Shown piece by piece: positions 1 through 64,000 of a stretch of 64,000 bases of DNA; position 1 is the stretch's first letter; the number at the start of each line of letters is the position of its first letter. Both the position numbers and the translations under genes were made by a program. The DNA lies in NCBI RefSeq assembly GCF_900086705.1, contig NZ_LT575483.1, positions 1,259,534 through 1,323,533 of the forward strand, given 5' to 3'. The notes below the pieces were generated by a model. It had not been told where the DNA came from. It saw only the letters and a list, made by a program, of their open reading frames with translations, and searched no databases. The DNA is from Massilibacillus massiliensis (lineage in GTDB: Bacteria > Bacillota > Negativicutes > FLKF01).

Positions 1-218
1 GTTATTACTAAATGAGAGTTTTTTGTTTCATCAATAACCATATTAACTATTTTCTGTTTTTCCAAATCATCAATTCTTTCAGATTCATATGGAGGTTCCC
101 ACTTTTTTATTGAGTCTTTATAAGCAACGAAGCCACCGATAAGTAATTCTCCCTTGATTTTAACGATTTTACCTCCAATTTCGACTTTTATATAGGAGCT
201 TGTCCCTGTTATCTTCAT
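1..218 (-). CDS. Imm74-like immunity protein, C-terminus cut by window edge
   Basis: The reading frame starts at an ATG at 218 behind a good ribosome binding site (AAAGGAAG) and stays open to base 1, giving 72 visible residues starting MKITGTSSYIKVEIGGK. The short, beta-rich, charged sequence with the GGFVAY and W-E-P-P-Y motifs resembles, from memory, the Imm74 family of small immunity proteins found in polymorphic toxin loci. That assignment is a family recollection, not a search result. The position near displaced toxin and immunity cassettes on the same strand fits the reading. It would act in the cytoplasm by binding a cognate toxin, which is not in the window. Confidence 0.55.
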   Translation of the reverse strand, partial: MKITGTSSYIKVEIGGKIVKIKGELLIGGFVAYKDSIKKWEPPYESERIDDLEKQKIVNMVIDETKNSHLVI

Positions 219-301
219 ATTGACTACTTCCTTTCAAATCTCAAAGTTTCAAGTCCAGTTTTCGAATAAACTATGGTTATTTTAATTACTTTATGACTGA
301 A

Positions 302-394
302 TTACCCGAGGAAGGCTATGTCCTTGTTTACTTCTATCTCTTTATTTAAGGCATCTATTATTAAATCATAATACGAAAATCGATATTTCTCCAT
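302..394 (-). CDS. possible 30-residue ORF in the 219-577 gap
   Basis: Between the Imm74-like gene and the plus-strand gene at 578 there are about 360 bases. The only coding candidate is an ATG at 394, preceded by AAGGGG, opening a 30-codon frame (MEKYRFSYYDLIIDALNKEI and ten more residues). Its composition is protein-like, and it lies upstream of the immunity-like gene on the same strand. It may be the decayed start of another immunity gene. Nothing else in the gap is recognisable. Confidence 0.2.
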   Translation of the reverse strand: MEKYRFSYYDLIIDALNKEIEVNKDIAFLG

Positions 395-577
395 CCCCTT
401 ATCATGTGAATCAAAATTCACATTACTTTAGTTTTTATAGATAAATATCGATATAGTATGTATAGACGGAATTATAGCCAAACAGCAAGACAGACATTTA
501 GTATGGTGTTGATGTATTGTTTATTGAATATCCAAAGGACAATAAAACTAGTAAAAACTAACTAAGGAGGTGTTGAA

Positions 578-1234
578 ATGAGCATAACTTCTATTGTAAG
601 CAGTGAATATAACAACCAAAGTTCTAGAACTACGAGTAATAGTTTAATAAAAAAATATGCTGCTTCGAATTCTTCTACTGCTACAGCTAAAACTGATTCT
701 CTGGAAATTTCATCAGAAGCCTATGAAATGCAGGAAAATTCTAAAAAGATGAGTGCAACTTCTGGTAAAGATACGCTCGGAATAACAAAGGGGACTGGTG
801 ATGATTCATACGTAGTTCATCTTTATGATGGCGCTATGGTAAGTAGGGCTATATCAAGAGGATATATTACGGTAAATGGTACGGACATACATTTAACTGA
901 TGATGTGAAAAAGGAACTAACCGCAGTAGATAAACAGGCACAAGCTAAGCGAGAGACCGCATATAACAAATATATCATGCAACACGAAATGGCAGTCGCC
1001 AAACAACAGAGTGAATCATTGAAACATGCCTTTGATTTCGATGAGAATTTGCTTTTATTATTAGGGTTGAAGAAAAACGAAGATACGATGAGTGATGACA
1101 GGCCTAAAGAGGGTGTCAACTGGTCACAGTTCGAGTGGAAATATTATGAGACCACTATGGATATTTCAATGAACGGTACTCCTAAAATACAAGGCATACA
1201 GGAAAACGAAATTATTTTGAATAAAGCTAAATAA
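578..1234 (+). CDS. uncharacterised 218-residue protein, Ser/Thr-rich N-terminus
   Basis: The gene has a very strong ribosome binding site (AAGGAGGTG, 7 bases before ATG). The first 40 residues are rich in Ser, Thr and Asn and look disordered. They are followed by DSLEISSEAYEM, a short motif style seen in several small exported or flagellum-associated Firmicutes proteins. The middle (about 115-150) is charged and probably helical, and the C-terminus has WSQFEWKYYETT. There is no signal peptide and no membrane segment. It is the only plus-strand gene in the first 41 kb and stands convergent to the RDD gene. I do not recognise the family. It could be accessory to the toxin locus or an effector of another route, but the sequence does not decide. 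Confidence 0.7.
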   Translation: MSITSIVSSEYNNQSSRTTSNSLIKKYAASNSSTATAKTDSLEISSEAYEMQENSKKMSATSGKDTLGITKGTGDDSYVVHLYDGAMVSRAISRGYITVNGTDIHLTDDVKKELTAVDKQAQAKRETAYNKYIMQHEMAVAKQQSESLKHAFDFDENLLLLLGLKKNEDTMSDDRPKEGVNWSQFEWKYYETTMDISMNGTPKIQGIQENEIILNKAK

Positions 1235-1301
1235 TTTTCAGCATTGAGCCTAAATATAAAAAAACTACCGCACAATTTCTTCAATATTCTTTTGATTTAC
1301 T

Positions 1302-1844
1302 TCACCATAGAATGGATTTCATTACTAATGATACTAAGTAATCTATAGCCGCAATATAAATCATCAAGTTAAAAACGATTACAATCATGATCATGATCGT
1401 GTAACGCCAAATCGGTAAAACACTATATTCAACATTTGTTCGGCAGACTTCATCCCAATAGGTATTTCCTGTTTTTATCAAACTATTTTTAGATACCCAC
1501 ATTGCAATAAAAGAGACAAAAGGAATGTATAAAAACACGCCTTTTATCCACACCAATAAAGTACGTCTGAGAGCTTGATTAAAGGTAGGATTGTCTCCTT
1601 TGCAATTTTTCACCTTTATGTTACCAATCCATTTTCCAGGTGTTTTCCCGAAAAAGGAAATAAACATAGACTCAACAAGAATTATGCATACTCCAATTAT
1701 CAATAATCTAATGAAAGGATAATTTTCAATACACATAAGACCATTCCATAAGATCATGCGAATAAATAAAAAAAATATAATGAAATCAAAGTTGCGAACC
1801 CAAAATCGTACCCATGGTTTTAATTGCTGCATATCTTTATCCAT
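1302..1844 (-). CDS. RDD-family inner-membrane protein
   Basis: The 180-residue protein has at least four hydrophobic segments and the RDD signature parts: an Arg/Asp-containing first helix (RFWVRNFDFIIFF, about residues 13-25) and the loop GKTPGKWIGNIKV (about 68-80) that precedes the conserved amphipathic stretch. RDD proteins are small membrane proteins of diverse or unknown role, and some are tied to transport. The start is the ATG at 1844 after GGGAGAGG. Upstream sits a copy of the Fur-type promoter that also precedes fhaC, so it may be iron-regulated. Given its neighbours it could serve as a membrane immunity protein, but that is only inference. Confidence 0.8.
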   Translation of the reverse strand: MDKDMQQLKPWVRFWVRNFDFIIFFLFIRMILWNGLMCIENYPFIRLLIIGVCIILVESMFISFFGKTPGKWIGNIKVKNCKGDNPTFNQALRRTLLVWIKGVFLYIPFVSFIAMWVSKNSLIKTGNTYWDEVCRTNVEYSVLPIWRYTIMIMIVIVFNLMIYIAAIDYLVSLVMKSILW

Positions 1845-1922
1845 CTAATCCTCTCCCTACAAACATTTTTACTTGAATACTTGCCGGCCTTTTTTCGATA
1901 AATTATTATTATTCCCGTAGTA

Positions 1923-1956
1923 AGTATATGTCGTCTTGAGAATGATTGTCAACATC
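1923..1956 (-). promoter_or_regulatory. promoter with Fur-like box, copy of the fhaC promoter
   Basis: Read on the minus strand there is TTGACA (1952-1947), an 18-base spacer and TATACT (1928-1923). The -35 region lies inside a Fur-like palindrome, TTGACAATCATTCTCAA. The same arrangement stands in front of fhaC at 20457-20490, and the two regions align from the hairpin through the promoter. Here it drives the RDD gene instead of fhaC, so it looks like the left-over front of a second two-partner secretion locus. Confidence 0.6.
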
Positions 1957-1972
1957 GCGACAAAAAGAACAA

Positions 1973-2005
1973 AAAGCCCATAGAGAGCAATACTCTATGG
2001 GCTTT
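1973..2005. terminator. stem-loop, copy of the HAD-gene terminator
   Basis: AAAGCCCATAGAG and CTCTATGGGCTTT form a near-perfect 13-bp stem around a short loop. Close relatives lie at 20503-20535 and 30856-30894, the last one directly downstream of the intact HAD phosphatase gene. That shows the original role is as its transcription terminator. The stem bases differ between copies in a compensating way (CCC/GGG here, ACC/GGT and CACG/CGTG elsewhere). Confidence 0.7.
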
Positions 2006-2015
2006 CATAATCTAG

Positions 2016-2067
2016 TTAAGTGAAATATTGATTTAATATCCATGCAAAACCATCATCTTGAATATGC
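2016..2067 (-). pseudogene. remnant of HAD phosphatase 3' end, cut by RAYT unit
   Basis: Translated on the minus strand this gives DDGFAWILNQYFT and a stop, almost the C-terminus of the intact HAD phosphatase at 30937 (NDGVAWILNQYFS). Homology stops exactly where the RAYT unit begins at 2068, so the unit inserted into or next to the remnant. Only about 17 codons remain. Confidence 0.65.
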
Positions 2068-2921
2068 GGGACAAGGGGACAGGTTTGCTGTCTCTCTACA
2101 ATCTAGCGATTACACTTTTAGAAATTCCAGTTATCCTTGCTAATTGTCTGATTGTTATTCCCTCTTTTTCTTTGACATTCAGGATTACACTATCTCGTTG
2201 TTCTTTTCTTAACTGTTGTAATTGACTAATCGTCCTTATTCCCATTTCACTTAAATATTTCTTTACTTCTTGATCGGTTACAATCACTCTTTCTCTACAA
2301 TCCAAACATTCATCCGCATTGCTTTCATTTGTATACTCTATAAATAATTTTATCGCTTCTGTTTTGTTATTTGAAAAATATTTCAACGCATACTCTATAT
2401 CTGCAATCCCTTTCATACCGACATAATTATTATAACTACTCCACAGATATTTACCTATATTTTTGCTAATTCCTGCTTTTACCGGATTCTGATGAATATA
2501 TCTTAAAACCATAAGAAAATATTCATCTGTCTCGACTACTTCACTCTTATATCTTTCTTGAAACAAATGTCCACATCTTTGATATTTTTGATTATACCAA
2601 TATACATAGCTACTACTGATTCGTTTTATCACTTGGTCTATTGTTTCTTTATTCTCTTTTATCAGTAAATGAACATGGTTGTCCATTAAACAATATCCAT
2701 ATAGCGTATAACCGCTCAAATTTTTATAATGTGCAAGTGTTTCTAAAAATCTTTGTTTGTCTTCTTCATCTTCAAACATATTTTGTTTATTAATTCCCCT
2801 ACACATCAGATGATAGATTCCTGTTTCACTTTTTGCTCGCGCTTTTCTCGGCATAATATCACCTCGATATTAGTATATCATCTTTTTATTTTTGGGACAG
2901 CAAACCTGTCCACCTTGTCCC
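2068..2921 (-). mobile_element. RAYT transposase unit, copy 1, with REP-like ends
   Basis: The transposase gene is bounded by inverted, REP-like sequences. The left end begins GGGACAAGGGGACAGG (2068), and the right end at 2894-2921, read on the opposite strand, begins GGGACAAGGTGGACAGG. Each end can also fold on itself because GGGACAG repeats in inverted form next to it. A second unit with the same ends lies at 6658-7511. Confidence 0.7.
2096..2854 (-). CDS. REP-associated tyrosine transposase (Y1, IS200-like), copy 1
   Basis: The 252-residue protein carries the Y1 transposase fold typical of RAYTs: GIYHLMCRGINKQNMF near residue 12, the metal-binding HxH motif as DNHVHLLI (about 58-65), and a conserved region with RYIHQNPVKAGI around residue 120. 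A C-terminal extension (about 195-252) ends in ITIRQLARITGISKSVIARL, a helix-turn-helix that probably reads the REP-like ends. These enzymes cut and join single-stranded hairpin DNA. It differs from the second copy by 7 of 252 residues. The start is the ATG at 2854. Confidence 0.9.
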   Translation of the reverse strand: MPRKARAKSETGIYHLMCRGINKQNMFEDEEDKQRFLETLAHYKNLSGYTLYGYCLMDNHVHLLIKENKETIDQVIKRISSSYVYWYNQKYQRCGHLFQERYKSEVVETDEYFLMVLRYIHQNPVKAGISKNIGKYLWSSYNNYVGMKGIADIEYALKYFSNNKTEAIKLFIEYTNESNADECLDCRERVIVTDQEVKKYLSEMGIRTISQLQQLRKEQRDSVILNVKEKEGITIRQLARITGISKSVIARL

Positions 2922-2949
2922 TCTTTCGAAATTTCTGGACAATGCAAAA

Positions 2950-2979
2950 AGGCCAACAGACTTTTACATCTGTTGGCCT
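2950..2979 (-). terminator. intrinsic terminator downstream of the DUF4926 gene
   Basis: AGGCCAACAGA and TCTGTTGGCCT form a perfect 11-bp stem with an 8-base loop. On the minus strand it is followed by TTTTTGC, so it terminates transcripts leaving the DUF4926-like gene at 3227. Confidence 0.7.
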
Positions 2980-3082
2980 CATTGGTGCTATTCAGTTTCT
3001 CCCTCGCAAAGCTTCATCAGGGACAGTTGCATCATTGATGCTACGACGGTACTGCCGCTACTTTAGGAACATTTTGGGTGAC

Positions 3083-3180
3083 TGACTGCAGAATTATTAT
3101 TATGCAGTCAATTTTGGTATTACTTTTTTCGAAAGCACTTATGTGATTTATGATGTTGACTTCAGAATCATAAATCCACA
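3083..3180. repeat. two further inverted repeats in the 2922-3226 gap
   Basis: TGACTGCA (3083-3090) pairs with TGCAGTCA (3103-3110). TGTGATTTATGAT (3142-3154) pairs with ATCATAAATCCACA (3167-3180) with one bulge. They lie between the terminator at 2950 and the DUF4926-like gene. No coding frame with a ribosome site is visible in this gap. The role is unknown. Confidence 0.4.
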
Positions 3181-3226
3181 CATTTCTGCAGTGAGTTAGG
3201 TCAGCTTTTTGCAGTGACTTATGAAA

Positions 3227-3427
3227 TCACTTACTGAATTTTGCAATTTCATCTGGAGGAAGCACTATCTGTGCTTTCGTGTTACCGTTTTCATCGACAA
3301 ATTCAACTTCGTAAGCTTCATTTGGCTCTGTATACACCATTACGATAGCCCCAATGTCTCCTCTTTTTACTCCTTCATTCTCATAATCTCTCAATAGTAC
3401 GACCGTGTCATACTCTGCAAATTTCAT
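3227..3427 (-). CDS. DUF4926-like protein, likely immunity partner
   Basis: A 66-residue acidic protein, MKFAEYDTVVLLRDYENEGV onward, with the G-D-I-G-A-I-V and Y-E-V-E-F-V-D-E-N-G motifs and a C-terminal L-P-P-D-E-I typical of DUF4926. The fold is a small SH3-like beta-barrel. It lies 11 bases downstream of a DUF6883-like toxin tip and would be co-transcribed with it. DUF4926 genes are commonly found directly after DUF6883 genes, so an immunity role is a fair inference, not shown. It has no signal peptide, which fits a cytoplasmic antidote. A terminator follows at 2950. Confidence 0.75.
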   Translation of the reverse strand: MKFAEYDTVVLLRDYENEGVKRGDIGAIVMVYTEPNEAYEVEFVDENGNTKAQIVLPPDEIAKFSK

Positions 3428-3438
3428 CCTGCATCACC

Positions 3439-4008
3439 TTACTTTACATATATTGTAGTCATTTCGGGAGTAGTTGATCCTGGCTTAAATATCCATCCAG
3501 TTCTCACTGTTGCTGTATTTCCATTTGGTCCAGTTATCTGCATATCAACAGTGTACCTTTGACCATATTGGTCAGCTTTTCCGAGAATCGCTTCACTCTG
3601 AGGCAATTTTTCTTGCACTTGTTTCATCAGCGCATCAGCATTAGATTTGTTATATCCCAAAGCACTCTCAAATACTTTTGCCTTATTACCACCTACAGGA
3701 TGTTCTGGATTAAGTGCATAATCCGTCAACTTCCTTGGGTCAATTTTTGCACTCTCCATGTTTGGCAATGGATTCTTTGCTACAGCTTTACTCGCCCCAT
3801 TACTAGAGAAAATTTTACTAAAATCCTTTGAGAAGTTATATGCACCATTTGCAGTGGCACCTGCAGCATAAGCGGTCACGGTAGCTCCTGCTATTGCACC
3901 TACTCCTGTAGGCGATATAATAATGGTTCCTCCTGCTCCAGTTATGGTTACTAAAGTACCACCTACGACAAATGCTACATCTCCTAATGTTTTACCTACA
4001 TAATACAT
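3439..4008 (-). CDS. displaced toxin tip with DUF6883-like domain, 5' end cut by IS
   Basis: The frame opens directly at the IS3 edge, so the ATG at 4008 is an internal codon of the former gene and not a natural start; no ribosome site precedes it. Residues about 1-60 are Gly/Ala-rich and hydrophobic (VVGGTLVTITGAGGTIII), like the linker or translocation part of CdiA-type tips. Residues about 90-189 match, by recollection, DUF6883: KLTDYALNPEHPVGGNKAK, then GYNKSNADALMKQV and a C-terminal TVRTGWIF. The domain is a frequent C-terminal tip of polymorphic toxins. Together with 5213-6271 it made one frame before the IS landed. It is probably not exported now. Confidence 0.7.
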   Translation of the reverse strand: MYYVGKTLGDVAFVVGGTLVTITGAGGTIIISPTGVGAIAGATVTAYAAGATANGAYNFSKDFSKIFSSNGASKAVAKNPLPNMESAKIDPRKLTDYALNPEHPVGGNKAKVFESALGYNKSNADALMKQVQEKLPQSEAILGKADQYGQRYTVDMQITGPNGNTATVRTGWIFKPGSTTPEMTTIYVK

Positions 4009-4026
4009 TGGACTGTCAACAGTTTT

Positions 4027-4860
4027 TTAGACAACTTTTTTAAGGGTATTTATTCTATACTTCACCGGTGTTAGATATCCTAGTGAAGAATGAATCCTAT
4101 GATTGTTGAACCAATTTACATAATCAGCTAACTCAATCTGCAGATGGTTTAAGCTGTGAAAAGTCTGGTTCCTGATAAATTCTGTTTTGATTATTTTAAA
4201 TGTTGCTTCTGCCACTGCATTATCATAAGGACACCCTTTATGACTGAGAGAACGCTGAATTTCAAATGCTTCCAAGATTTCTTCAATGGTCCGATTTTTA
4301 AATTCGTTGCCACGGTCCGTGTGAAATATCTGGATATCTTTCAGATTTCCCCTTACAGTCTGAAATGCCTGTTTTACAAGGTCTGCTGTTTTATTACGTC
4401 CGGCACTGTAACCAATTATTTCTCTATTAAAGAGGTCAATAAGCACACAAATGTAGTTCCAGCTCATGCCGACTCTGACATATGTTAAATCGCTTACAAT
4501 AGCATTTCTATATGGTTGTTCACTGAACTGGCGGTCAACAACATTTTTGGTTTTTGATTCATTACAAGTATCCTTTTGAGGACGGAACTGGGCAGTCGTA
4601 TAACTTGAAATCAGTCCTTCCTGCCTCATGATTCTGCCGATGCGGCGGCGTGAAGCAATGATATTTCTATCTTTTAAATCTGATTTTATTTTTCGGGTTC
4701 CATAATTATTTCGGCTTGCTTTAAATATATCAACAATATTTGCCACCAGCTTAGATTCATCTGGATTTGCTTTTGCCTCATAATAATAGGTGCTTCTTGG
4801 AATTTGTAGGACTTTACACATTGCTGATACAGAGTATTTGTGGATATTGGCTTTAATCAC
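4027..4860 (-). CDS. IS3-family transposase OrfB (DDE integrase)
   Basis: The 277-residue protein holds an N-terminal HTH_21-type region (NNYGTRKIKSDL around 50-61) and the rve catalytic core. The DDE residues are visible as VSDLTYV (about 122), FHTDRGNEF (about 182) and the Glu in NAVAEATFKIIKTE (about 217). It starts at a GTG at 4860, two bases after the OrfA stop and in another frame. It may be made by coupling or frameshifting; I see no clear A6/A7 slippery run at the junction. It appears intact and full length for the family. Confidence 0.92.
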   Translation of the reverse strand: MIKANIHKYSVSAMCKVLQIPRSTYYYEAKANPDESKLVANIVDIFKASRNNYGTRKIKSDLKDRNIIASRRRIGRIMRQEGLISSYTTAQFRPQKDTCNESKTKNVVDRQFSEQPYRNAIVSDLTYVRVGMSWNYICVLIDLFNREIIGYSAGRNKTADLVKQAFQTVRGNLKDIQIFHTDRGNEFKNRTIEEILEAFEIQRSLSHKGCPYDNAVAEATFKIIKTEFIRNQTFHSLNHLQIELADYVNWFNNHRIHSSLGYLTPVKYRINTLKKVV

Positions 4861-4862
4861 AT

Positions 4863-5153
4863 TTACTTTCGTCCTAAGATCAGCGCTGCTTGCTTTAAAA
4901 TATCATTCTCCATTTCAAGATATTTGTTCCGTTTGCGAAGCTCAATCAGTTCTATCTGTTCAGTTGTAAGATTATCTTTCTCCTTGAAAGAGCCACTATT
5001 GTTAGCTTGCTGAATCCATTTGTCAAGCAAGGACGATGCGATATCATATTCACGAATAATGTCACACTTACGTTTTCCGTTATTATATAATTGTACAACT
5101 TGTTTTTTGAATTCGTCCGTATAGCTACGACGAGGGCGTTTTTCAACAGTCAT
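4863..5153 (-). CDS. IS3-family transposase OrfA (HTH protein)
   Basis: A 96-residue helix-turn-helix protein with the HTH_Tnp_1 pattern: RRSYTDEFKKQVVQLYNNGK at residues 8-27, DIASSLLDKWIQQ around 39-51, and a C-terminal leucine-zipper-like tail (LRKRNKYLEMENDILKQA). It binds the element ends and joins with OrfB as the full transposase. The start is an ATG at 5153 within the IS. Confidence 0.9.
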   Translation of the reverse strand: MTVEKRPRRSYTDEFKKQVVQLYNNGKRKCDIIREYDIASSLLDKWIQQANNSGSFKEKDNLTTEQIELIELRKRNKYLEMENDILKQAALILGRK

Positions 5154-5212
5154 GGGCCTAGCTCCTTTTGTTTTATTATTTTATTTTACATGCCCTTATA
5201 ATAACTGTCCAA

Positions 5213-6271
5213 TTAATTGTAGCCTATCCACATTCTAGGATTTGAACCATCTGCCATGTTAATTTGTACTGCACTCCAAGACATGTTTTCTATAGCCGAA
5301 GATCCTAAACCTTGAGCAATTGGCGCAAGTTCTTGTTTGTAAAATGCGTATATTCCTGTACTTTGAAATCTTTCCTTCATTTTGTCAAATAAGTTACTAT
5401 AATCATTATCCGATGTCTTATTTAAATCTCCTTTTATTGATTCTGGTACTGCAAAGTTTGGTTCTCCCTTCAGCGTTACTCCAAATTGGGTAACTTCTTT
5501 TAAATTATTGATTACATTTGCATTTAATTTTTTTTCATTTTCTCTATCTTTATCCAACCAATAATCTTCTACCTGTTGTACCGCTTCATTATATTCTTTC
5601 AAGGTGATACTTTTGTTTTCCAGCTTTGCTTTGAGTTCTTCTAATTCTTTTTGATACTTAGCATATTGTTCGTGATACAAGAAATTATTTTTCGTCTCAC
5701 TAACAGCTACACTTGCTCCAGTATTACTATCGCCACCTACAATTTTTGCTGCAACGCCTCCTATTAATGCACTGGCTATTTTCATTAGTCCTGGGTCTTT
5801 TATATTTTTCAGTTCATTCATGACGAGCTGATTGAAACCTGCTCCGGCGGCTCCTGATGCAAAGTCTCCACCACCAAGTTTCGCCATTAATCCCCCGGCA
5901 AAGGTATCTAATGCGATTTTTTCTGGACTACCTTCTTTTAATCCTAAATCACCAATTGCTTTAAATACTACTTCACCAAACAGTCCAGCTAATTCCTGCT
6001 GTTCTTGGACTTTCTTCTTATCAAATATTTTTCCTAATGCATTTAGGGCTTGCTCTGTATTACGACTTAATTCGCTTAAATCTTGGTTGGGGTTATCCCG
6101 CACTTCGATCGTACCGTCTGCAATCGCGGATTTTGTTGTACTATCGGTGCTGTCAGATGCTGTTACGCTAGGATTTGGCGTCCATCCTTGATTTTTTTCT
6201 TCTACGCCTCTACCATTGCTATAATTTACACCACTATTTTTTGCTTGCTGTATATTCTGCTCTGTTTTCAA
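5213..6271 (-). CDS. displaced fhaB pre-toxin fragment with new tip, 3' end cut by IS
   Basis: Residues about 12-190 are near-identical to fhaB residues about 3035-3220: SGVNY, NPNQDLSELSRNTEQALNAL, FASGAAGAGFNQLVMNELK, and SETKNNFLYHEQ at the tip junction. After the junction the sequence diverges into a Lys/Glu-rich helical stretch (KYQKELEELKAKLENKSITL) and ends W-I-G-Y-N with a stop made of flanking bases beside the IS. The reported start is a TTG with no matching ribosome site; in the ancestral gene it is an internal Leu codon out of frame. No export signal remains, so it is probably silent raw material for tip exchange. Confidence 0.65.
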   Translation of the reverse strand: MKTEQNIQQAKNSGVNYSNGRGVEEKNQGWTPNPSVTASDSTDSTTKSAIADGTIEVRDNPNQDLSELSRNTEQALNALGKIFDKKKVQEQQELAGLFGEVVFKAIGDLGLKEGSPEKIALDTFAGGLMAKLGGGDFASGAAGAGFNQLVMNELKNIKDPGLMKIASALIGGVAAKIVGGDSNTGASVAVSETKNNFLYHEQYAKYQKELEELKAKLENKSITLKEYNEAVQQVEDYWLDKDRENEKKLNANVINNLKEVTQFGVTLKGEPNFAVPESIKGDLNKTSDNDYSNLFDKMKERFQSTGIYAFYKQELAPIAQGLGSSAIENMSWSAVQINMADGSNPRMWIGYN

Positions 6272-6656
6272 GGTTGGTGAAGGTTAATGTTCCTGTGGTG
6301 AGCGCATTTTTTACTGCTTCTGCTTCACTGGAGATAACCGCACCTTTTAGGTCGGTGTTTTTGCCTACTTCGATATTGAAGCCTTCTTGTCCTGCGTAGA
6401 TACCTGCTTGATCGGTTACACTTTGGTAGGTGGAATCAGTTTTTCCTTTACCGGTTGATCCATGCGTACCACTTGCTTTTCCGGTGCCGAATCCTCCGCC
6501 TATATTTTTATTGCTGGAATTGTAATCGTCTGTGTCTTGCAGGCTGGCGATATTTAGATCACCTTCGGTTTTAACTTCGACTTTGTCTCCTTTGACTTTG
6601 GAGCCGGTAATATTGGTGTCATTGCCGGATTCTAGGTTTAGGGTGTCTTTTGCATC
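6272..6656 (-). pseudogene. out-of-frame fhaB fragment upstream of the displaced tip
   Basis: In the fhaB frame it reads DTLNLESGNDTNITGS near 6640, then GIYAGQEGFNIEVGKNTDLK and LTTGTLTFTNLENRAEYTA, nearly identical to fhaB around 9560-9946, and it ends at an in-frame stop because of extra bases. The 5' edge coincides exactly with the RAYT unit at 6657. Confidence 0.75.
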
Positions 6657-6657
6657 G

Positions 6658-7511
6658 GGGACGAGGGGACAGGTTTACTGTCCCTCTACAATCTAGCGAT
6701 TACACTTTTAGAAATTCCAGTTATCCTTGCTAATTGTCTGATTGTTATTCCCTCTTTTTCTTTCATATTTAGGATTACACTATCTCGTTGTTCTTTTTTT
6801 AACTGTTGTAATTGACTAATCGTCCTTATTCCCATTTCACTTAAATATTTCTTTACTTCTTGATCGGTTACAATCACTTTTTCTCTACAATCCAAACATT
6901 CATCCTCATTGTTTTCATTTGTATACTCTATAAATAGTTTTATCGCTTCTGTTTTGTTATTTGAAAAATATTTCAACGCATACTCTATATCTGCAATCCC
7001 CTTCATAGCGACATAATTATTATAACTACTCCAAAGATATCTACCTATATTTTTGCTAATTCCTGCTTTTACAGGATTCTGATGAATATATCTTAAAACC
7101 ATAAGAAAATATTCATCTGTCTCGACTACTTCACTCTTATATCTTTCTTGAAACAAATGCCCACATCTTTGATATTTTTGATTATACCAATATACATAGC
7201 TACTACTGATTCGTTTTATCACTTGGTCTATTGTTTCTTTATTCTCTTTTATCAGTAAATGAACATGGTTGTCCATTAAACAATATCCATATAGCGTATA
7301 ACCGCTCAAATTTTTATAATGTGCAAGTGTTTCTAAAAATCTTTGTTTGTCTTCTTCATCTTCAAACATATTTTGTTTATTAATTCCCCTACACATCAGA
7401 TGATAGATTCCTGTTTCACTTTTTGCTCGCGCTTTTCTCGGCATAATATCACCTCGATATTAGTATATCATCTTTTTTATTTTGGGGACACTAAACCTGT
7501 CCCCTCGTCCC
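6658..7511 (-). mobile_element. RAYT transposase unit, copy 2, with REP-like ends
   Basis: The left end GGGACGAGGGGACAGG (6658) and the right end 7484-7511 are inverted copies; read on the opposite strand the right end begins GGGACGAGGGGACAGG as well. The fhaB homology on its left stops at 6656 and does not resume on its right. The insertion was therefore followed by loss of sequence, or it marks the edge of a rearrangement. Confidence 0.7.
6686..7444 (-). CDS. REP-associated tyrosine transposase (Y1, IS200-like), copy 2
   Basis: A 252-residue near-twin of the protein at 2096-2854, with the same HxH motif (DNHVHLLI), the same RYIHQNPVKAGI block and the same C-terminal HTH. The seven differences are conservative (for example K/R in the IGxYLW motif and V/M in ILNxKE) and none touches the catalytic positions. 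Both copies therefore look functional. RAYTs are usually single-copy, so two intact close copies suggest recent movement. Confidence 0.9.
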   Translation of the reverse strand: MPRKARAKSETGIYHLMCRGINKQNMFEDEEDKQRFLETLAHYKNLSGYTLYGYCLMDNHVHLLIKENKETIDQVIKRISSSYVYWYNQKYQRCGHLFQERYKSEVVETDEYFLMVLRYIHQNPVKAGISKNIGRYLWSSYNNYVAMKGIADIEYALKYFSNNKTEAIKLFIEYTNENNEDECLDCREKVIVTDQEVKKYLSEMGIRTISQLQQLKKEQRDSVILNMKEKEGITIRQLARITGISKSVIARL

Positions 7512-7603
7512 TTTTCGACTTTTCACACAGTCTGCCGTCACCATGTCTACTTTAACAGGAATTTATTACCTATAATTTAGCTGTCTCTAGAGAACACCTG
7601 AGA

Positions 7604-7650
7604 TGAAAGCGAGGTCAACGGATTTTTTACGTCCGTTGACCTCGTTTTCA
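7604..7650. terminator. long stem-loop after the fhaB operon
   Basis: CGAGGTCAACGGA pairs perfectly with TCCGTTGACCTCG, and the stem continues with TGAAA/TTTCA. It lies about 85 bases downstream of the immunity gene and between it and RAYT copy 2. The T-rich tract is better on the plus side than on the minus side, so termination of the minus-strand operon is likely but not certain. Nothing else is seen in the 7445-7736 gap. Confidence 0.5.
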
Positions 7651-7736
7651 TTTACCTATTTTTCTTTATAGAAACAGTGTTCGAATTTTTGAAACACCGC
7701 AACACGTCACCTTATCCCTTCTGACCCTTGTCCTCT

Positions 7737-8201
7737 TTAAAAAATAGAGTCCAGCAAGTCTAGCAAATAATGATGTTTTCCTCCTGCTTTTGTCATTCCT
7801 GTAATCCAGTCTATATCTATTCCCCAATGTCTATATAAATAAAACTGTATAACTAAAATTGCTACCGTACTTCCAACTATCCCTACTATGAAATATTTGA
7901 ATATATATTTTTTCATCTCTATTATTGATATAGATTTTTCACGCCTTGCTTTCCTTCCTTCATAAAAAATTTTACTTCCATAATATGCTATTATTAAAGG
8001 AACTATCTTAAGCGGCTGCCATGCATATATCCCTTGCTTAGAAAATGAATATAATGCACCATCTATATTCATTAAGTATGACATTAGTGAAAAAAACATC
8101 ATGCTACGCCATCTAGAATCCAAAAGATATGCGACCATTTCACTAGACCATTTCTTTACAGTAAATTTATAATTTAGTATTATCTCAATTATTTGCCTCA
8201 T
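7737..8201 (-). CDS. predicted membrane immunity protein for the fhaB toxin tip
   Basis: The 154-residue protein starts at 8201, overlapping the last 17 bases of fhaB, so the two are translationally coupled. It has about three hydrophobic segments: around 30-55 (MMFFSLMSYLMN), 65-80 (PLKIVPLIIAYYGSKIF) and 103-123 (YFIVGIVGSTVAILVIQFYL). It is not similar to any family I know. The position directly after a CdiA-type tip is the standard place of the immunity gene, and the membrane location suggests that the toxin acts on the inner membrane. Function is inferred from position only. Confidence 0.65.
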   Translation of the reverse strand: MRQIIEIILNYKFTVKKWSSEMVAYLLDSRWRSMMFFSLMSYLMNIDGALYSFSKQGIYAWQPLKIVPLIIAYYGSKIFYEGRKARREKSISIIEMKKYIFKYFIVGIVGSTVAILVIQFYLYRHWGIDIDWITGMTKAGGKHHYLLDLLDSIF

Positions 8202-11200
8202 TTTTTTCAGGCTCCTTTATATGAGCTTCATTATTCACCAGATCTTTTAAAGCTTTAGTAAAGCTAATGCTATCGATTACCGTAATAACGTGAGATCCTT
8301 TTTTCATAATATAAGCTACGCCATCTTTTACAAGTGCTTTCCCGCCCATTCCATATTGCGATAAATCATATATCATTCCACCCCCATTTTTATAAACCTT
8401 TTCAAAGAACTCTCTTTCAAAATTAGCATCATAATCATCACCACTAATTCCTGTCATAATACTCCGTATACCACTATTAACCGTATTCGTTCCATCTAAA
8501 AACAAATATGTCCCTCCAATAGCAGCAAGTTCACTAGTTGACAGAACAGTTGTTGCACCAGCAACCGCTGTTGCAGTTCCAGTCCCAAAATCAAAAACAC
8601 CTTCTGCCACTTTTTGATAGTCAACGGTATCTTGACTTCCAGATGATTGGCTTTGTTCTAATTGATTTCTATAGTAATTCGCCCTATCAACCATTTCTGG
8701 ATCGGTATTGATTATTTTACCTAACGCGTAGTTTAAACCACCTTTTAACCAGTCTTTATTCTCCTTACTAATTAAACAATCTAGCAAAGGATACAAACTT
8801 TCAGTGATTCTTTCATCGTCACCTTCACCAGTTAACTGATTCTGACTATTATAATTACTCATAGCATAATATTTTGCGAGAACGGCCTTCATATAGCCTT
8901 CATCTTTACTTTCTAATGCAGCTGCTAATTCTTCTGCAAAGTCATATTGTTCATGTCCTAACCAATTATTTTTTGTCTCACTAACTGCCGTGCTTGCTCC
9001 AGTATTACTATCTCCACCTACAATTTTTGCTGCGATGGATCCAACAAGTGCACTTGCCCATTGCATAACTGCTGGGTCTTTTATGTTTTTCAGTTCATTC
9101 ATGACGAGCTGATTGATTCCTGCTCCGGCGGCTCCTGATGCAAAGTCTCCACCACCAAGTTTCGCCATTATTCCTCCGGCAAAGCTATCTAATGCAATTT
9201 TTTCTGGACTGCCTTCTTTTAATCCTAAGTCGCCGATTGCTTTAAATGCTAATTCGCCAAACAATCCGGCTAATTCTTGTTGTTCTTCTATTTTTTTCTT
9301 GTCAAATATCTTACCTAGTGCGTTTAAGGCTTGTTCTGTGTTTCGGCTTAGTCCACTTAAATCTTGATTTGGATTGTTTCGTATTTCAATCGTACCTGGT
9401 GCTATTGCCGATTTTGTTGTGCTTGATGCATCGCCATTTGCTGTAACACTTGGGGCTGGAGTGAAGCCTTTATCTTTTTGTGCAATTTCATTGCCGTTTG
9501 CATCTCTGCCTGCATTGTAATTTACACCACTACTTTTTGCTGTATATTCTGCTCTGTTTTCAAGGTTGGTGAAGGTTAATGTTCCTGTGGTGAGCGCATT
9601 TTTTACTGCTTCTGCTTCACTGGAGATAACCGCACCTTTTAGGTCGGTGTTTTTGCCTACTTCGATATCGAAGCCTTCTTGTCCTGCGTAGATTCCTGCT
9701 TGATCGGTTACACTTTGGTAGGTGGAATCGGTTTTTCCTTTACCGATTGATCCATGCGTGCCGCTTGCTTTTCCAGTGCCGAAACCGCCGCCTATGTTTT
9801 TATTGCTGAAATTGTAGTCGTCTGTGTCTTGCAGGCTGGCGATATTTAGGTCACCTTCGGTTTTAACTTCGACTTTGTCTCCTTCGACTTTGGAACCGGT
9901 TATATTGGTGTCATTGCCGGATTCTAGGTTTAGGGTGTCTTTTGCATCTATTGTACTTCCTGTGTGGGTTACGGCGTTTTGATTTTCTTTACCGCTTCCT
10001 TTACTGAAGTTTGCAAAGGCGCCTGATCCTATGGTTCCTCCGACTGACCAGGAAGAGGAGCTTGTTTTTGTGTCGATTTGTTGTTTGTTTTGTGCTGCAT
10101 CGATGTTAATGTCTTGTTTTGCTTTGAGGGTAATATCTTCTCCGGCTGTGATGTTAGTTCCTTTTAGGTTGATATCTTTTTCTGTCGCTTGGATATTAAC
10201 ATTTCCGCCTGCTGTTACATTGGAAGGGTTTACGGTTTCTATATGGGTGATTTGTTCTACGCTTGTTTTCGTGCTGCCTATGCTGATGTTTACGCCGATG
10301 GATGGTTTGCCGCCATTTTTAGCGAGTTCATCTTTGACCTTTTGCAGGTCTTCAACCGCTTTGTAGGCGTAGAGTGTTTTTAATCGGTCGTCTTGTACTT
10401 CACCGGAGCGTTTGACTTCATCCGCCGTTTTAAAGGCGGTATCCAGAACAACTCCGCCTAGGGATACGCTTAGACCGCTTTGTTTGAATTCATATTTGTA
10501 CTGGCTATCGTAGAGGTCTAGAGAGTTGTCGAGGTTGATTTCTTTCCCTTTAAGGGAAATGTCTTTGCCACCGATGAGGGTTGCACCTTGTCCATTGATT
10601 GCATTGCCGGCTTCTAGAGTTACGTTGCCGTCAATGGAACCGATGGTGCTGCCAATACGCGCTAGAATTTGTTCTTTGAGTGTGGATTTTTCACTTTTAC
10701 TGCCGATGGTGAAACCAAAACCGCCACCGCTGAAAAGACCGGATTTTTTGGTGTAGGAGTAGTGCTCGGATGCACCGGTTTCGTCGACAGTTTCGAGGTT
10801 GATATCGCTGCCGGCTTTTAAGGTGACATCATTTGTGCCAACTACACTGCTGGCCTTGAGTGTTATGTCGTTTCCGGCGTTCATTTGTACAGAGTCACCG
10901 GAGATCATACTACCAACAACTTCGTTGGTGAGGGAATAGTCTCGTTTGAATGTGGTTTTCTTAGATAAAAAGCCTGATTTACTTGTCTTTGATTCTTTCA
11001 GAGATTCATGTTTTTCTGTAACACTATCTAGGGTAATGTCTTTCCCTGCGCTTAGTTCTACTTTTCCTTGTTGGCTAACAGCTGAACTTCCGGTAAAGGT
11101 GATATCCCCATCAGCTTGCATCGAAATCTCTTTACTTGCAGATATATCTGTACCTACATTCGTTTCATCATAGTGCATATTTCGATTGTAGTTACTGCTA

Positions 11201-14200
11201 TATCCTTTGCCGATATCAGAGGCATCCACATCTTTGACATGACCTAGTGACATATTTCCACCGCTTGTAGCAGTTATACGATCTCCCGTAGCTTGCACAC
11301 CAGTTAAATTCATATCCCCATTTGAAATTATGGATAGATTATTTTTTGCATTGATTTGAGTTCTCTGGTTTTTTACTCTATTTTTTTTCTGGAAATTATA
11401 GGAGTCATAATCGTCTACAGCATCCATTGTATTGGCTACAGCAGTAAGTTGCAAATTACCGCCTGCCTGCAAACTAATATCTTTGTCCGCTTTTATTTCC
11501 GCCGCCTGCATATCCATATCAGTCCCAGCTGTTAAGTTGATACTACCACCAGACTCTAAACTACTTATCTGATTGATCCGCTTATCAAAGAAATGTTTAG
11601 CTGTATAAAAATACGTTTGCGTATCTTCTGCAACGTCAAGTCTCAAATCATGCCCCGCTTGTATGCTCATATCCTTGCCTGACTTTAATTCAGCAGCCTG
11701 CATATTTAGATCGTTTTTCGCGGTTACATTGAGGCGCTCTCCAGCTTTAAGCATAGAGCCATATAATATACTCTCCTGAATTTGCTGATTGTTATCAAAT
11801 TTTGCACTGTCTATCTTTGCAACAACACCCAGATTTATGTTTTTAGCATCTAATTGCATATCGGTTCCCGCATTCAAATTGCTTTTTATCAAATTCATAT
11901 CTTGTCCGGCAATCGCTGTGAGTCCATGCTCTGCACTAATATCAGCACTTTTACCGATATTAGAGACCTGATGCATTCCCCCCGTCACTTGGTGTTCATA
12001 ATTTTGTTGATAAGTCTCACTCGTAATATTGTTACCAGCCCGTAAGGTAATATCTGTACCACTTATATTCCCACTTAAATTTAAAATATCTTGCTCTGCG
12101 GTAATTTGCATAAGGTTTCCGCTGTCCAATGTACCACCAATGTTTCGAACATTATCAGCATGTATACTAATAGCCTCATCTGCTTGGATGGTACTGGTAT
12201 TATGCACATCACCCGAAACATTGATATTCACACGATCTGCAGTGATAATCGCCCCATCTGGTTTTAGATCACCCGCGTGTAAAGCGGAGAGATAGACGAC
12301 AGGAACAAGGACTTTCTGTCCAGAGACTTCCTGTTCGACTAACCATACAATGTCTTGGGTTAAGGCAGCCTGTTGCTCGGCAGTTAATGCTATACCAACA
12401 TTCAGGTTAAGGTCATCGGCATTATTTGCTGCATTTTGCAATAAAGTTTGATACTGGCTTTCAACACTATCATTGCCATCTAGATAAGACCTGCCAGTTA
12501 ATTCCGTAATTTGGTCCCGTACCAGCTTTTGTTCATAAAATCCGTCTCCCAGACGTTTCATCGTCTTCGCTGGATCATGCCCAATTTTGTCTAGTAGATA
12601 ATCACTGGAAATAAAGGTTTTTAAATTTGTAAATTTGGCGTTTGTTTCTACAAGATATTTTGCTGTCGGGTCTGGTTTTATGTTATACAGCCCATTTTTC
12701 GGTAGAATGATTCCCCCTCCGTTATTCGTCTGCGGCATTGTAACCGTATCTACATGCCCAGAAGAGGGTAATAGCAATGTTATATTATTCCTGTCACTAT
12801 AGTCTGCACTATCATCTAATTTATTTACACTTTCTTTAAAGTGACTATCTTCATGAGGTATAGTCTCCGCTTCATTTTCTACGATAATCTTTGGCTGCGT
12901 TCCTACTAAATCCGCTTTTTTCTTTATATCAAAGCCAGAAGTTCCATTTAGATTAGGATTGAGCGAAGTTTCTTCTTCGTTTCGTATGACACTCTTTGGA
13001 TTTTGATCCACTTCATTCATTTTTTTCTTTATATCAGCACCATGATATGTACTGCCGACCGTATTATTGACTTGTGTCCCTTGGATGTTGACTTCTTTTC
13101 CACCGCCAAAAATGGCTGGCATTGTAAATAGATCTTCTATTGTTTGTTCGTAAATGGGACTTACATCCCAATCCGAATAATTATTCTTGTGAATAACACT
13201 CGTACGAAATTTTTCCACTCCACTTCGTGTAGTGATACGATTGCCATCTAAACCAATATTATTTAATATATTTATCTGTGTATTAAGCTTTTTTCCGGCC
13301 AAAATACTACTATACTCATTTTTTGCTACATCTGCCTGTATGAAAACATTTTTCTGTGCAATAATTTTTGCTTCTGAAGAATTTTGAATAATTGTTGTTT
13401 CTAAAACTGTCTGATTATATACAGATTCCTCCTCCCACCAAATATGTATACCATCAAAATAATCCATATCGACTCCTCGATCAGATACCACTTTATCTTC
13501 ACTGGAAATCACCTTCTCTTCAACTTCAAACATGCTCTTTTTATTTACCATATAATCAGCATAAATCACAATATCTTGATCCGCTTCAATGTTCGCCGAC
13601 TGATTCGTCAGTGTTTTCGCTCTTGTTTTGTAGTTACCATCTGCATTCTTTTCTTCACTACCAGCAATATTAATATCTCCCATACTATAGATCAGTGCAC
13701 CATCGCTGTTGGTGATAGCATCCTTAACATAGAGATTTACGCTGTTTGTCGCGGCGATTGCAGCGGTTTCACTTTCATTGGCAATTTTATCTGCGTCTAT
13801 TGTTATATCTTTCCCAAAGAGGCTGCCGCTGTTTTTAACTTCATTATTTGCCGTAATTGTCAAGGTTTCATTGGCTGTCAGCGTTCCTCCGGCTGCATTT
13901 TCTACGTTTTGTCCATGCAGATTTAAGTTACCGCTAGCTTCTATCGTTCCAGCATTGGTCAAAGTACCGCCAGCATTTAGGGTAAAATCTTTTGCAATTT
14001 TCCAGCTGCCATCTTTGCCATTGGTGAAATTTCCAGCCACTTTTAGGGTTAGGTTTTTACCGGTGCTGATGCTGCCTGCATCGGTTACTTTGTTAGCATC
14101 TATTACTACATTTTCTTGTGCTGCTATTTTTCCTTGGGTTCCTTGCAGAGATTTAGCCTGCATTTCAAAATTTTGTCCGGCTTCAGCTGTTCCTTTGTTA

Positions 14201-17200
14201 TTGATAAAATCAGCTGTTTTCAGTTCTAGCGTTAAATTCTGTCCGGCTGCCATTTCTCCACTGGTATTATTGAGGGTGCTTTCGGATGTAATTTGAAGGT
14301 CTTTTTGACTAAATAGCTTTCCACTGGTATTATCTAGTGTTTTTGCTCTCAGATCGACAGTTTCATTGCTAACGATAGTGCCTGATTTGTTGCTTAGTTT
14401 GTCTGCCTGCACATTTAGCTGATCTTTGGCTGAGATTGTACCTTGGGTATTTTCTATTGTTTGACTCTTTAGCTTTAGTACTTGGTTGCCAATGATTTTT
14501 CCTTTGGTATTGTTTAATGTTTTGTCTGCCGCAAGCGTAAATATACCATTGCCGGCATGTTGGATTTGTCCTTGACTATTATCTAGTTTCTTTACTTCGA
14601 TGGACAGGTTTTCACTGTTGGTGGCAATTTGTCCATTGGTATTATCTAAAGTTTCTGTATATATTGCAAGGTCACTTTGCCCATATTGCAGTAAAGTCCC
14701 ACTTTGATTTTGAATATTGTTTGCGTTAAGCTGCAGTTTATTTGCCTTTGTTACCCCTTGATCGTTGATGAGGGTATTTTTTGCATTAAGGGTAATGGTA
14801 TCTCCTGCACTTAAGTTCCCTTTACTATTGTCAATATTACCTGTGCGGGCAATTATTTCTGCATTTTGCCCGGCATAAGACTCTGCGCCAGTCAAGATAA
14901 CTGTATCGCCCTGCAACGTAAGATGTTTTCCTGCTATGTTTTTTCCAGTTGCCGTTAGTGTTTTTTCTGCTGCAATGGTTATATTTCCAGAGTCTCCTAG
15001 ATTACCGTCTGTTTTAAGACCTGCGATCAAAGTTCCTGTGGAGGTAATATTTCTTCCTGTAAGGTCAACGTCTTTTTCCCCAGCGATTGTGCCAGTCGAT
15101 AGCAATTGTTCCTGTGCTTCAAGGGTTAAATCATCTTTACTAAAGATGGTACCTTGATTGTTTATCTCTTTTTGCTGAAGTTCTAGTTTTTCGCCGCTCT
15201 TTATTGCAGCATCAGCTGCATTTTCTAAACTATCACTATCTAATTGCATTCCTTCCAGCGCAATTATATTCCCTGCGTTGGTTATTTTACCTTTAGCATT
15301 TGCAGTTAGATTTTTCGTTGCTTGTGCCAATTGGTTGATCTTTATATCTTGCTCTGCTTTTAGAGACAAATCTTTCCCTGCGATCAATTTATCTGCGGTA
15401 AGATTATTTGCTTTTACTGTTACATTTCCATTAGCTGAAAATTCTCCGCCGGTTACATCTGTGTTTTCTGTTTGCATAGTTAAATCGTTGCCGGCTTGCA
15501 TAATTCCTTGCTGATTCGTGATTGTGCCTGCTTGTTGGCTAATGTTTAAATTTTGCTCTGCTATAATGATCCCACTGTCATTTTTTAGTTCTTCTCCAAC
15601 ATGTAGCGTTGCATTCTGCTTAGCAACAAGGTTACCGTCTTGATTCGTAAGTTGTTTTGCTGTTAAGTTTAGATCTCCGTTACTGATGATCTTCCCTTTG
15701 CTATTGTCAATATTACCTTCTGCAGTGATTTTTGCTGATTCGTCTCCAAATAGGATACCTTGGTTATGAATATCTTTTTGCTCTAGCTCTAATTTCCCAC
15801 CGCTCTTTATCGCTGCATCAGCTGCATTTTCTAGACGATCACTATCTAATTGCAGTCCTTCTAACGCAGTCATATTCCCTGCGTTGCTTATTTTACCTTT
15901 CGCCTTTGCAGTTAGATTTTTCGTTGCCTGCGCCAACTGATTAATTTTAATATCTTGCTGTGCTGTAAGTGTTAGGTCTTTCCCTGCGATTAGTTTATCT
16001 GCAGTAAGGTTGTTTGCTTCTACTACTACAGCTCCGTTGGCTGAGAATTCTCCACCGATTACATCGGAGGCTTCTACTTGTACAGTTAAGTCATTGCCAG
16101 CTTGTATAACACCTTGATTGTTCGTTATTGTTCCTGTTGTCTGGTTAATGCTTAAATCTTTATCTGCAAGGATGATCCCATTGTCATTTTTCAGCTCTTC
16201 TACGACATATAGCGTTGCATTTTGCTTGGCAACAATGTTACCACCGTTTTGATTGGTAAGTTTTTCTGCGGTTAAGTTTAGAGCACCGTTACTAATAATT
16301 TTACCTTTGGTATTGTCAATATTACCTTCCGCAGTGATTTTTGTTTCTTCTTCTCCAAACAGGGTGCCTTGGTTACTGATATCTTTTTGCTCGAGCTCTA
16401 GTTTTTTGCCACTTTTTATTGCGGCTTTTTCTGTATTTTCTAAGCTTTTGCTATGTAGTTGCATGCCTTCTAACGCAATCATATTCCCTGCGTTGGTTAT
16501 TTTACCTTTAGCATTTGCAGTCATATTCTTTGTCGCTTGGGCTAATTGGTTGATTGTAAGATCTTGCTCTGCTTTCATCATTAGATCTTTCCCGGCGATT
16601 AGTTTGTCTGCAATAAGATTGTTTGCTTTTACTGTTACATCTCCGTTGGCAGAGAATTCTCCGCCAGCTATATCGGCATTCTCTGCTTGTAAGGTTAAGT
16701 TGTTACCGGCTTGTACAATTCCTTGATTGTTGGCTATTGTGCCAGTTTCTTGTATCATATTTAAGTCTTGTTCTGCTAGAATAATTCCAGTATTATTTTG
16801 CAGTTCTTCTCTGATATTTAGCGTTGTATTTTGTTTGGCTACGATGTTTCCTTGATTTTGATTGTTTATCTTTTCTGCAGTTAGGTTTAGATCGCTGTTG
16901 CTGATGATTTTGCCTTTTGTATTGTCAATTGTATCTTCTACCATCATTGTGATCGTATCTTTTGCAATGAGTTGTCCATTGTTATTTTGTAGGTTTCTGG
17001 TTTTGAGATCAATTGTTCCATTGCTGCCAATGTTGCCATTTGTGTTATCTAGTTCGTCGGCTATTTCTAACGTAAGTTCTGTTTCAGCTAGATTGGCAAT
17101 GCGTCCTTGTTGATTGTCTAGCCTTTTGGCAGTGATCTTGGTTTGATTTGCTTCGATTTGTCCGGTTTGATTTTGTAGTGTATCTTTTGCTGAAAGTTCT

Positions 17201-18630
17201 AAGCTGCCGTTGCTTTTTAAAGTTCCAGCTTGATTTTCTATGGATTGTGCTTGTAGGGTGAGTGTATTGTCGGCACTTATTTTTCCGTTTTGATTGTTGA
17301 TGGCACCTGTTGCGGTAAGTTGTACGTTTCCTTCACTGCCGATTTGGCTGTTTTGGCTGTTAATATCACCGTCTAGTGCTTTTAGGTGAATGGCTTGGTC
17401 GGCATATAGTGTAGTATCTTGTAGGTTAAGTTGGTTGGCGGTGATTTGTAGATTTGTTTTTGCTAGGACTTTTCCGTTGGTTTGTATATTGTCTTTTGCA
17501 TTTAGTTGGAGGTTTCCGTTTTGTCCCCAGGTTCCGTCTTGTTGGATGCCTGCGGCTAAGGTGCCGTTTGAATGGATTTGGTTTGCTGTTAGTTCGAGTG
17601 TGTTGCCTGCGGCTATTGTGGCTTGGTTTTCGATTTGGTTTGCAGCTTGGAGGTTCGCGTTTTGTTTTGCATAGATTGTTGCTTTGTTTACAATAGCGTC
17701 TTTGGTGTCAATATGAAGATCGCCGGCTGTTGATACGGTTCCACTGAGACTGATTTGTCCTTCATTGTTTAGACTCAGATTCCCGCTGCTGGCGGAGAGG
17801 GTGCCTTTGCTGTTGACGCCGACGCCTTTTTCGGTGCCGACTAATTTGATCTTGCCGGCGTACATGCCGCCTAAGTTGCTGACGTCAATTGCAACTTGGG
17901 GTTTTTGTTGTTCTTCTTGTAAAGGATTCGCGGTTAGGGTGGCTGCATTTACTTGGTTTGCTCCGGTAACTACGTTTAGGTCTTTGGCCCAGATGCCGGC
18001 GTTTACGGTGAGGGCACGGCTGATGAGGTCTACTTTGTCAGTTCTTGTGGCGTCTATTCCGTTGCCTTCTATGGCAATTGTTCCGTTTGTTACGCGAAAG
18101 GCTTCTAAACTGCCGCTGCCGCCGAAGATGGGTACGCCGGTTGTGAGTACGGCGCGTCCTGTGTTGATAAAGCCAAAGCCATTGCCCATGATGCCATTGG
18201 GGTTGGCGATAATGACGTCTGCTTTTTGTCCGGCGATTTCTAAGTAGCCTTGGAGCTGACTGATATTGGTGCCGGTAACTTCATTTAGAATGATACGGGC
18301 TGCGCCGTTTTTTAGGTTGTTGTTTCCCATGATATAGCCTGCGAGTTCTGTTTTTGACATGCCGAAGGCATTGTTTAGGATGAGGCCTTTTTTATCTATG
18401 TCAAATTGTTGGTAGAGGTTTCTTGATATGCCGGCTGCTGAGGGTGTTGCGATTTGTACGACGGTTGTGCCGTTTTGTGCTTGTTCAATTGCGGGACGGT
18501 TTTTTGCGGCTGCATTTGTGTCAGCGACTACTTGCGCTGCAGCAAAAGATGGCTGAAGCGTGAAGCTTAAGAGCGTAATCCAGCTGATGATTTTTTGCCA
18601 TTTTGGCTTCCTTGCGGTTGGTCTTGCCAT
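8185..18630 (-). CDS. FhaB/CdiA-type two-partner secreted exoprotein with C-terminal toxin candidate
   Basis: A 3481-residue exoprotein. Residues 1-33 are an extended signal sequence (IISWITLLSFTLQPSFAAAQ). Residues about 35-270 are the TPS secretion domain, with the hallmark ADVIIANPNGIMGNGFGFIN block. A long array of beta-helix repeats follows (N-L-T-A-N / G-K-I-x-N type), including three tandem 202-residue units. A variable middle lies around 1650-1900, a second repeat region (D-I-T-L-K-A-G type) extends to about 2900, and a conserved pre-toxin region lies at about 3035-3220. The junction SETKNNWLGHEQ replaces the VENN motif of proteobacterial CdiA. The last 255 residues are the tip, with a hydrophobic stretch (VFDFGTGTATAVAGATTVL) and a C-terminal part that faintly recalls DUF4225. 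The partner transporter is just upstream. Confidence 0.9.
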   Translation of the reverse strand: MARPTARKPKWQKIISWITLLSFTLQPSFAAAQVVADTNAAAKNRPAIEQAQNGTTVVQIATPSAAGISRNLYQQFDIDKKGLILNNAFGMSKTELAGYIMGNNNLKNGAARIILNEVTGTNISQLQGYLEIAGQKADVIIANPNGIMGNGFGFINTGRAVLTTGVPIFGGSGSLEAFRVTNGTIAIEGNGIDATRTDKVDLISRALTVNAGIWAKDLNVVTGANQVNAATLTANPLQEEQQKPQVAIDVSNLGGMYAGKIKLVGTEKGVGVNSKGTLSASSGNLSLNNEGQISLSGTVSTAGDLHIDTKDAIVNKATIYAKQNANLQAANQIENQATIAAGNTLELTANQIHSNGTLAAGIQQDGTWGQNGNLQLNAKDNIQTNGKVLAKTNLQITANQLNLQDTTLYADQAIHLKALDGDINSQNSQIGSEGNVQLTATGAINNQNGKISADNTLTLQAQSIENQAGTLKSNGSLELSAKDTLQNQTGQIEANQTKITAKRLDNQQGRIANLAETELTLEIADELDNTNGNIGSNGTIDLKTRNLQNNNGQLIAKDTITMMVEDTIDNTKGKIISNSDLNLTAEKINNQNQGNIVAKQNTTLNIREELQNNTGIILAEQDLNMIQETGTIANNQGIVQAGNNLTLQAENADIAGGEFSANGDVTVKANNLIADKLIAGKDLMMKAEQDLTINQLAQATKNMTANAKGKITNAGNMIALEGMQLHSKSLENTEKAAIKSGKKLELEQKDISNQGTLFGEEETKITAEGNIDNTKGKIISNGALNLTAEKLTNQNGGNIVAKQNATLYVVEELKNDNGIILADKDLSINQTTGTITNNQGVIQAGNDLTVQVEASDVIGGEFSANGAVVVEANNLTADKLIAGKDLTLTAQQDIKINQLAQATKNLTAKAKGKISNAGNMTALEGLQLDSDRLENAADAAIKSGGKLELEQKDIHNQGILFGDESAKITAEGNIDNSKGKIISNGDLNLTAKQLTNQDGNLVAKQNATLHVGEELKNDSGIIIAEQNLNISQQAGTITNQQGIMQAGNDLTMQTENTDVTGGEFSANGNVTVKANNLTADKLIAGKDLSLKAEQDIKINQLAQATKNLTANAKGKITNAGNIIALEGMQLDSDSLENAADAAIKSGEKLELQQKEINNQGTIFSKDDLTLEAQEQLLSTGTIAGEKDVDLTGRNITSTGTLIAGLKTDGNLGDSGNITIAAEKTLTATGKNIAGKHLTLQGDTVILTGAESYAGQNAEIIARTGNIDNSKGNLSAGDTITLNAKNTLINDQGVTKANKLQLNANNIQNQSGTLLQYGQSDLAIYTETLDNTNGQIATNSENLSIEVKKLDNSQGQIQHAGNGIFTLAADKTLNNTKGKIIGNQVLKLKSQTIENTQGTISAKDQLNVQADKLSNKSGTIVSNETVDLRAKTLDNTSGKLFSQKDLQITSESTLNNTSGEMAAGQNLTLELKTADFINNKGTAEAGQNFEMQAKSLQGTQGKIAAQENVVIDANKVTDAGSISTGKNLTLKVAGNFTNGKDGSWKIAKDFTLNAGGTLTNAGTIEASGNLNLHGQNVENAAGGTLTANETLTITANNEVKNSGSLFGKDITIDADKIANESETAAIAATNSVNLYVKDAITNSDGALIYSMGDINIAGSEEKNADGNYKTRAKTLTNQSANIEADQDIVIYADYMVNKKSMFEVEEKVISSEDKVVSDRGVDMDYFDGIHIWWEEESVYNQTVLETTIIQNSSEAKIIAQKNVFIQADVAKNEYSSILAGKKLNTQINILNNIGLDGNRITTRSGVEKFRTSVIHKNNYSDWDVSPIYEQTIEDLFTMPAIFGGGKEVNIQGTQVNNTVGSTYHGADIKKKMNEVDQNPKSVIRNEEETSLNPNLNGTSGFDIKKKADLVGTQPKIIVENEAETIPHEDSHFKESVNKLDDSADYSDRNNITLLLPSSGHVDTVTMPQTNNGGGIILPKNGLYNIKPDPTAKYLVETNAKFTNLKTFISSDYLLDKIGHDPAKTMKRLGDGFYEQKLVRDQITELTGRSYLDGNDSVESQYQTLLQNAANNADDLNLNVGIALTAEQQAALTQDIVWLVEQEVSGQKVLVPVVYLSALHAGDLKPDGAIITADRVNINVSGDVHNTSTIQADEAISIHADNVRNIGGTLDSGNLMQITAEQDILNLSGNISGTDITLRAGNNITSETYQQNYEHQVTGGMHQVSNIGKSADISAEHGLTAIAGQDMNLIKSNLNAGTDMQLDAKNINLGVVAKIDSAKFDNNQQIQESILYGSMLKAGERLNVTAKNDLNMQAAELKSGKDMSIQAGHDLRLDVAEDTQTYFYTAKHFFDKRINQISSLESGGSINLTAGTDMDMQAAEIKADKDISLQAGGNLQLTAVANTMDAVDDYDSYNFQKKNRVKNQRTQINAKNNLSIISNGDMNLTGVQATGDRITATSGGNMSLGHVKDVDASDIGKGYSSNYNRNMHYDETNVGTDISASKEISMQADGDITFTGSSAVSQQGKVELSAGKDITLDSVTEKHESLKESKTSKSGFLSKKTTFKRDYSLTNEVVGSMISGDSVQMNAGNDITLKASSVVGTNDVTLKAGSDINLETVDETGASEHYSYTKKSGLFSGGGFGFTIGSKSEKSTLKEQILARIGSTIGSIDGNVTLEAGNAINGQGATLIGGKDISLKGKEINLDNSLDLYDSQYKYEFKQSGLSVSLGGVVLDTAFKTADEVKRSGEVQDDRLKTLYAYKAVEDLQKVKDELAKNGGKPSIGVNISIGSTKTSVEQITHIETVNPSNVTAGGNVNIQATEKDINLKGTNITAGEDITLKAKQDINIDAAQNKQQIDTKTSSSSWSVGGTIGSGAFANFSKGSGKENQNAVTHTGSTIDAKDTLNLESGNDTNITGSKVEGDKVEVKTEGDLNIASLQDTDDYNFSNKNIGGGFGTGKASGTHGSIGKGKTDSTYQSVTDQAGIYAGQEGFDIEVGKNTDLKGAVISSEAEAVKNALTTGTLTFTNLENRAEYTAKSSGVNYNAGRDANGNEIAQKDKGFTPAPSVTANGDASSTTKSAIAPGTIEIRNNPNQDLSGLSRNTEQALNALGKIFDKKKIEEQQELAGLFGELAFKAIGDLGLKEGSPEKIALDSFAGGIMAKLGGGDFASGAAGAGINQLVMNELKNIKDPAVMQWASALVGSIAAKIVGGDSNTGASTAVSETKNNWLGHEQYDFAEELAAALESKDEGYMKAVLAKYYAMSNYNSQNQLTGEGDDERITESLYPLLDCLISKENKDWLKGGLNYALGKIINTDPEMVDRANYYRNQLEQSQSSGSQDTVDYQKVAEGVFDFGTGTATAVAGATTVLSTSELAAIGGTYLFLDGTNTVNSGIRSIMTGISGDDYDANFEREFFEKVYKNGGGMIYDLSQYGMGGKALVKDGVAYIMKKGSHVITVIDSISFTKALKDLVNNEAHIKEPEKNEANN
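15151..16970 (-). repeat. three tandem ~606-bp repeats inside fhaB
   Basis: Landmarks such as the ACCTTG box recur at 15151, 15757 and 16366, so the period is 606 then 609 bases (202 and 203 residues). Each protein unit runs GKIISNGDLNLTA, NIVAKQNATL, ADKLIAGKDL, AQATKNLTANAKGKITNAGN, LELEQKDI. DNA identity between units is high but not perfect. Such units lengthen the beta-helix filament and can expand or contract by recombination. Confidence 0.8.
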
Positions 18631-18680
18631 TTCTTTTCCTCCTTGGGTTGGTTCTTTTTTGGTTGTTAGATTGTTTTATT

Positions 18681-20414
18681 TTACATCTGATAGATGAGCT
18701 GAAAACCGATGACGGCGCCTTTTGCTTCCATGTGCTTTGGCTTTTTCAGAGCGGTTCCAACAAATAGGTCGTATTGTGTTCTGGAGGCATCGAGTTTGCC
18801 ACGTAAGCCTAAAACGGCACCGGCTAGTTTTTTGCCTGCATTTTGATTTGCGGTGGCGCCGCTGATTTGTCCATAGTCGAGTCCAATATAGAGTTGGTTG
18901 GCATCGTCAAGTGCAATACTGAATTCATTTTGCAGATACCAGCCGTTTTCGGCGGATAGTGTTGTTTCTCCATCAAAGCCTCGTACGGTGTAACGGTTGC
19001 CGATGCTAAGAAATTCTGAGGCATAGAGGGTGTCTTGGGTGTATTGTCCGTGCAGGATGCCTGTATATTGTCCTTTTCTGCTGCCAAATTGTAATGGTAC
19101 AGTTAGGTTTGCGTCTAGGGTCCAAAGCTGGTAGCGGGAGGTTGGCAGATCGGCTTCTTTAAAATATTCTTGTGCACCAAACCAGGGTACACCTCGTTTG
19201 TAGCCTACTGTGTAGTCGAGGACGTTTTGTCCGATGTATTGTTTTTGGGTGAGAGAGATTTGTGCGGCTGTCATGTCACGACGTTGTCCTTCGAGTTCGG
19301 TGTCTTCAATATAGGATTTGCTATGCGATTTGGTCAAACCTAATCCGAGGGTGGTTTTGCTGTTTTGATCTCGGTAGATCAGACGGTCTACATTGAATTC
19401 AAATTTGGTGCTTTTGCCGGAAAAACGAAACGCATCGTTTTCTAGGGGAACGGTCTGGTGGTATCGATAGGAAGATCCTGAAAATGTATAGGTCCAGTAT
19501 CCTTGTGGGATCGAATAGTATATACTGTTGCCTCGGGTGCCGTGTGAGTTTTGTTCTCTGTCAGCGTCAAAGTTATATGATAGGTTAAATAGATCGTTGC
19601 TGCCGAATAGATTGTCGTAGGAAAAGGTTCCTGAGGTTTGCAGTCTTCCGGTTGCTTGACTGCCGGAGTCGTCAAGGGAGAGAATGGTTTTCCAGGGTTT
19701 GGTCTTTTTTAGGGATAGTACGACGATGCTTTCGCCCTCTTTTTCTCCGGGTACTAATTCCATCTCAACGTCTTGGGATGGTACGCGTTTCATTTGCTCT
19801 AGGCCTTGTTCTAAATCACGCAGATTTAGGATTTGTCCGGGGCGTGCGGGAAAGGCGTTATGCCAGTTGGTTTGTGCACTGCCTTGGGCAAATCGAATAT
19901 CTTGTATGATTCCGGGTACAAGCGTCAGGGTTAGGGTTCCTTGGGATAAATTTTGCTGTGGTATGAGTACTCTTGTTGTGACAAAACCACGGTCAACAAA
20001 GTTTTCCGTGAGTTGTTTTACGATGAGATTGATGCCCTGCCAGCCAATTTTTTGCCCGATGTAGGGGGCAAGTACATGTTTTGTCCATGGAAATTGGTCT
20101 GTAGATTGACCTTCAAGTACGATGTTTTGAATTAAAAAACTTGGTGTCTCTTCGGGCAAAGTCAAGGTTGTTTGCTTGTCATGTTCTTTTTGCAAAAAAA
20201 CGTCGGGTTTTTGTTGATTGAATAGACGTTCTTGTTCTGTTTCACGGGCTTTTTGTTTTTGCTGTTCTTTGTCGTGAAGACTGCTCCCTTTTTGTACAAT
20301 TGGGTCAGGTGGTGATGGCGCCGCTTGTACCAGTTGTGTATTCACGAACAGGATTAAAATGCTTACGATGAAAGATGTAGATCGTTTTGTACAAAAAATT
20401 TTTAAATATGACAC
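18681..20414 (-). CDS. FhaC/ShlB-type outer-membrane transporter
   Basis: This partner protein exports the exoprotein encoded 50 bases downstream. I choose the GTG at 20414 (AGAGG seven bases before it); an upstream ATG at 20486 would overlap the promoter. The 577-residue product has a signal segment (IVSILILFVNTQLVQA), a Pro/Gln-rich linker forming the plug helix region, a POTRA_2 domain (about 90-165: FLIQNIVLEGQSTDQF, GFVTTRVLIPQQNLSQGTL), and the ShlB beta-barrel with the conserved lid-loop motif YTVRGFDGE and a terminal aromatic residue pattern F-Q-L-I-Y-Q-M. It lies in the outer membrane and confirms a diderm envelope. Confidence 0.93.
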   Translation of the reverse strand: MSYLKIFCTKRSTSFIVSILILFVNTQLVQAAPSPPDPIVQKGSSLHDKEQQKQKARETEQERLFNQQKPDVFLQKEHDKQTTLTLPEETPSFLIQNIVLEGQSTDQFPWTKHVLAPYIGQKIGWQGINLIVKQLTENFVDRGFVTTRVLIPQQNLSQGTLTLTLVPGIIQDIRFAQGSAQTNWHNAFPARPGQILNLRDLEQGLEQMKRVPSQDVEMELVPGEKEGESIVVLSLKKTKPWKTILSLDDSGSQATGRLQTSGTFSYDNLFGSNDLFNLSYNFDADREQNSHGTRGNSIYYSIPQGYWTYTFSGSSYRYHQTVPLENDAFRFSGKSTKFEFNVDRLIYRDQNSKTTLGLGLTKSHSKSYIEDTELEGQRRDMTAAQISLTQKQYIGQNVLDYTVGYKRGVPWFGAQEYFKEADLPTSRYQLWTLDANLTVPLQFGSRKGQYTGILHGQYTQDTLYASEFLSIGNRYTVRGFDGETTLSAENGWYLQNEFSIALDDANQLYIGLDYGQISGATANQNAGKKLAGAVLGLRGKLDASRTQYDLFVGTALKKPKHMEAKGAVIGFQLIYQM

Positions 20415-20456
20415 GTACCGGCCTCTTTTCGATAATTTTGTATAATTCCTGTGGTA

Positions 20457-20490
20457 AGTATATGTTATTTTGAGAATGATTGTCAATATC
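20457..20490 (-). promoter_or_regulatory. fhaC-fhaB promoter with overlapping Fur-like box
   Basis: On the minus strand TTGACA (20486-20481), an 18-base spacer and TATACT (20462-20457) form a good sigma-70 promoter. The -35 lies inside TTGACAATCATTCTCAA, which matches the core of the Fur consensus. Fur binding here would block RNA polymerase under iron-rich conditions. The GTG start of fhaC is 43 bases downstream of the -10. Confidence 0.65.
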
Positions 20491-20502
20491 GCAATAAACC
20501 AA

Positions 20503-20535
20503 AAAGACCATAGAGTACAATACTCTATGGTCTTT
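20503..20535. terminator. stem-loop, copy of the HAD-gene terminator
   Basis: AAAGACCATAGAG pairs with CTCTATGGTCTTT around the loop TACAATA. It separates the HAD remnant from the fhaC promoter and is the middle member of the three related copies (1973, 20503, 30856). Confidence 0.75.
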
Positions 20536-20540
20536 CATAA

Positions 20541-20631
20541 TTTAGTTAACTAAATTATTGATTTAAAATCCATGCAACGCCATCATTTTCATTGTCTTTG
20601 GTTACCTTATCGGCAGTTTGATTTAAATTTT
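20541..20631 (-). pseudogene. remnant of HAD phosphatase 3' end
   Basis: About 85 bases align with few mismatches to the end of the intact HAD gene (30937-31023). Translated, it gives VTKDNENDGVAWILNQ and then a premature stop, against VTKDNENDGVAWILNQYFS in the intact gene. Homology fades near 20631, just before the PRD regulator. It marks the left border of the PTS island. Confidence 0.75.
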
Positions 20632-20671
20632 ACTTATTTACTAACAAAACGTTCATCAGCTAATCTTGCCC

Positions 20672-22726
20672 TCATTTACTGTCCGCTCTATCTAATTCAA
20701 ATATCTTTATTATAGAGCGAATTTCTTCAATTGATATAGCTTTAAAAAGAAAATCAAATATTTCTCTATTAATTAGGCATTTATACATTTGAAACATCAA
20801 AAACACATGACTTTCCTTATCAGGAATGCTTAAACATATAATAAATTTAACTTTAATTCCATCAACTTCGAATTGAACAGTTTTCTTTAAACGAACTAAA
20901 CTGATACCTAGCCTACATGCACCATCTTGTGGTCCAGCATGCGCAACAGCAAATCCAGGAGCAAAAACAATATATGGTCCATTTGCATGGACAAGCTCAA
21001 TCATTTTGTCTATATATTGCTGTTTTAAATGTTCTGTTTTTAAAAGAAGCGCTCCAGAAGCTTTGATAGCTTCAATCCAATCGCTCGCTTCAAAATCTAA
21101 TAAAATATGCTCATCTTTTAACATCTTATAAAAATATTGTTTTTTTTGATTTTTAGATTTTATTATATAACATTCATTTAAAGCTTCTATTTTAGGTTCT
21201 ATCACCAGTGCGTCATTTGATGAAATGAGCTGATATTCTTTAACATATTTTTCAATTTTTTTAATGGTTAACTTTTTCTTTGCAATTTTAGACGTTTTTT
21301 GAATAAATTCCTGCATTTTCTTGACATCGGCCTGTAGAAATAACTGGTTGACTACAATTACTGGACAACTTGTATTTTCAAGTGGAACAGTTGATATAAT
21401 AAAATCTCCATCAAAATTTTGATTCACCATATATGCAGGTATAACATCATCAATCACGACATTAAAGTATTTTACTACTCGCGCCTTTAAAAGCAGAGAT
21501 ACACAGCGTCCAGTTGGACATACCATAATTGCGTGCAGAGGTTCATTCTCTTCATTTCTCGCTTCAGTTACAGAAGCGATATGCATTGCAATATAAGAAA
21601 TATCGTTTCTATCCATTTTCTTATCAATAATTTCCTCAATGATGTAAATGTGTTTCTCAATACAATCAAAAATCTGTGGATAAAGTTCCTCTAATTCCTC
21701 ATAAAATGGATTTTTTTGCATTTTTAAATTTGATTTAAGATGATAAATTGTTGATACAATATGACTGTAAAGATTTTTATAGTGTTCATATCCGAACTCT
21801 TCTAAAATATCTAAATTATTACATACATCCCAAACAAAAGCTGAAATCTTAATCTGTTCATTCGCTTCAGAATCAAATTCGATAGGTAAACGTTTTACGT
21901 CCAAAATAGATTTTATTTCTCGATTGAAACCTTCCAGCTCATACTCCGTAATTTTTTCCTTCGCAAAATAAGATTGTGCTAAACGCTCTAGAAATCCTCT
22001 ATTTTTTTGATCAACCATATTTATATTATTGTACATTAAATACTTTCTTTGGAGAATCCGATTAAAAGCAATTAAAATATAATTCAGTATTCTTCTAAAA
22101 GATTCATCATTTAAAACAATACTTTCTTGTTCTAAATTCTTTATAATTTCTCTACTTACGAAGTCTGGATTGATTTCTCCTACAGTAAGTTGATCTAATA
22201 ATATTTTATATGTTGAGCTAGATTGACTATCTAATTCATTTACTACTGAATTTAGATACGCTCGTACATTTCTCTCATCACCGGTAATAATAAACCCATG
22301 ATTTCTTTTTGAAATAAGCTCTAAATTCTTATTTTTCATCTTTTTCTTAAGTAATTCCATATCATTAATAGCAGTGCCTCGGCTAATAAAAAGCTGATTT
22401 GATAAATCATTTCCTGTAACATAACTTGATGAAAAAAGCAAAATTATTGATTCTATATTGATTCGTTCCTCTATTGACATTTTATAACGATAAAAATTTA
22501 TTTTTTTCATCATGTGGATACTTTTTTCAATGAACATATCATTTTCTAATGTTTGAACCATATTGTGATCAATCGAAATTAATGGCTGTCCTAATTCATC
22601 ATTAAGTTCATAAATATCATTCTTTAACGTACGATAGGAAATATTAAATTTTTCTAAAAACTCATTTGTACTTATTCTTCTACCGCTTTGTAATTGTGTC
22701 ATTATGATATTTTTTCTATAGTTCAT
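20672..22726 (-). CDS. PRD-containing transcriptional activator of PTS genes (MtlR/LicR type)
   Basis: A 684-residue multidomain regulator. Its domains are an N-terminal HTH (about 1-60), a second Mga-like HTH (about 95-160: SNQLFISRGTAINDMELLK), two PRDs with candidate phosphorylated histidines in YSHIVSTIYHL (about 330) and YIAMHIASV (about 383), an EIIB-like domain with the Cys motif MVCPTGRCV (about 405-413), and an EIIA-like domain with the His in FAVAHAGPQDG (about 608). Such activators sense substrate through PTS phosphorylation. It ends the PTS operon and probably acts on the shared elements at 27931 and 30769. The start is an ATG at 22726 after GGTGATG. Confidence 0.9.
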   Translation of the reverse strand: MNYRKNIIMTQLQSGRRISTNEFLEKFNISYRTLKNDIYELNDELGQPLISIDHNMVQTLENDMFIEKSIHMMKKINFYRYKMSIEERINIESIILLFSSSYVTGNDLSNQLFISRGTAINDMELLKKKMKNKNLELISKRNHGFIITGDERNVRAYLNSVVNELDSQSSSTYKILLDQLTVGEINPDFVSREIIKNLEQESIVLNDESFRRILNYILIAFNRILQRKYLMYNNINMVDQKNRGFLERLAQSYFAKEKITEYELEGFNREIKSILDVKRLPIEFDSEANEQIKISAFVWDVCNNLDILEEFGYEHYKNLYSHIVSTIYHLKSNLKMQKNPFYEELEELYPQIFDCIEKHIYIIEEIIDKKMDRNDISYIAMHIASVTEARNEENEPLHAIMVCPTGRCVSLLLKARVVKYFNVVIDDVIPAYMVNQNFDGDFIISTVPLENTSCPVIVVNQLFLQADVKKMQEFIQKTSKIAKKKLTIKKIEKYVKEYQLISSNDALVIEPKIEALNECYIIKSKNQKKQYFYKMLKDEHILLDFEASDWIEAIKASGALLLKTEHLKQQYIDKMIELVHANGPYIVFAPGFAVAHAGPQDGACRLGISLVRLKKTVQFEVDGIKVKFIICLSIPDKESHVFLMFQMYKCLINREIFDFLFKAISIEEIRSIIKIFELDRADSK

Positions 22727-22867
22727 CTTTCATCACCAAGTCTTTTCTACAACAATTTGATTCTCACTACGTTATACTTGCAACTTTAAGTCATCGATTA
22801 CTATTTTACAGTTTCTTAAACTTTCTATAAGAATATACTCTCCTATAATTCATAAAGTTATCGACTC

Positions 22868-22902
22868 TCTTGCTAAGTTGAGTTTTCATCAGCTTAGCAA
22901 GA
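22868..22902. other. stem-loop between EIIA gene and PRD gene
   Basis: TCTTGCTAAG pairs with CTTAGCAAGA across a 15-base loop, with no U-tract after it. It lies 25 bases downstream of the EIIA stop and upstream of the regulator. It may protect the operon mRNA or partly uncouple the regulator gene from the enzyme genes. Confidence 0.4.
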
Positions 22903-22927
22903 ATAGTCTAGAGCTTTCCATTTAAAT

Positions 22928-23368
22928 TTATGAAAACTTTTGAATGACCAGCTTTTCGAAACTATCCGTATCTTTTTTTGCAAGTTCATCTAAAAACTTT
23001 GGATTTTTAAATGTTTCAATCACCTTAGCCAACATTGGAAGCTGTTCCTTACCATCACGAATAGCCAAATTAAGTACATATTGAATTTCAATATATTCAC
23101 TCGGATCCTCCATATTCCTAAAGGGTACCGGCTTTATTAATCTTAAGAAACAAATAGATGACTCATTAACAAATTCTGAATCCGTATGCGGAATGGCAAT
23201 TGGAACCTCAGTATTAAGACCGGTTGGAAAAATTTTTTCACGTTCTATACACTTTTCACCAAATATACACTTAACATATCCTTTTTTATATAATGCTTGA
23301 GCTGTTTTCGTTATTGCCTCATTCCAATTAGCAGCACAATCCTCTATAACAACAATTTTTATTTCCAC
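22928..23368 (-). CDS. PTS EIIA component, galactitol/fructose type
   Basis: A 146-residue single-domain EIIA of the PTS_EIIA_2 fold. The phospho-acceptor His is in VPIAIPHTDSEFV (about residues 60-72), after the GLNTE motif typical of GatA. It takes phosphate from HPr and passes it to the EIIB at 27546. The rest, with KEQLPMLAKVIETFKNPKFL, fits the family in length and order. It lies last among the enzyme genes, ahead of the activator. Confidence 0.88.
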   Translation of the reverse strand: MEIKIVVIEDCAANWNEAITKTAQALYKKGYVKCIFGEKCIEREKIFPTGLNTEVPIAIPHTDSEFVNESSICFLRLIKPVPFRNMEDPSEYIEIQYVLNLAIRDGKEQLPMLAKVIETFKNPKFLDELAKKDTDSFEKLVIQKFS

Positions 23369-23471
23369 AATGCCCTCCCATTATTTCTGTAAATTTAATT
23401 ACGCAACTGCAGCTTCCAAGCATCTACACCAAGTTTTCGTTGTCCCGTCTATTCGCCGACCGTACCTAATT

Positions 23472-24116
23472 TCATAGTAATGAATCCACAGCCTTTTTGA
23501 TATCATTTTTAAATATATAGCTTCCAGCAACTAAAATATCTGCTCCCGCAGCTGCACACTGTTTTCCAGTATCTTGATTTATTCCACCATCCACTTGAAT
23601 CATATAATTATACATTTTTTCTTTACGTAAATTATAGAGCCATTTAATTCGCTCAAGTGCATTAGTTTGAAATGGCTGTCCACCAAAACCTGGTTCAATT
23701 GACATCACGAGTGCAACATCTACTTCTGCAAGATAAGGCTCATAATTTGCTACATTTACTTCCGGCCTCATTGTAATTCCAACTTTTACATTTTCGGATC
23801 TTATATGTCGTATTAAAGCTAGGTTCTGATTCACATTACTCATCGCATCTACATGAAACGTTATATTATCTGCACCAGCATCAATAAAAATATCTACAAA
23901 ATATGCTGGATTCGTAATTACCAAATGAACATCAAGAAACAGCGATGTCAATCGCTTGACTGCTTTTAAAATATCAGGCCCAAACGTCAAATTTTTTACA
24001 AAATTTCCATCCATGACATCAAAATGGACCCATTTTGCCTTACTGTTTTCTATTTGATTAAGTTGCTCTTTAATTTGCGCAAAATCTGCACTTAAAAGTG
24101 AAGGTGCAATAATCAT
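23472..24116 (-). CDS. ribulose-phosphate 3-epimerase family protein
   Basis: A 214-residue TIM barrel with the RPE signatures: APSLLSADF at the start, HFDVMDGNFVKNLTFGP (catalytic Asp, about 32-48), DVHLVI, a GFGGQPF phosphate loop (about 140-146) and QVDGGIN (second catalytic Asp, about 170). It interconverts ribulose 5-phosphate and xylulose 5-phosphate, or a hexulose phosphate pair as in AlsE. In a PTS operon with transketolase it probably handles the phosphorylated substrate and not the housekeeping pool. Strong ribosome site AGGAGGAG before the ATG at 24116. Confidence 0.85.
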   Translation of the reverse strand: MIIAPSLLSADFAQIKEQLNQIENSKAKWVHFDVMDGNFVKNLTFGPDILKAVKRLTSLFLDVHLVITNPAYFVDIFIDAGADNITFHVDAMSNVNQNLALIRHIRSENVKVGITMRPEVNVANYEPYLAEVDVALVMSIEPGFGGQPFQTNALERIKWLYNLRKEKMYNYMIQVDGGINQDTGKQCAAAGADILVAGSYIFKNDIKKAVDSLL

Positions 24117-24286
24117 ATAAATCTCCTCCTAAGAATGTAATTTAAAATTTTATTCAATGACTAATTTGTTCCAGTGCGCTCGCCCTTTATTAAAAAATAT
24201 GTAGTCTGATAGCTTAAGCCATATTAAAGGCCTTTAAAAACAAGCTCTATAAAGAGATAAACTAATTATAAATATTTGAAAGAATC

Positions 24287-25225
24287 TTAAAGATTATTGA
24301 ATTTTATCTTTTGAAAACTCTCAATCAAGTTTTCAACCGCGACCACTGATGTTTTATCAATTGCTTCACGACTGATGGCAGCATTATGCGGTGTTAAAAT
24401 AACATTTTCAAATTTAAACAATCGTTCATCGAAATTTGGTTCATCCGGATGAACATCTAATCCAACCGCAAATAAATTTCCTTCTTCAAGGTTTTTAATC
24501 AAAGCCTGCTGATCAATTAAAGAAGCTCTGGCTGTATTAATTAAAACTGCATCCTTCTTCATACATGAAAATTCCTTATATGAAATCAATGGCCGCTCAT
24601 CAAATGCTGGCAAATGTAAAGTTATAATATCGGCATTTATTAATACATTTTCCAATGTCTCCTTTTTGATATTATACTGACTCATAAAGGGTTCATCATA
24701 ATAAACATCATACGCCAATAAAGACACATCAAAAGATTTCAATTTTTTCGCAACTTCTTTTCCAATAGAGCCTAATCCTATAATTCCTACTGTTTTACCA
24801 GTAAGATCACGCCCCTCTATTTTCATCCATTTATTTTCTTTGGAATATGCACTTGAAATGCATATTCCCTTTAATGATGCAAACATCAGTGAAATTGCAA
24901 ATTCTGCAACAGCATTGCTGTTGGCATTTTTAGTAGTTGTTACTCTTATGCTTTTTTCCTTACAATATGCTAGATCAACGTTATCCAATCCAACACCATA
25001 TCGCGAAACAACTTTTAATTTTGCAGCTGAATCAATCACAGATTGATTCAGCACTTCTGTGCTTAATATTACAGCATCAGCATCTTTTATCGCTGCTTTA
25101 AACTCACACTCCGTCATCATTCGGTGATATGGATTGAAAACGATTTTAAATCCAGCCTTCTCAAGCATTTCTTTTGGCTTCGAGCTATACTTACCGAAAC
25201 TATTTGATGTAACTAATACCTGCAT
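24287..25225 (-). CDS. D-2-hydroxyacid dehydrogenase (phosphoglycerate dehydrogenase-like)
   Basis: A 312-residue NAD-dependent dehydrogenase. The nucleotide-binding motif is GKTVGIIGLGSIGKEV (about 142-157). The catalytic triad residues are visible: Arg in LINTARASLID (about 233), Glu in VHPDEPNFD (about 262) and His in LTPHNAAIS (about 281). It lacks the C-terminal ACT domain of biosynthetic SerA, so it is probably catabolic and acts on a sugar-acid derivative of the PTS substrate. It is one of three different paralogues in the window. Confidence 0.85.
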   Translation of the reverse strand: MQVLVTSNSFGKYSSKPKEMLEKAGFKIVFNPYHRMMTECEFKAAIKDADAVILSTEVLNQSVIDSAAKLKVVSRYGVGLDNVDLAYCKEKSIRVTTTKNANSNAVAEFAISLMFASLKGICISSAYSKENKWMKIEGRDLTGKTVGIIGLGSIGKEVAKKLKSFDVSLLAYDVYYDEPFMSQYNIKKETLENVLINADIITLHLPAFDERPLISYKEFSCMKKDAVLINTARASLIDQQALIKNLEEGNLFAVGLDVHPDEPNFDERLFKFENVILTPHNAAISREAIDKTSVVAVENLIESFQKIKFNNL

Positions 25226-25300
25226 TCCATCCCCTACTTTCTAACTCTGCAGAACAGAATCAAAACTTTATTCCCCTAAATGCTATATACAACGCTCGTT

Positions 25301-26188
25301 TTACACCAATCCATAATGCTGAATCATATCTACGATCTTTTTATCCATCTCTCTACTAAGTTCTAAAACAGGACGTCGCGCAGGTCCCACCGCTGCTATC
25401 CCTGAAAGTTCAACAAAACGTTTTATAACAGAAGGCATCGTTCCTTGCTTATTAAAATCACTAAGAAGTTTTACTTCCTTCTGCAGCAACTCTGCTTTTT
25501 GTTCATCACCTGATTTGAGCGCTTTAAATAGATCTAAAATTATATCCGTAATAATATTGCTTAAACCAGCAATTGCTCCTGTAGCACCAAGACGATAACC
25601 ATCTAGAATAATTGAATCTGATCCTACAAGCACGGACATTTGTGTTCCACAAGTAGCATTAACGTAACCTTTTAAATTTTCGAGATTCCGACTGCTATCT
25701 TTTATGCCTACGATATTTTCAATTTTCGATAATCTTGATACAAGATTTGCACTGATATTAACCCCAGTCATCCTCGGTATATTGTATAAAACTACTGGAA
25801 CCGTTACAGATTTGGCAATATCCTCATAATATTGATAAAGTTCATCTTCTGACGGTGGCACGAAATATGGTGAAATGACTGAAAGCGCATCAACTCCAAT
25901 ATACTCCATTTTTTTTGACATACGAATTGCAGCATGAGTTGAACAAGCCCCCGATCCCGCAAATACCGGCACTCTTTGATTTACCAACTGTACAACTGTC
26001 TTGGTGAATTCTATCTTTTCAGCTTCATCTACCGCATAAAATTCTCCATTGCTCCCTAAAACAAATATTCCCGAAATTCCTTTATCAATTAAGTGTTCAA
26101 CTAACATCTCAGTTGCTTCATAATTAATTGTTTGCTTTTCATCGCGATGAAAAGGCGTGACAATTGGTGTAATAATACCTTCAAACAT
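25301..26188 (-). CDS. DapA-family aldolase/lyase
   Basis: A 295-residue member of the dihydrodipicolinate synthase / N-acetylneuraminate lyase family. The Schiff-base Lys is in IVGIKDSSRN (about residue 162) and the catalytic Tyr in VVLYNIPRMTG (about 135). The substrate loop is FVLGSNGEFY where biosynthetic DapA has GTTGE, which argues for a catabolic aldolase on 2-keto-3-deoxy sugar acids or similar. It is located between the EIIC gene and the hydroxyacid dehydrogenase, so it would cleave an intermediate to pyruvate and an aldehyde. Exact substrate unknown. Start ATG at 26188 with TAGGAGG. Confidence 0.85.
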   Translation of the reverse strand: MFEGIITPIVTPFHRDEKQTINYEATEMLVEHLIDKGISGIFVLGSNGEFYAVDEAEKIEFTKTVVQLVNQRVPVFAGSGACSTHAAIRMSKKMEYIGVDALSVISPYFVPPSEDELYQYYEDIAKSVTVPVVLYNIPRMTGVNISANLVSRLSKIENIVGIKDSSRNLENLKGYVNATCGTQMSVLVGSDSIILDGYRLGATGAIAGLSNIITDIILDLFKALKSGDEQKAELLQKEVKLLSDFNKQGTMPSVIKRFVELSGIAAVGPARRPVLELSREMDKKIVDMIQHYGLV

Positions 26189-26234
26189 GTTTTACCTCCT
26201 AATAAATTGCATTTAAAATGAACAATGTTTATAT

Positions 26235-27521
26235 TTAAAGTGCTTTACTAATTGCTGCAAGTATAAAATCAATAAAGTTATTCATGCCTCCAGCTGCGAC
26301 AAGAACACCTGAAGGAAGTGAAGTAACACCAGAATTAGCTACAAATTGCGTACATAAAGAAGCTGTAAAATTAAATGCGAAGAGCGTAAATATCATATAG
26401 ACACATCCTGTAATCATGGATCTAAACATATTGCCCTTACAAACCATCGTAATCGTAGCCATCGCATAAGTTAATGAAGATCCAAAAAAGGCGGCAGGAA
26501 AAAACTTATTCCAAGGAAGAACAAAAGCTAGTAATATACAAATTGGTATCATAACTGCTGCTACCGTGATAGCCGTTTGATTTCCAACCCCTAATGCAAT
26601 GTCAACACCAATATTAATCTCTGCATCTGCTCCAAGCTTCTTTATCATATAATCTCTAGCAGCTCTACTGATCGGGCTCATTCCTTCCATGAATAGCCTA
26701 ACCATACGCGGAGTCAATGTAATTGCGGCAGCTAATCCCACTGAAATTTTGATGATTCCAGGCAAAGGCTGTCCTGTAAGAATTCCCAAAAATGCACCTA
26801 AAATCGCGCCGATAATTGTTGGATCGGCTAAACTACCAAATTTACTGCCAATCGTCTCAAATGAAATATTAATTTTTTTAATAACCGGAATTTTATCAAT
26901 CACATAATTTACAGCCAACGCAATCGGCAAAGTTGTCAATATCTGCAGAATTGTGGTACAGGTAGTTCCTTCAAGGCCAAAATATTCTTGCCAATACGGT
27001 GCCACCTTGTCCCCAACATAACAGATAAAAACTGAAAGAAGAACGCCAAAGGCTATACTTATACTATAATTTGTTACTCCCGAAATCCCCATCAAAGTTA
27101 AAATAAGGGATAATATCGCAGAGGATCTTAAGAGATGCCAGTAATTCCAAATATCAACATTTAATGTTTTAATCAGTTTAAATCGAATCAAGAGAAAATT
27201 TACAATTAACCCCAGGGGAACAATAATCGCCGTAAACTGAGTAGCCCACGCCGCTGCCGAAAGCGTCTCCCAGCCAACATCAACGATGCTGAAACCTGTT
27301 CCTATACTAGAATAATGTTTAATTACCGGTGTCAATGTAGCAACAAGAAACCCTACAACCAACTGTAAGCCTTGAAATCCAATTCCCACTAAAAGTCCTG
27401 CTTTTAACGCTTTAATGAAACTGACTCTAAAAATTAATCCTAAAGCTAAAATCATTAATGGAAGAAGTGCAACAGCACCAACATTCAAAATTGCTTGAAC
27501 TATATGGCTAAATGTATCCAT
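26235..27521 (-). CDS. PTS EIIC, galactitol (GatC) family permease
   Basis: A 428-residue integral membrane protein with about nine to eleven hydrophobic segments and the EIIC-GAT pattern: an NVGAVALLPLMILALGLIF start, GLQLVVGFLV, SIVDVGWETLSAAAWA, and the long LADPTIIGAILGAFLG segment (about 232-247) followed by GMSPISRAA. It carries the sugar across the inner membrane while EIIB phosphorylates it. It lies 24 bases after the EIIB gene. GatC relatives carry galactitol, pentitols and other polyols, so the family alone does not name the sugar. Confidence 0.9.
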   Translation of the reverse strand: MDTFSHIVQAILNVGAVALLPLMILALGLIFRVSFIKALKAGLLVGIGFQGLQLVVGFLVATLTPVIKHYSSIGTGFSIVDVGWETLSAAAWATQFTAIIVPLGLIVNFLLIRFKLIKTLNVDIWNYWHLLRSSAILSLILTLMGISGVTNYSISIAFGVLLSVFICYVGDKVAPYWQEYFGLEGTTCTTILQILTTLPIALAVNYVIDKIPVIKKINISFETIGSKFGSLADPTIIGAILGAFLGILTGQPLPGIIKISVGLAAAITLTPRMVRLFMEGMSPISRAARDYMIKKLGADAEINIGVDIALGVGNQTAITVAAVMIPICILLAFVLPWNKFFPAAFFGSSLTYAMATITMVCKGNMFRSMITGCVYMIFTLFAFNFTASLCTQFVANSGVTSLPSGVLVAAGGMNNFIDFILAAISKAL

Positions 27522-27545
27522 AGTTGTATCATTTCCTCCTAAATA

Positions 27546-27851
27546 TTATTTCTCTGTTTGTTTTTCCGACAAAATAGTTTCCAGTAATTCAACAATTGCT
27601 TTTTTGGTCTTTTCTACACCGATGCCAGTGATAAATGAAGTTACACTTAAAACGGGCTTTGGTAGGGTCCTATCATATTTACCTGTAGTTAATACTAAAT
27701 CCGCATTTTCCACACAACTCGAAAGTTCTCCCATACTACACGTAGACACATTTACAGAAATATGATGCGCTTCACAAACTTCTTCTACTGTACGTGCAGC
27801 AAGCGTGGACGTTGCAACACCGCTTCCACAAGCAACTAGAATTTTCAGCAT
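27546..27851 (-). CDS. PTS EIIB, galactitol (GatB) type
   Basis: About 101 residues, starting MLKILVACGSGVATSTLAAR. The phospho-acceptor Cys is Cys8 in the P-loop-like turn ACGSGVATS. I prefer the ATG at 27851, with GGAAGG nine bases upstream; an ATG three codons earlier is almost on top of that site. It receives phosphate from EIIA (22928) and hands it to the sugar bound by EIIC. First gene of its operon. Confidence 0.9.
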   Translation of the reverse strand: MLKILVACGSGVATSTLAARTVEEVCEAHHISVNVSTCSMGELSSCVENADLVLTTGKYDRTLPKPVLSVTSFITGIGVEKTKKAIVELLETILSEKQTEK

Positions 27852-27930
27852 ATAACTCATCCTTCCCTTTTCTTCTTAATAATTAATAAAATCAAAATAT
27901 TCTTACTATTTGTTCATATACATATTTTAC

Positions 27931-28003
27931 AGAATATTTTTAAAAAAGAAAAATATAAAATGCTACCTCTACTGTCATACATTTGTATTAATCATAAGAC
28001 ATA
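27931..28003 (-). promoter_or_regulatory. conserved regulatory element before the EIIB-EIIC operon
   Basis: On the minus strand: ATTAATACAAATGTATGACA, then GTAGAGGTAGCATTTTATAT. The same block, with a dozen scattered changes, lies at 30769-30833 before the transaldolase operon (ATTAATACAAGTGTGTGATA, then CTAAAGGTAATAAGTTATAT). The last part is a good -10. The upstream part is the likely binding site of the PRD activator. The rest of the 27861-28125 gap is A/T-rich without further features. Confidence 0.55.
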
Positions 28004-28125
28004 AATTATCTGAAATAATACAATTCGTAAATTTAAAAACAATTTATGTATTTTAATGCAACTTATATGCAAAACTTCTCTTCTATGAATGAAAAAACAT
28101 AATCGTCATTATTGCTTGTCCTATA

Positions 28126-29076
28126 TCATTGATTTTTCTTCAATGCTTTTTTTGCAACAGCAGCAATATGTTCCATACACAATCCGAATTGTTTTAATAA
28201 TTCTTCAGCAGTGCCTGAATGTCCAAATTCATCCTCAATCCCAATTTTCACTACTGGAACTGGATTGTTTTGGCACACCAAACCACAAACAGCATCACCC
28301 AATCCACCAATCACACTATGTTCCTCTACAGTAAGTAAAAGACGAGTATCTTTAGCCGCTTGCATAATGATTTCCTCATCAAGCGGTTTTATAGTATGAA
28401 TATTAATCACCCTCGCATGAATACCATCTTGTGCAAGCAATTCGGCGGCCCGCAGTGCTTCATATACCATCAATCCCGTTGCAACAATTGACATGCCATT
28501 GCCATCTCTCAAACAAATTCCTTTGCCAAGTTGAAAACGATATTTATTAAAATCATTGAACACCGGAGCTGCGAATCGACTAAAACGTAGATAAACCGGT
28601 CCTTCATGCAATATAGCAGCTTCCACTGCTGCTTTTGCTTCTACGTCATCAGCTGGACAAATAATTGTCATCCCAGGAATAGACCGCATCAGTGCAATAT
28701 CTTCATTACATTGATGGGTCGCCCCGTCTTCTCCAACCGTGATACCAGCATGTGTCGCTCCAATTTTTACTGGAAGATGTGGATAAGCTATGGAGTTTCG
28801 TATTTGTTCAAAAGCACGACCTGCCGCGAACATTGCAAATGAACTGGCAAAAGGAATCATTCCTGAAGCCGCCAATCCTGCAGCAATTCCCATTAAATTA
28901 CTTTCCGCGATACCACAATCAATAAAGCGTGCTGGATATGCTTGCCTAAAAATCTTTGTCTGTGTGGCCTCCGCAAGATCCGCATCTAAAACTACCATAT
29001 TTTGATACTTTGGAAAGAGATCCCGTAATGCTTCGCCATAGCTGAGCCGTGTTGCTTTTTTCACCAAATTACTCAC
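28126..29076 (-). CDS. transketolase, C-terminal subunit
   Basis: A 316-residue half-transketolase holding the pyrimidine-binding and C-terminal domains. Visible parts are VVLDADLAEATQTKIF (about 32), RFIDCGIAESNLMGIAAGLA with the catalytic Glu (about 57), the GATHQCNEDIALMRSIPGM block (about 118) and EEHSVIGGLGDAV near residue 251. It starts at a GTG at 29076, overlapping the N-terminal subunit gene by 8 bases. Together they transfer two-carbon units between sugar phosphates. Split transketolases are usual in archaea and in catabolic operons of Firmicutes. Confidence 0.9.
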   Translation of the reverse strand: MSNLVKKATRLSYGEALRDLFPKYQNMVVLDADLAEATQTKIFRQAYPARFIDCGIAESNLMGIAAGLAASGMIPFASSFAMFAAGRAFEQIRNSIAYPHLPVKIGATHAGITVGEDGATHQCNEDIALMRSIPGMTIICPADDVEAKAAVEAAILHEGPVYLRFSRFAAPVFNDFNKYRFQLGKGICLRDGNGMSIVATGLMVYEALRAAELLAQDGIHARVINIHTIKPLDEEIIMQAAKDTRLLLTVEEHSVIGGLGDAVCGLVCQNNPVPVVKIGIEDEFGHSGTAEELLKQFGLCMEHIAAVAKKALKKNQ

Positions 29077-29929
29077 TTTTACACCTCTCTTTCTCTAACT
29101 TGCTCATATAAATTTTTATTTCTTGCATAGCCTGCTCATATTCCTCCCGATTAGGAGCTTTTCCATGCCATTCTTTCCGATTTTCCATAAAAGAAATTCC
29201 CTTCCCTTTTGAAGATCTAGCGATCACGGCTGTCGGGGCTCCCTTTATGCGCTTCGATTCACTTACAGCACTTTCAATTTCTACAAAATCATGAGCATCA
29301 ATTGTTATAACATGAAAACCAAAAGCTTTAAATTTTTCATCTAAAGGTTCCGGACCGCCAATTTCTGAAACTAACCCATCAATTTGCAAACCATTGCAAT
29401 CAACAAACATACATAAATTATCCAATTTCTTATGTGCAGCGAACATTGCTGCTTCCCAAACCTGTCCTTCTTCTGTTTCTCCATCGCCCACAATTGTGTA
29501 TACTCTATAATTTCTATTTTGCAATTTGCCAGCTAAAGCGATCCCGCAGGCTGCCGAAATGCCTTGCCCTAACGAACCGGTAGTCATATCAATCCCAGGT
29601 GTTTTTTTCATATCGGGATGTCCTTGTAGCATTGCTCCATTATGACGCAAACATCTTATTTCCTCATAAGAGAAGAATTTTTTATATGCTAAGGCTGCAT
29701 AAAGAGCTGGAGCCGCATGTCCTTTTGATAATACCAATCGATCCCGTTGTATCCACTTCGGATTCTTGCTATCAATACGCATTTCTACAAAATATAAATA
29801 CGTCAATAGTTCTACAATTGACAATGATCCCCCCGGATGCCCCGACCTAGCACAATATACTCCGTCAATAATCCCATAACGAATTTGTGCAGATACTCGT
29901 TTAAGTTCAAGCTCCTTTTCTTTTTCCAT
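29069..29929 (-). CDS. transketolase, N-terminal subunit
   Basis: A 286-residue thiamine-diphosphate-binding half. It shows the His-containing ARSGHPGGSLSIVELL (about 27-42), RDRLVLSKGHAAPALYAALA (about 62-81), GSLGQGISAACGIAL, and the diphosphate/Mg motif VGDGETEEGQVWEAA (about 147-161) ending near N-G-L-Q-I-D-G. It overlaps the C-terminal subunit gene and follows the transaldolase gene by 14 bases, so the three form one transcription unit. Confidence 0.9.
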   Translation of the reverse strand: MEKEKELELKRVSAQIRYGIIDGVYCARSGHPGGSLSIVELLTYLYFVEMRIDSKNPKWIQRDRLVLSKGHAAPALYAALAYKKFFSYEEIRCLRHNGAMLQGHPDMKKTPGIDMTTGSLGQGISAACGIALAGKLQNRNYRVYTIVGDGETEEGQVWEAAMFAAHKKLDNLCMFVDCNGLQIDGLVSEIGGPEPLDEKFKAFGFHVITIDAHDFVEIESAVSESKRIKGAPTAVIARSSKGKGISFMENRKEWHGKAPNREEYEQAMQEIKIYMSKLEKERCKSE

Positions 29930-29943
29930 GCTCTTTCTCCCTT

Positions 29944-30597
29944 TTATTCGCCAAACACTTTTTTGTAATCTAGTCGAAATTTCTCAATTCCTTGATCAGT
30001 CAATGGATGTTTCACCATCTGCTCAAACACTTTATATGGTACAGTAGCTATATCGGCTCCGGCATATGCACAATCCATCACATGGATAGGTGTACGGACA
30101 CTTGCACAAATAATCTGAGCTTGCAGTTGATGGATTTTAAATATTTTTGCAATTTGCTTAATCAAATCAACCCCGGTGGTAGAAATATCGTCTAATCTGC
30201 CTAAAAAAGGAGAAACGTATGTAGCACCTGCTCTCGCAGCTAACAATGCTTGATTGACATTAAATATTAAAGTTACGTTAGTTTTAATATTTTCTTTACT
30301 CAAAACCTTAACTGCTTTTAACCCCTCTATGGTCATTGGAATTTTCACCACCATATTGGGATGAATTGCAGCAATTTCACGCCCTTCAACAATCATTTTC
30401 TCCGCCTTAACTGTTGTCGCTTTCACTTCTCCACTGATAGGGCCATCAATGATTTCTGTAATTTCAGAAATTACTTTTTTAAATTCGCGCCCTTCTTTGG
30501 CAATTAACGACGGGTTTGTTGTTACACCAAAGATAACGCCCATATCATTTGCCTTACGAATTTCATCCACATTTGCTGTATCAATAAAAAATTTCAC
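29944..30597 (-). CDS. TalC-type transaldolase / fructose-6-phosphate aldolase family
   Basis: I take the GTG at 30597 as start, with AAGGAGG eight bases upstream; a longer frame exists but lacks a ribosome site. The 217-residue TIM barrel has [19 protein letters not shown] at the N-terminus, [13 protein letters not shown], and the Schiff-base Lys in TNVTLIFN context preceded by VKIPMT (Lys about 83). SPFLGRLDD (about 132) and [10 protein letters not shown]-like [13 protein letters not shown] near 180 fit the subfamily. It links the two- and three-carbon transfers of this operon with glycolysis. Confidence 0.88.
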
Positions 30598-30768
30598 TAA
30601 AGCTGCCTCCTTAAATTTTAATAAATATGATGAAACCAAATATCCTCCTTGCGCTTTTAAATTTAAACATTCAATTTTACCTCTTTCTAGAAATTTATCT
30701 TATTAACATTCTTCATCCCTCCTACTAAATTTGATATACTTTTGTTATCTAACCATGTACAAATTATA

Positions 30769-30833
30769 CGAAATATTCAAAAAAAACAAAAATATAACTT
30801 ATTACCTTTAGTATCACACACTTGTATTAATTG
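30769..30833 (-). promoter_or_regulatory. conserved regulatory element before the transaldolase operon
   Basis: This is the second copy of the element at 27931. Shared bases include ATTAATACAA, TGTRTGA, and the TTATATTTTT -10 region on the minus strand. Both copies lie 80-170 bases before the first gene of an operon in the same island, so joint control by the PRD activator is likely. The rest of the 30598-30855 gap is A/T-rich without other recognisable features. Confidence 0.55.
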
Positions 30834-30855
30834 TTTTAATATAGAATTTCCAAAT

Positions 30856-30894
30856 AAAAAGCACGATAGAGTACAATACTCTATCGTGCTTTTT
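30856..30894 (-). terminator. intrinsic terminator of the nine-gene gluconate operon
   Basis: AGCACGATAGAG pairs with CTCTATCGTGCT around TACAATA, and T-runs flank it on both strands. It follows the HAD phosphatase stop by about 43 bases. This is the parent of the copies at 1973 and 20503. Confidence 0.85.
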
Positions 30895-30936
30895 ATTATT
30901 TCATGCAAACGGGATACAATAATCCCTAAATCTTAA

Positions 30937-31734
30937 TTAACTAAAATATTGATTTAAAATCCATGCAACGCCATCATTTTCGTTGTCTTTGGTTACTGTA
31001 TCGGCAATTTGTTTTAATTCGTCGCAAGCATTTCCCATCGCAATGGAAGTTCCGCTTTCTTTCAGCATTGACAAATCATTTCGTTCATTGCCAATCGCCA
31101 TGACATTTTTCAGGTCGATTGCATACATTTCGCAAACTTTCTTAAGGGCAATTCCTTTAGATGCGAAAGCATCCACAATTTCTATTCCGTCATCGCCTTC
31201 TCGCGTTACATTGAAATCCGCAAAATGGCTGGGTATCCATTGCAGATACCGATCACGTAAAGCAGCAGTTAAATGAAGTAAAAAGATGCGGAAGGGCTCC
31301 CTGTCTACGTTAGCTAAAGAAGTCCTTTCCATGACCTCGAATGGAACATTAAAGTTTTTAGAAAATTTCGCAGTTGCTTCGCTCTTTTCTTTCACATACA
31401 GCCGATTCAATCCATATACTTTCAGATATAAATCTTCGTTTTCAAGAATTTCAATGAGTTTTTTATAACTATGCAAACTTAGGGGGCGTTTGTCAATCGC
31501 TTGAGATTCTGAAAATCCAATATATGCACCGCTTAAACAAATCATCGGTGTCTTTAAATCGAGCTCCTGATAATACGGCAATATAGAATTCGGTGTCCGG
31601 GCAGATGCCAAAATGATTTTGATATCTTTTTGCGCTAGTTTTTTAATCATTTTGACGGTGGGCACCGAAATCTTTCTATTATCGCTTAGCAGTGTTCCAT
31701 CTAAGTCTATCGCAACTAACTTTATATCTTCCAC
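30937..31734 (-). CDS. Cof-type HAD-superfamily phosphatase
   Basis: A 265-residue hydrolase with HAD motif I as VAIDLDGTLLSDN (nucleophile Asp about residue 10), motif II as ILASARTP, and motif III/IV as VMAIGNERNDLSML (about 212). The cap is of the C2B type seen in Cof/YidA phosphatases, which remove phosphate from small sugar phosphates. It starts at a GTG that overlaps the stop of the upstream Zn-dehydrogenase (TAGTG), so the two are coupled. It is the last gene of the gluconate-type operon. Its 3' end exists in two further damaged copies. Confidence 0.9.
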   Translation of the reverse strand: MEDIKLVAIDLDGTLLSDNRKISVPTVKMIKKLAQKDIKIILASARTPNSILPYYQELDLKTPMICLSGAYIGFSESQAIDKRPLSLHSYKKLIEILENEDLYLKVYGLNRLYVKEKSEATAKFSKNFNVPFEVMERTSLANVDREPFRIFLLHLTAALRDRYLQWIPSHFADFNVTREGDDGIEIVDAFASKGIALKKVCEMYAIDLKNVMAIGNERNDLSMLKESGTSIAMGNACDELKQIADTVTKDNENDGVAWILNQYFS

Positions 31735-32828
31735 TATTTTACGATACGAATCCCTGCATGATTTTTAATGTCTGCAGCTACTGCTTCAAGATCCGGAACT
31801 ACGATAACACGTAAGCCACCACGATCTTCTACAATTTTCATGCCATCACAGATCTTATCTAAAGATACTGCATGTGTCATAATTTTATCTACGTCAATTT
31901 TACCGCTGCGGATCATTTCTAATGCAAGCGCATTATGCCTTGGTGCTGAAGAGAATACACCATATAATGCAATCTGACGATAGTGAACGAAATTCGCATC
32001 AATTTCTAAATTTGGTTTATCTTTTGGCAGACCAGCGAACAGACAAACTTTTCCCATTTTGCTGGCCATATTAATGCCGGCTGTCATTGCTGCTGTATTT
32101 CCAGCAGTTACAATCACTACATTGGCACCCATACCATTTGTTAAATCTTTTACCGCTTGGACGCCATCTTGACTGCTTAGGTCAATATAAGCATCATAGT
32201 TGAAATGTTTTGCTTCTTCCAAGCGTTTTGCACTCCGGTTGATTAAAAATACTTTTCCTGCACCACGCGCTCTAGCAAGTTCAGCATGCATCAGACCAAT
32301 CGGACCAGCTCCAATAACAGCTACTGTATCACCCAATTGAATATTCATCACTTCTTGTCCGTTTACTACACAAGCTAAAGGCTCCGCCAAGGACGCTGAT
32401 AAATAATCCACTTCATCTGGAATTCGATTTACGTTTCCAGCGCGCACTGCACCTGCCGGCACGAGTACATATTCAGCAAACCCGCCGTTATAATGATGCG
32501 CAATCGTTTCTCTGGTGTAGCACATGTTTTGCCAGCCGGATAAACAATAGCTGCAAGAACCGCAGCCGATCCCCGGACAACAAATTACCCGTTCTCCCAC
32601 TTTATAGTCTTTTACGCCTTCACCGACCTCGATGATTTCACCGGCAAATTCATGTCCTAATACGATTGGTGGTTTAATATGCGCGTGACCATGTCTAAAA
32701 GTTCTTACGTCCCCGCCACAAATCGCGCATGCCTTTACCTTAACTAATAAAGCGCCTTCTTGAATTTTGGGTGTTTCTATATTCTCTACATCAATCGATG
32801 CTGTTCCTTTATAAACTGCTGCTTTCAT
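31734..32828 (-). CDS. zinc-dependent medium-chain dehydrogenase (sorbitol/threonine dehydrogenase type)
   Basis: A 364-residue MDR enzyme. Catalytic zinc ligands are Cys in CAICGGDVRTF (about 37) and His-Glu in VLGHEFAGEI (about 58-67). The structural zinc lobe has four cysteines in CPGIGCGSCSYC and the following NMC (about 88-107). The NAD-binding motif is VAVIGAGPIGLMHAELA (about 168). It would oxidise a polyol or a hydroxy-acid sugar at a secondary alcohol. The substrate cannot be named from the sequence. It shares the operon with a kinase and two hydroxyacid dehydrogenases. Confidence 0.87.
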   Translation of the reverse strand: MKAAVYKGTASIDVENIETPKIQEGALLVKVKACAICGGDVRTFRHGHAHIKPPIVLGHEFAGEIIEVGEGVKDYKVGERVICCPGIGCGSCSYCLSGWQNMCYTRETIAHHYNGGFAEYVLVPAGAVRAGNVNRIPDEVDYLSASLAEPLACVVNGQEVMNIQLGDTVAVIGAGPIGLMHAELARARGAGKVFLINRSAKRLEEAKHFNYDAYIDLSSQDGVQAVKDLTNGMGANVVIVTAGNTAAMTAGINMASKMGKVCLFAGLPKDKPNLEIDANFVHYRQIALYGVFSSAPRHNALALEMIRSGKIDVDKIMTHAVSLDKICDGMKIVEDRGGLRVIVVPDLEAVAADIKNHAGIRIVK

Positions 32829-32869
32829 CTAAAGTAGTCCTCCTTGCTTTTTGTTCGTCAAATCGTTGC

Positions 32870-33940
32870 TTATTTTAAGCCAAGTTTTGCAAAATCAGGC
32901 TGAATCTCTTTGTTCATCAACCATCTAGCATTACCTTCTGAAGCTGTTCTTTTGATTTCTTCTAATAAAAGAAATGGTGTTCTTCTGAACGTATCTTTTG
33001 TTACACCTGCTAAATGTGGTGTAATCGTGACATTTTCCAGCGTAAAGAATGGATGTCCTTCTGGTGGAGGCTCTACAAGGAACACATCCAGTGCCGCACC
33101 ACCAATTTTTTTGTTTTCCAATGCTTTGATCAATGCTGGTTCATCAATAAGTCCAGCACGCGCCGTATTAATCACATACGCAGTTGGTTTCATCACCGCA
33201 AGTTGTGCTTCACCTAAAAGACCTTGCGTATCCTCAGACAATCTTGCATGCATGCTGACAAAATCAGCTTTGCGGCAAAGTTCGTCAAGTTCAACTTTCT
33301 TACAGCCGGATTTTTCTATATCTTCTTTGCTAGCATATGGATCATAAACAAGGATATCTACTTCAAAACCGTGCAATTTTTTTGCAACTAAGTGACCAAT
33401 ATACCCAAACCCAATTAAGCCAATTGTTTTTTGGAACATATCTCCAACGAAAGCTTCATTTGAATATAATTTTTTCCATTCTCCTTGTTTAAGTGCAGCA
33501 TGACCACGTGCAATGTTTCTGATCTCACTCAGCATCAAGCCTACTGTATAATCTGATACTGCATGCGCATTTCTGCCCATCGTTCTGAACACTGCAATAT
33601 TATTTTTTGTTGCTGCTTCTAAATCAACATTTTCTACTCCGGCTCTGCATACGCCAAGGATCGAACATTTTTTTGCTGCGTTAATGATCTCCGCGTTGAT
33701 TGGTGTATGCTGCGTAACGATCAGGTCAACATCCGCTACATAATCAAAGATTTCTTTTGGCGGTTTACCTGCGGAAGGACCATTTTTTTCTACGATGCTG
33801 CGAAGATACCAAAATTCTTCATCATTTGCAGGTTTCCAATCTACACAAAAGACTTCTACATCTTTTCCTATTACAGTATGCACTGCTTCTTTCAAATTTT
33901 CTGCTGATAGCAACGGATCGCCAATTACTAAAGCTTTCAT
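32870..33940 (-). CDS. D-2-hydroxyacid dehydrogenase, 356 residues
   Basis: The NAD-binding motif is TIGLIGFGYIGHLVAKKL (about 172). The catalytic residues are Arg in YVINTARAGLID (about 258), Glu in FLVEPPPEGH (about 287) and His in ITPHLAGVT (about 307). An N-terminal extension with VFCVDWKPANDEEFWYLRS sets it apart from SerA and resembles enzymes of sugar-acid operons that act on C4-C5 acids. It lies between the EIIA-Gut gene and the Zn-dehydrogenase and is clearly different from the paralogues at 24287 and 38150. Confidence 0.85.
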   Translation of the reverse strand: MKALVIGDPLLSAENLKEAVHTVIGKDVEVFCVDWKPANDEEFWYLRSIVEKNGPSAGKPPKEIFDYVADVDLIVTQHTPINAEIINAAKKCSILGVCRAGVENVDLEAATKNNIAVFRTMGRNAHAVSDYTVGLMLSEIRNIARGHAALKQGEWKKLYSNEAFVGDMFQKTIGLIGFGYIGHLVAKKLHGFEVDILVYDPYASKEDIEKSGCKKVELDELCRKADFVSMHARLSEDTQGLLGEAQLAVMKPTAYVINTARAGLIDEPALIKALENKKIGGAALDVFLVEPPPEGHPFFTLENVTITPHLAGVTKDTFRRTPFLLLEEIKRTASEGNARWLMNKEIQPDFAKLGLK

Positions 33941-33985
33941 TGTTTATATACCTCCAAAACCATATATTAATTTGTACGTTTGGTT

Positions 33986-34342
33986 TTAATCAAAACGAAT
34001 TGTATCGCCAACCATAAGTCTTGGCACGGCACCTTTTGTAACCGCAATTTGTCCTGGTTGTTCTACTGTATCGCTTCCGTTAAATACCAATGTACAGTGA
34101 CCATGTTCTCTAAGCGTTTGATTTGCTTCATCGCCGACAGCAGTTACATTATACTCTTGCTCGGCAATCGTTAATTTATCACCAACGGTAACATCCGCTT
34201 TCAATTTTCCAATTGTATGCGCCACCACCATGTCTGCATAATGATACGGAACATCTTTGTCAAAAATAATAATGCTATCTCTTACCTTTATATATTGCAG
34301 GACAAAATCCCCAATATTTGTAACCATAACTTCGTATTTCAT
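33986..34342 (-). CDS. lone PTS EIIA, glucitol/sorbitol type
   Basis: A 118-residue EIIA-Gut family protein: GDFVLQYIKVRDSIIIFDKD at the front, a His in MVVAHTIGKLKADV (about 41-42), and the family block YNVTAVGDEANQTLREHGH (about 68-86). It ends with a VPRLMVGDTIRF strand. No EIIB or EIIC of the glucitol type is nearby and sugar entry here seems to be by GntP. It may therefore be a regulatory phospho-protein or an orphan that serves a distant permease. Strong ribosome site (GGAGGG) before the ATG at 34342. Confidence 0.85.
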   Translation of the reverse strand: MKYEVMVTNIGDFVLQYIKVRDSIIIFDKDVPYHYADMVVAHTIGKLKADVTVGDKLTIAEQEYNVTAVGDEANQTLREHGHCTLVFNGSDTVEQPGQIAVTKGAVPRLMVGDTIRFD

Positions 34343-34355
34343 CTTGTATCCCTCC

Positions 34356-35855
34356 TCAAATTTGAAGTTCTCTTAAGTCATCGTTGAATCCTTTTAATGC
34401 ACCATATAATTTTTTGTACAATACTGTATTAATTTTCTTGTACTTTTGATGATTTTCTGGATTTGGTGTATAGACTTTTTCTGGATACTGTACATGTGCG
34501 ACGGCATCAGCAGGGCTTTTATAAATACCCGCCCCTAAACCGGCTAACATAGCTGCACCAAGTGCAGGAGACTCTGGAACATTTTTGCTTTTTACAACAA
34601 TTCCGGACACATCCGCTTTCAGTTGCAGCCAAAAATCACTTTTGGCCGCTCCACCGATTGCATAAATGGAGGAAACTTTAATGCCCGCCATATTTTGAAT
34701 GACTTCTATCATTCCAGCCATTTCATAACATAATCCTTCAAGGAGGGCTCTGACCATGTCCCCGCGTTTTGTAGCTGTCGTCAGTCCAACAAAAGCACCT
34801 CTGGCATTGGCATCAAAGCCTAACGAGTAACGGCCGCTAAAGTAAGGAATCAACATACAACCATTCGCACCGATCGGGCTTTTTTCCGCCTCTGCGATCA
34901 ATTCATCAAACGAATTGCCTTGAAATTCTTTTTTAAACCATTCAAAAACACCGCCGGATGTCGTAATCATACCATTTGTTACATACTTGCCTTGTATAAC
35001 GTGATTTAATGAAGTAAAGTTTTGCTCCATATAGCTCGCATTTAAGATTGGTTTATCCATGATCGCCAAAACCTGTTCGCTGGTTCCTGTAGAATCGAGC
35101 ATTTGTCCTGTATCAATGATACCAGTCGCAAACGCACCGCAAGCATAATCGAGTCCGCCGGCAAACACCGGCGTCCCCGCTTTCAATTTCGTAAGTTTCT
35201 CAACTTCTGGTGTAACCTTGCCTACTAAAGTTCCCGAAGGTACAGGCTCAGGCAACAACTCTGGCGAAATGCCCGCAATATCCAGAATCTCTTTGGACCA
35301 CTGCATTTGATTCAAATCAAATGCCATTGTACGACAAGCACTTGGATAACTGACTCTCGTTTCACCAGTTAATTTAAAACTGATTAAATCCTGAATTTGC
35401 AACCAATGTTTTGCTTTTTGATAACATTCAGGGCGATTTTGTTTAATCCATTGAATTTTCGTAATTGTAGCAACCGCATTTGGATTGATTCCCGTAATTT
35501 CATAAATTTTCTCGGAACCATATTGTTTCCATTCTTTAGCGATGGCATCCGTTCTCGGATCAAACCAAGCGATAATCGGATGCACATGATCACCGTTCTC
35601 ATCCACTAACCCACCTACGCCCATACTGGAAACAGCCAATCCATCACAAGTTTCATTCTTCATTTCTTTGACAACATGTTCTATGCAGATCAATACATTT
35701 TCCCATAACTCATTGGCATGAAATTCAGCCCAGCCATTTTCAAGATAATGTTTAATCGTCGGACGAGAATGCGTTGCTAAAAACTTTCCATTATGATCAC
35801 AGGCAATCGCTTTGCAATTTGTAGTTCCAACATCTATACCGATCAGATACGACAT
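34356..35855 (-). CDS. FGGY-family sugar or sugar-acid kinase
   Basis: A 499-residue two-lobed kinase. It has the ATP-phosphate motif GIDVGTTNCKAIA (about 5-17), the catalytic Asp region AGGLDYACGAFATG (about 237-250), a STGTSEQVLA loop, and the adenosine motif YAIGGAAKSDFWLQLKADV (about 400-418). The fold and length fit xylulokinase, gluconokinase and related kinases. It differs from the gluconokinase at 39124, so the operon has two kinases of unlike substrate range. It is 13 bases upstream of the EIIA-Gut gene. Confidence 0.87.
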   Translation of the reverse strand: MSYLIGIDVGTTNCKAIACDHNGKFLATHSRPTIKHYLENGWAEFHANELWENVLICIEHVVKEMKNETCDGLAVSSMGVGGLVDENGDHVHPIIAWFDPRTDAIAKEWKQYGSEKIYEITGINPNAVATITKIQWIKQNRPECYQKAKHWLQIQDLISFKLTGETRVSYPSACRTMAFDLNQMQWSKEILDIAGISPELLPEPVPSGTLVGKVTPEVEKLTKLKAGTPVFAGGLDYACGAFATGIIDTGQMLDSTGTSEQVLAIMDKPILNASYMEQNFTSLNHVIQGKYVTNGMITTSGGVFEWFKKEFQGNSFDELIAEAEKSPIGANGCMLIPYFSGRYSLGFDANARGAFVGLTTATKRGDMVRALLEGLCYEMAGMIEVIQNMAGIKVSSIYAIGGAAKSDFWLQLKADVSGIVVKSKNVPESPALGAAMLAGLGAGIYKSPADAVAHVQYPEKVYTPNPENHQKYKKINTVLYKKLYGALKGFNDDLRELQI

Positions 35856-35983
35856 GAAAAGAACACCTCTTTTTCATTACTTTAGATTCATTGAAGTCGT
35901 ATCTTAGAATATAACACTTTACGTTTAGCAGCCATTGTGAAAATTCTTAATTTTACGACTCCTTGTAGCATGGATTGCTAGAT

Positions 35984-37300
35984 TTAGACAAACATACTTA
36001 AAACCATAACAGAAGCAAAGCCCACCAAACCAATTACGGTTTCCATGACACACCATGTTTTTATACATTGTTTTACCGTCAAACCGAAAAATTCTTTAAA
36101 CATCCAGAATCCTGCATCGTTTGGCGGACCAACAATTAAGCTTCCTGCGCCAGTAACCAAAACCATCAATTCAGGGCTTACACCAGTAAGCGGAATCAAC
36201 GGTGCCACGATACCGCCGGTTGTTAAAGCAGTTACAGTTGCTGAACCAACCGCAATTCGAATTACAGTTGCGATAATAAATGTTAAAACAAGCGGTGACA
36301 TATTGAGACCTAACATTAAATCAGCGATATAATTACCAACGCCGCTATCAAGTAAAACTTGTTTGAATGCGCCGCCGCCGCCGATAATCAACATAATCAT
36401 TGCGATAGAAACAATGGAGCTTTCACAAGTTTTCATGATTTCTGTCATTGTTTTTCCACGACTGAAACCAAACGTATACATAGCTAAAAGTAAAGCAATA
36501 AAAAGTGCCATATCCGGATGACCAACAAAATTGAAGAAGACATTGATTGGATCATCTTTTGCCATTACCATTTTTGTTACAGAAGCAAACGCCATTAAAA
36601 ATACTGGGCTTAAAGCTGTTAAAAGGCTGACTGAGAAACTTGGCATTTCTTCTTCTGTGAAAACTTTAGGATTATAAAGGCCTGCTGGAATTTCAACTTT
36701 CAAATCTTTATAAAAATTAACTAAAAGAGGTCCAGCACAAATTACCGTTGGGATCGCTACCAAAATACCGTACATAAGGGTCAAACCAATATCTGCATTA
36801 TACATAATAGCAATTGCTGTTGCACCAGGATGTGGTGGTAAAAATCCATGCGTACAAGAAATCGCCGCTGTCATTGGTATACCAACTTCAAGTAATGGAA
36901 TCTTTGCTGATGCAGCAATTGTGAAAACTAGAGGAATCATTAAAACGAAACCAACTTCATAGAACAATGCAATCCCGACAATGAAACCAGTCAAACAGAT
37001 TGCCCACTTTACATTTTTACGGCCAAAATTATCAATTAATGTTGTTGCAATTCTTTGCGCTCCGCCACTATCTGCCATGAGTTTACCAAGCATAGCACCA
37101 AAACTAATTACAATCGCAAGATGCCCAAGTGTTCCGCCAACACCTTTTTCAATCGAATCAAAAATTTGTAAAAGCGGTAATCCTTCACTTACACCTACGA
37201 TACCAGAAGCGATAATCAAAGCAATAAAACTATTCAGTTTCAAACCTACGATCATATAAAATAACAATACAATTCCTAGTGCCAAAATTATTAACGGCAT
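35984..37300 (-). CDS. GntP-family gluconate/sugar-acid permease
   Basis: A 438-residue, very hydrophobic protein with about 12 membrane segments and the GntP family blocks: a SGIVGVSEGLPLLQIFDSIE region near residue 35, GGTLGHLAIVISFGAMLGKL (about 54-73) and HGFLPPHPGATAIA (about 150). It ends GPPNDAGFWMFKEFFGLTVK (about 388-407). It imports gluconate or related hydroxy acids with protons, which fits the kinases, dehydratase and KDPG aldolase around it. Start ATG at 37300 behind TAGGAG. Confidence 0.92.
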   Translation of the reverse strand: MPLIILALGIVLLFYMIVGLKLNSFIALIIASGIVGVSEGLPLLQIFDSIEKGVGGTLGHLAIVISFGAMLGKLMADSGGAQRIATTLIDNFGRKNVKWAICLTGFIVGIALFYEVGFVLMIPLVFTIAASAKIPLLEVGIPMTAAISCTHGFLPPHPGATAIAIMYNADIGLTLMYGILVAIPTVICAGPLLVNFYKDLKVEIPAGLYNPKVFTEEEMPSFSVSLLTALSPVFLMAFASVTKMVMAKDDPINVFFNFVGHPDMALFIALLLAMYTFGFSRGKTMTEIMKTCESSIVSIAMIMLIIGGGGAFKQVLLDSGVGNYIADLMLGLNMSPLVLTFIIATVIRIAVGSATVTALTTGGIVAPLIPLTGVSPELMVLVTGAGSLIVGPPNDAGFWMFKEFFGLTVKQCIKTWCVMETVIGLVGFASVMVLSMFV

Positions 37301-37471
37301 TACGATTCACTCCTAAATAAAATTATTTTGTACCCATTCATCACATTGAATAACCAAATTTTATTTCCAAACCTGCTGGTAGCACTCTTTCGATATGTTT
37401 CATATCGAAATATCTCTCGCCTATTTTTGTACATAATACAGTCTTAAACTCAGTTTACTCCTTTCCTTAAA

Positions 37472-38119
37472 CTATTTATTTCTAGCGGCCTTCACATTGG
37501 CGATAAATTGTTTTGCATTTTTAGTGATTTCCGCATAGTTTCCATCTTTCGCTGGTCCAGTCAAAGCCCCGCCTGCCCCTACAGCAACAGCGCCCGCTTT
37601 AATCCATTCGGCAACATTATCTACACTAACGCCTCCTGTTGGCATATAGTTACCTTGTGGCAATGGACCTTTTAATGCTTTGATGACTTTTGGACCATAT
37701 AATTCACCAGGAAATACTTTCAAAATATCCGCACCGGCTTCCATTGCTTCCATTGCATCTTTCGCACAAGAAACGCCTGGCATAATTGGTGTTTGATAAC
37801 GATTGCACAATTTTATCGTTGGTAAACTTAAGCATGGTGTTACAACATAACGAGCCCCACTTAAGATTGCAATACGTGCAGTTTCAGCATCTAGTACAGT
37901 TCCTGCACCCAAGATCAATTCATCTTCTCCATAAGCTGCTGCTAAACTCTCCATAACGCTGTGTGCGCTCGGAACAGTGAACGTCATTTCGATGGCAGTT
38001 ACTCCGCCTTCGATACAAGCAGCCGCGATCCTTTTCGCCTGATCCTCATTTTCTGCTCTGACAACAGCAACTACACCGACTTCAAGAATTTTCGTAATCG
38101 TTTCGTGTTTTTTTAGCAT
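37472..38119 (-). CDS. eda: KDPG/KHG aldolase
   Basis: A 215-residue class I aldolase. It has VGVVAVVRAENEDQAKRIA (active-site Arg), Glu in VTAIEMTFTVPSA (about 47), GAGTVLD (about 72) and the Schiff-base Lys in ADILKVFPGELYGP (about 135). The phosphate-binding motif is MPTGGVSVDNV (about 160). It cleaves 2-keto-3-deoxy-6-phosphogluconate to pyruvate and glyceraldehyde 3-phosphate, the last step of the Entner-Doudoroff route used by this cluster. AAGGAG lies before the ATG at 38119. Confidence 0.92.
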   Translation of the reverse strand: MLKKHETITKILEVGVVAVVRAENEDQAKRIAAACIEGGVTAIEMTFTVPSAHSVMESLAAAYGEDELILGAGTVLDAETARIAILSGARYVVTPCLSLPTIKLCNRYQTPIMPGVSCAKDAMEAMEAGADILKVFPGELYGPKVIKALKGPLPQGNYMPTGGVSVDNVAEWIKAGAVAVGAGGALTGPAKDGNYAEITKNAKQFIANVKAARNK

Positions 38120-38149
38120 GTACGTTACTCCTTTTACATTGATATGATT

Positions 38150-39103
38150 TTATTTCACTGGAAATTTCGGTTTTTGTCCTGATAGAACTCTGCTGACTTC
38201 TTCCCCAGCTACTACACTGCAGCGAATTACAGCTTCTTTCGTATAGCCACCACAATGCGGTGTAATTACGACGTTTGACATATTGAGCAATGGGTTGTCT
38301 TGGGCAGGTGGTTCCTGCGTCATTGCATCTGCTCCATAACCGGCAATTTTTTTATTTTTTAAAGCACAAGCTAATGCTTCTTCATCCACCAAATCGCCCC
38401 GTGCTGTATTAATTATAATTGCTGAATTCTTCATTTTACCCAAGGTTTCCTCATTCAACATTTTTATCGTATCTTTCGTCGCCGGAACATGAAGCGTAAT
38501 AAAATCTGATGCACAATAAATCTCATCTAAACTTGTATACCGAACTCCATAAGTTTCTTTTAAGTCCTCCCGAGGATATAAATCAAAGGCCAATACCTTC
38601 ATACCAAATGCATGCGCCCTTTTGATGACCTCTGCACCGATATTGCCTGTGCCGATAACACCAATCGTTTTATCAAGCAATTCTATCCCCATGACACGCT
38701 GCCATCCACCCTTGATCACTTCTTGATTTTGCTGAACGATATTGCGTGATACCGAAAGCATTAAGCCAAACACCAATTCGCAAACGGAAATGTTGTTGGT
38801 TCCAATACTTAAAGTCACAGCCACATCATTTTCTTTTGCAGCCTTCATATCGACCTTATTATAACCAACTCCATTCCGGCTAATTACTTTTAAGGTTGGT
38901 TTTCCCGCTTCAATTACTTTTGCAGTAAGTTCATCTAAGCCGGCAATTACACCATCAACACCTTGAATCAGCTGGATCATTTCCTGCTCTGTACGCGGTG
39001 CATCCCCCGTTCCATCGATTACTTCATATCCATTATTTTTTAACAAATCTACACATTCCTTGCACTTCATTACGGAACGTGCAGTAATTAATACTTTAGC
39101 CAA
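38150..39103 (-). CDS. D-2-hydroxyacid dehydrogenase, 317 residues
   Basis: I choose the TTG at 39103: GGAGG lies seven bases before it, the product starts LAKVLITARSVMKCKECVDL as SerA-like proteins do, and this start avoids overlap with the gluconokinase stop at 39124. The NAD motif is TIGVIGTGNIGAEVIKRA (about 145). The catalytic Arg is in IINTARGDLVDE (about 230), Glu in MTQEPPAQDNPLL and His in VITPHCGGYT (about 285). It could reduce 2-keto-gluconate type acids to feed the pathway. The substrate is inferred from context. Confidence 0.85.
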   Translation of the reverse strand: MAKVLITARSVMKCKECVDLLKNNGYEVIDGTGDAPRTEQEMIQLIQGVDGVIAGLDELTAKVIEAGKPTLKVISRNGVGYNKVDMKAAKENDVAVTLSIGTNNISVCELVFGLMLSVSRNIVQQNQEVIKGGWQRVMGIELLDKTIGVIGTGNIGAEVIKRAHAFGMKVLAFDLYPREDLKETYGVRYTSLDEIYCASDFITLHVPATKDTIKMLNEETLGKMKNSAIIINTARGDLVDEEALACALKNKKIAGYGADAMTQEPPAQDNPLLNMSNVVITPHCGGYTKEAVIRCSVVAGEEVSRVLSGQKPKFPVK

Positions 39104-39123
39104 AATATGGCCTCCTTCCACTT

Positions 39124-40662
39124 TTACTTCATTGTATTTTTCTGAAATGCGGCAATATCTGAAAACTCTTTTTGTAAATTCCAATAAATACGATCATAAA
39201 TATCATAAAGAGCGTCATATACATCTCTGTTTGCAGCGTTCGGATAATATAATTGATTTATCTTAATAAAATGCGAAGTATCAGAAATATCTTTTAAGAC
39301 GCCTTCAGAAACAAAACCTAATAAAGCTGCACCAAATGCTGCTCCCTCATCAATATTCGATAAGCCAATTGGTTTATTCAATATATCGGCTAAAATCTGC
39401 AGCCAAAGTTTAGAATGTGTAAAACTGCCGCTGACTCTAATATCATTTACATCGCCCATAACTTCTTCTAATACTTTCAAAATACTATGCATGCGATAGC
39501 AAACGCCTTCCATTGTCGCACGTATAAAATGCTCTTTCTTATGACTTAAAGTCAGTCCAAAAAACATCGCTCTGATATCGGCATTCCAATTGGGTGCGCG
39601 TTCACCTGTAAAAAACGGTAATAGCAATAATCCTTCTGAGCCTGCAGTAACCTTTTCAGCCTTTTTCGTCATTAGATCATAAACATCGAGATGATTTTCT
39701 TTGGCCTGTTGTTCTTCTGCCTCACAAAACTTTTCTCTAACCCAGCGCAGACAAAGCCCGCCATTGTTAATCGCTCCTCCGGATACCCATACATCATCTG
39801 TTAGGTTATAACACCAGGTTCTTCCTTTCGGATCTAATTTTGGCTTTTTAGATAACATCCGAATTGCGCCACTCGTTCCAATCGTACAGCTCACTTGCCC
39901 CGGATTTACAGCACCCAATCCGACATTCACCAAAACCCCATCGCCAGCGCCTATCACAATCTTTGTTTCTTCTGCCAAACCAAGTCGCTTAGCAGCTTCT
40001 TTGCTTATCTTTTGACTGTAAGTCGTAGATACAACAGGCGGCATATTTTTTTCAGAGATATTTAAATATTCCAACAACTCTTTATCCCAAGATAAAGTTT
40101 CTAAATTATAAAGCCCTGAACCACTCGCAACCGAGCGATCCACTACCCATTCACCAGTCAACGTTTTAAAGACAAAATCTTTAATTGATCCTATATAATG
40201 AATTTTCTGATAAATATCCGGAGCCTTTTCACGCAGCCATGCAACTTTCGTCATTGGATACATTGGATGTAACGGACATCCTGTACGTTGATAAATTGCC
40301 AGACAGTCCTGCGTTTTTTTCATCTCATTCACAATGCTAGAACTGCGATTGTCGCCCCAAGTCATGAGCGTAGTAATTGGTTTAAAATTCTCATCATACG
40401 CTAAAAAGCTATGAAAAACCGTGCTAAAAGATAATCCATTTGCTTTTTTCCCCTGAGCCGTCAATAATGCACCTACCTTTTGAATCACTTGCTCTGTTGC
40501 TGCAATGACTTCAAAAGGATCTTGCTCTGCCCATTCCGGATACGGTGTGTTTAATGGATAGAGTGCTGAAGCACTTTCAAGGCTTGTGCCATCCACTTGA
40601 TAGGCAACTGCTCTAACGCCTGTTGTCCCAACGTCAACACCAATCCATATTGCATTTGTCAT
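39124..40662 (-). CDS. gntK: gluconate kinase, FGGY family
   Basis: A 512-residue kinase of the B. subtilis GntK kind and not the short E. coli type. Motifs are IWIGVDVGTTGVRAVAY (about 5-21), PLNTPYPEWAEQDPFEV, RTGCPLHPMYPMTKVAWL (about 127-144), GAGDGVLVNVGLGAVNPGQ (about 236-254) and the late block GSFTHSKLWLQILADILNK. It makes 6-phosphogluconate from gluconate, or phosphorylates 2-keto-3-deoxygluconate. It is the first gene of the nine-gene operon and is divergent from the dehydratase; the shared promoter region carries the RpiR-type palindrome. Confidence 0.88.
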   Translation of the reverse strand: MTNAIWIGVDVGTTGVRAVAYQVDGTSLESASALYPLNTPYPEWAEQDPFEVIAATEQVIQKVGALLTAQGKKANGLSFSTVFHSFLAYDENFKPITTLMTWGDNRSSSIVNEMKKTQDCLAIYQRTGCPLHPMYPMTKVAWLREKAPDIYQKIHYIGSIKDFVFKTLTGEWVVDRSVASGSGLYNLETLSWDKELLEYLNISEKNMPPVVSTTYSQKISKEAAKRLGLAEETKIVIGAGDGVLVNVGLGAVNPGQVSCTIGTSGAIRMLSKKPKLDPKGRTWCYNLTDDVWVSGGAINNGGLCLRWVREKFCEAEEQQAKENHLDVYDLMTKKAEKVTAGSEGLLLLPFFTGERAPNWNADIRAMFFGLTLSHKKEHFIRATMEGVCYRMHSILKVLEEVMGDVNDIRVSGSFTHSKLWLQILADILNKPIGLSNIDEGAAFGAALLGFVSEGVLKDISDTSHFIKINQLYYPNAANRDVYDALYDIYDRIYWNLQKEFSDIAAFQKNTMK

Positions 40663-40864
40663 TTTTTACCCTCCATACGCTTATTTACTTTATCATTTAA
40701 AAATACATGATTACGTCATTTTGAATGGTAAGGCTTAAATCAATACATATTATTAAAATATGTCAAAAAAGATATCTTCATTTCTTTTTAGCATATTTTT
40801 TTGATATGGTTACATCATTTATATTTATCTTACTCTATAAAAGTATAAAATACAAGATTTTTTT

Positions 40865-40910
40865 GAAATAAAATTATCATTTTTTTTATTTCAAATGATA
40901 ATTTTATTTC
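40865..40910. promoter_or_regulatory. large palindrome in the divergent promoter region, likely RpiR operator
   Basis: GAAATAAAATTATCATT (40865) and AAATGATAATTTTATTTC (to 40910) are inverted copies with an 11-base centre. The core ATTATCATT/AATGATAAT recurs before the RpiR gene at 42732. The 40663-41015 gap between gntK and the dehydratase gene has no coding content and holds this site plus A/T-rich promoter sequence. The position suits repression of both arms. Confidence 0.6.
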
Positions 40911-41015
40911 AATTTTATATTGAAAAATGATCCTGATTTATCATATGATATATATAAATAATCATAAACTTGATCTTTCTTTTCTGATCAGATAAAAAGG
41001 AGCTGTTATATCCAC

Positions 41016-42659
41016 ATGAAAAATCGTCTTTCTAGCTTTCCAATCTACCAACGTGCAATTGCCAAAGTTCATCTAGGTTCATGCGGTTCAGATCAAAGTA
41101 AATTAGATCGTCCAATCATCGCCATCGTAAATTCTTGGAACGAACTCGTCACTGGACATGTTCATTTTCGTACGCTCGCTGATCAAGTAAAAGAATCCAT
41201 TCTTGCGGCAGGCGGCTTTCCGCTCGAATTTAATACGATCGCAATCTGCGATGGTATCGCCCAGGGACACGCTGGAATGAAATACGTACTGGCCAGTCGC
41301 GAACTCATTGCCGATTCTATAGAAGCAATGATTCTTGGGCATGGTATGTTTGACGGCATGGTCATGCTTGGCTCTTGTGATAAAATTGTTCCCGGCATGT
41401 TAATGGCAGCCGCTCGAATCAATATTCCAACCATTATGATTACCGGTGGTCCTATGCAGCATGAAATCACACCAAAAGAAAATAAAGATGCACGGCAGCA
41501 ATTTATCCGCGGTGACATCACAGAAGAAAAACTATTAGAAGTCAGTAAAAAATATTATACACGTGCCGGTGTCTGTCCATTTTTAGGTACTGCAAATACA
41601 ATGTGTGTCATTGCCGAAGCATTGGGTATGACACTCCCCGGCGTTTCCGTAACACCGGCGTTAAGTAATGAGCAAAAAGAACTCGTTTATGAAACCGGAA
41701 AAACCATCCTAAATTTAGTACAGCATAATATCAAACCTCGTGATATTATGACCGAAAAAGCATTTAAAAATGCGATAACGATGACCTTAGCTATGGGAGG
41801 ATCACTGAATAGTACACTGCACATCCCTGCTATCGCAGCAGAATGCGGTCTGACCGTAACGGTACAAGATTTTGACCGTATTAGTCGTACAACCCCTTTA
41901 AATACAAGGGTATGCCCAAATAGCAAAGAATTTGCCACCGCTGATTTATACAAAGTTGGTGGAACCAAAACCATCATGCATGAATTAAAAAGTTTATTGC
42001 ATTTAGATGTAACGACTGTCAATGGAAAGACATTGGGTGAAAATATAACGAATGCGCTGCCAGCCGACGGCGACATCATTCGTTCTGTACAACAACCATT
42101 TGAACCAGAAGGCGGAATCGCTGTATTATATGGCAGTCTTGCACCGAAAGGTGCTGTAGTAAAATCATCTGCAGTTCCCAAGGAGGAATGGAGATTTGAA
42201 GGGCCTGCAATGGTCTTCGATTGTGAAGAAGATTGCACAGAAGCATTTTACCAGCAAAAAATCGAGTCTGGCACAGCCGTGATTATTCGTAATGAAGGCC
42301 CATGCGGCGGACCTGGCATGCGTGAGATGCACCGCGCAACAGAATTGCTAGCCAAAATACCCAATATCGCAATCATTACAGATGGTAGATTTTCTGGCGC
42401 TTCAGCAGGGCTTTCCGTTGGTTATTTGTCACCGGAGGCTTATGTCGGCGGACCAATCGGGCTAGTTGAAAATGGCGATCTCATCAAAATCGATATTGAA
42501 AAACGCTCGATTGATTGGTGCATTGCAGAAGAAATCGCAGAAACACGTAAAAAAGCCTTTGTGCCACATCAAGCGGAAGTATCAAGTAATTTTCTTCGTA
42601 TGTACCGTACGATGACATTAGATGCTGCAAATGGCGCTGTGAGAAAAACCTTTGAATAA
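41016..42659 (+). CDS. IlvD/Edd-family sugar-acid dehydratase
   Basis: A 547-residue Fe-S dehydratase. The cluster cysteines are in HLGSCGSDQ (about 23), VMLGSCDKIVPGML (about 119) and AGVCPFLGTANTMC (about 188-201). Other family blocks are AICDGIAQGHAGMKYVLASR and RNEGPCGGPGMREM near 420, then TDGRFSGASAGLSVGYLSPE (about 450). The family dehydrates dihydroxy acids. The gluconate permease, kinases and eda around it make gluconate or 6-phosphogluconate the likely substrate, and not branched-chain precursors. No ilv gene is near. AAAGGAG lies 11 bases before the ATG. Confidence 0.88.
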   Translation: MKNRLSSFPIYQRAIAKVHLGSCGSDQSKLDRPIIAIVNSWNELVTGHVHFRTLADQVKESILAAGGFPLEFNTIAICDGIAQGHAGMKYVLASRELIADSIEAMILGHGMFDGMVMLGSCDKIVPGMLMAAARINIPTIMITGGPMQHEITPKENKDARQQFIRGDITEEKLLEVSKKYYTRAGVCPFLGTANTMCVIAEALGMTLPGVSVTPALSNEQKELVYETGKTILNLVQHNIKPRDIMTEKAFKNAITMTLAMGGSLNSTLHIPAIAAECGLTVTVQDFDRISRTTPLNTRVCPNSKEFATADLYKVGGTKTIMHELKSLLHLDVTTVNGKTLGENITNALPADGDIIRSVQQPFEPEGGIAVLYGSLAPKGAVVKSSAVPKEEWRFEGPAMVFDCEEDCTEAFYQQKIESGTAVIIRNEGPCGGPGMREMHRATELLAKIPNIAIITDGRFSGASAGLSVGYLSPEAYVGGPIGLVENGDLIKIDIEKRSIDWCIAEEIAETRKKAFVPHQAEVSSNFLRMYRTMTLDAANGAVRKTFE

Positions 42660-42664
42660 GACAA

Positions 42665-42702
42665 GCAGCCTCTTAAAATCAAATTGATTTAAGAGGCTGC
42701 TA
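42665..42702 (+). terminator. intrinsic terminator after the dehydratase gene
   Basis: AGCAGCCTCTTAAA pairs with TTTAAGAGGCTGCT across a short loop and is followed by ATTTTAAAT. It begins six bases after the stop codon and separates the dehydratase from the RpiR gene. Confidence 0.85.
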
Positions 42703-42731
42703 TTTTAAATCATAATGTTTTGTTTGTGAAA

Positions 42732-42759
42732 TATTATCATTTTTGTTAAAATGATAATA
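42732..42759 (+). promoter_or_regulatory. RpiR-type operator before the regulator gene
   Basis: TATTATCATTTT and AAAATGATAATA are perfect inverted copies around TGTT, 32 bases before the start of the regulator gene. The core equals that of the palindrome at 40865. This predicts autoregulation plus control of the gluconate genes. Confidence 0.65.
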
Positions 42760-42791
42760 CTTTATCATAAATATTTCATTATTAGAAAGAG

Positions 42792-43658
42792 ATGAATCTT
42801 TTGAACAATACAAACGAAAAACCAATCATATCTTTTTTACTTCCCTACTACAATAACTTTACAAAAACAGAAAAACGCATTGCCCAATATATTTCAAATA
42901 GTCCCGAGGAAGTAGTTCGCCAGACAATCTCTGAGATTGCCGAAAATACCGATGCCTCAGAGATCACAGTATCTCGTTTCTGTAATAAAGCTGGCTTCAG
43001 CGGATTACAAGATTTAAAACTCTCTCTGGCAAGCGAAATTTTTACCCCGCTAGAATCGGTAATGCAAGATATCCAGCAGGAGGATTCTTGTGAAGAAATC
43101 GCTGTTAAATTATTTACAAATATTTCCGATGGATTGCAAGACACCTTGAAAATTATAAATTACGAAGCGGTAGAACAAGCGGTAGAGGCAATTGATCAAG
43201 CCTACAAGATCGATATTTATGCTTTCGGCATGTCCGGCGTAGTTGCGCATGATATCGAAAATCATTTGCTTAGGTTTGCCAAACCGGTCCGTGCATTTTA
43301 CGATCTGCAGATGCAAGCAACTTCCGCTGTCATGTTGACTGAACAGGATGTCGTCATCGCCATTTCTCATACAGGCTCAAACCTTGATTTGATGAAATCT
43401 GTAGAACTTGCCAAAAAATCTGGTGCTACTGTAATTGCAATTACCAGTCATTTAAACTCACCTTTAAGTAAAATTTCGGATATCGTCTTAAGCGGTATGG
43501 GCAGAGAAGTAAATTATCGTTCAGAATCCACGGCTTCTCGATTGGTTCACTTAGCAATCTGCGATTTAGTCTATACAAAATTAATTACGAAAAATCTCGA
43601 TCAATATACACAAAATGTTACAAAAATGCGTCGAGAAATTGCAAAGCATCGCTCATAA
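42792..43658 (+). CDS. RpiR-family transcriptional regulator
   Basis: A 288-residue regulator with an N-terminal HTH_6 domain (about 15-95; KTEKRIAQYISNSPEEVVRQ, then the recognition helix in ASEITVSRFCNKAGFSGLQD) and a C-terminal SIS sugar-phosphate-binding domain (about 130-270; IYAFGMSGVVAHDIENHLL, AISHTGSNLDLMKSVELAKK). It senses a phosphorylated sugar acid, probably 6-phosphogluconate or KDPG, and controls the divergent cluster. The start is a TTG at 42800 or an ATG at 42792, which has AAAGAGATG nearby; the ATG with MNLLNN is preferred. Confidence 0.9.
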   Translation: MNLLNNTNEKPIISFLLPYYNNFTKTEKRIAQYISNSPEEVVRQTISEIAENTDASEITVSRFCNKAGFSGLQDLKLSLASEIFTPLESVMQDIQQEDSCEEIAVKLFTNISDGLQDTLKIINYEAVEQAVEAIDQAYKIDIYAFGMSGVVAHDIENHLLRFAKPVRAFYDLQMQATSAVMLTEQDVVIAISHTGSNLDLMKSVELAKKSGATVIAITSHLNSPLSKISDIVLSGMGREVNYRSESTASRLVHLAICDLVYTKLITKNLDQYTQNVTKMRREIAKHRS

Positions 43659-43726
43659 AGAGACTTGTACTTTTGGCATTACCCCGAAAATATCAAAAAG
43701 GCTAGGCCTCAGGCCTCCGAATACTT

Positions 43727-43805
43727 GAAAAAAGACCAACTTACAAAATCCTAAACTCGTTTCGCTCAAACAAACGGATTTTTTAACGTAAGTTGCTCTT
43801 TTTTC
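43727..43805. terminator. long bidirectional terminator hairpin, member 1
   Basis: GAAAAAAGACCAACTTAC pairs with GTAAGTTGCTCTTTTTTC over 18 positions with a single mismatch, and an inner AAATCC/GGATTT stem extends it. A/T tails on both strands let it end transcripts from rpiR (plus) and from the alcohol dehydrogenase (minus). Closely related hairpins lie at 46596 and 56077. Confidence 0.75.
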
Positions 43806-43854
43806 ATTTTTTCGGAATGTATTTCTCCGGAAAAGACCAGCAGTGAACAAAAAA

Positions 43855-43879
43855 ACTGCCGCACTTATAGTGCGGCAGT
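43855..43879. terminator. short perfect hairpin between terminator and palindrome R1
   Basis: ACTGCCGCAC and GTGCGGCAGT form a perfect 10-bp stem around TTATA, preceded by an A-run that becomes a U-run on the minus transcript. It therefore can terminate the alcohol dehydrogenase mRNA. The equivalent position in the second composite holds the hairpin at 46723. Confidence 0.7.
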
Positions 43880-43933
43880 CAGCGTAAACAAATAACATAT
43901 TTATAGCAATACTCAGAATATGCTATCCTCATT

Positions 43934-44100
43934 CCACTTATAAATTAGTACGAAGATAGATTGCCGGTTGGCAAGAAGTGCTTAGCTGCTAGGCACAGCA
44001 AGGGGTTGCAAAGGAGTCGTACTTTCGTACGTCGACGAGCAGCACCTTGCTGTAACGACGCAGATGAGCGCTTATCGCCGATCCGCAACCTATTTGTCTT
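43934..44100. repeat. long palindromic repeat R1 (about 165 bp)
   Basis: It starts CCACTTATAAATTAGTACGA, contains the near-central TCGTACTTTCGTACGTCGAC, and ends CCTATTTGTC. Left and right arms are largely inverted copies: CAGCAAGGGG on the left pairs with CACCTTGCTG on the right, and AGAAGTGCTTAGCTGC with GCAGATGAGCGCTTAT. Related copies are at 46813, 61937 and, incomplete, at 49342 and 61803. It ends 17 bases from the stop of the alcohol dehydrogenase gene. Confidence 0.8.
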
Positions 44101-44116
44101 AGTCCGCGGTAGTCTA

Positions 44117-45307
44117 TTATACATTCGCCATATGATAAATTTTCTTAATATCTTCTGCATACAATGGTTTTAGCGAACCCACAACACGTTTGCCGAAATA
44201 CACGCATTTATTCGCCAATTCGTCAATCTGTGCATCTGTTAATTTACCTATGCCCAATTGAGAAAGATTAATTGGCATCCCAAGGGAGGTAAAGAACTCT
44301 TCCGTTTTTTTGATACCTTCTAATGCCGTAACTTCCGGATCAGAAGGATCAAGCACACAATCCCATACTTGAATTGCATATTGTACAAAACGATTTATAT
44401 CATCCTTCATCACGTATCTTGCCCACCAGCACCATACAGCAGCAAGTCCGGCACCATGTGTTACATCAAACATACCGCCTAATTCATGCTCTATTGCATG
44501 CCCTGAAAAATCTTTTTCTCCGCCTAACCCCGTTAAATTGTTATGTGATATACAACCGGACCACATAATTTCGGAACGCGCTTTATAGTTCGTTGGATCT
44601 TCCAGGCAAATTTTACCGTACCTAATGGTGTTGCGCAATACTTGCTCCGCAATACGATCACTCATTTCATTGCCCTTTTTCGCATTGAAATAACGTTCAA
44701 TCGTATGCATCATAATGTCAACAACCCCGGAGGCCGTTTGATATGGTGGCAGAGAATACATAAGTTCTGGATTCATCACTGCAAATTTAGGACGTGTCAT
44801 ATCATGATTAAAGCCTTTTTTAAACCAACCGTCTTCATTGGTGATTACGCTCGAATCACTGCTTTCACTACCGGAAGCCGCAATTGTCAACACCGCACCA
44901 ACTGGCAGACAAGCCTTCGGTACAGCTTTTTTATCGTAAATATCCCATACATCGTCAATTGATGGATTGGCAATTGCCATACCGATTGCCTTAGCCGAAT
45001 CAATGACGCTGCCGCCGCCAACGGCTAAAAGAAAATCAACATTCTCTTTCTTACAAAGTGCAATTCCTTCACGCACAAGCGATACCCTAGGATTTGGAAC
45101 AACACCTCCTAGACTTACATACGCGACCCCAGCTTCTTTAAGACTATTTTCAATGCGATCCAATAGACCTGAGCGCTTCGCACTTTGTCCGCCGTAATGA
45201 AGCAAAACCTTGCTGCCGCCCCAGCTCTTTATTTCTTGTCCAACACCGGTTTCAGTATCTTTACCAAAGATAATTTTAGTTGGAGAATAAAACTCAAAAT
45301 GATTCAT
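44117..45307 (-). CDS. iron-containing alcohol dehydrogenase (butanol dehydrogenase type)
   Basis: A 396-residue group III alcohol dehydrogenase. The NAD(P) motif is LAVGGGSVIDSAKAIG (about 92-107). Metal ligands are Asp in GVVDIMMHTIERYF (about 192-198) and three His in FSGHAIEHELGGMFDVTHGAG (positions about 262, 266 and 280). Such enzymes reduce aldehydes to alcohols with NAD(P)H during fermentation. The TIAASGSESSDSSVITNE stretch is typical for BdhA/YqhD relatives. It is a single-gene unit, with palindrome R1 and two hairpins behind it. AAAGGAAG lies before the ATG at 45307. Confidence 0.9.
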   Translation of the reverse strand: MNHFEFYSPTKIIFGKDTETGVGQEIKSWGGSKVLLHYGGQSAKRSGLLDRIENSLKEAGVAYVSLGGVVPNPRVSLVREGIALCKKENVDFLLAVGGGSVIDSAKAIGMAIANPSIDDVWDIYDKKAVPKACLPVGAVLTIAASGSESSDSSVITNEDGWFKKGFNHDMTRPKFAVMNPELMYSLPPYQTASGVVDIMMHTIERYFNAKKGNEMSDRIAEQVLRNTIRYGKICLEDPTNYKARSEIMWSGCISHNNLTGLGGEKDFSGHAIEHELGGMFDVTHGAGLAAVWCWWARYVMKDDINRFVQYAIQVWDCVLDPSDPEVTALEGIKKTEEFFTSLGMPINLSQLGIGKLTDAQIDELANKCVYFGKRVVGSLKPLYAEDIKKIYHMANV

Positions 45308-45548
45308 CTAATTACTTCCTTTCTAGATTTTTTAATCAAAATGCAGCCTTGCTTATTTGCATGTCGTATTTTACTTATATTATCATTATTTTACCACCAA
45401 AGGCTTTCTTTGCCTACCACTGTAAAAATCAACTCTTATATTAAATTACTCTATATTATGGTAATATCCTTCTAGCCTGTTATAATTATACTTAAGTAAA
45501 ACTTACCTATACAAAAAAATTTAACATAATGCAAGGAGGAAAATTGTT

Positions 45549-46412
45549 ATGAAATTGTTTCATTTTAAAGTCGAAAATGAAGTCCATTTAGGGATCAAAA
45601 CGGAGCGAGGATTTTTTGATGTAAATAGAATCGCTACGCATTATGGTCTTGATGTCCCTTTAACAATCGATCAAGTCATTGCAAAAGGAAAGAAAAGTTT
45701 ATTGCAGCTCACAGCATTAATGAACAATGCGGGGGAACCACAGTCAGAAAAAGATTTAGTCTATGGACCAGCCGTACTAGCTCCTGAAAAAATTGTCTGC
45801 GTAGGACTGAACTATAAAAGCCATACTGAAGAATGTAATCGGGATATTCCTACCTCGCCAGTTCTATTCAGCAAATTTAACAATGCATTAGCAGCACACA
45901 AACAAAGCATTACATTACCAAAGTCAGCTGAAAAATTTGATTATGAGGCAGAGTTGGTAATCGTCATGGGAAAAGAAGCTTCAAATATAAGTAAAGAAGA
46001 TGCTTTATCTTATGTATTCGGTTATACAATTGGCAACGACCTAAGTGCACGCGATTTACAGAAACGTACACCGCAATGGCTGCTAGGCAAAACCTGTGAT
46101 CATTTCGCTCCGCTTGGCCCTTACCTTGTAACGGCAGATGAGATGAAACCTGATCATTTAGATATTCAATGTACCGTAAACGGTGAAATTCGTCAATCAG
46201 CAAATACAAGTGATTTAATTTTTGACTGCGCAACCATTATCAGCTATATATCAAAACATTTTACATTAAAACCTGGTGATATCATCTTTACCGGAACACC
46301 AAGCGGTGTAATCTTAGGCTATCCAGAAGCTGAACAAAATTGGCTTAAGGCCGGTGATGAGGTAACGGTTACGATACAAAATATTGGGTCTTTGACCAAT
46401 ATATTTGCATAG
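45549..46412 (+). CDS. fumarylacetoacetate hydrolase family protein
   Basis: A 287-residue FAH-family enzyme. The N-terminal lobe (1-70) is small and variable. The catalytic domain starts KIVCVGLNYKSHTEECN (about 83-99) and contains the divalent-metal ligands Glu-Glu/Asp in KFDYEAELVIVMGKEA (about 129-144), then GYTIGNDLSARDLQ and GKTCDHFAPLGPYLV. The end has FTLKPGDIIFTGTPSGV. Members are acylpyruvate hydrolases, oxaloacetate decarboxylases or 2-keto-4-pentenoate hydratases, so the precise reaction is open. It could also process 2-keto-3-deoxy sugar acids. CAAGGAGGA precedes the ATG. Confidence 0.87.
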   Translation: MKLFHFKVENEVHLGIKTERGFFDVNRIATHYGLDVPLTIDQVIAKGKKSLLQLTALMNNAGEPQSEKDLVYGPAVLAPEKIVCVGLNYKSHTEECNRDIPTSPVLFSKFNNALAAHKQSITLPKSAEKFDYEAELVIVMGKEASNISKEDALSYVFGYTIGNDLSARDLQKRTPQWLLGKTCDHFAPLGPYLVTADEMKPDHLDIQCTVNGEIRQSANTSDLIFDCATIISYISKHFTLKPGDIIFTGTPSGVILGYPEAEQNWLKAGDEVTVTIQNIGSLTNIFA

Positions 46413-46595
46413 TAATAATTCAATAAATCTAAGATACACTACAAGAATTTTATTTGCAAAAGTCCTAATGTACTACAAAATGCGTAAGTGTCCTTTTGGC
46501 ATCGCCCAAAAGAACGAAAAGTTGAGTACCTTGACTAGGTTAAACCTTAAATTTCAACCTAACCAAGGTACTAGCCTCAAACCTCCAAAATACTT

Positions 46596-46676
46596 GAAAA
46601 AATACCGACTTGCTAAAATCTGTAAACTCGCTTCGTTCAAACAAACAGATTTTTTAACGCAAGTCGGTATTTTTTC
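46596..46676. terminator. long bidirectional terminator hairpin, member 2
   Basis: GAAAAAATACCGACTTGC pairs perfectly with GCAAGTCGGTATTTTTTC over 18 bp, and AAATCTG/CAGATTT forms an inner stem. It can end transcripts of the FAH gene (plus) and of the chemoreceptor (minus). The loop CTCGCTTCGTTCAAACAAAC is almost the same as in member 1, so the two hairpins are related and not independent. Confidence 0.8.
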
Positions 46677-46722
46677 ATCCTTCGGAACGTATTTCTACGG
46701 AAAAGGCCAGGAACTAAGAGAC

Positions 46723-46755
46723 GAAGGGTGACGCAATTTTAATGCGTCACCCTTC
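46723..46755. terminator. short perfect hairpin between terminator and palindrome R2
   Basis: GAAGGGTGACGCA and TGCGTCACCCTTC form a perfect 13-bp stem around ATTTTAA. It is in the place that the 43855 hairpin takes in the first composite, though its stem sequence is different. Confidence 0.65.
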
Positions 46756-46812
46756 AGACTGTGGACAAATAAACATGTTTATGTCGATAACTTAGAAAAT
46801 AACGAAATCCGT

Positions 46813-46979
46813 TTCACTTATAAACTAGTACGAAGATAGGTTGCAGGTTGGTGATAAGTGCTCAGCTGCTAGGCGCAGAAAGAGGTTGTGAAGGAGTCGT
46901 ACTCGTGTACGTCGACGAGCAGCCCCTTTCTGCAACAACGCAGATGAGTGCTTATCACCAACCCGCGGCCTATCTGTCC
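46813..46979. repeat. long palindromic repeat R2 (about 165 bp)
   Basis: The best-paired copy: GGTTGGTGATAAG on the left is an exact inverted copy of CTTATCACCAACC on the right, and GCAGAAAG of CTTTCTGC. The centre is TCGTACTCGTGTACGTCGAC. It ends CCTATCTGTC, 16 bases from the stop codon of the chemoreceptor gene. The 46413-46994 gap is filled by this repeat and the two hairpins before it; the open frame that crosses the gap on the plus strand (46405-46731) is an accident of the repeat. Confidence 0.85.
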
Positions 46980-46994
46980 AATAGTTTATTTACA

Positions 46995-49031
46995 TTACAC
47001 TTTAAATTTTGCAATCGCTGTCTGCAATTCTCCGGCAAGTACTGCGAGTGCCTGACTTGCGGAAGCGATTTCCTGCATAGCGGCAGATTGTTCTTGTGTG
47101 GTAGCTGATACGGTCTGTGCTTCGGCCGCATTTGTTTTTGTAGCCTTTTCAATCTGACCGATAGAATCCAGCATTGCGCCACTGCCAAAAGCCATCATCT
47201 CGATGGACTCAGAAATTGCTGAAATCTCTTGTGATAGATCACCAATTACCTGCACAATATTTTTGAAAGTTTCATCTGCTGAATGAACCGCTTCAATTCC
47301 AACATAAATGCCTTCGGTACCGGCCTTACTTGCCGCAACTGCTTTTTCCATGTCGATCTGATTACGTTTCACTAACTCAGCAATCTGTTGTGAAGACTGA
47401 TTGGATTCTTCGGCAAGTTTTCTTACTTCATCTGCAACAACAGCAAAGCCACGTCCTTGCTCACCGGCACGAGCCGCTTCAATCGCTGCATTGAGCGCAA
47501 GTAAATTCGTCTGCCCGGCAATATTGGAAATCAATTGGACAATATCGCTGATTTCCTGTGAGCCTTTTGCCAGTTCTGTAACCGCTCTTTGTATGTCAGC
47601 TGAACCTTCGCCGATTTGCTGCATTTGGTCCACAGCTTTTGCAATTGCGGAACGACCAACTTCAACTTCATTGCTCGCTTGATTCGCTGTACCGGCAATC
47701 GTCTTCGTTTTCTCGGAAATTTCCACCGCTGTTTTCGTCAATTGATCCGCAATAATATTTGCATCCTCAGCCGCAGTTGACTGGGTATCAATTCCACTTG
47801 CGATTTCGCCGATAGAACTCGCAACCCGATTTGAAGAATCTGCCGATTGACTAGCATTTGCAGTTAATTCTTCACTTGAAGCCGCTACTTTTTCCGCCTG
47901 ATTTTGGACATTCATAATCAATGTACGCAGGCTGTGCCGCATCGATTGAAAGCCTTTCGCCAATTGCCCTATTTCATCTTCAGTCTGTATGCTCAAACTT
48001 TTTTCCCGGAAATCACCATCATTAAGTGCACCGCACTCGTCGCGAATTAATTCGATTGGTTTCGCCAAACGTTTTGCAAATAGGAAAATGAAAAGAACTG
48101 CTACGATAAGGAAAAAGATTGAAACGAATAGCGTCATTTTTCCTAAAGCTGCTGCATCTCCCGCCATTTCCGCCTCCGGTGCCGTAATCACCATAACCCA
48201 CCGTTGATCATCCAGCTCAATCGGTGTCAGAACTGCAACCGATGCTACATCATCTGTTGATTTATAATAGCAGGTTGTTGCTTTTCCCGTTTCGACAACC
48301 GATTTAAATGACTGCATCAAGGCATCGTCCAGTTCCGGTACTGCGGTTTTCAACTCCGGATTAATTTTTTTCTCATTTAAATTAAGTTTGACAACAAATT
48401 CGGGATATTTATGATGTGCAATGACCGTACCTGTACGATCAGCAATAAATCCATAACCTGAATCCTTAAATTTTACTTCTTGTAGAATCTTAGATACATT
48501 ATCTAAAGTCACTGTCCCCATCATCATGCCAACCATCTGGCCATTTTGCAAGACCGGTGTGGTTAAAACAAGCACAAGTTTACCATTCACCGCAGAGACG
48601 ATAGGTTCTGGGACATAAGGTTTTTTCGTCTGCAATACTTTTTTAACGTATTCTCGATCTGCGCGATTAAAATATGTACCTTCTGAGCTTATTGCTTCAC
48701 CTTTTAAATTCGAGTAGAACAAGGTTGAAAATCCAAGACGTTTTTTTGCATCCGCTAAAAACGACATTTTAGCCTTATCATCAGCTCCCTGAAGAACTGC
48801 ATCCGTTCCTAATTCATCTAAACGAAGCATGCGTTCCTGCATGGTTGATTTTACCTGTAAAGAGAATTCTCTCCCCAAGGCGGCTGCTGTTTCATTCGCA
48901 CTTTTATTTAAAGCTTGATTCGCTAAATAATAACTAGCTGTTGATAAAATGGAAAAACTTAAAATGAATACGGGTAATAAAATAGCAAGAAATTTTATGC
49001 GAAAATTTTTAAAATTCAAATTAGCACGCAT
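46995..49031 (-). CDS. methyl-accepting chemotaxis protein with dCache sensor
   Basis: A 678-residue chemoreceptor. TM1 is about residues 12-34 ([19 protein letters not shown]). A periplasmic dCache_1 domain (about 40-290) contains [19 protein letters not shown] and a [18 protein letters not shown] ligand-pocket stretch. TM2 is about 296-320, followed by a HAMP domain and a long signalling coiled coil with the conserved tip [20 protein letters not shown] and [17 protein letters not shown] (about 505-545). dCache receptors often bind amino acids or organic acids; the ligand here is unknown. No other che gene is near, so it feeds a system elsewhere. Confidence 0.93.
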
Positions 49032-49341
49032 CTATAATCACTCCTGATAACATTTTAAATTCCTAACAATAACTACATCATAACTGCATTATATTCGAAT
49101 GTTTCCGGGACTTAATCGATCTTTACTTTTTACTTACAAGACTTAAATATAAGAATCAATAAACTCCCAGATAAAAATTTTGATACTAAATCTCCTTTCA
49201 TGTTAAATTCATGTTAAATATTTATTATTTATTTTAACATAAAACAGGACAATAGTAATATAAAAATTACTAAAAATTTATAAATATAACAAAAAAACGT
49301 ATAATAGCCAAGTTTCTGATAAATAAAACTATATCTACTAC
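49032..49341. other. A/T-rich intergenic stretch before the chemoreceptor
   Basis: It has no coding frame with a ribosome site. It contains the promoter region of the chemoreceptor and AT-rich runs (TTAAATTCATGTTAAATATT near 49203). No clear operator or terminator was found. Confidence 0.4.
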
Positions 49342-49379
49342 ATCCCACTTATAAACTAGTATGAGGATAAGTTATTTGT
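49342..49379. repeat. collapsed copy R5 of the long palindrome
   Basis: CCCACTTATAAACTAGTATG followed at once by AGGATAAGTTATTTGTC equals the outer left end and the outer right end of the R family, without the palindromic centre. The right end supplies the stop codon and last codon of the MFS gene (GAC AAA TAA). It may be a deletion product, with the hairpin lost by slippage. Confidence 0.55.
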
Positions 49380-50583
49380 CAACAGCCAGCGGACTGTCTG
49401 TGTCTACCTTCTTATATACCCTCTGATAGAACCAAAAAGCATTCCCCAGCAATAATACTGCCGTAAAGAAAAACACGGATGCCATGCCGATCCAAGCCGC
49501 GATTTGTCCGCCCAAAACAGCCCCCAAAAACATACCAAAAAATTGGGCAGATTGATTATATCCATAAATTCTGCCAATGACTTCTTTCGGTGTACTCTGC
49601 TTGATTAAGCTATTAATTGAAGGTAAAAGACCTGCCGTAGCAATCCCCAATAAAAACCGTAGAAGTCCAAGCTGCCAAGGATTTTCCACAAAGGCTTGCG
49701 GAATAAAAATAATGCCTGCAGCCATTAGAGCGTAAAATAAAACTTTTTGTGGGCCAATCTGATCAGAGATTGTACCAAGTTTGGAAGCCGCAAGCATACT
49801 GGCAAATCCAGATGCCGAAAATACAAGCCCCGCAATAAGCGCAAGATGATCCGTACTTAAGGATATTTGTGCAATATAGACTGTGATAATCGGTTGAATC
49901 GACATCAGCGCCAATTGCATAACCAAGGTCGTTATAAAAAGGCAGATCGTCAGTTGGCGATTAGGTAATAAGCCCCAAACTTCACGTGAGTTTAAAACCT
50001 TTCCATCGGAAGGTGTAAAGTCTTCCTTGACTAAGAAATAAATCGCCAAAAAACCGCAAAAGCACAAACTTCCAATCACAAAAAAAGTTTCCCGATATCC
50101 AATTAATTCTGAAAGATAACCACCAACTAAAGGTCCGAGCAAGGATCCACCTACTTGCCCAGTAAACAATACCCCTAATGCCCAACCGGATTTTTCCTTA
50201 GGTGTCTGCATCGCAATCAAAGTCACCACTGCGCCTTGAAAACCAGACAAAGCCCCTTGTAAAATCCGCAAAATTACTAAATGGTATACACTTTGCGCCA
50301 AGCCCATACCTATCATAATTACAGATAACCATAAACTCGCTCTCAGCACCATCGGTTTACGTCCATACTGATCCGCCAATTTACCCCAAATAGGTGAAAA
50401 AATTGCCAAACTGATAAAGTTACAGCCAAAAATCAATCCCGCCCATTGCTCAATTTCATCTACATCATGAATTCCTAAATGTTCAACATAGAGTGGTAAA
50501 ATCGGCGCCATCTGGCTCATTCCAATAGAAACAATAAAAATTGCAACACTGCAAACCCATAAATTTCTCCGCCAAAACTCCAT
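49372..50583 (-). CDS. MFS exporter (MdtG-like multidrug family)
   Basis: A 403-residue protein with 12 predicted membrane segments. Motif A is present between TM2 and TM3 as GKLADQYGRKPMVLRA (about 63-78), and the antiporter motif C is near GQVGGSLLGPLVGGYLSE (about 143-160). A shorter motif A-like loop KLGTISDQIGPQKVL follows in the second half. This is a typical drug/H+ antiporter; the substrate cannot be told. It is a single gene whose 3' end overlaps the repeat R5. Start ATG at 50583. Confidence 0.88.
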   Translation of the reverse strand: MEFWRRNLWVCSVAIFIVSIGMSQMAPILPLYVEHLGIHDVDEIEQWAGLIFGCNFISLAIFSPIWGKLADQYGRKPMVLRASLWLSVIMIGMGLAQSVYHLVILRILQGALSGFQGAVVTLIAMQTPKEKSGWALGVLFTGQVGGSLLGPLVGGYLSELIGYRETFFVIGSLCFCGFLAIYFLVKEDFTPSDGKVLNSREVWGLLPNRQLTICLFITTLVMQLALMSIQPIITVYIAQISLSTDHLALIAGLVFSASGFASMLAASKLGTISDQIGPQKVLFYALMAAGIIFIPQAFVENPWQLGLLRFLLGIATAGLLPSINSLIKQSTPKEVIGRIYGYNQSAQFFGMFLGAVLGGQIAAWIGMASVFFFTAVLLLGNAFWFYQRVYKKVDTDSPLAVDK

Positions 50584-50655
50584 AAAAATCCTTACCCTAC
50601 TTCAATAAATTTATTTGAGAATCCAACTTCCCATTTCTTCAAAAAGCAATAAAAA

Positions 50656-50685
50656 GAGGTTCATTTCTAAATCACACTGAACCTT
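50656..50685. other. weak hairpin upstream of the MFS gene
   Basis: GAGGTTCA and TGAACCTT form a 7-8 bp stem with a 14-base loop, followed by TGTTTTCTTT on the plus strand. It may be an attenuator or just the end of the untranslated region; support is low. Confidence 0.25.
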
Positions 50686-50821
50686 TGTTTTCTTTATCTA
50701 GATTATTATATTTTTATATCATAACGCGAATGAACACTTTTTTCTATATAGAAAAACTATTTTCTGACATTATTTTCATCATACATTAAAAATTCTACAA
50801 CCTGTTTTCTCCATTTTACGT

Positions 50822-51000
50822 GGTATAATAATGTCAAAATGATGTTACGCACATCATTACATATGTACCAGCGTGCCAACAAAATAAAATATTGATGTCA
50901 ATCCATTGGGGAAATTGCTAAATCGGTGCTACTTATAAACGGTTCGCCGCCCCGCTGTCAATCTGACATTAGAGTTGATTATACTAAATAGAGGTGACTT
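50822..51000 (+). ncRNA. candidate structured leader RNA of the CBS-domain gene
   Basis: A TATAAT box at 50824 starts a leader of about 170 bases. Paired elements are visible: AATGATGT/ACATCATT (50838-50858, perfect), CAGC (50869) with GCTG (50954), and inside it GGGG (50908) with CCCC, then CGGTG (50924) with CGCCG, stacked directly on one another, and TGTCA/TGACA (50957-50969) at the end. The order GGGGAA, CGGTG, GCCCCGCTGT recalls part of a cobalamin riboswitch core, but the 3' half is missing. The class is unknown. Confidence 0.4.
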
Positions 51001-51002
51001 AA

Positions 51003-51416
51003 ATGAATATAGCTTTTTTTCTTATCGCCAAAAAAGATATCGTGTATTTACCATTACAATCTACAATGCGTCAAGCAATGGAAAAAATGGAATTTCACCG
51101 TTATACGGCGGTTCCTTTAGTCGATAAAAACGGTAAGTATGCCGGTACAATTACTGAAGGCGACTTATTATGGAAAATGAAAAATACACCGGAGCTGACG
51201 TTTTCATCTGCGGATAAAGTCATGCTCAAAGATATTCCACGCCGAATGACCAATACGCCAGTACGCATAAATGCTGAAATGGAAGATCTGCTTTCTTTGG
51301 CAATCGTACAGAACTTCGTGCCCGTTCTAGATGACAGTGACATATTTATCGGTATCATTCGCCGTCGGGAAATCATTGATTATTTTGCTAAAAATCGATC
51401 CAACAAAAAACTTTAA
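51003..51416 (+). CDS. CBS-domain pair protein
   Basis: A 137-residue protein made of two CBS repeats: residues about 10-65 (PLQSTMRQAMEKMEFHRYTA, then VDKNGKYAGTITEGDLLWKM) and about 70-130 (VRINAEMEDLLSLAIVQNF, then VLDDSDIFIGIIRRREIIDY). CBS pairs bind adenine nucleotides such as AMP, ATP or c-di-AMP and sense energy or signal state. It stands alone with no effector domain. AGAGGTGAC lies before the ATG. Its long leader has a complex fold, so it may be regulated after transcription start. Confidence 0.88.
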   Translation: MNIAFFLIAKKDIVYLPLQSTMRQAMEKMEFHRYTAVPLVDKNGKYAGTITEGDLLWKMKNTPELTFSSADKVMLKDIPRRMTNTPVRINAEMEDLLSLAIVQNFVPVLDDSDIFIGIIRRREIIDYFAKNRSNKKL

Positions 51417-51504
51417 ACTTAACGTGATCTTAATAAATACATAACAACTCCGCTCCTCTATTTTGCTTAAATAAAGGTAGAATAAGAAGAGGAGGTCTAA
51501 AAAA

Positions 51505-52665
51505 GTGAATGATCCAATCGTACTTTCCCCCGCTTTCAGCCGACGAAATTTTTTGCAGGCATCTGCTGGAACTTTAGCAAGTTTGGCATTACTCTCCATC
51601 CCCAAATTATCATTCGCAAATTCTACGAAAATCTCCCCAACGACCTTGGCGAATTGCCCGACAAATCCACGCATTACAGCCCAAAGATCAGAAATGATCC
51701 AAAATTCTTATCAAAAAATGATTGCACTCATCAAAAGCATCACGCAGTCAAAATTACGTAATACAGTTTTGCAAATTATTGAAAATCCAGCTCCTACACT
51801 TATGCAGCAATACACAGCAAACCATCAGATTGAAACAATATATCATAAACTCTTATCCGAAAAATTAGTCGATCCGGCAGTAGTAAACTGGGATACACTT
51901 TTCCCGAAATACAATTCCGTACACACTTCCCCGCAGCCTTTTATCAGTGCACCAGGCAGCGGCTATCATAGTCATCATTCTTATCCGGGTGGGTTAACAA
52001 CACATACCACTGCAAATCTATCCATTGCCGATGCAGTTTGCTCCATTTACCAAGAAGTCTATGGCTATCAGGTCGACCGCGATATCGTGATTGCAGCTGA
52101 AGCTTTACATGATTTGCATAAACCTTGGGTTTTTCAATGGAATGAAGACGGTACCTGCTTGCCAGAGCTGCCAATCGCCGGCACTGGATCACATCATGTT
52201 TTAAGTATTGCCGAATCCATCTATCGTTCTTTACCCGCTGATGTCATTGTCGCACAAGCCTGTGCCCACAACCATCCCGGTTCAGCAAAAGATGAGGCAG
52301 ACGTGGTCGGCTGGATAAAAGCCGCAGCAATCATCGCCGGTAAAGATCCGATTGCACTCGGATTATTGAGTACAGACGGAAAGACACTGCCTGTTCCTCA
52401 TAAGCAAGAAGGCTACATTGTCCATCTTGCCGATCATGATTGGGTACTAAGTGTACCTGCTGCACAAGCATCCATACAAGCACTGCAGGAAGTTGCTAAA
52501 AACGATTACAATATGACAATCGCCGATTTAAAGTCCTCTAAATTTAACCACTTCCGCAATTATATTGCCTCGCAAGTAAGTATGATGCAGATTCATTACA
52601 CATTGTCTGACGGCGGCGGTACAGCCTCTGTAAAAAGTCTCGTGAATCGTATTATAAAAAAGTAA
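51505..52665 (+). CDS. Tat-exported HD-domain phosphohydrolase
   Basis: The GTG at 51505 has GAGGAGG nine bases before it. The 386-residue product starts with a twin-arginine signal: FSRRNFLQASAGTLASLALL (about residues 10-29), then a cleavage region SFAN near 37. The HD domain has the histidines of YHSHHSYPGGLTTHT (about 152-166), the HD motif AEALHDLHKPW (about 199-209) and the later AQACAHNHPGS. This fits an HD-type phosphatase with two metal ions. Export through Tat implies a prefolded, metal-loaded enzyme in the periplasm. The substrate is unknown. Confidence 0.85.
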   Translation: MNDPIVLSPAFSRRNFLQASAGTLASLALLSIPKLSFANSTKISPTTLANCPTNPRITAQRSEMIQNSYQKMIALIKSITQSKLRNTVLQIIENPAPTLMQQYTANHQIETIYHKLLSEKLVDPAVVNWDTLFPKYNSVHTSPQPFISAPGSGYHSHHSYPGGLTTHTTANLSIADAVCSIYQEVYGYQVDRDIVIAAEALHDLHKPWVFQWNEDGTCLPELPIAGTGSHHVLSIAESIYRSLPADVIVAQACAHNHPGSAKDEADVVGWIKAAAIIAGKDPIALGLLSTDGKTLPVPHKQEGYIVHLADHDWVLSVPAAQASIQALQEVAKNDYNMTIADLKSSKFNHFRNYIASQVSMMQIHYTLSDGGGTASVKSLVNRIIKK

Positions 52666-52709
52666 AAACGCCACAAAAAGATCATCCATGCTCGCAGCCC
52701 CTCAGCGAT

Positions 52710-53603
52710 TTATTTAAACAACGCTCGAATTAATGTAAGTGCAGCCATTACGGTCGCACCACCATGATCTAGTAATGGATTGAGCTCCACAAATTCAGCC
52801 GATGTAAGCTTCGCGCATCCAGCCAAATTCTGCATTGCTTTTTGCATTGTATGAAAACCGATTCCATTCTCAACCGGCGTACCAACGCCGCAGATTTCTC
52901 TAGGATCCATCACATCAAGATCAAAACTCAGATGTATTCCATCGCATTTTGCAGACAAATACTTCACCGTTTCATCCATGACTCTCTCTATTCCTTTTTC
53001 CGCTACATCTTCTACACGATAAATTTTGACCGGTAACCCTTTGACCAACTTTTCTTCTGCCGTATCCATATCTCGTAAACCAATAAACACAACATGTTCA
53101 GGTTTAATTTTATGCTTATATCCCCCAACCTTTACTAACGCTGCATTTCCCATCCCCAAACTTGCTGCCATCGACATCCCGTGAATATTTCCACTGGGCG
53201 ATAATTTATCCGTATTGCTGTCGGCATGCGCGTCACACCAAATCACACCTAAATTATGATAATGCTTAGCAACACCAGCGAGCGTTCCTATTGCAACGCT
53301 GTGGTCACCACCTAACACAAGCGGAAATCGACGAGCAGAAACAATGTCTGAAACCGATTCCGCCAAAATTTCTAAAGCGTTTTGTACACTTTCTAAATTT
53401 TTTATTTTATAATTTTCCATACACGTCATTGTTTTTTCTTCATGAATTGAAACTGCAATATTTCCTAAATCTACAATATCATCACTGATTTCATGCAATT
53501 TATCTAATAAACCGGCAGCCCGAATTGCTTCGGGACCCAAATTCGATCCAAAATAATTTTGTCCCAACCACATTGGTGCGCCAACAATTGAAATCTTTTT
53601 CAT
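52710..53603 (-). CDS. arginase / agmatinase-family ureohydrolase (arginase-like)
   Basis: I take the ATG at 53603, which gives a 297-residue protein; another ATG lies 8 codons upstream. Manganese ligands are in LVLGGDHSVAIG (His, about 100), WCDAHADSNTD (Asp-His-Asp, about 124-128) and SFDLDVMDP (two Asp, about 226-228). The order and spacing fit arginase (RocF), which cleaves arginine to ornithine and urea. It also has SPSGNIHGMSMAASLG and ELNPLLDHGG. It is a single gene, so an agmatinase or formiminoglutamase activity is not excluded. Confidence 0.9.
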   Translation of the reverse strand: MKKISIVGAPMWLGQNYFGSNLGPEAIRAAGLLDKLHEISDDIVDLGNIAVSIHEEKTMTCMENYKIKNLESVQNALEILAESVSDIVSARRFPLVLGGDHSVAIGTLAGVAKHYHNLGVIWCDAHADSNTDKLSPSGNIHGMSMAASLGMGNAALVKVGGYKHKIKPEHVVFIGLRDMDTAEEKLVKGLPVKIYRVEDVAEKGIERVMDETVKYLSAKCDGIHLSFDLDVMDPREICGVGTPVENGIGFHTMQKAMQNLAGCAKLTSAEFVELNPLLDHGGATVMAALTLIRALFK

Positions 53604-53686
53604 TCTTCGCCTTCTTTTCTCCATCAATATCTGTATTATAAATCGCGATACGACTTCTTATACAAAGCTAAGATTCACCCGTTTGT

Positions 53687-54634
53687 TCAAAGTTCTTCAA
53701 AAACAAACGCAGTTTGCAGTTGTTTGGCAGATGCAGTCTTTCTCACTTTCACAATATCTTCTATTGTCAGCTTACCACAAAGCAGGTCTCCTTTTATGTT
53801 ATGCAAATGATAATTTTCCGTCACAGCCTGCAAATTATGATTTGCATAACAATATTTACAACCATGTAAACATGTATTATACATACCTATATCTATACTC
53901 TCTATACACCCACATGCAGTTCTTTGGTTTTTATCTTTTCCCAACTGAAGCTTACTGCCGATGATTCTTTCTATCAACGCAGCATCAATACATCGTGTAT
54001 GTCCAATCCCCAAATCATCTAATGCCAGATTTTCTGCACATGTCTCCAGTTCCAAACCATAAGACTGTGCGATCTTGACTAATTTTTCAGCAATATTTCG
54101 TTTCTCATTTTCCTCTAACACCTGAATATGCAAACATTTTATCCGATACGTAATCTTCTTATAAAAATCAATAAAACTAATCGTGCATTTTCTCGTATAA
54201 TCACATAATCTTGCCGCTAATCTTTCAAAATTCTGCAGATGATATTCTATTGTATATTGCGCATTAAGTAAAATCGGATCATAGCGCCAAATCACCCGGT
54301 CGGGTCCAATTATATCGGATAATCGTTGAAAAACTTCTACCCGAGCATCACAATCTAGTGCAAGATTTTCTTCGATATTCTTGCCGTAAGCATTCAACGT
54401 AAACTGAAAATAATAAGGATACCCCTCTATTTCTTTTAATCGTGCTAGCATTGGCAAAGGATTCTTCGTCCAAAAAACCATGCAATCAACGACCTCCCTG
54501 TTTATCTCTACCTTACTGATTTGATGCAGATTCATCGGATTGCGAACAAAAACATGTCCTGCCTTTACGCGGTTATAAAACCATTCCGAATAATAACTCG
54601 GTATATCCGTTCTGCGGCTCACACTTAAAATCAT
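53687..54634 (-). CDS. DUF1848 family protein, radical-SAM-like Cys cluster
   Basis: A 315-residue protein that starts MILSVSRRTDIPSYYSEWFY, as in DUF1848 proteins. VVDCMVFWTKNPLPMLARL (about 50) and VIWRYDPILLN (about 120) are also typical. Near the C-terminus CGCIESIDIGMYNTCLHGCK (about 241-260), followed by Y-C-Y-A, puts several cysteines close together, probably an Fe-S cluster site. The function of the family is unknown, perhaps nucleic-acid related. It is a single gene with no clear partner; start at the ATG at 54634. Confidence 0.85.
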   Translation of the reverse strand: MILSVSRRTDIPSYYSEWFYNRVKAGHVFVRNPMNLHQISKVEINREVVDCMVFWTKNPLPMLARLKEIEGYPYYFQFTLNAYGKNIEENLALDCDARVEVFQRLSDIIGPDRVIWRYDPILLNAQYTIEYHLQNFERLAARLCDYTRKCTISFIDFYKKITYRIKCLHIQVLEENEKRNIAEKLVKIAQSYGLELETCAENLALDDLGIGHTRCIDAALIERIIGSKLQLGKDKNQRTACGCIESIDIGMYNTCLHGCKYCYANHNLQAVTENYHLHNIKGDLLCGKLTIEDIVKVRKTASAKQLQTAFVFEEL

Positions 54635-54728
54635 CTTATCACCTCGGCAACAAAACCTACTTTACCAATACTTCATTTTATTATAACGCTGTTTTTCGTG
54701 ATCTCCTACCGAATCAGCCGCACTTTTA

Positions 54729-55514
54729 TTATAACTGTAAAAGCCGCGTGATATTTTCTCCTAGAACAAGTTTTAAAACTTGTTGATCTGATACATTCTG
54801 CTCCAGAATCGTTCTTGCCGTTAAAGGCAAGCAATATGGCGCATCCGAACCAAAAAATGTTCTCTCAGGAAATTCCTTGATTGCAAATATTGGCGCTATT
54901 GTCGTAAATGTCGCAGATAAATCCAAATAAATACTAGGAACTTCTCGAGCTGCCTTCAACGTATCAAGCCAATGACTACCGCCCATATGTCCGAAAATCG
55001 TTGGCACATTAGAATATTTTCTTGCTAAACCAACCAGTTCCTTGATATCGGTAAAATTTAAAGGAAAAAAAGTATGCACCCATAATGGTAAATTCCCACT
55101 TTCCGCTGAAGCACGAAACAATGGTTCTAGCTGTGCTATCTTGCCCGAACTTGGGACCAATTCTCCTATCCCCTTGAAATCATTCGCAATGATATATTTT
55201 TGAATCCACACTAAGTTTTCATCATACGATAAGCCTAGCGGAATTGCACCAAACCCAATATAGGTTTCTGGATTCCCCCTGACAACCGTTGCTAACTCTT
55301 CAAGCGCGTGCCGCCTTTCCTCAATTGGATTTTTTATTCCATTTAAGAGATCATATAACTTATGCATTTCCTCTTCAAACGTTTCAAGATTTTTAGCCTG
55401 CTCCGGATGTACCGTGGAAGAAAAAAGAATTGTCCGATCAATCCCAGCATTTTTCATTGATTCTATTTGAAGCTTCTGGGGAAACATCACATGTGCATGA
55501 TTGTCAATTACCAT
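54729..55514 (-). CDS. amidohydrolase-family (Amidohydro_2) metal-dependent hydrolase
   Basis: A 261-residue TIM-barrel hydrolase starting MVIDNHAHVMFP, whose HAH is the first metal site. FKGIGELVPSSG (about 120), a His in PLWVHTFFP (about 146), GHMGGSHWLD (about 172) and FFGSDAPY (catalytic Asp, about 224) follow the family order. Members are hydrolases or decarboxylases of small acids. The gene is 29 bases downstream of a MerR regulator, so the two form an operon and the regulator probably controls it. Confidence 0.85.
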   Translation of the reverse strand: MVIDNHAHVMFPQKLQIESMKNAGIDRTILFSSTVHPEQAKNLETFEEEMHKLYDLLNGIKNPIEERRHALEELATVVRGNPETYIGFGAIPLGLSYDENLVWIQKYIIANDFKGIGELVPSSGKIAQLEPLFRASAESGNLPLWVHTFFPLNFTDIKELVGLARKYSNVPTIFGHMGGSHWLDTLKAAREVPSIYLDLSATFTTIAPIFAIKEFPERTFFGSDAPYCLPLTARTILEQNVSDQQVLKLVLGENITRLLQL

Positions 55515-55543
55515 CTTTAACCCCTCCCTTGTTCCAGATTTTT

Positions 55544-55897
55544 TTATTGCATGTAATTTTCCATCTGGGTAATTCGTTCCTGTAATTTAGATTTAATTGC
55601 ATTCAACAATACCAATTGTCTATTAATTTCCTCTAGCTTAATCTGGTAAAGCTTATACGCTTCTTTACACATTAGTTTATGACCAGAGGTTGGACACTGA
55701 ATGATTTGCACAATATGATCGGTGGTAAGACCCAAGCCGAGATAAAACTGAATCGTTTTTATTCTATCAATTATAGGTTCATCATAGTCACGATAACCAT
55801 TTGCCAAGCGATTCACATCAATTAGCCCTTTTGCCTCATAGTATCTTATGGATCTTACACTTACGCCAGTCTTACGTGATACCTCTCGAATTAACAT
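55544..55897 (-). CDS. MerR-family transcriptional regulator
   Basis: A 117-residue protein with the winged HTH: LIREVSRKTGVSVRSIRYYE (about 2-21), AKGLIDVNRLANGYRDYD, then a dimerisation helix to the end (LEEINRQLVLLNAIKSKLQE). Two cysteines, in IIQCPTSGHKLMCKEAYKLY (about 67-86), could bind a metal or sense oxidants, as in MerR-like stress sensors. It is the first gene of the operon with the amidohydrolase. Confidence 0.88.
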   Translation of the reverse strand: MLIREVSRKTGVSVRSIRYYEAKGLIDVNRLANGYRDYDEPIIDRIKTIQFYLGLGLTTDHIVQIIQCPTSGHKLMCKEAYKLYQIKLEEINRQLVLLNAIKSKLQERITQMENYMQ

Positions 55898-56076
55898 GTC
55901 AAATTCCTTTCTGTTTTCTATGACTCTATTATAAAGTATGACATCTATGTTATAGTCAAGTTTTTAATAAAAATAAAATTGCTTTCCATAAACAATTACG
56001 AAAAGACTGTCACATTAGAAATACAGCATCCTTATCTTACGTTTCCATACAACATTTTAAACGGATTCCGTAGATG

Positions 56077-56152
56077 AAAAAGATACCGACTTAGGCTAAG
56101 AACTCTGTGTAAGCACGCTTATTTCACAGAGTTTAGCAAGTCGGTATTTTTT
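56077..56152 (-). terminator. long terminator hairpin, member 3
   Basis: AAAAAGATACCGACTT pairs with AAGTCGGTATTTTT, and ACTCTGTG with CACAGAGT forms the top. The outer stem (ATACCGACTT / AAGTCGGTAT) is the same as in member 2 at 46596, while the loop is different. It ends the ABC transporter and dehydratase operon (minus) and lies about 30 bases after that stop codon. The 55898-56076 stretch holds the promoter of the MerR operon. Confidence 0.75.
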
Positions 56153-56181
56153 AAATATTTTATAGTTTTAAACCTTCCGCA

Positions 56182-57357
56182 TTATTTGATCAATATTCGA
56201 TCCGAATGTTCATACACTTTTTCCGTAAAATCCTGTCCAATGCCAGGAAGTTCCGGAACCGTATAACGTCCATTGACCGGTTGATAATTATGGACACAAA
56301 GCTCTGCATACTCTGGTAACAGGGTTTTTTGATGATGTTCATGAATACAGAAGTTTGGTATAGCGGTTTCGGCGTGAATTGCCGCTGCTTCTGCAACACC
56401 GGTGCCAGCTACATGCGCCTGTACCGTTACTTCATAGGCGTGTGCTAAATCAGCAATTTTCTTGAATTCTGAAATCCCGCCGCAGGAACCGATATCCGGC
56501 TGAATCACATCAATTGATCGATCTGCAAGGAAAGGCAGATAACCCCATCGTGTATAAATTCTTTCCCCTGAAGCAATCGGTATATTGATTTTCTCCTTTG
56601 CTTTTTGCAATAGTTTAGGATTTAACGGCGTATTAATTTCCTCATAAAAGAAAATATTATATTCTTCAATCGCTTTCGCAAACTGAATCGCACTTACCAT
56701 ATCCGTGTTGGCATGATTTTCAACAATAATATCGATATCCGGTCCAACAGCTTCTCTGATCGCTCTAACGCGTTCCACGCCACGCTTTAATATTGCATTC
56801 GGTAATGGACCTTCAAGATGTACCCCCTGCGTACTGCCATTTTCATTCAGCGCTAACACGTCTACTTTAACAGCATCATATCCTTCGGCAACTGCCTTTA
56901 ATGCTTCTTCAGCATATTCTTCTTTTTTTCCCTTAGGCTCTCTTTTCGTACCCCAGCCAAATTGAATTTGTGATGCATATACTCTTAAATCTTCGCGCGA
57001 TTTTCCTCCCAGCAATTGATATAAAGGCAATCCCAAGGCTTTTCCTTTTATATCCCACAACGCCAAATCAAGCGCACTCATACCGGAAAAAACTACGGTT
57101 CCGCCCCCTTGCCCCCAAAAAGTCTTTTTCAAGAATTTTTCCCAGATAAATTCGGTATTAAAAGGATCTAACCCTATAATCAAACGGGATAGATCTCTGA
57201 TCATTCCCGCTGCGGCACTTCCACCTACACCATATGCCATCCCAGCTTCACCGACACCATAGATACCTTCGTCTGTATCAACCTTTACCAGAACAGGTCT
57301 CTGTCCCGAATTTTTACGTTGATGTACATGAAAAACTTCTACTTGTGTAATTTTCAT
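56182..57357 (-). CDS. enolase-superfamily sugar-acid dehydratase (MR/MLE group, DgoD/GlucD-like)
   Basis: A 391-residue protein with the N-terminal capping domain (1-125: TDEGIYGVGEAGMAYGVG, FWGQGGGTVVFSGMSALDLA) and the barrel domain. Metal ligands are in DIIVENHAN (Glu about 224), FFYEEINTP (Glu about 250) and ASGERIYT (Glu about 276). The catalytic His is in VQAHVAGTG (about 327), and YDAVKVDVLA (Lys about 169) sits where mandelate racemases have K-x-K. The pattern fits acid-sugar dehydratases such as galactonate dehydratase. It follows a sulfonate-type ABC transporter in the same operon; its start has GGAGAGGG. Confidence 0.88.
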   Translation of the reverse strand: MKITQVEVFHVHQRKNSGQRPVLVKVDTDEGIYGVGEAGMAYGVGGSAAAGMIRDLSRLIIGLDPFNTEFIWEKFLKKTFWGQGGGTVVFSGMSALDLALWDIKGKALGLPLYQLLGGKSREDLRVYASQIQFGWGTKREPKGKKEEYAEEALKAVAEGYDAVKVDVLALNENGSTQGVHLEGPLPNAILKRGVERVRAIREAVGPDIDIIVENHANTDMVSAIQFAKAIEEYNIFFYEEINTPLNPKLLQKAKEKINIPIASGERIYTRWGYLPFLADRSIDVIQPDIGSCGGISEFKKIADLAHAYEVTVQAHVAGTGVAEAAAIHAETAIPNFCIHEHHQKTLLPEYAELCVHNYQPVNGRYTVPELPGIGQDFTEKVYEHSDRILIK

Positions 57358-57379
57358 TTATACCCTCTCCTTTTTGTGT

Positions 57380-58150
57380 TTAATTTGCATAAATTTGATC
57401 TGTTGGTTCAACAGCCAAATCGTCCTCGTATTTCATAACTTTATTTAAAATAAATCTTTCAAAATAAGCAAAATTATTGTCTTTTACCCGTGGTCTAGCT
57501 AATGTAATTTTTTTATCGAGTGAAATCTCTCCATCTTCAATCAGAACTACACGATCAGCCAAATACACTGCCTCTCCTACATCATGTGTTACCAAAACAA
57601 CCGTAAAGCCCTGTTCTTTCCATAGTTTTTCAATTAAAATCTGCATCTGAATGCGTGTTAACGCATCAAGTGCGCCCAAAGGTTCATCTAACAATAGTAA
57701 TTTAGGCGCACCAATTAAGGCTCTTGCCAAGGAGACTCTCTGCTTCTGACCACCAGATAAAACTGCTGGCCACGCACTTGCTTTATCAGATAAATTGACT
57801 GCCTGCAAAGCCGCCTGTGCCTTTTCTTTACTGCGTTCTTTTGATCCTAAAGCAACATTCTCCCCGACAGTTTTCCAGGGCAATAATCTTGCTTCCTGGA
57901 ATAAATAGCGCACCGCAGGATTGATTTTTTTAACTTCATGATCCCCTAAGACAATGCTTCCGCTCGTCGGTGTTTCAAGATGAGAAATCAGTCGCAGCAA
58001 TGTACTCTTCCCACAGCCGCTTTGCCCAACCAAGGCTACAAATTCACCTGGCTCTACCTGAAGATTGATGTCTTTCAATACTTCTGTCGCACCGAAAAAT
58101 TTACGCAAATTTTTTATTTCTATTTTAAAACCCTGTGCTTTTTCACTCAT
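57380..58150 (-). CDS. ABC transporter ATPase, SsuB/TauB type
   Basis: I use the ATG at 58150 (TAGGTG seven bases upstream); a GTG three codons earlier is less likely. The 256-residue protein has Walker A as VGQSGCGKSTLL (about 38-49), a Q-loop at YLFQEARLLPW (about 83), the signature LSGGQKQRVSLARAL (about 130), Walker B as LLLLDEPLGALD (about 152) and the H-loop VLVTHDVGEAV. It drives uptake of aliphatic sulfonate, nitrate or similar anions. Its upstream sequence is nearly the same as that of the permease gene. Confidence 0.92.
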   Translation of the reverse strand: MSEKAQGFKIEIKNLRKFFGATEVLKDINLQVEPGEFVALVGQSGCGKSTLLRLISHLETPTSGSIVLGDHEVKKINPAVRYLFQEARLLPWKTVGENVALGSKERSKEKAQAALQAVNLSDKASAWPAVLSGGQKQRVSLARALIGAPKLLLLDEPLGALDALTRIQMQILIEKLWKEQGFTVVLVTHDVGEAVYLADRVVLIEDGEISLDKKITLARPRVKDNNFAYFERFILNKVMKYEDDLAVEPTDQIYAN

Positions 58151-58162
58151 TTTCTTCACCTA

Positions 58163-58936
58163 CTATACTTTTCGATAATTATCATGCCATCGCAGGATTC
58201 TCTTTTCGATAAGTCCTGCAGCAAAATCGGAGAGACTCCCCAGCAGTGCATAAATAATTAAACTGAGCACAATAACGTCCATAAGCATAAATTCTCTTGC
58301 ATTTGTCGCCATAAAGCCAATCCCAGATTTCGCAGCAACCGTTTCTGCAACGATCAAGGTTAACCACATACGTCCCAAAGATTGACGAATGCCAATCATG
58401 ATAGAGGACATTGCACCCGGGAAAATAATATCTTTAAACAATTCAAACCGCGTTAAGCCATATGTTTTTCCCATTTCAATCAGACTGCTATCAATATAAC
58501 GTATCCCATGAAATGTATTTAAATAGATTGGGAAAAAAGTTCCCAGAGAAATTAACACGACCTTCGCTGTTTCGCCAATACCAAACCAAATCAAAATCAA
58601 TGGCAGCAACGCAAGATGCGGCACATTGCGAATCATTTGGATCGGTGTATTCAAAATCTTTTCTGCCAGTACAAACTGTCCATTGATGATCCCTAGCAAA
58701 AAGCCAATTGCACCACCAATGAGAAATCCCGCCATTGCTCGCATAGCACTAATTTCAATGTTTTCCGCCAATGTTCCATCTTTCATTAATCTATGCACCG
58801 CACTGAACACCTCACCGGGCGGCGGAAATAAACTTGCACTATTTTGATCCAAAGTCGTAATAAACCAAAAAATGAATACAACCGCCGGAATTGTCCAAGC
58901 AAGCATAAGATCAGTAAATCGAAAATTATCTTTCAT
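58163..58936 (-). CDS. ABC transporter permease, SsuC/TauC type
   Basis: The ATG at 58936 follows AGGTGAG. The 257-residue protein has about six membrane segments (LAWTIPAVVFIFWFITTL first) and the BPD_transp_1 EAA loop near GKTYGLTRFELFKDIIFPGA (about 156-175), where the ATPase docks. It pairs with the ATPase gene 12 bases downstream and the binding protein 17 bases upstream. Confidence 0.92.
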   Translation of the reverse strand: MKDNFRFTDLMLAWTIPAVVFIFWFITTLDQNSASLFPPPGEVFSAVHRLMKDGTLAENIEISAMRAMAGFLIGGAIGFLLGIINGQFVLAEKILNTPIQMIRNVPHLALLPLILIWFGIGETAKVVLISLGTFFPIYLNTFHGIRYIDSSLIEMGKTYGLTRFELFKDIIFPGAMSSIMIGIRQSLGRMWLTLIVAETVAAKSGIGFMATNAREFMLMDVIVLSLIIYALLGSLSDFAAGLIEKRILRWHDNYRKV

Positions 58937-58952
58937 TTTTCTCACCTAAACT

Positions 58953-59993
58953 TTAATACTTTTTAAATTTGCTGATCTCAGCATCAAAGGAACGATCAAA
59001 TAGACCTGTAATATCAATCCCGCTTTTCAGCAGGCCTATCTTGCCAAACATATTCACAATATCTTGCTCCGAAGCAATTGTCGCCTCATCAACTGGTACA
59101 ACATGCGTTTTCGTTTGTGCTTCTTCTTCTTGATATTGTTTTAAATAGTCCGATGGTTTTTGATTAATCTGCGGGCCATAAATTTCTGCCCATTCTTTCG
59201 GATGCTGTCTTGCCCACTCATTTGCCTCATTGAACCGGGATAAATAATCTAAAATTGCCGCATGCTTTTTCGGATCTTGTATCGCCGCTGGTGTTGCATA
59301 CCAATAAAAATCTCCGGAAAGAATTTGCGCCGCTGATTGTAAAGTTACAGCACCCTTTTCATGTGCAGAACGGATAGAATTTCCATAGCTCGCTAAAGCA
59401 TCCACTTCTCCTGTGAGAAGCGCAGATAATCCATCAGAAGTGGACATCGGAATCGTTTCTGCATCGCTCCATGCCAAACCGGCATTTTCTAGCATCTTCG
59501 CTAAAAAATAATGTGCTGTTGTACTTTTTACATAAGCGATTTTCTTTCCTTTCAAATCAGCAACTGATTTTATCGGAGAATTAGCGGCTACGACTAACTC
59601 CTGATCTAAAGTTGATGATTTTTTCGTTGCAATAATTTTTAGATTACCACCATTTTTTGCTTGCGAAGCAAAAATAGGTGGAATCTGGCTGCCTGTTCCC
59701 AAATCCAGCTGATTTGCCGCCATTGCCTCTAAGACTAAATTTCCGCCTTGCATCACGTGAAATTCTACTTTATAAGGGGTTTTATCAAGTCCGGCAGCCG
59801 CAATAATTGCCTGCCCGTTTGCACCTGATGCTGCGCCTACCCGAATTACAACATCAGAAAGATCACCGCCTTTTTCAGCAGTCGCCGCTGCATCTTTACT
59901 TTTTTCAGTGTTTGACGCAGAATCTCCGCAGCCTGCAAAAATCAATGGGAATAATAAGAATACAAATACTAAAAATGCCTTTGTTTTTTTCAT
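58953..59993 (-). CDS. ABC transporter substrate-binding lipoprotein, SsuA/NMT1 type
   Basis: The ATG at 59993 (GGAGG eight bases before it) gives a 346-residue lipoprotein: a signal MKKTKAFLVFVFLLFPL, then the lipobox FAGC with Cys22. The mature protein binds an organic anion; motifs VVIRVGAASGANGQAII and LDLGTGSQIPPIFA and KKIAYVKSTTAHYFL (about 160) match the sulfonate/nitrate-binding family. It is the first gene of the ssuA-C-B-dehydratase operon. The ligand is unknown, and the dehydratase gene suggests a sulfonated or otherwise acidic sugar. Confidence 0.9.
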   Translation of the reverse strand: MKKTKAFLVFVFLLFPLIFAGCGDSASNTEKSKDAAATAEKGGDLSDVVIRVGAASGANGQAIIAAAGLDKTPYKVEFHVMQGGNLVLEAMAANQLDLGTGSQIPPIFASQAKNGGNLKIIATKKSSTLDQELVVAANSPIKSVADLKGKKIAYVKSTTAHYFLAKMLENAGLAWSDAETIPMSTSDGLSALLTGEVDALASYGNSIRSAHEKGAVTLQSAAQILSGDFYWYATPAAIQDPKKHAAILDYLSRFNEANEWARQHPKEWAEIYGPQINQKPSDYLKQYQEEEAQTKTHVVPVDEATIASEQDIVNMFGKIGLLKSGIDITGLFDRSFDAEISKFKKY

Positions 59994-60045
59994 TTGAAAA
60001 TGTCCTCCAGTTTTATTGCAAATTGCCAAAAATGATAATAAAAAA

Positions 60046-60077
60046 AGAGACCAATTCCTAAAAAGGAATTGGTCTCT
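60046..60077 (-). terminator. intrinsic terminator of the two-component operon
   Basis: AGAGACCAATTCCT pairs perfectly with AGGAATTGGTCTCT around AAAA. On the minus strand it is followed by seven T residues. It lies about 150 bases after the response-regulator stop and before the transporter operon. It could also act as an attenuator for that operon; the sequence does not separate the two. Confidence 0.8.
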
Positions 60078-60226
60078 AGTTTTCTAGTCAACCAAACTAT
60101 CATTTTTCATATCATAAACGATCTATATTCTATTTGTCAATATCTATTTACTGCTTATTTCCGCCAAATATTCAGCTCTGCTTTTCTCCATGCATTTTAC
60201 CTGCGAAATCAAACACCAAATCGACT

Positions 60227-60865
60227 TTATTGCTCTACCATACCATTTTTATATGCAAACGCAATCAATTGCATCCTGTTCTGTAAATGTAATTTATCCA
60301 AAATATTGCGCAGGTGATTTTTGACTGTGCTTTCACTGATATATAAAGTTTCACTGATTTCTCTATTGCTAAGCCCCTGGCTGATGAGTTGCAAAACTTC
60401 CTTTTCTCGTTCCGACAATCTACTGTCTAAAACAACCTGCTTCTGCCCGGAAAATTCCTGCAGAATTTTAGTTGCAAGCACTCGTGATATCGGAACTTCG
60501 CCTTGCGCGATACTCACGATATAATCCAGCCAGTATTCCGGCTCCATATTTTTTAATAAATATCCTTGCGCTCCACGTTTAATAGCCTCAAAAAAATCCT
60601 GCACATCATCCGATACACTCAGCATAATAATTTTTATATGCGGCATCGCTGATTTAATTTTTTCGGTAGCCTCAAGACCATCACCATTCGGCATACGAAT
60701 ATCCATTAAAATCAATTCTGGCATAAGCTGCGTCGCCTTTTCAACAGCCTCTATTCCGTTGGTTGCCTCACCGACAATCTCAAAAATCGGATTTGCAGAA
60801 AGAATACTTACAATGCCCCTTCGCGATAAAAAGTGATCATCTACAATCAATACTTTTATATTCAC
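60227..60865 (-). CDS. NarL/FixJ-type response regulator
   Basis: A 212-residue regulator with a receiver domain (1-120: IKVLIVDDHFLSRRGIVSIL, phospho-acceptor Asp in LILMDIRMPNGDG at about 54, conserved Lys near LLKNMEPEYW) and a LuxR-type HTH (about 145-210: LSEREKEVLQLISQGLSNRE, ISESTVKNHLRNILDKLHLQ). Its start overlaps the kinase gene stop by four bases, so they are coupled. The target genes are unknown; the transporter operon downstream is a candidate. Confidence 0.92.
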   Translation of the reverse strand: MNIKVLIVDDHFLSRRGIVSILSANPIFEIVGEATNGIEAVEKATQLMPELILMDIRMPNGDGLEATEKIKSAMPHIKIIMLSVSDDVQDFFEAIKRGAQGYLLKNMEPEYWLDYIVSIAQGEVPISRVLATKILQEFSGQKQVVLDSRLSEREKEVLQLISQGLSNREISETLYISESTVKNHLRNILDKLHLQNRMQLIAFAYKNGMVEQ

Positions 60866-61716
60866 GACGCCAGCTCCTTTTTCTTATACTTCATAACGGT
60901 CACCGTTGTCCCACTGCCGGGGATGCTATCCAGCTTAAGCTCGGCTTTGATTGACTGAATATCCTGCTCCAAGAGTTTATAACCAAAAGAATCTTTCTGA
61001 CAAAGACTCTTTTTTGCTACAAATCCTTTTCCGTTATCAGCAATGGTCAATTTAAAATTTCCACCACTTTCACACAAACTGACATTCACCTGCGTCGCAG
61101 CGGCATGCTTACGAATATTGAACAATAATTCTTGAAAAATATGATATAACTGCTTGCATTCATACGGACTAAACGGAACTTTGCTGACACAATCGACAGA
61201 CAGATTCACCCTTGTACCCGTCTGCGTTTCATACTGCGCTAAGTGTGTTCGCATCGCAGAAACGAGATCAATATTATCTTCCGCCGCTGCGGTCTGCAAT
61301 GCAAAAATATGCTGTCTTAACTCGGTGTCCGCAAAACAAATTGCTTCCCGCAGATCATGAATCGAAGTCCATGGTTCCTTTGATTTTTTACAAGCAGTCT
61401 CAATCTCCATAATTTTTACATTCATGAAAAACAACGATTGAGCAATACTGTCATGCAAATCCCGAGCAATCCGATATCGTTCCTGTAAAACTGCCGTTTC
61501 TTGTTTCTCCTGCTGCAGTTTGCCATACAGATTTTCCATCAGCGAAAAAATACCATGAGAAAATAAAAAAAAGATGACACCCGTCAATATTGCCACCAAA
61601 ACATTGCCCCAGTCCATCGATATAACATATAAAAATTGGTGCCGAACAAATTCAGCCAGGCCAATACAAACAGCTGCTACAATCGCCGTAATCCATTTCA
61701 TTTTCGTAATATTCAT
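60862..61716 (-). CDS. NarX/LiaS-type sensor histidine kinase
   Basis: I choose the ATG at 61716 with TAGGAGGAAG before it; a longer frame to 61833 would run into repeat sequence. The 284-residue protein has two membrane segments (ITAIVAAVCIGLAEFV and WGNVLVAILTGVIFFLF), a HisKA_3 domain with the phospho-His in YRIARDLHDSIAQSL (about 95), and an HATPase domain (N box ELLFNIRKHAAA, about 190; G1 ADNGKGF; G2 GSGTTVTV). It has hardly any periplasmic sensor, so it probably senses within the membrane or with a partner. Confidence 0.88.
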   Translation of the reverse strand: MNITKMKWITAIVAAVCIGLAEFVRHQFLYVISMDWGNVLVAILTGVIFFLFSHGIFSLMENLYGKLQQEKQETAVLQERYRIARDLHDSIAQSLFFMNVKIMEIETACKKSKEPWTSIHDLREAICFADTELRQHIFALQTAAAEDNIDLVSAMRTHLAQYETQTGTRVNLSVDCVSKVPFSPYECKQLYHIFQELLFNIRKHAAATQVNVSLCESGGNFKLTIADNGKGFVAKKSLCQKDSFGYKLLEQDIQSIKAELKLDSIPGSGTTVTVMKYKKKELAS

Positions 61717-61802
61717 ATAACGCTTCCTCCTATAGCCCCCACTTTTCAGTCTGATTGTACTGGCAAATACTAAATATGTCAATAGAATGACAGCCATATA
61801 TG

Positions 61803-61850
61803 GACAGATAGGGCGCGGGTCGGTGATAAGCACTCATCTGCGTTGTTACA
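61803..61850. repeat. half copy R4 of the long palindrome, inverted
   Basis: GGACAGATAGGGCGCGGGTC and then GGTGATAAGCACTCATCTGC are the reverse complement of the right arm of R2 (GCAGATGAGTGCTTATCACC near 46940). The left arm and centre are missing. It lies 87 bases upstream of the kinase gene start, in the leader or promoter region. Confidence 0.6.
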
Positions 61851-61936
61851 GTCGACCAAAGCAAAGTATTTTACCTTGTACAAACTATTTATAATAAAAA
61901 TATTTTTAGTATAAATAGTAAAAACACTAAATTCGT

Positions 61937-62104
61937 TCCACTTATATAATCTGGTACGAAGATAGGTTACTGGTTGGTGAGAAGTATTCAGATGCAAGGC
62001 ACAGCAAGGGGTTGCGAAGGAGTCGTACTTTCGTACGTCGACGAGCAGCACCTTGCTGTACGCCGCAGATGAGTACTTATCGCCTGCCAGTAGCCTATCT
62101 GTCA
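61937..62104. repeat. long palindromic repeat R3 (about 165 bp)
   Basis: The arms include CAGCAAGGGGTTGC on the left and CACCTTGCTG on the right, with the centre TCGTACTTTCGTACGTCGAC identical to R1. It ends CCTATCTGTC. Unlike R1, R2 and R5 it does not sit at a gene end; it lies between the sensor kinase and the copper receptor genes. The 61717-62248 gap holds only R4, R3 and the Fur-box promoter region. Confidence 0.8.
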
Positions 62105-62194
62105 TCGTTTGTCAAAAAAAATATTTTTAGTACTTTAAGTTCAGAATATAGTACTTTGAGATAGTTTTATAGTCGACTTAATAGAACTATAATT

Positions 62195-62213
62195 GATAAT
62201 GATAATCATTGTA
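62195..62213 (+). promoter_or_regulatory. Fur box of the TonB-dependent receptor gene
   Basis: GATAATGATAATCATTGTA matches the 19-base Fur consensus at 17 positions. It lies 35 bases before the start codon, in the promoter zone. This predicts repression when metal (iron) is plentiful. Confidence 0.8.
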
Positions 62214-62248
62214 TTATTGTCTTAAAATTTAGAACATGGAGGATTCCT

Positions 62249-64000
62249 ATGTATTCAATACGTAACTTAAGTCATTATTTTTTATTTCTATCTTTCGCTT
62301 TCACCTCAGTTGCATCACCAATTGCATTTGCAGCAGGCGATACATCAGAGGATATAGAAGCTACCAACACCGACGATTCAGAAAGAACTTTTGTATTTGA
62401 TGAAATGGTCGTCACAGCCTCGTCCATTACCAGTCCCCTAATTCTTGAAACAGATCCTAAAAAACCTCGACAACCTGTACCAGCAGCCGATGGGGGCGGA
62501 TATCTAAAGAACATTCCTGGTTTTTCCCTCACTCGCAAAGGAGGCACTGGCGGTGACCCACTGTTTCGCGGCATGGGCGGTACACGTCTGAATGTACTCA
62601 TGGATGGTGCCTCTGTTTTAGGTGGATGTCCCAGCCGCATGGATCCGACAACGACCTATGCTTATCCAGAATCCTATAGTAAAATTACCTTGATCAAAGG
62701 TCCGCAAAGCGTTTTATACGGCAGTAATATTGCCGGTACAATTCTGTTTGAAAGAGATACCGAACCATTCAGCGCACCGGGTACTCGTATGAGCAGCAGC
62801 CTGCTCTTTGGCAGCGCTGGCCGCCGCGACCAATTTTTCGATGTTACTTCTGGCGACAAGAATAGTTATATACGCGTCATCAAAACCAAAAGCGATTCTG
62901 ATGACTACAAGGATGGTAACGGACAAAAAATCCACTCCGCTTATTCCCGAGAAAGCTTGACTGGCATTATCGGTTTTACCCCAAATTCCAACACCCTTCT
63001 CGAATTTTCCGTTGATGACAGCAATGGTCAGGCTGCGTATGCAGACCGTATGATGGATGGTTCTAAATTTGACCGCACAAGTTACAATGTCAAATTTGAA
63101 AAAAAACATTTATCATCTTCCCTTGAAAACATCAAGTTCAATGCTTCAAGAACTTTTATTGATCACGTAATGGACAACTACTCTTTGCGTCCACTCTCCA
63201 ATATGTCGATGCCAAAATCAATGGAAGTAAAACGTACAACGACCAATGGACGCTTGGCGGCAGATTTTAACTTATCTCCAAGCAGTAGAGCAACGATTGG
63301 CCTTGATTATCAAAAAAATGTACATTCCGGAAATATGGTTATGAACAGTAAAGATTATGCGTCAGTTCCATTGAGTAAAGATATGACCTTTGAGAATTAT
63401 GGTTTTTTCACTGAATATACACATGATTTAAATGTATCAGATCGTTTACTCAGTGGTATTCGTTTTGACAACCTCTCTGTTACTTATGCAAAATACCCTG
63501 GTAGAGAGGATAAGGATAAGACACATGGTGCTTTCTTACGCTATGAACATGATTATGCAAATCATGCGATGACGTCTTATATTGGAATTGGTCATGCACA
63601 AAGACCTGCGGACTGGTGGGAAAGAAAAAAAACAGGAGGGATGAATGCCGTTCCAGAAAAAAACACGCAGTTGGACACTGGTCTTCTTTATCACTCTGAT
63701 AAAACAACCGCGAGTGTATCACTCTTCTATTCTAATGTCGATGATTTTATCCTATTAACCAATAGCGGAAATACTGTCAAAAATATCGATGCTTATCTAT
63801 ATGGCGGCGAAGCAACCTATTCTCATAAACTTTCAGAAACCCTTACAGGCACTGCGACGTTGGCTTATACAAGAGGTACAAATAAAAGCAATAACAGACC
63901 ACTGCCACAGATAGCACCGCTTGAAGGAAGTCTCGGTCTAAAATATGCCAAAGACAAATGGGAAACTGGTATCTTGTGGCGCATGGTGGCCGCACAAAAA
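62249..64000 (+). CDS. TonB-dependent copper receptor (OprC/NosA type), 3' end beyond window
   Basis: The ATG at 62249 follows GGAGG; 584 codons are visible and no stop is reached. A signal peptide (FLFLSFAFTSVASPIAFA, about 12-29) comes first, then a plug domain (about 50-200) with DGGGYLKNIPGFSLTRKGG, DPLFRGMGGTRLNVLMDG and ITLIKGPQSVLYG. The plug has Cys127-x-x-x-Met131 (GGCPSRMDP) and the barrel His306-x-Met308 (DHVMDN). The same CxxxM and HxM pair binds copper in OprC, with nearly equal spacing. Outer-membrane copper uptake is therefore likely. A Fur box lies in front. Confidence 0.9.
   Translation, partial: MYSIRNLSHYFLFLSFAFTSVASPIAFAAGDTSEDIEATNTDDSERTFVFDEMVVTASSITSPLILETDPKKPRQPVPAADGGGYLKNIPGFSLTRKGGTGGDPLFRGMGGTRLNVLMDGASVLGGCPSRMDPTTTYAYPESYSKITLIKGPQSVLYGSNIAGTILFERDTEPFSAPGTRMSSSLLFGSAGRRDQFFDVTSGDKNSYIRVIKTKSDSDDYKDGNGQKIHSAYSRESLTGIIGFTPNSNTLLEFSVDDSNGQAAYADRMMDGSKFDRTSYNVKFEKKHLSSSLENIKFNASRTFIDHVMDNYSLRPLSNMSMPKSMEVKRTTTNGRLAADFNLSPSSRATIGLDYQKNVHSGNMVMNSKDYASVPLSKDMTFENYGFFTEYTHDLNVSDRLLSGIRFDNLSVTYAKYPGREDKDKTHGAFLRYEHDYANHAMTSYIGIGHAQRPADWWERKKTGGMNAVPEKNTQLDTGLLYHSDKTTASVSLFYSNVDDFILLTNSGNTVKNIDAYLYGGEATYSHKLSETLTGTATLAYTRGTNKSNNRPLPQIAPLEGSLGLKYAKDKWETGILWRMVAAQK

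Follow-up and report, generated by a model that had tools for sequence, protein, structure and literature searches.

One of the known systems closest to the locus described here is ssuEADCB, for alkanesulfonate utilization, a single operon that is likewise under sulfur-type control and encodes proteins of the SsuA, SsuC and SsuB types, but the present locus has no SsuD or SsuE and an enolase-superfamily enzyme fills the enzyme slot. Fermentative anaerobes are known to obtain sulfonate sulfur without oxygen mainly via glycyl-radical enzymes and SuyAB-type lyases, the latter being related to altronate dehydratase. In the available part of PMC12421959, SfcF (PF13378/PF02746) is described as the sulfogalactonate dehydratase of a sulfofucolytic Entner-Doudoroff pathway, and SuyAB as a sulfolactate sulfo-lyase converting sulfolactate to pyruvate and sulfite. 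SfcF resembles the enzyme studied here in its domains, in having an ABC importer nearby and, if the substrate proposed below is right, in acting on a sulfonated compound, but according to the same part of that source it sits with a dehydrogenase, a lactonase, an aldolase and SlcC/ComC/SuyAB, whereas the present enzyme stands alone, and the likeness is one of domains and surroundings rather than of compared sequences. The reaction type of SuyAB is the one proposed below for the MR/MLE enzyme, but SuyAB belongs to another protein family. DgoD and the uncharacterized structures 2ox4, 2o56, 4e6m and 2gl5 share the domains and catalytic residues of the enzyme, but differ from it at the clade-specific residues H12, Q19, R139, Q343 and K344, and dgoK and dgoA are absent from the operon here. 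The SAM-I riboswitch (S box) and similar leaders place mutually exclusive antiterminator and terminator structures upstream of sulfur genes, as found here, but the present leader is only 31 nt long, and neither in the window nor in the other loci scanned did it reach the gathering score of an Rfam family. A literature search found no report pairing an enolase-superfamily dehydratase with a sulfonate ABC transporter, and nothing on DUF1847, on a cysteine riboswitch or on a comparable leader in Negativicutes; among papers on 2OX4, judged by title and start of abstract, no account of the enzyme was found.

The locus lies in a 64,000-nucleotide stretch of the Massilibacillus massiliensis genome, the whole of which is referred to as the window. 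Its four genes are all on the minus strand, are separated by gaps of 7, 3 and 22 nt, and have the layout of an Ssu/NitT/TauT-type importer (an NMT1/SsuA-type substrate-binding protein, one permease and one ATPase in a single operon) followed by the enzyme gene. The features, in the direction of transcription, are as follows.

60111..60140, minus strand: promoter TTGACA-18-TATGAT, 11 of 12 consensus positions (promoter scan)
60069..60099, minus strand: 31-nt antiterminator-like leader hairpin (covariance model R1, 44.5 bits; fold)
60046..60077, minus strand: intrinsic terminator of the leader; its stem of 14 pairs leads into a T run, and it overlaps the hairpin above at that hairpin's 3' strand
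58953..59993, minus strand: SsuA-type substrate-binding lipoprotein (NMT1/Phosphonate-bd; Pfam NMT1, NCBIfam, 2x26 match)
58163..58945, minus strand: SsuC-type permease (Pfam BPD_transp_1; NCBIfam SsuC 285 bits, cut-off 347)
57380..58159, minus strand: SsuB-type ATPase (Pfam ABC_tran; NCBIfam SsuB 321 bits, cut-off 395)
56182..57357, minus strand: MR/MLE dehydratase-type enzyme of the enolase superfamily, a candidate sulfo-lyase or dehydratase of sulfo-sugar acids (MR_MLE_N and MR_MLE_C; 2ox4 match; catalytic-type residues)
~56083..56149, minus strand: inverted repeat then a T run, likely the operon end (read from the sequence, limits approximate; not returned by the terminator scan)

The coordinates and gene order given in an earlier note, which had described an SsuA-C-B-type importer followed by an MR/MLE dehydratase-type gene in one operon, were correct. 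The same note had assigned the operon a single terminator; a long inverted repeat then T lies after the enzyme gene, and a second terminator, which the note did not mention any more than the leader that contains it, lies between the promoter and ssuA. Its statement that no monooxygenase is present was upheld, as none is encoded in the four-gene operon and no Bac_luciferase (SsuD family) protein was detected in any of 13 genomes searched, M. massiliensis included, out of the 15 Negativicutes genomes carrying the enzyme. No near match of the operon was found among 72,556 plasmid records. A two-component pair upstream (60227-61833) was considered as part of the system and rejected, no such pair being present beside ssuA in the counterparts L002-L005.

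The solved structure nearest in sequence to the SsuA-type protein is the aliphatic sulfonate binding protein 2x26 (E 2.7e-25), and the best NCBIfam models for the transporter are all Ssu models (SsuA_fam at 149 bits against a cut-off of 163.5, with SsuC and SsuB as listed above). By these matches the importer is a relative of the Ssu/NitT/TauT type and not a certified SsuABC, all three proteins falling below the curated Ssu cut-offs. The enzyme has an N-terminal capping domain (PF02746) and a C-terminal barrel (PF13378), both over cut-off, and matches the structure 2ox4 very closely (E 3.2e-217). Its best NCBIfam model is galactonate dehydratase (233.5 bits, cut-off 311), and no equivalog model exceeds its cut-off. 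The catalytic-type residues K164, E213, H215, E239/E240, E265, D288 and H315 are conserved, and alignment with Escherichia coli DgoD showed the DgoD-type metal ligands and catalytic histidine pair to be present. Judged by this alignment, the enzyme retains an acid-sugar-dehydratase active site.

The enzyme was found at E<=1e-150 in 15 of 380 Negativicutes genomes, where named contigs were paired with genome handles (e.g. L001 with G089) by matching coordinates. It follows ssuCB in 12 of the 15, with a recognizable ssuA in 11 of these, and in the other three it adjoins another NitT/TauT-type transporter (two genomes) or an Opp-type transporter (one). At the level of gene order, this recurrence shows the four genes to be a conserved operon.

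The leader is the strongest evidence for the purpose of the operon and also the most novel part of the system. It has the arrangement of a terminator-antiterminator leader, with a promoter, a conserved hairpin and an overlapping terminator ahead of the first gene, and the predicted fold of the hairpin equals the modelled structure (z -3.65). The 5' strand of the hairpin covaries with the 3' strand, giving 212 double-change cells against 58 in shuffles, and a promoter-like sequence lies within 64 nt upstream in 57 of 112 leader copies against 4.0 in shuffles, the count being made on 112 of 123 model matches with the 11 weakest left out. The 19 sequences of the A2 set were chosen by a pattern in which the inner four-pair stem was obligatory and the outer stem was counted and not required, and inner-stem pairing in this set therefore arises partly by selection; the A5 alignment was fitted to the covariance model. 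Rfam, including SAM-I, gave no match at gathering score in the window. In a permissive scan, weak Rfam matches to the leader were obtained (the best being MCS4, 32.5 against 56 bits), and these were treated as chance because none reached its curated score and they disagreed with one another.

The covariance model placed the leader in 86 of the 380 Negativicutes genomes, with up to 17 copies per genome, and in nine of the 12 Ssu-type operons (the window, L001-L005, L010, L015 and L020). From the listed matches 95 leader regions were hand-chosen for spread, which with two further loci made 97 and yielded 92 usable, non-duplicate first genes. These belonged to PALP (12), Cys_Met_Meta_PP (11), SBP_bac_3 (7), NMT1 (6), DUF2292 (5), DUF1847 (3), glycyl-radical PFL-like (3), ThiS (3) and NIR_SIR (2) among others, whereas each of those families accounted for at most one of 75 control genes from the same genomes (25 of 113 control families were displayed, including all with at least two members, so that any other family has at most one). 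Genes behind the leader that exceeded their NCBIfam cut-offs included cysK (472/351 bits), homocysteine synthase (755/726), a sulfate-binding protein (477/288) and HpsG-type sulfopropanediol enzymes (1507, 1555 and 1545 bits, cut-off 1000). By family assignment, then, the genes behind the leader are largely sulfur genes, namely cysteine synthase, homocysteine synthase, sulfate and sulfonate importers and an HpsG-type glycyl-radical enzyme. When 22 sources, the Synergistota and sister-enzyme loci among them, were searched, matches occurred only in the window, in L096 and at weak places in L083; the leader was absent from L006-L009, L011-L014, L016-L018, L046, L047, L079-L082, L084 and L085. Among Clostridia it was detected in 19 of 291 genomes at E<=0.01, and 15 loci, assessed by reading of the sequences, had cysK-like, OAH-sulfhydrylase-like, NifB-like, NifH-like and URO-D-like genes behind it, together with DUF4430-like surface proteins, a MoeA-like gene and phage-type genes. 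Given this mixture, the leader's specificity for sulfur genes is at most tentative outside Negativicutes.

The Megasphaera operon (L013) has, in place of the leader, two SAM riboswitches (89.2 and 86.2 bits, cut-off 44.4), and aprA, cysD and cysN, each over its NCBIfam cut-off, lie directly upstream. The remaining two of the 12 Ssu-type operons, L081 and L083, showed neither the leader nor a SAM riboswitch, apart from the weak places in L083, and sulfur-type regulation by two unrelated RNA leaders was therefore found in 10 of the 12. The Synergistota and Acidaminococcales loci (L006-L009, L017, L018 and L080) had no leader and no Rfam riboswitch, and the sulfur argument is accordingly limited to Negativicutes with the Ssu-type operon; some of these loci include an Ldh_2 dehydrogenase. 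On the strength of the leader's regulon of sulfur genes and of the SAM riboswitches beside aprA-cysD-cysN in Megasphaera, sulfur acquisition is very probably the role of the operon.

The four-gene set looks like an oxygen-free route to sulfur, and the probable reading is a sulfur-scavenging operon of an anaerobic member of the Negativicutes in which leader-controlled sulfonate import would be followed by an MR/MLE elimination, most likely of sulfite and next possibly of water. Under sulfur shortage a small molecule or RNA-binding protein would stabilize the leader hairpin, the terminator could then not form, and ssuACB and the enzyme gene would be expressed. The SsuA-type protein would bind a small sulfonated hydroxy-carboxylate, which the ABC importer would carry in. 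The enzyme would remove the proton next to the carboxylate, giving a metal-stabilized enolate, and expel the group on the neighboring carbon. We think that it eliminates either sulfite, as a sulfo-lyase, or water, as SfcF does with sulfogalactonate, from a sulfonated hydroxy-acid, a substrate that we infer. Expulsion of sulfite, for example from sulfolactate to leave pyruvate, would give the enzyme the role that oxygen-dependent SsuD has in aerobes; if instead a sulfo-sugar acid, for instance sulfogalactonate, lost water, the C-S bond would be cleaved elsewhere. Reduction of the sulfite to sulfide would then supply cysteine synthesis, and three NIR_SIR (siroheme-reductase-type) proteins are encoded in the M. 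massiliensis genome. We put forward only tentatively the joint proposition that the 31-nt leader is a new sulfur-responsive RNA class (either a small riboswitch or an element targeted by an antitermination protein) that governs a regulon of sulfur genes in Negativicutes and in some Clostridia, and that the enzyme is the first C-S lyase of the enolase superfamily, an oxygen-free substitute for SsuD.

The best-surviving alternative, which we regard as rather unlikely, is import of a sulfonated aldonate, sulfogalactonate for example, from which the enzyme forms a 2-keto-3-deoxy acid, aldol and C-S cleavage being left to enzymes encoded elsewhere. The dehydration of sulfogalactonate by SfcF in Paracoccus, as given in the available part of PMC12421959, the galactonate dehydratase model and the retained DgoD-type histidines and metal ligands all favor it, but a dehydrogenase, a lactonase, an aldolase, a sulfo-lyase and SlcC/ComC/SuyAB are absent from the operon and none was seen in its Ssu-type counterparts, and release of sulfur is the expected end point of a sulfur-limitation operon. 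The earlier note's proposal of uptake and dehydration of a sulfonated or other strongly acidic sugar derivative survives in part: for a sulfonated acid sugar it has the precedent of SfcF and a sulfur link reinforced by the regulation, but dehydration alone would free no sulfur, and the enzyme's near relatives lie beside other transporter types.

Those relatives bear on a second, distinctly less probable alternative, the import and dehydration of an ordinary sugar acid, in which an SsuA-like protein that had drifted to a carboxylate was partnered by a dehydratase for galactonate or a similar acid. Enzymes at 66-69 % identity (L011, L012, L014 and L016) have no Ssu-type importer alongside, so a sulfonate substrate is not required for every member of the clade; reading of the sequences indicated TTT-like carboxylate transporters in L014 and L016, Opp/Dpp-like ones in L011 and L079, and PTS/GH4-like or TTT-like neighbors for more distant relatives, from which the five clade-specific residues separate the clade and most of its Lachnospirales sisters. 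In the enzyme tree the nearest outgroup, L046 (62 % identity), adjoins an aldolase of the KDPG/KDPGal type (135 bits against a cut-off of 156) and a putative sugar-acid kinase without any NCBIfam match, a neighborhood that fits an ordinary sugar-acid dehydratase. The sub-cut-off scores of every transporter protein point the same way, but the two unrelated sulfur-type RNA leaders controlling 10 of 12 operons and the aprA-cysD-cysN genes adjoining the Megasphaera operon stand against it.

It is less probable again that the substrate is another organosulfur acid, a sulfate ester or thioether of a hydroxy-acid from which sulfate or a thiol is eliminated. The chemistry of the enzyme would work with any group that leaves readily from the position beta to the carboxylate, the next gene in L080 has a class I/II aminotransferase fold and reads as PatB-like, and a PatB-family C-S lyase shares a cluster with a DUF1847 gene in M. 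massiliensis, but importers of the NitT/TauT/Ssu type, to which this one belongs, are known to carry small oxyanions and sulfonates. That the leader hairpin is merely part of the terminator of the upstream two-component gene, with no regulatory role, is very improbable: the terminator lies about 150 nt past the response-regulator stop codon and the stem-loop can be read in the opposite direction too, but a promoter stands between that gene and the hairpin, the same element precedes sulfur genes in other genomes, and the covariation and the upstream promoter-like sequences described above weaken the idea further.

The leader RNA offers a sequence handle on the whole sulfur regulon in Negativicutes, and it groups DUF1847, DUF2292 and DUF2325, families to which no function is assigned, with sulfur acquisition. 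If the preferred reading of sulfonate import followed by elimination is true, the importer and enolase-superfamily operon would add a simple, radical-free route to sulfonate sulfur in anaerobes.

An Ssu-type ABC importer and an MR/MLE enolase-superfamily protein had been claimed to stand in a row at 56182-59993, and gene order and domain content bear this out. In the order ssuA-ssuC-ssuB-enzyme the genes are separated by 7, 3 and 22 nt.

58953-59993, minus strand: SsuA-type binding protein, first of the four genes
58163-58945, minus strand: SsuC-type permease
57380-58159, minus strand: SsuB-type ATPase
56182-57357, minus strand: MR/MLE enolase-superfamily protein (the enzyme), last of the four genes

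Both the transporter family and the enzyme family are already known. In NCBIfam the best models were those of the aliphatic-sulfonate family for the transporter and galactonate dehydratase for the enzyme, with every match below the curated cut-off. The solved structure nearest to the binding protein is 2x26, an aliphatic sulfonate binding protein, and those nearest to the enzyme (2ox4, 2o56, 4e6m and 2gl5) are all named only as putative. A NarL-type response regulator and a HisKA_3 sensor kinase (60227-61833) lie directly 5' of the operon promoter, and no such pair was seen beside ssuA in the counterpart loci listed.

Related enzymes were found at 59 loci in a scan of named genome contigs, and at E<=1e-150 the enzyme occurs in 15 of 380 Negativicutes genomes, including the window's own, which were matched to the read loci by coordinates. 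The ssuCB genes lie directly 5' of the enzyme gene in 12 of these 15, with a recognisable ssuA in 11 of the 12; ssuA is broken into two frames at locus L005, and locus L083 has ssuCB and the enzyme without a recognisable ssuA. A different NitT/TauT-type importer adjoins the enzyme in two genomes (L007 and L080, the latter also with an Ldh_2-type dehydrogenase) and an Opp-type importer in one (L079). Synergistota, where the enzyme was found in just 3 of 149 genomes, carry the same enzyme clade with the kind of NitT/TauT-type importer found at L007 and L080, and the best NCBIfam model for an Ldh_2 protein there (L008) is L-sulfolactate dehydrogenase, at 233 of 500 bits and so well below the cut-off. 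In the tree, 19 Negativicutes and Synergistota enzymes form a single clade (support 100/99). Its sister group consists of four Lachnospirales-type enzymes (100/99), and the next outgroup (100/98) is a Fusobacteriaceae enzyme adjoined by a KDPG-type aldolase.

Alignment with E. coli DgoD showed that K164, E213, H215, E239/E240, E265, D288 and H315, the metal-ligand and catalytic positions, are kept across the clade. H12, Q19, R139, Q343 and K344 recur in the clade and in most of the Lachnospirales sisters, and are missing or uncommon in less closely related enzymes. The N-terminal loop is the usual specificity determinant in the enolase superfamily, so the extra polar and basic residues in it would be compatible with a substrate bearing a second strong acid group.

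The operon is preceded by a promoter, a leader hairpin and a terminator.

60140-60111, minus strand: promoter TTGACA-18-TATGAT, 5' of ssuA
60099-60069, minus strand: 31-nt leader hairpin, between promoter and ssuA
60077-60046, minus strand: 14-pair terminator, sharing the 3' strand of the leader hairpin

The same layout was found 5' of ssuA at L001-L005, L010, L015 and L020. In 19 leaders picked by a pattern requiring the inner four-pair stem, 8 of the 10 pairs showed double changes, with 25 cells vs 8.7 in shuffles. A plain 18-base pattern gave 19 matches in 17 of 380 genomes and the reversed pattern 3. With a covariance model and a limit of E<=0.05, 86 of the 380 Negativicutes genomes were found to carry the leader, with up to 17 copies per genome and six matches in the window's own. 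Double-change cells in 123 matches numbered 212, against 58 in shuffles. Among 112 copies, a terminator began no more than 6 nt from the inner stem in 107 (33.3 expected from shuffles) and promoter-like sequence lay within 64 nt upstream in 57 (4.0 expected); 40 control regions from the same genomes gave one weak leader match. No Rfam family matched in the window, where a permissive scan gave sub-threshold matches only, and SAM and TPP riboswitches were the only Rfam matches in the scanned loci. Leader-like hairpins with terminators also stand 5' of phage-type genes in Clostridia (L302, L303, L306).

First genes behind 92 leaders belonged to PALP (12), Cys_Met_Meta_PP (11), SBP_bac_3 (7), Phosphonate-bd (7), NMT1 (6), DUF2325 (6), DUF2292 (5), BPD_transp_1 (5), SBP_bac_11 (4), PFL-like (3), DUF1847 (3), ThiS (3) and NIR_SIR (2) families, each seen at most once among 75 control genes. 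Representatives exceeding curated cut-offs were cysteine synthase A, homocysteine synthase, a sulfate-binding protein and the HpsG-type (2S)-3-sulfopropanediol glycyl-radical enzyme. The last (L205, L221, L224; 1507-1555 bits, cut-off 1000) ties the leader to anaerobic sulfonate cleavage; in PMC12890257 HpsG is described as a dihydroxypropanesulfonate sulfolyase. Nitrogenase-like and RuBisCO-like genes also lie behind the leader, and we read them as putative methylthio-alkane reductase and MtnW-like enzymes of sulfur salvage. Genes outside sulfur metabolism stand there too, namely those for SDF symporters, ECF transporter components and TonB-type receptors. A class-III aminotransferase gene that adjoins a NitT/TauT-type importer follows the leader in genomes G142 and G143 (L188:301-1674, L192:285-1655); it possibly encodes a taurine aminotransferase, for which NCBIfam gave no identification.

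Within the window's own genome (C6 coordinates), a second strong copy (L096:3156-3186, C6:3147155 on; 39.8 bits) precedes another NitT/TauT-type importer, read from sequence as permease, ATPase and binding protein (L096:3415-6165). Further copies (L242 and L145; C6:3191360, 3266583, 3267009) lie 5' of an OAH-sulfhydrylase-like gene and, in tandem, 5' of a DUF2292 gene. An apparent operon at L084:2558-8753 (C6:3046557 on) encodes a PatB-family C-S lyase (450 bits, cut-off 340), a polar amino-acid-type ABC importer, an M20 hydrolase and DUF1847, and is probably for sulfur-amino-acid salvage. DUF1847 also lies directly 3' of the enzyme gene in Propionispora, Selenomonas, Megasphaera, genome G104 and a Zymomonas contig, and is likely a sulfur-acquisition protein because of this position and its occurrence elsewhere behind the leader.

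DUF1847 genes directly 3' of the enolase-superfamily gene:
L002:9217-9867
L010:9173-9805
L013:8959-9783
L047:478-1131

Sulfur-type leaders (the hairpin or SAM riboswitches) were found on 10 of 12 Ssu-type operons; in Megasphaera the leader is a pair of SAM riboswitches, placed just after aprA, cysD and cysN. Counted against a sulfur role are the other two operons and those of Synergistota, where no such leader was found, the carboxylate-type or peptide-type transporters of the sister enzymes, and the outgroup setting, which resembles sugar-acid catabolism. On balance, these sequence comparisons make it quite likely that the operon serves sulfur acquisition. Hairpin and terminator are mutually exclusive, so that a factor stabilising the hairpin would turn the genes on; this would be expected under sulfur shortage because the leader's targets are sulfur-acquisition genes.

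The imported compound is expected to bear a carboxylate, a proton alpha to it and, in the beta position, a leaving group. Bac_luciferase-family proteins, sought as candidates for oxygen-dependent SsuD, were found in none of 13 enzyme-carrying genomes (10 of 14 well-known genomes gave matches as a positive control), and three NIR_SIR proteins make sulfite reduction in the window's organism plausible. For a self-contained sulfur operon, the simplest reading would be that the enzyme eliminates sulfite directly, in the way SuyAB acts on sulfolactate, and we tentatively consider the enzyme a candidate direct sulfo-lyase. The alternative, that it dehydrates a sulfo-aldonate in the manner of SfcF, is rather unlikely; its precedent, published in 2025 (PMC12421959), is an enolase-superfamily dehydratase acting on a sulfonated acid sugar. 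The literature and Rfam searches made found no prior description of the operon pairing or of the leader RNA; as far as they reach, both the pairing of an Ssu-type importer with an enolase-superfamily enzyme in a sulfur-regulated operon and the leader RNA are new.
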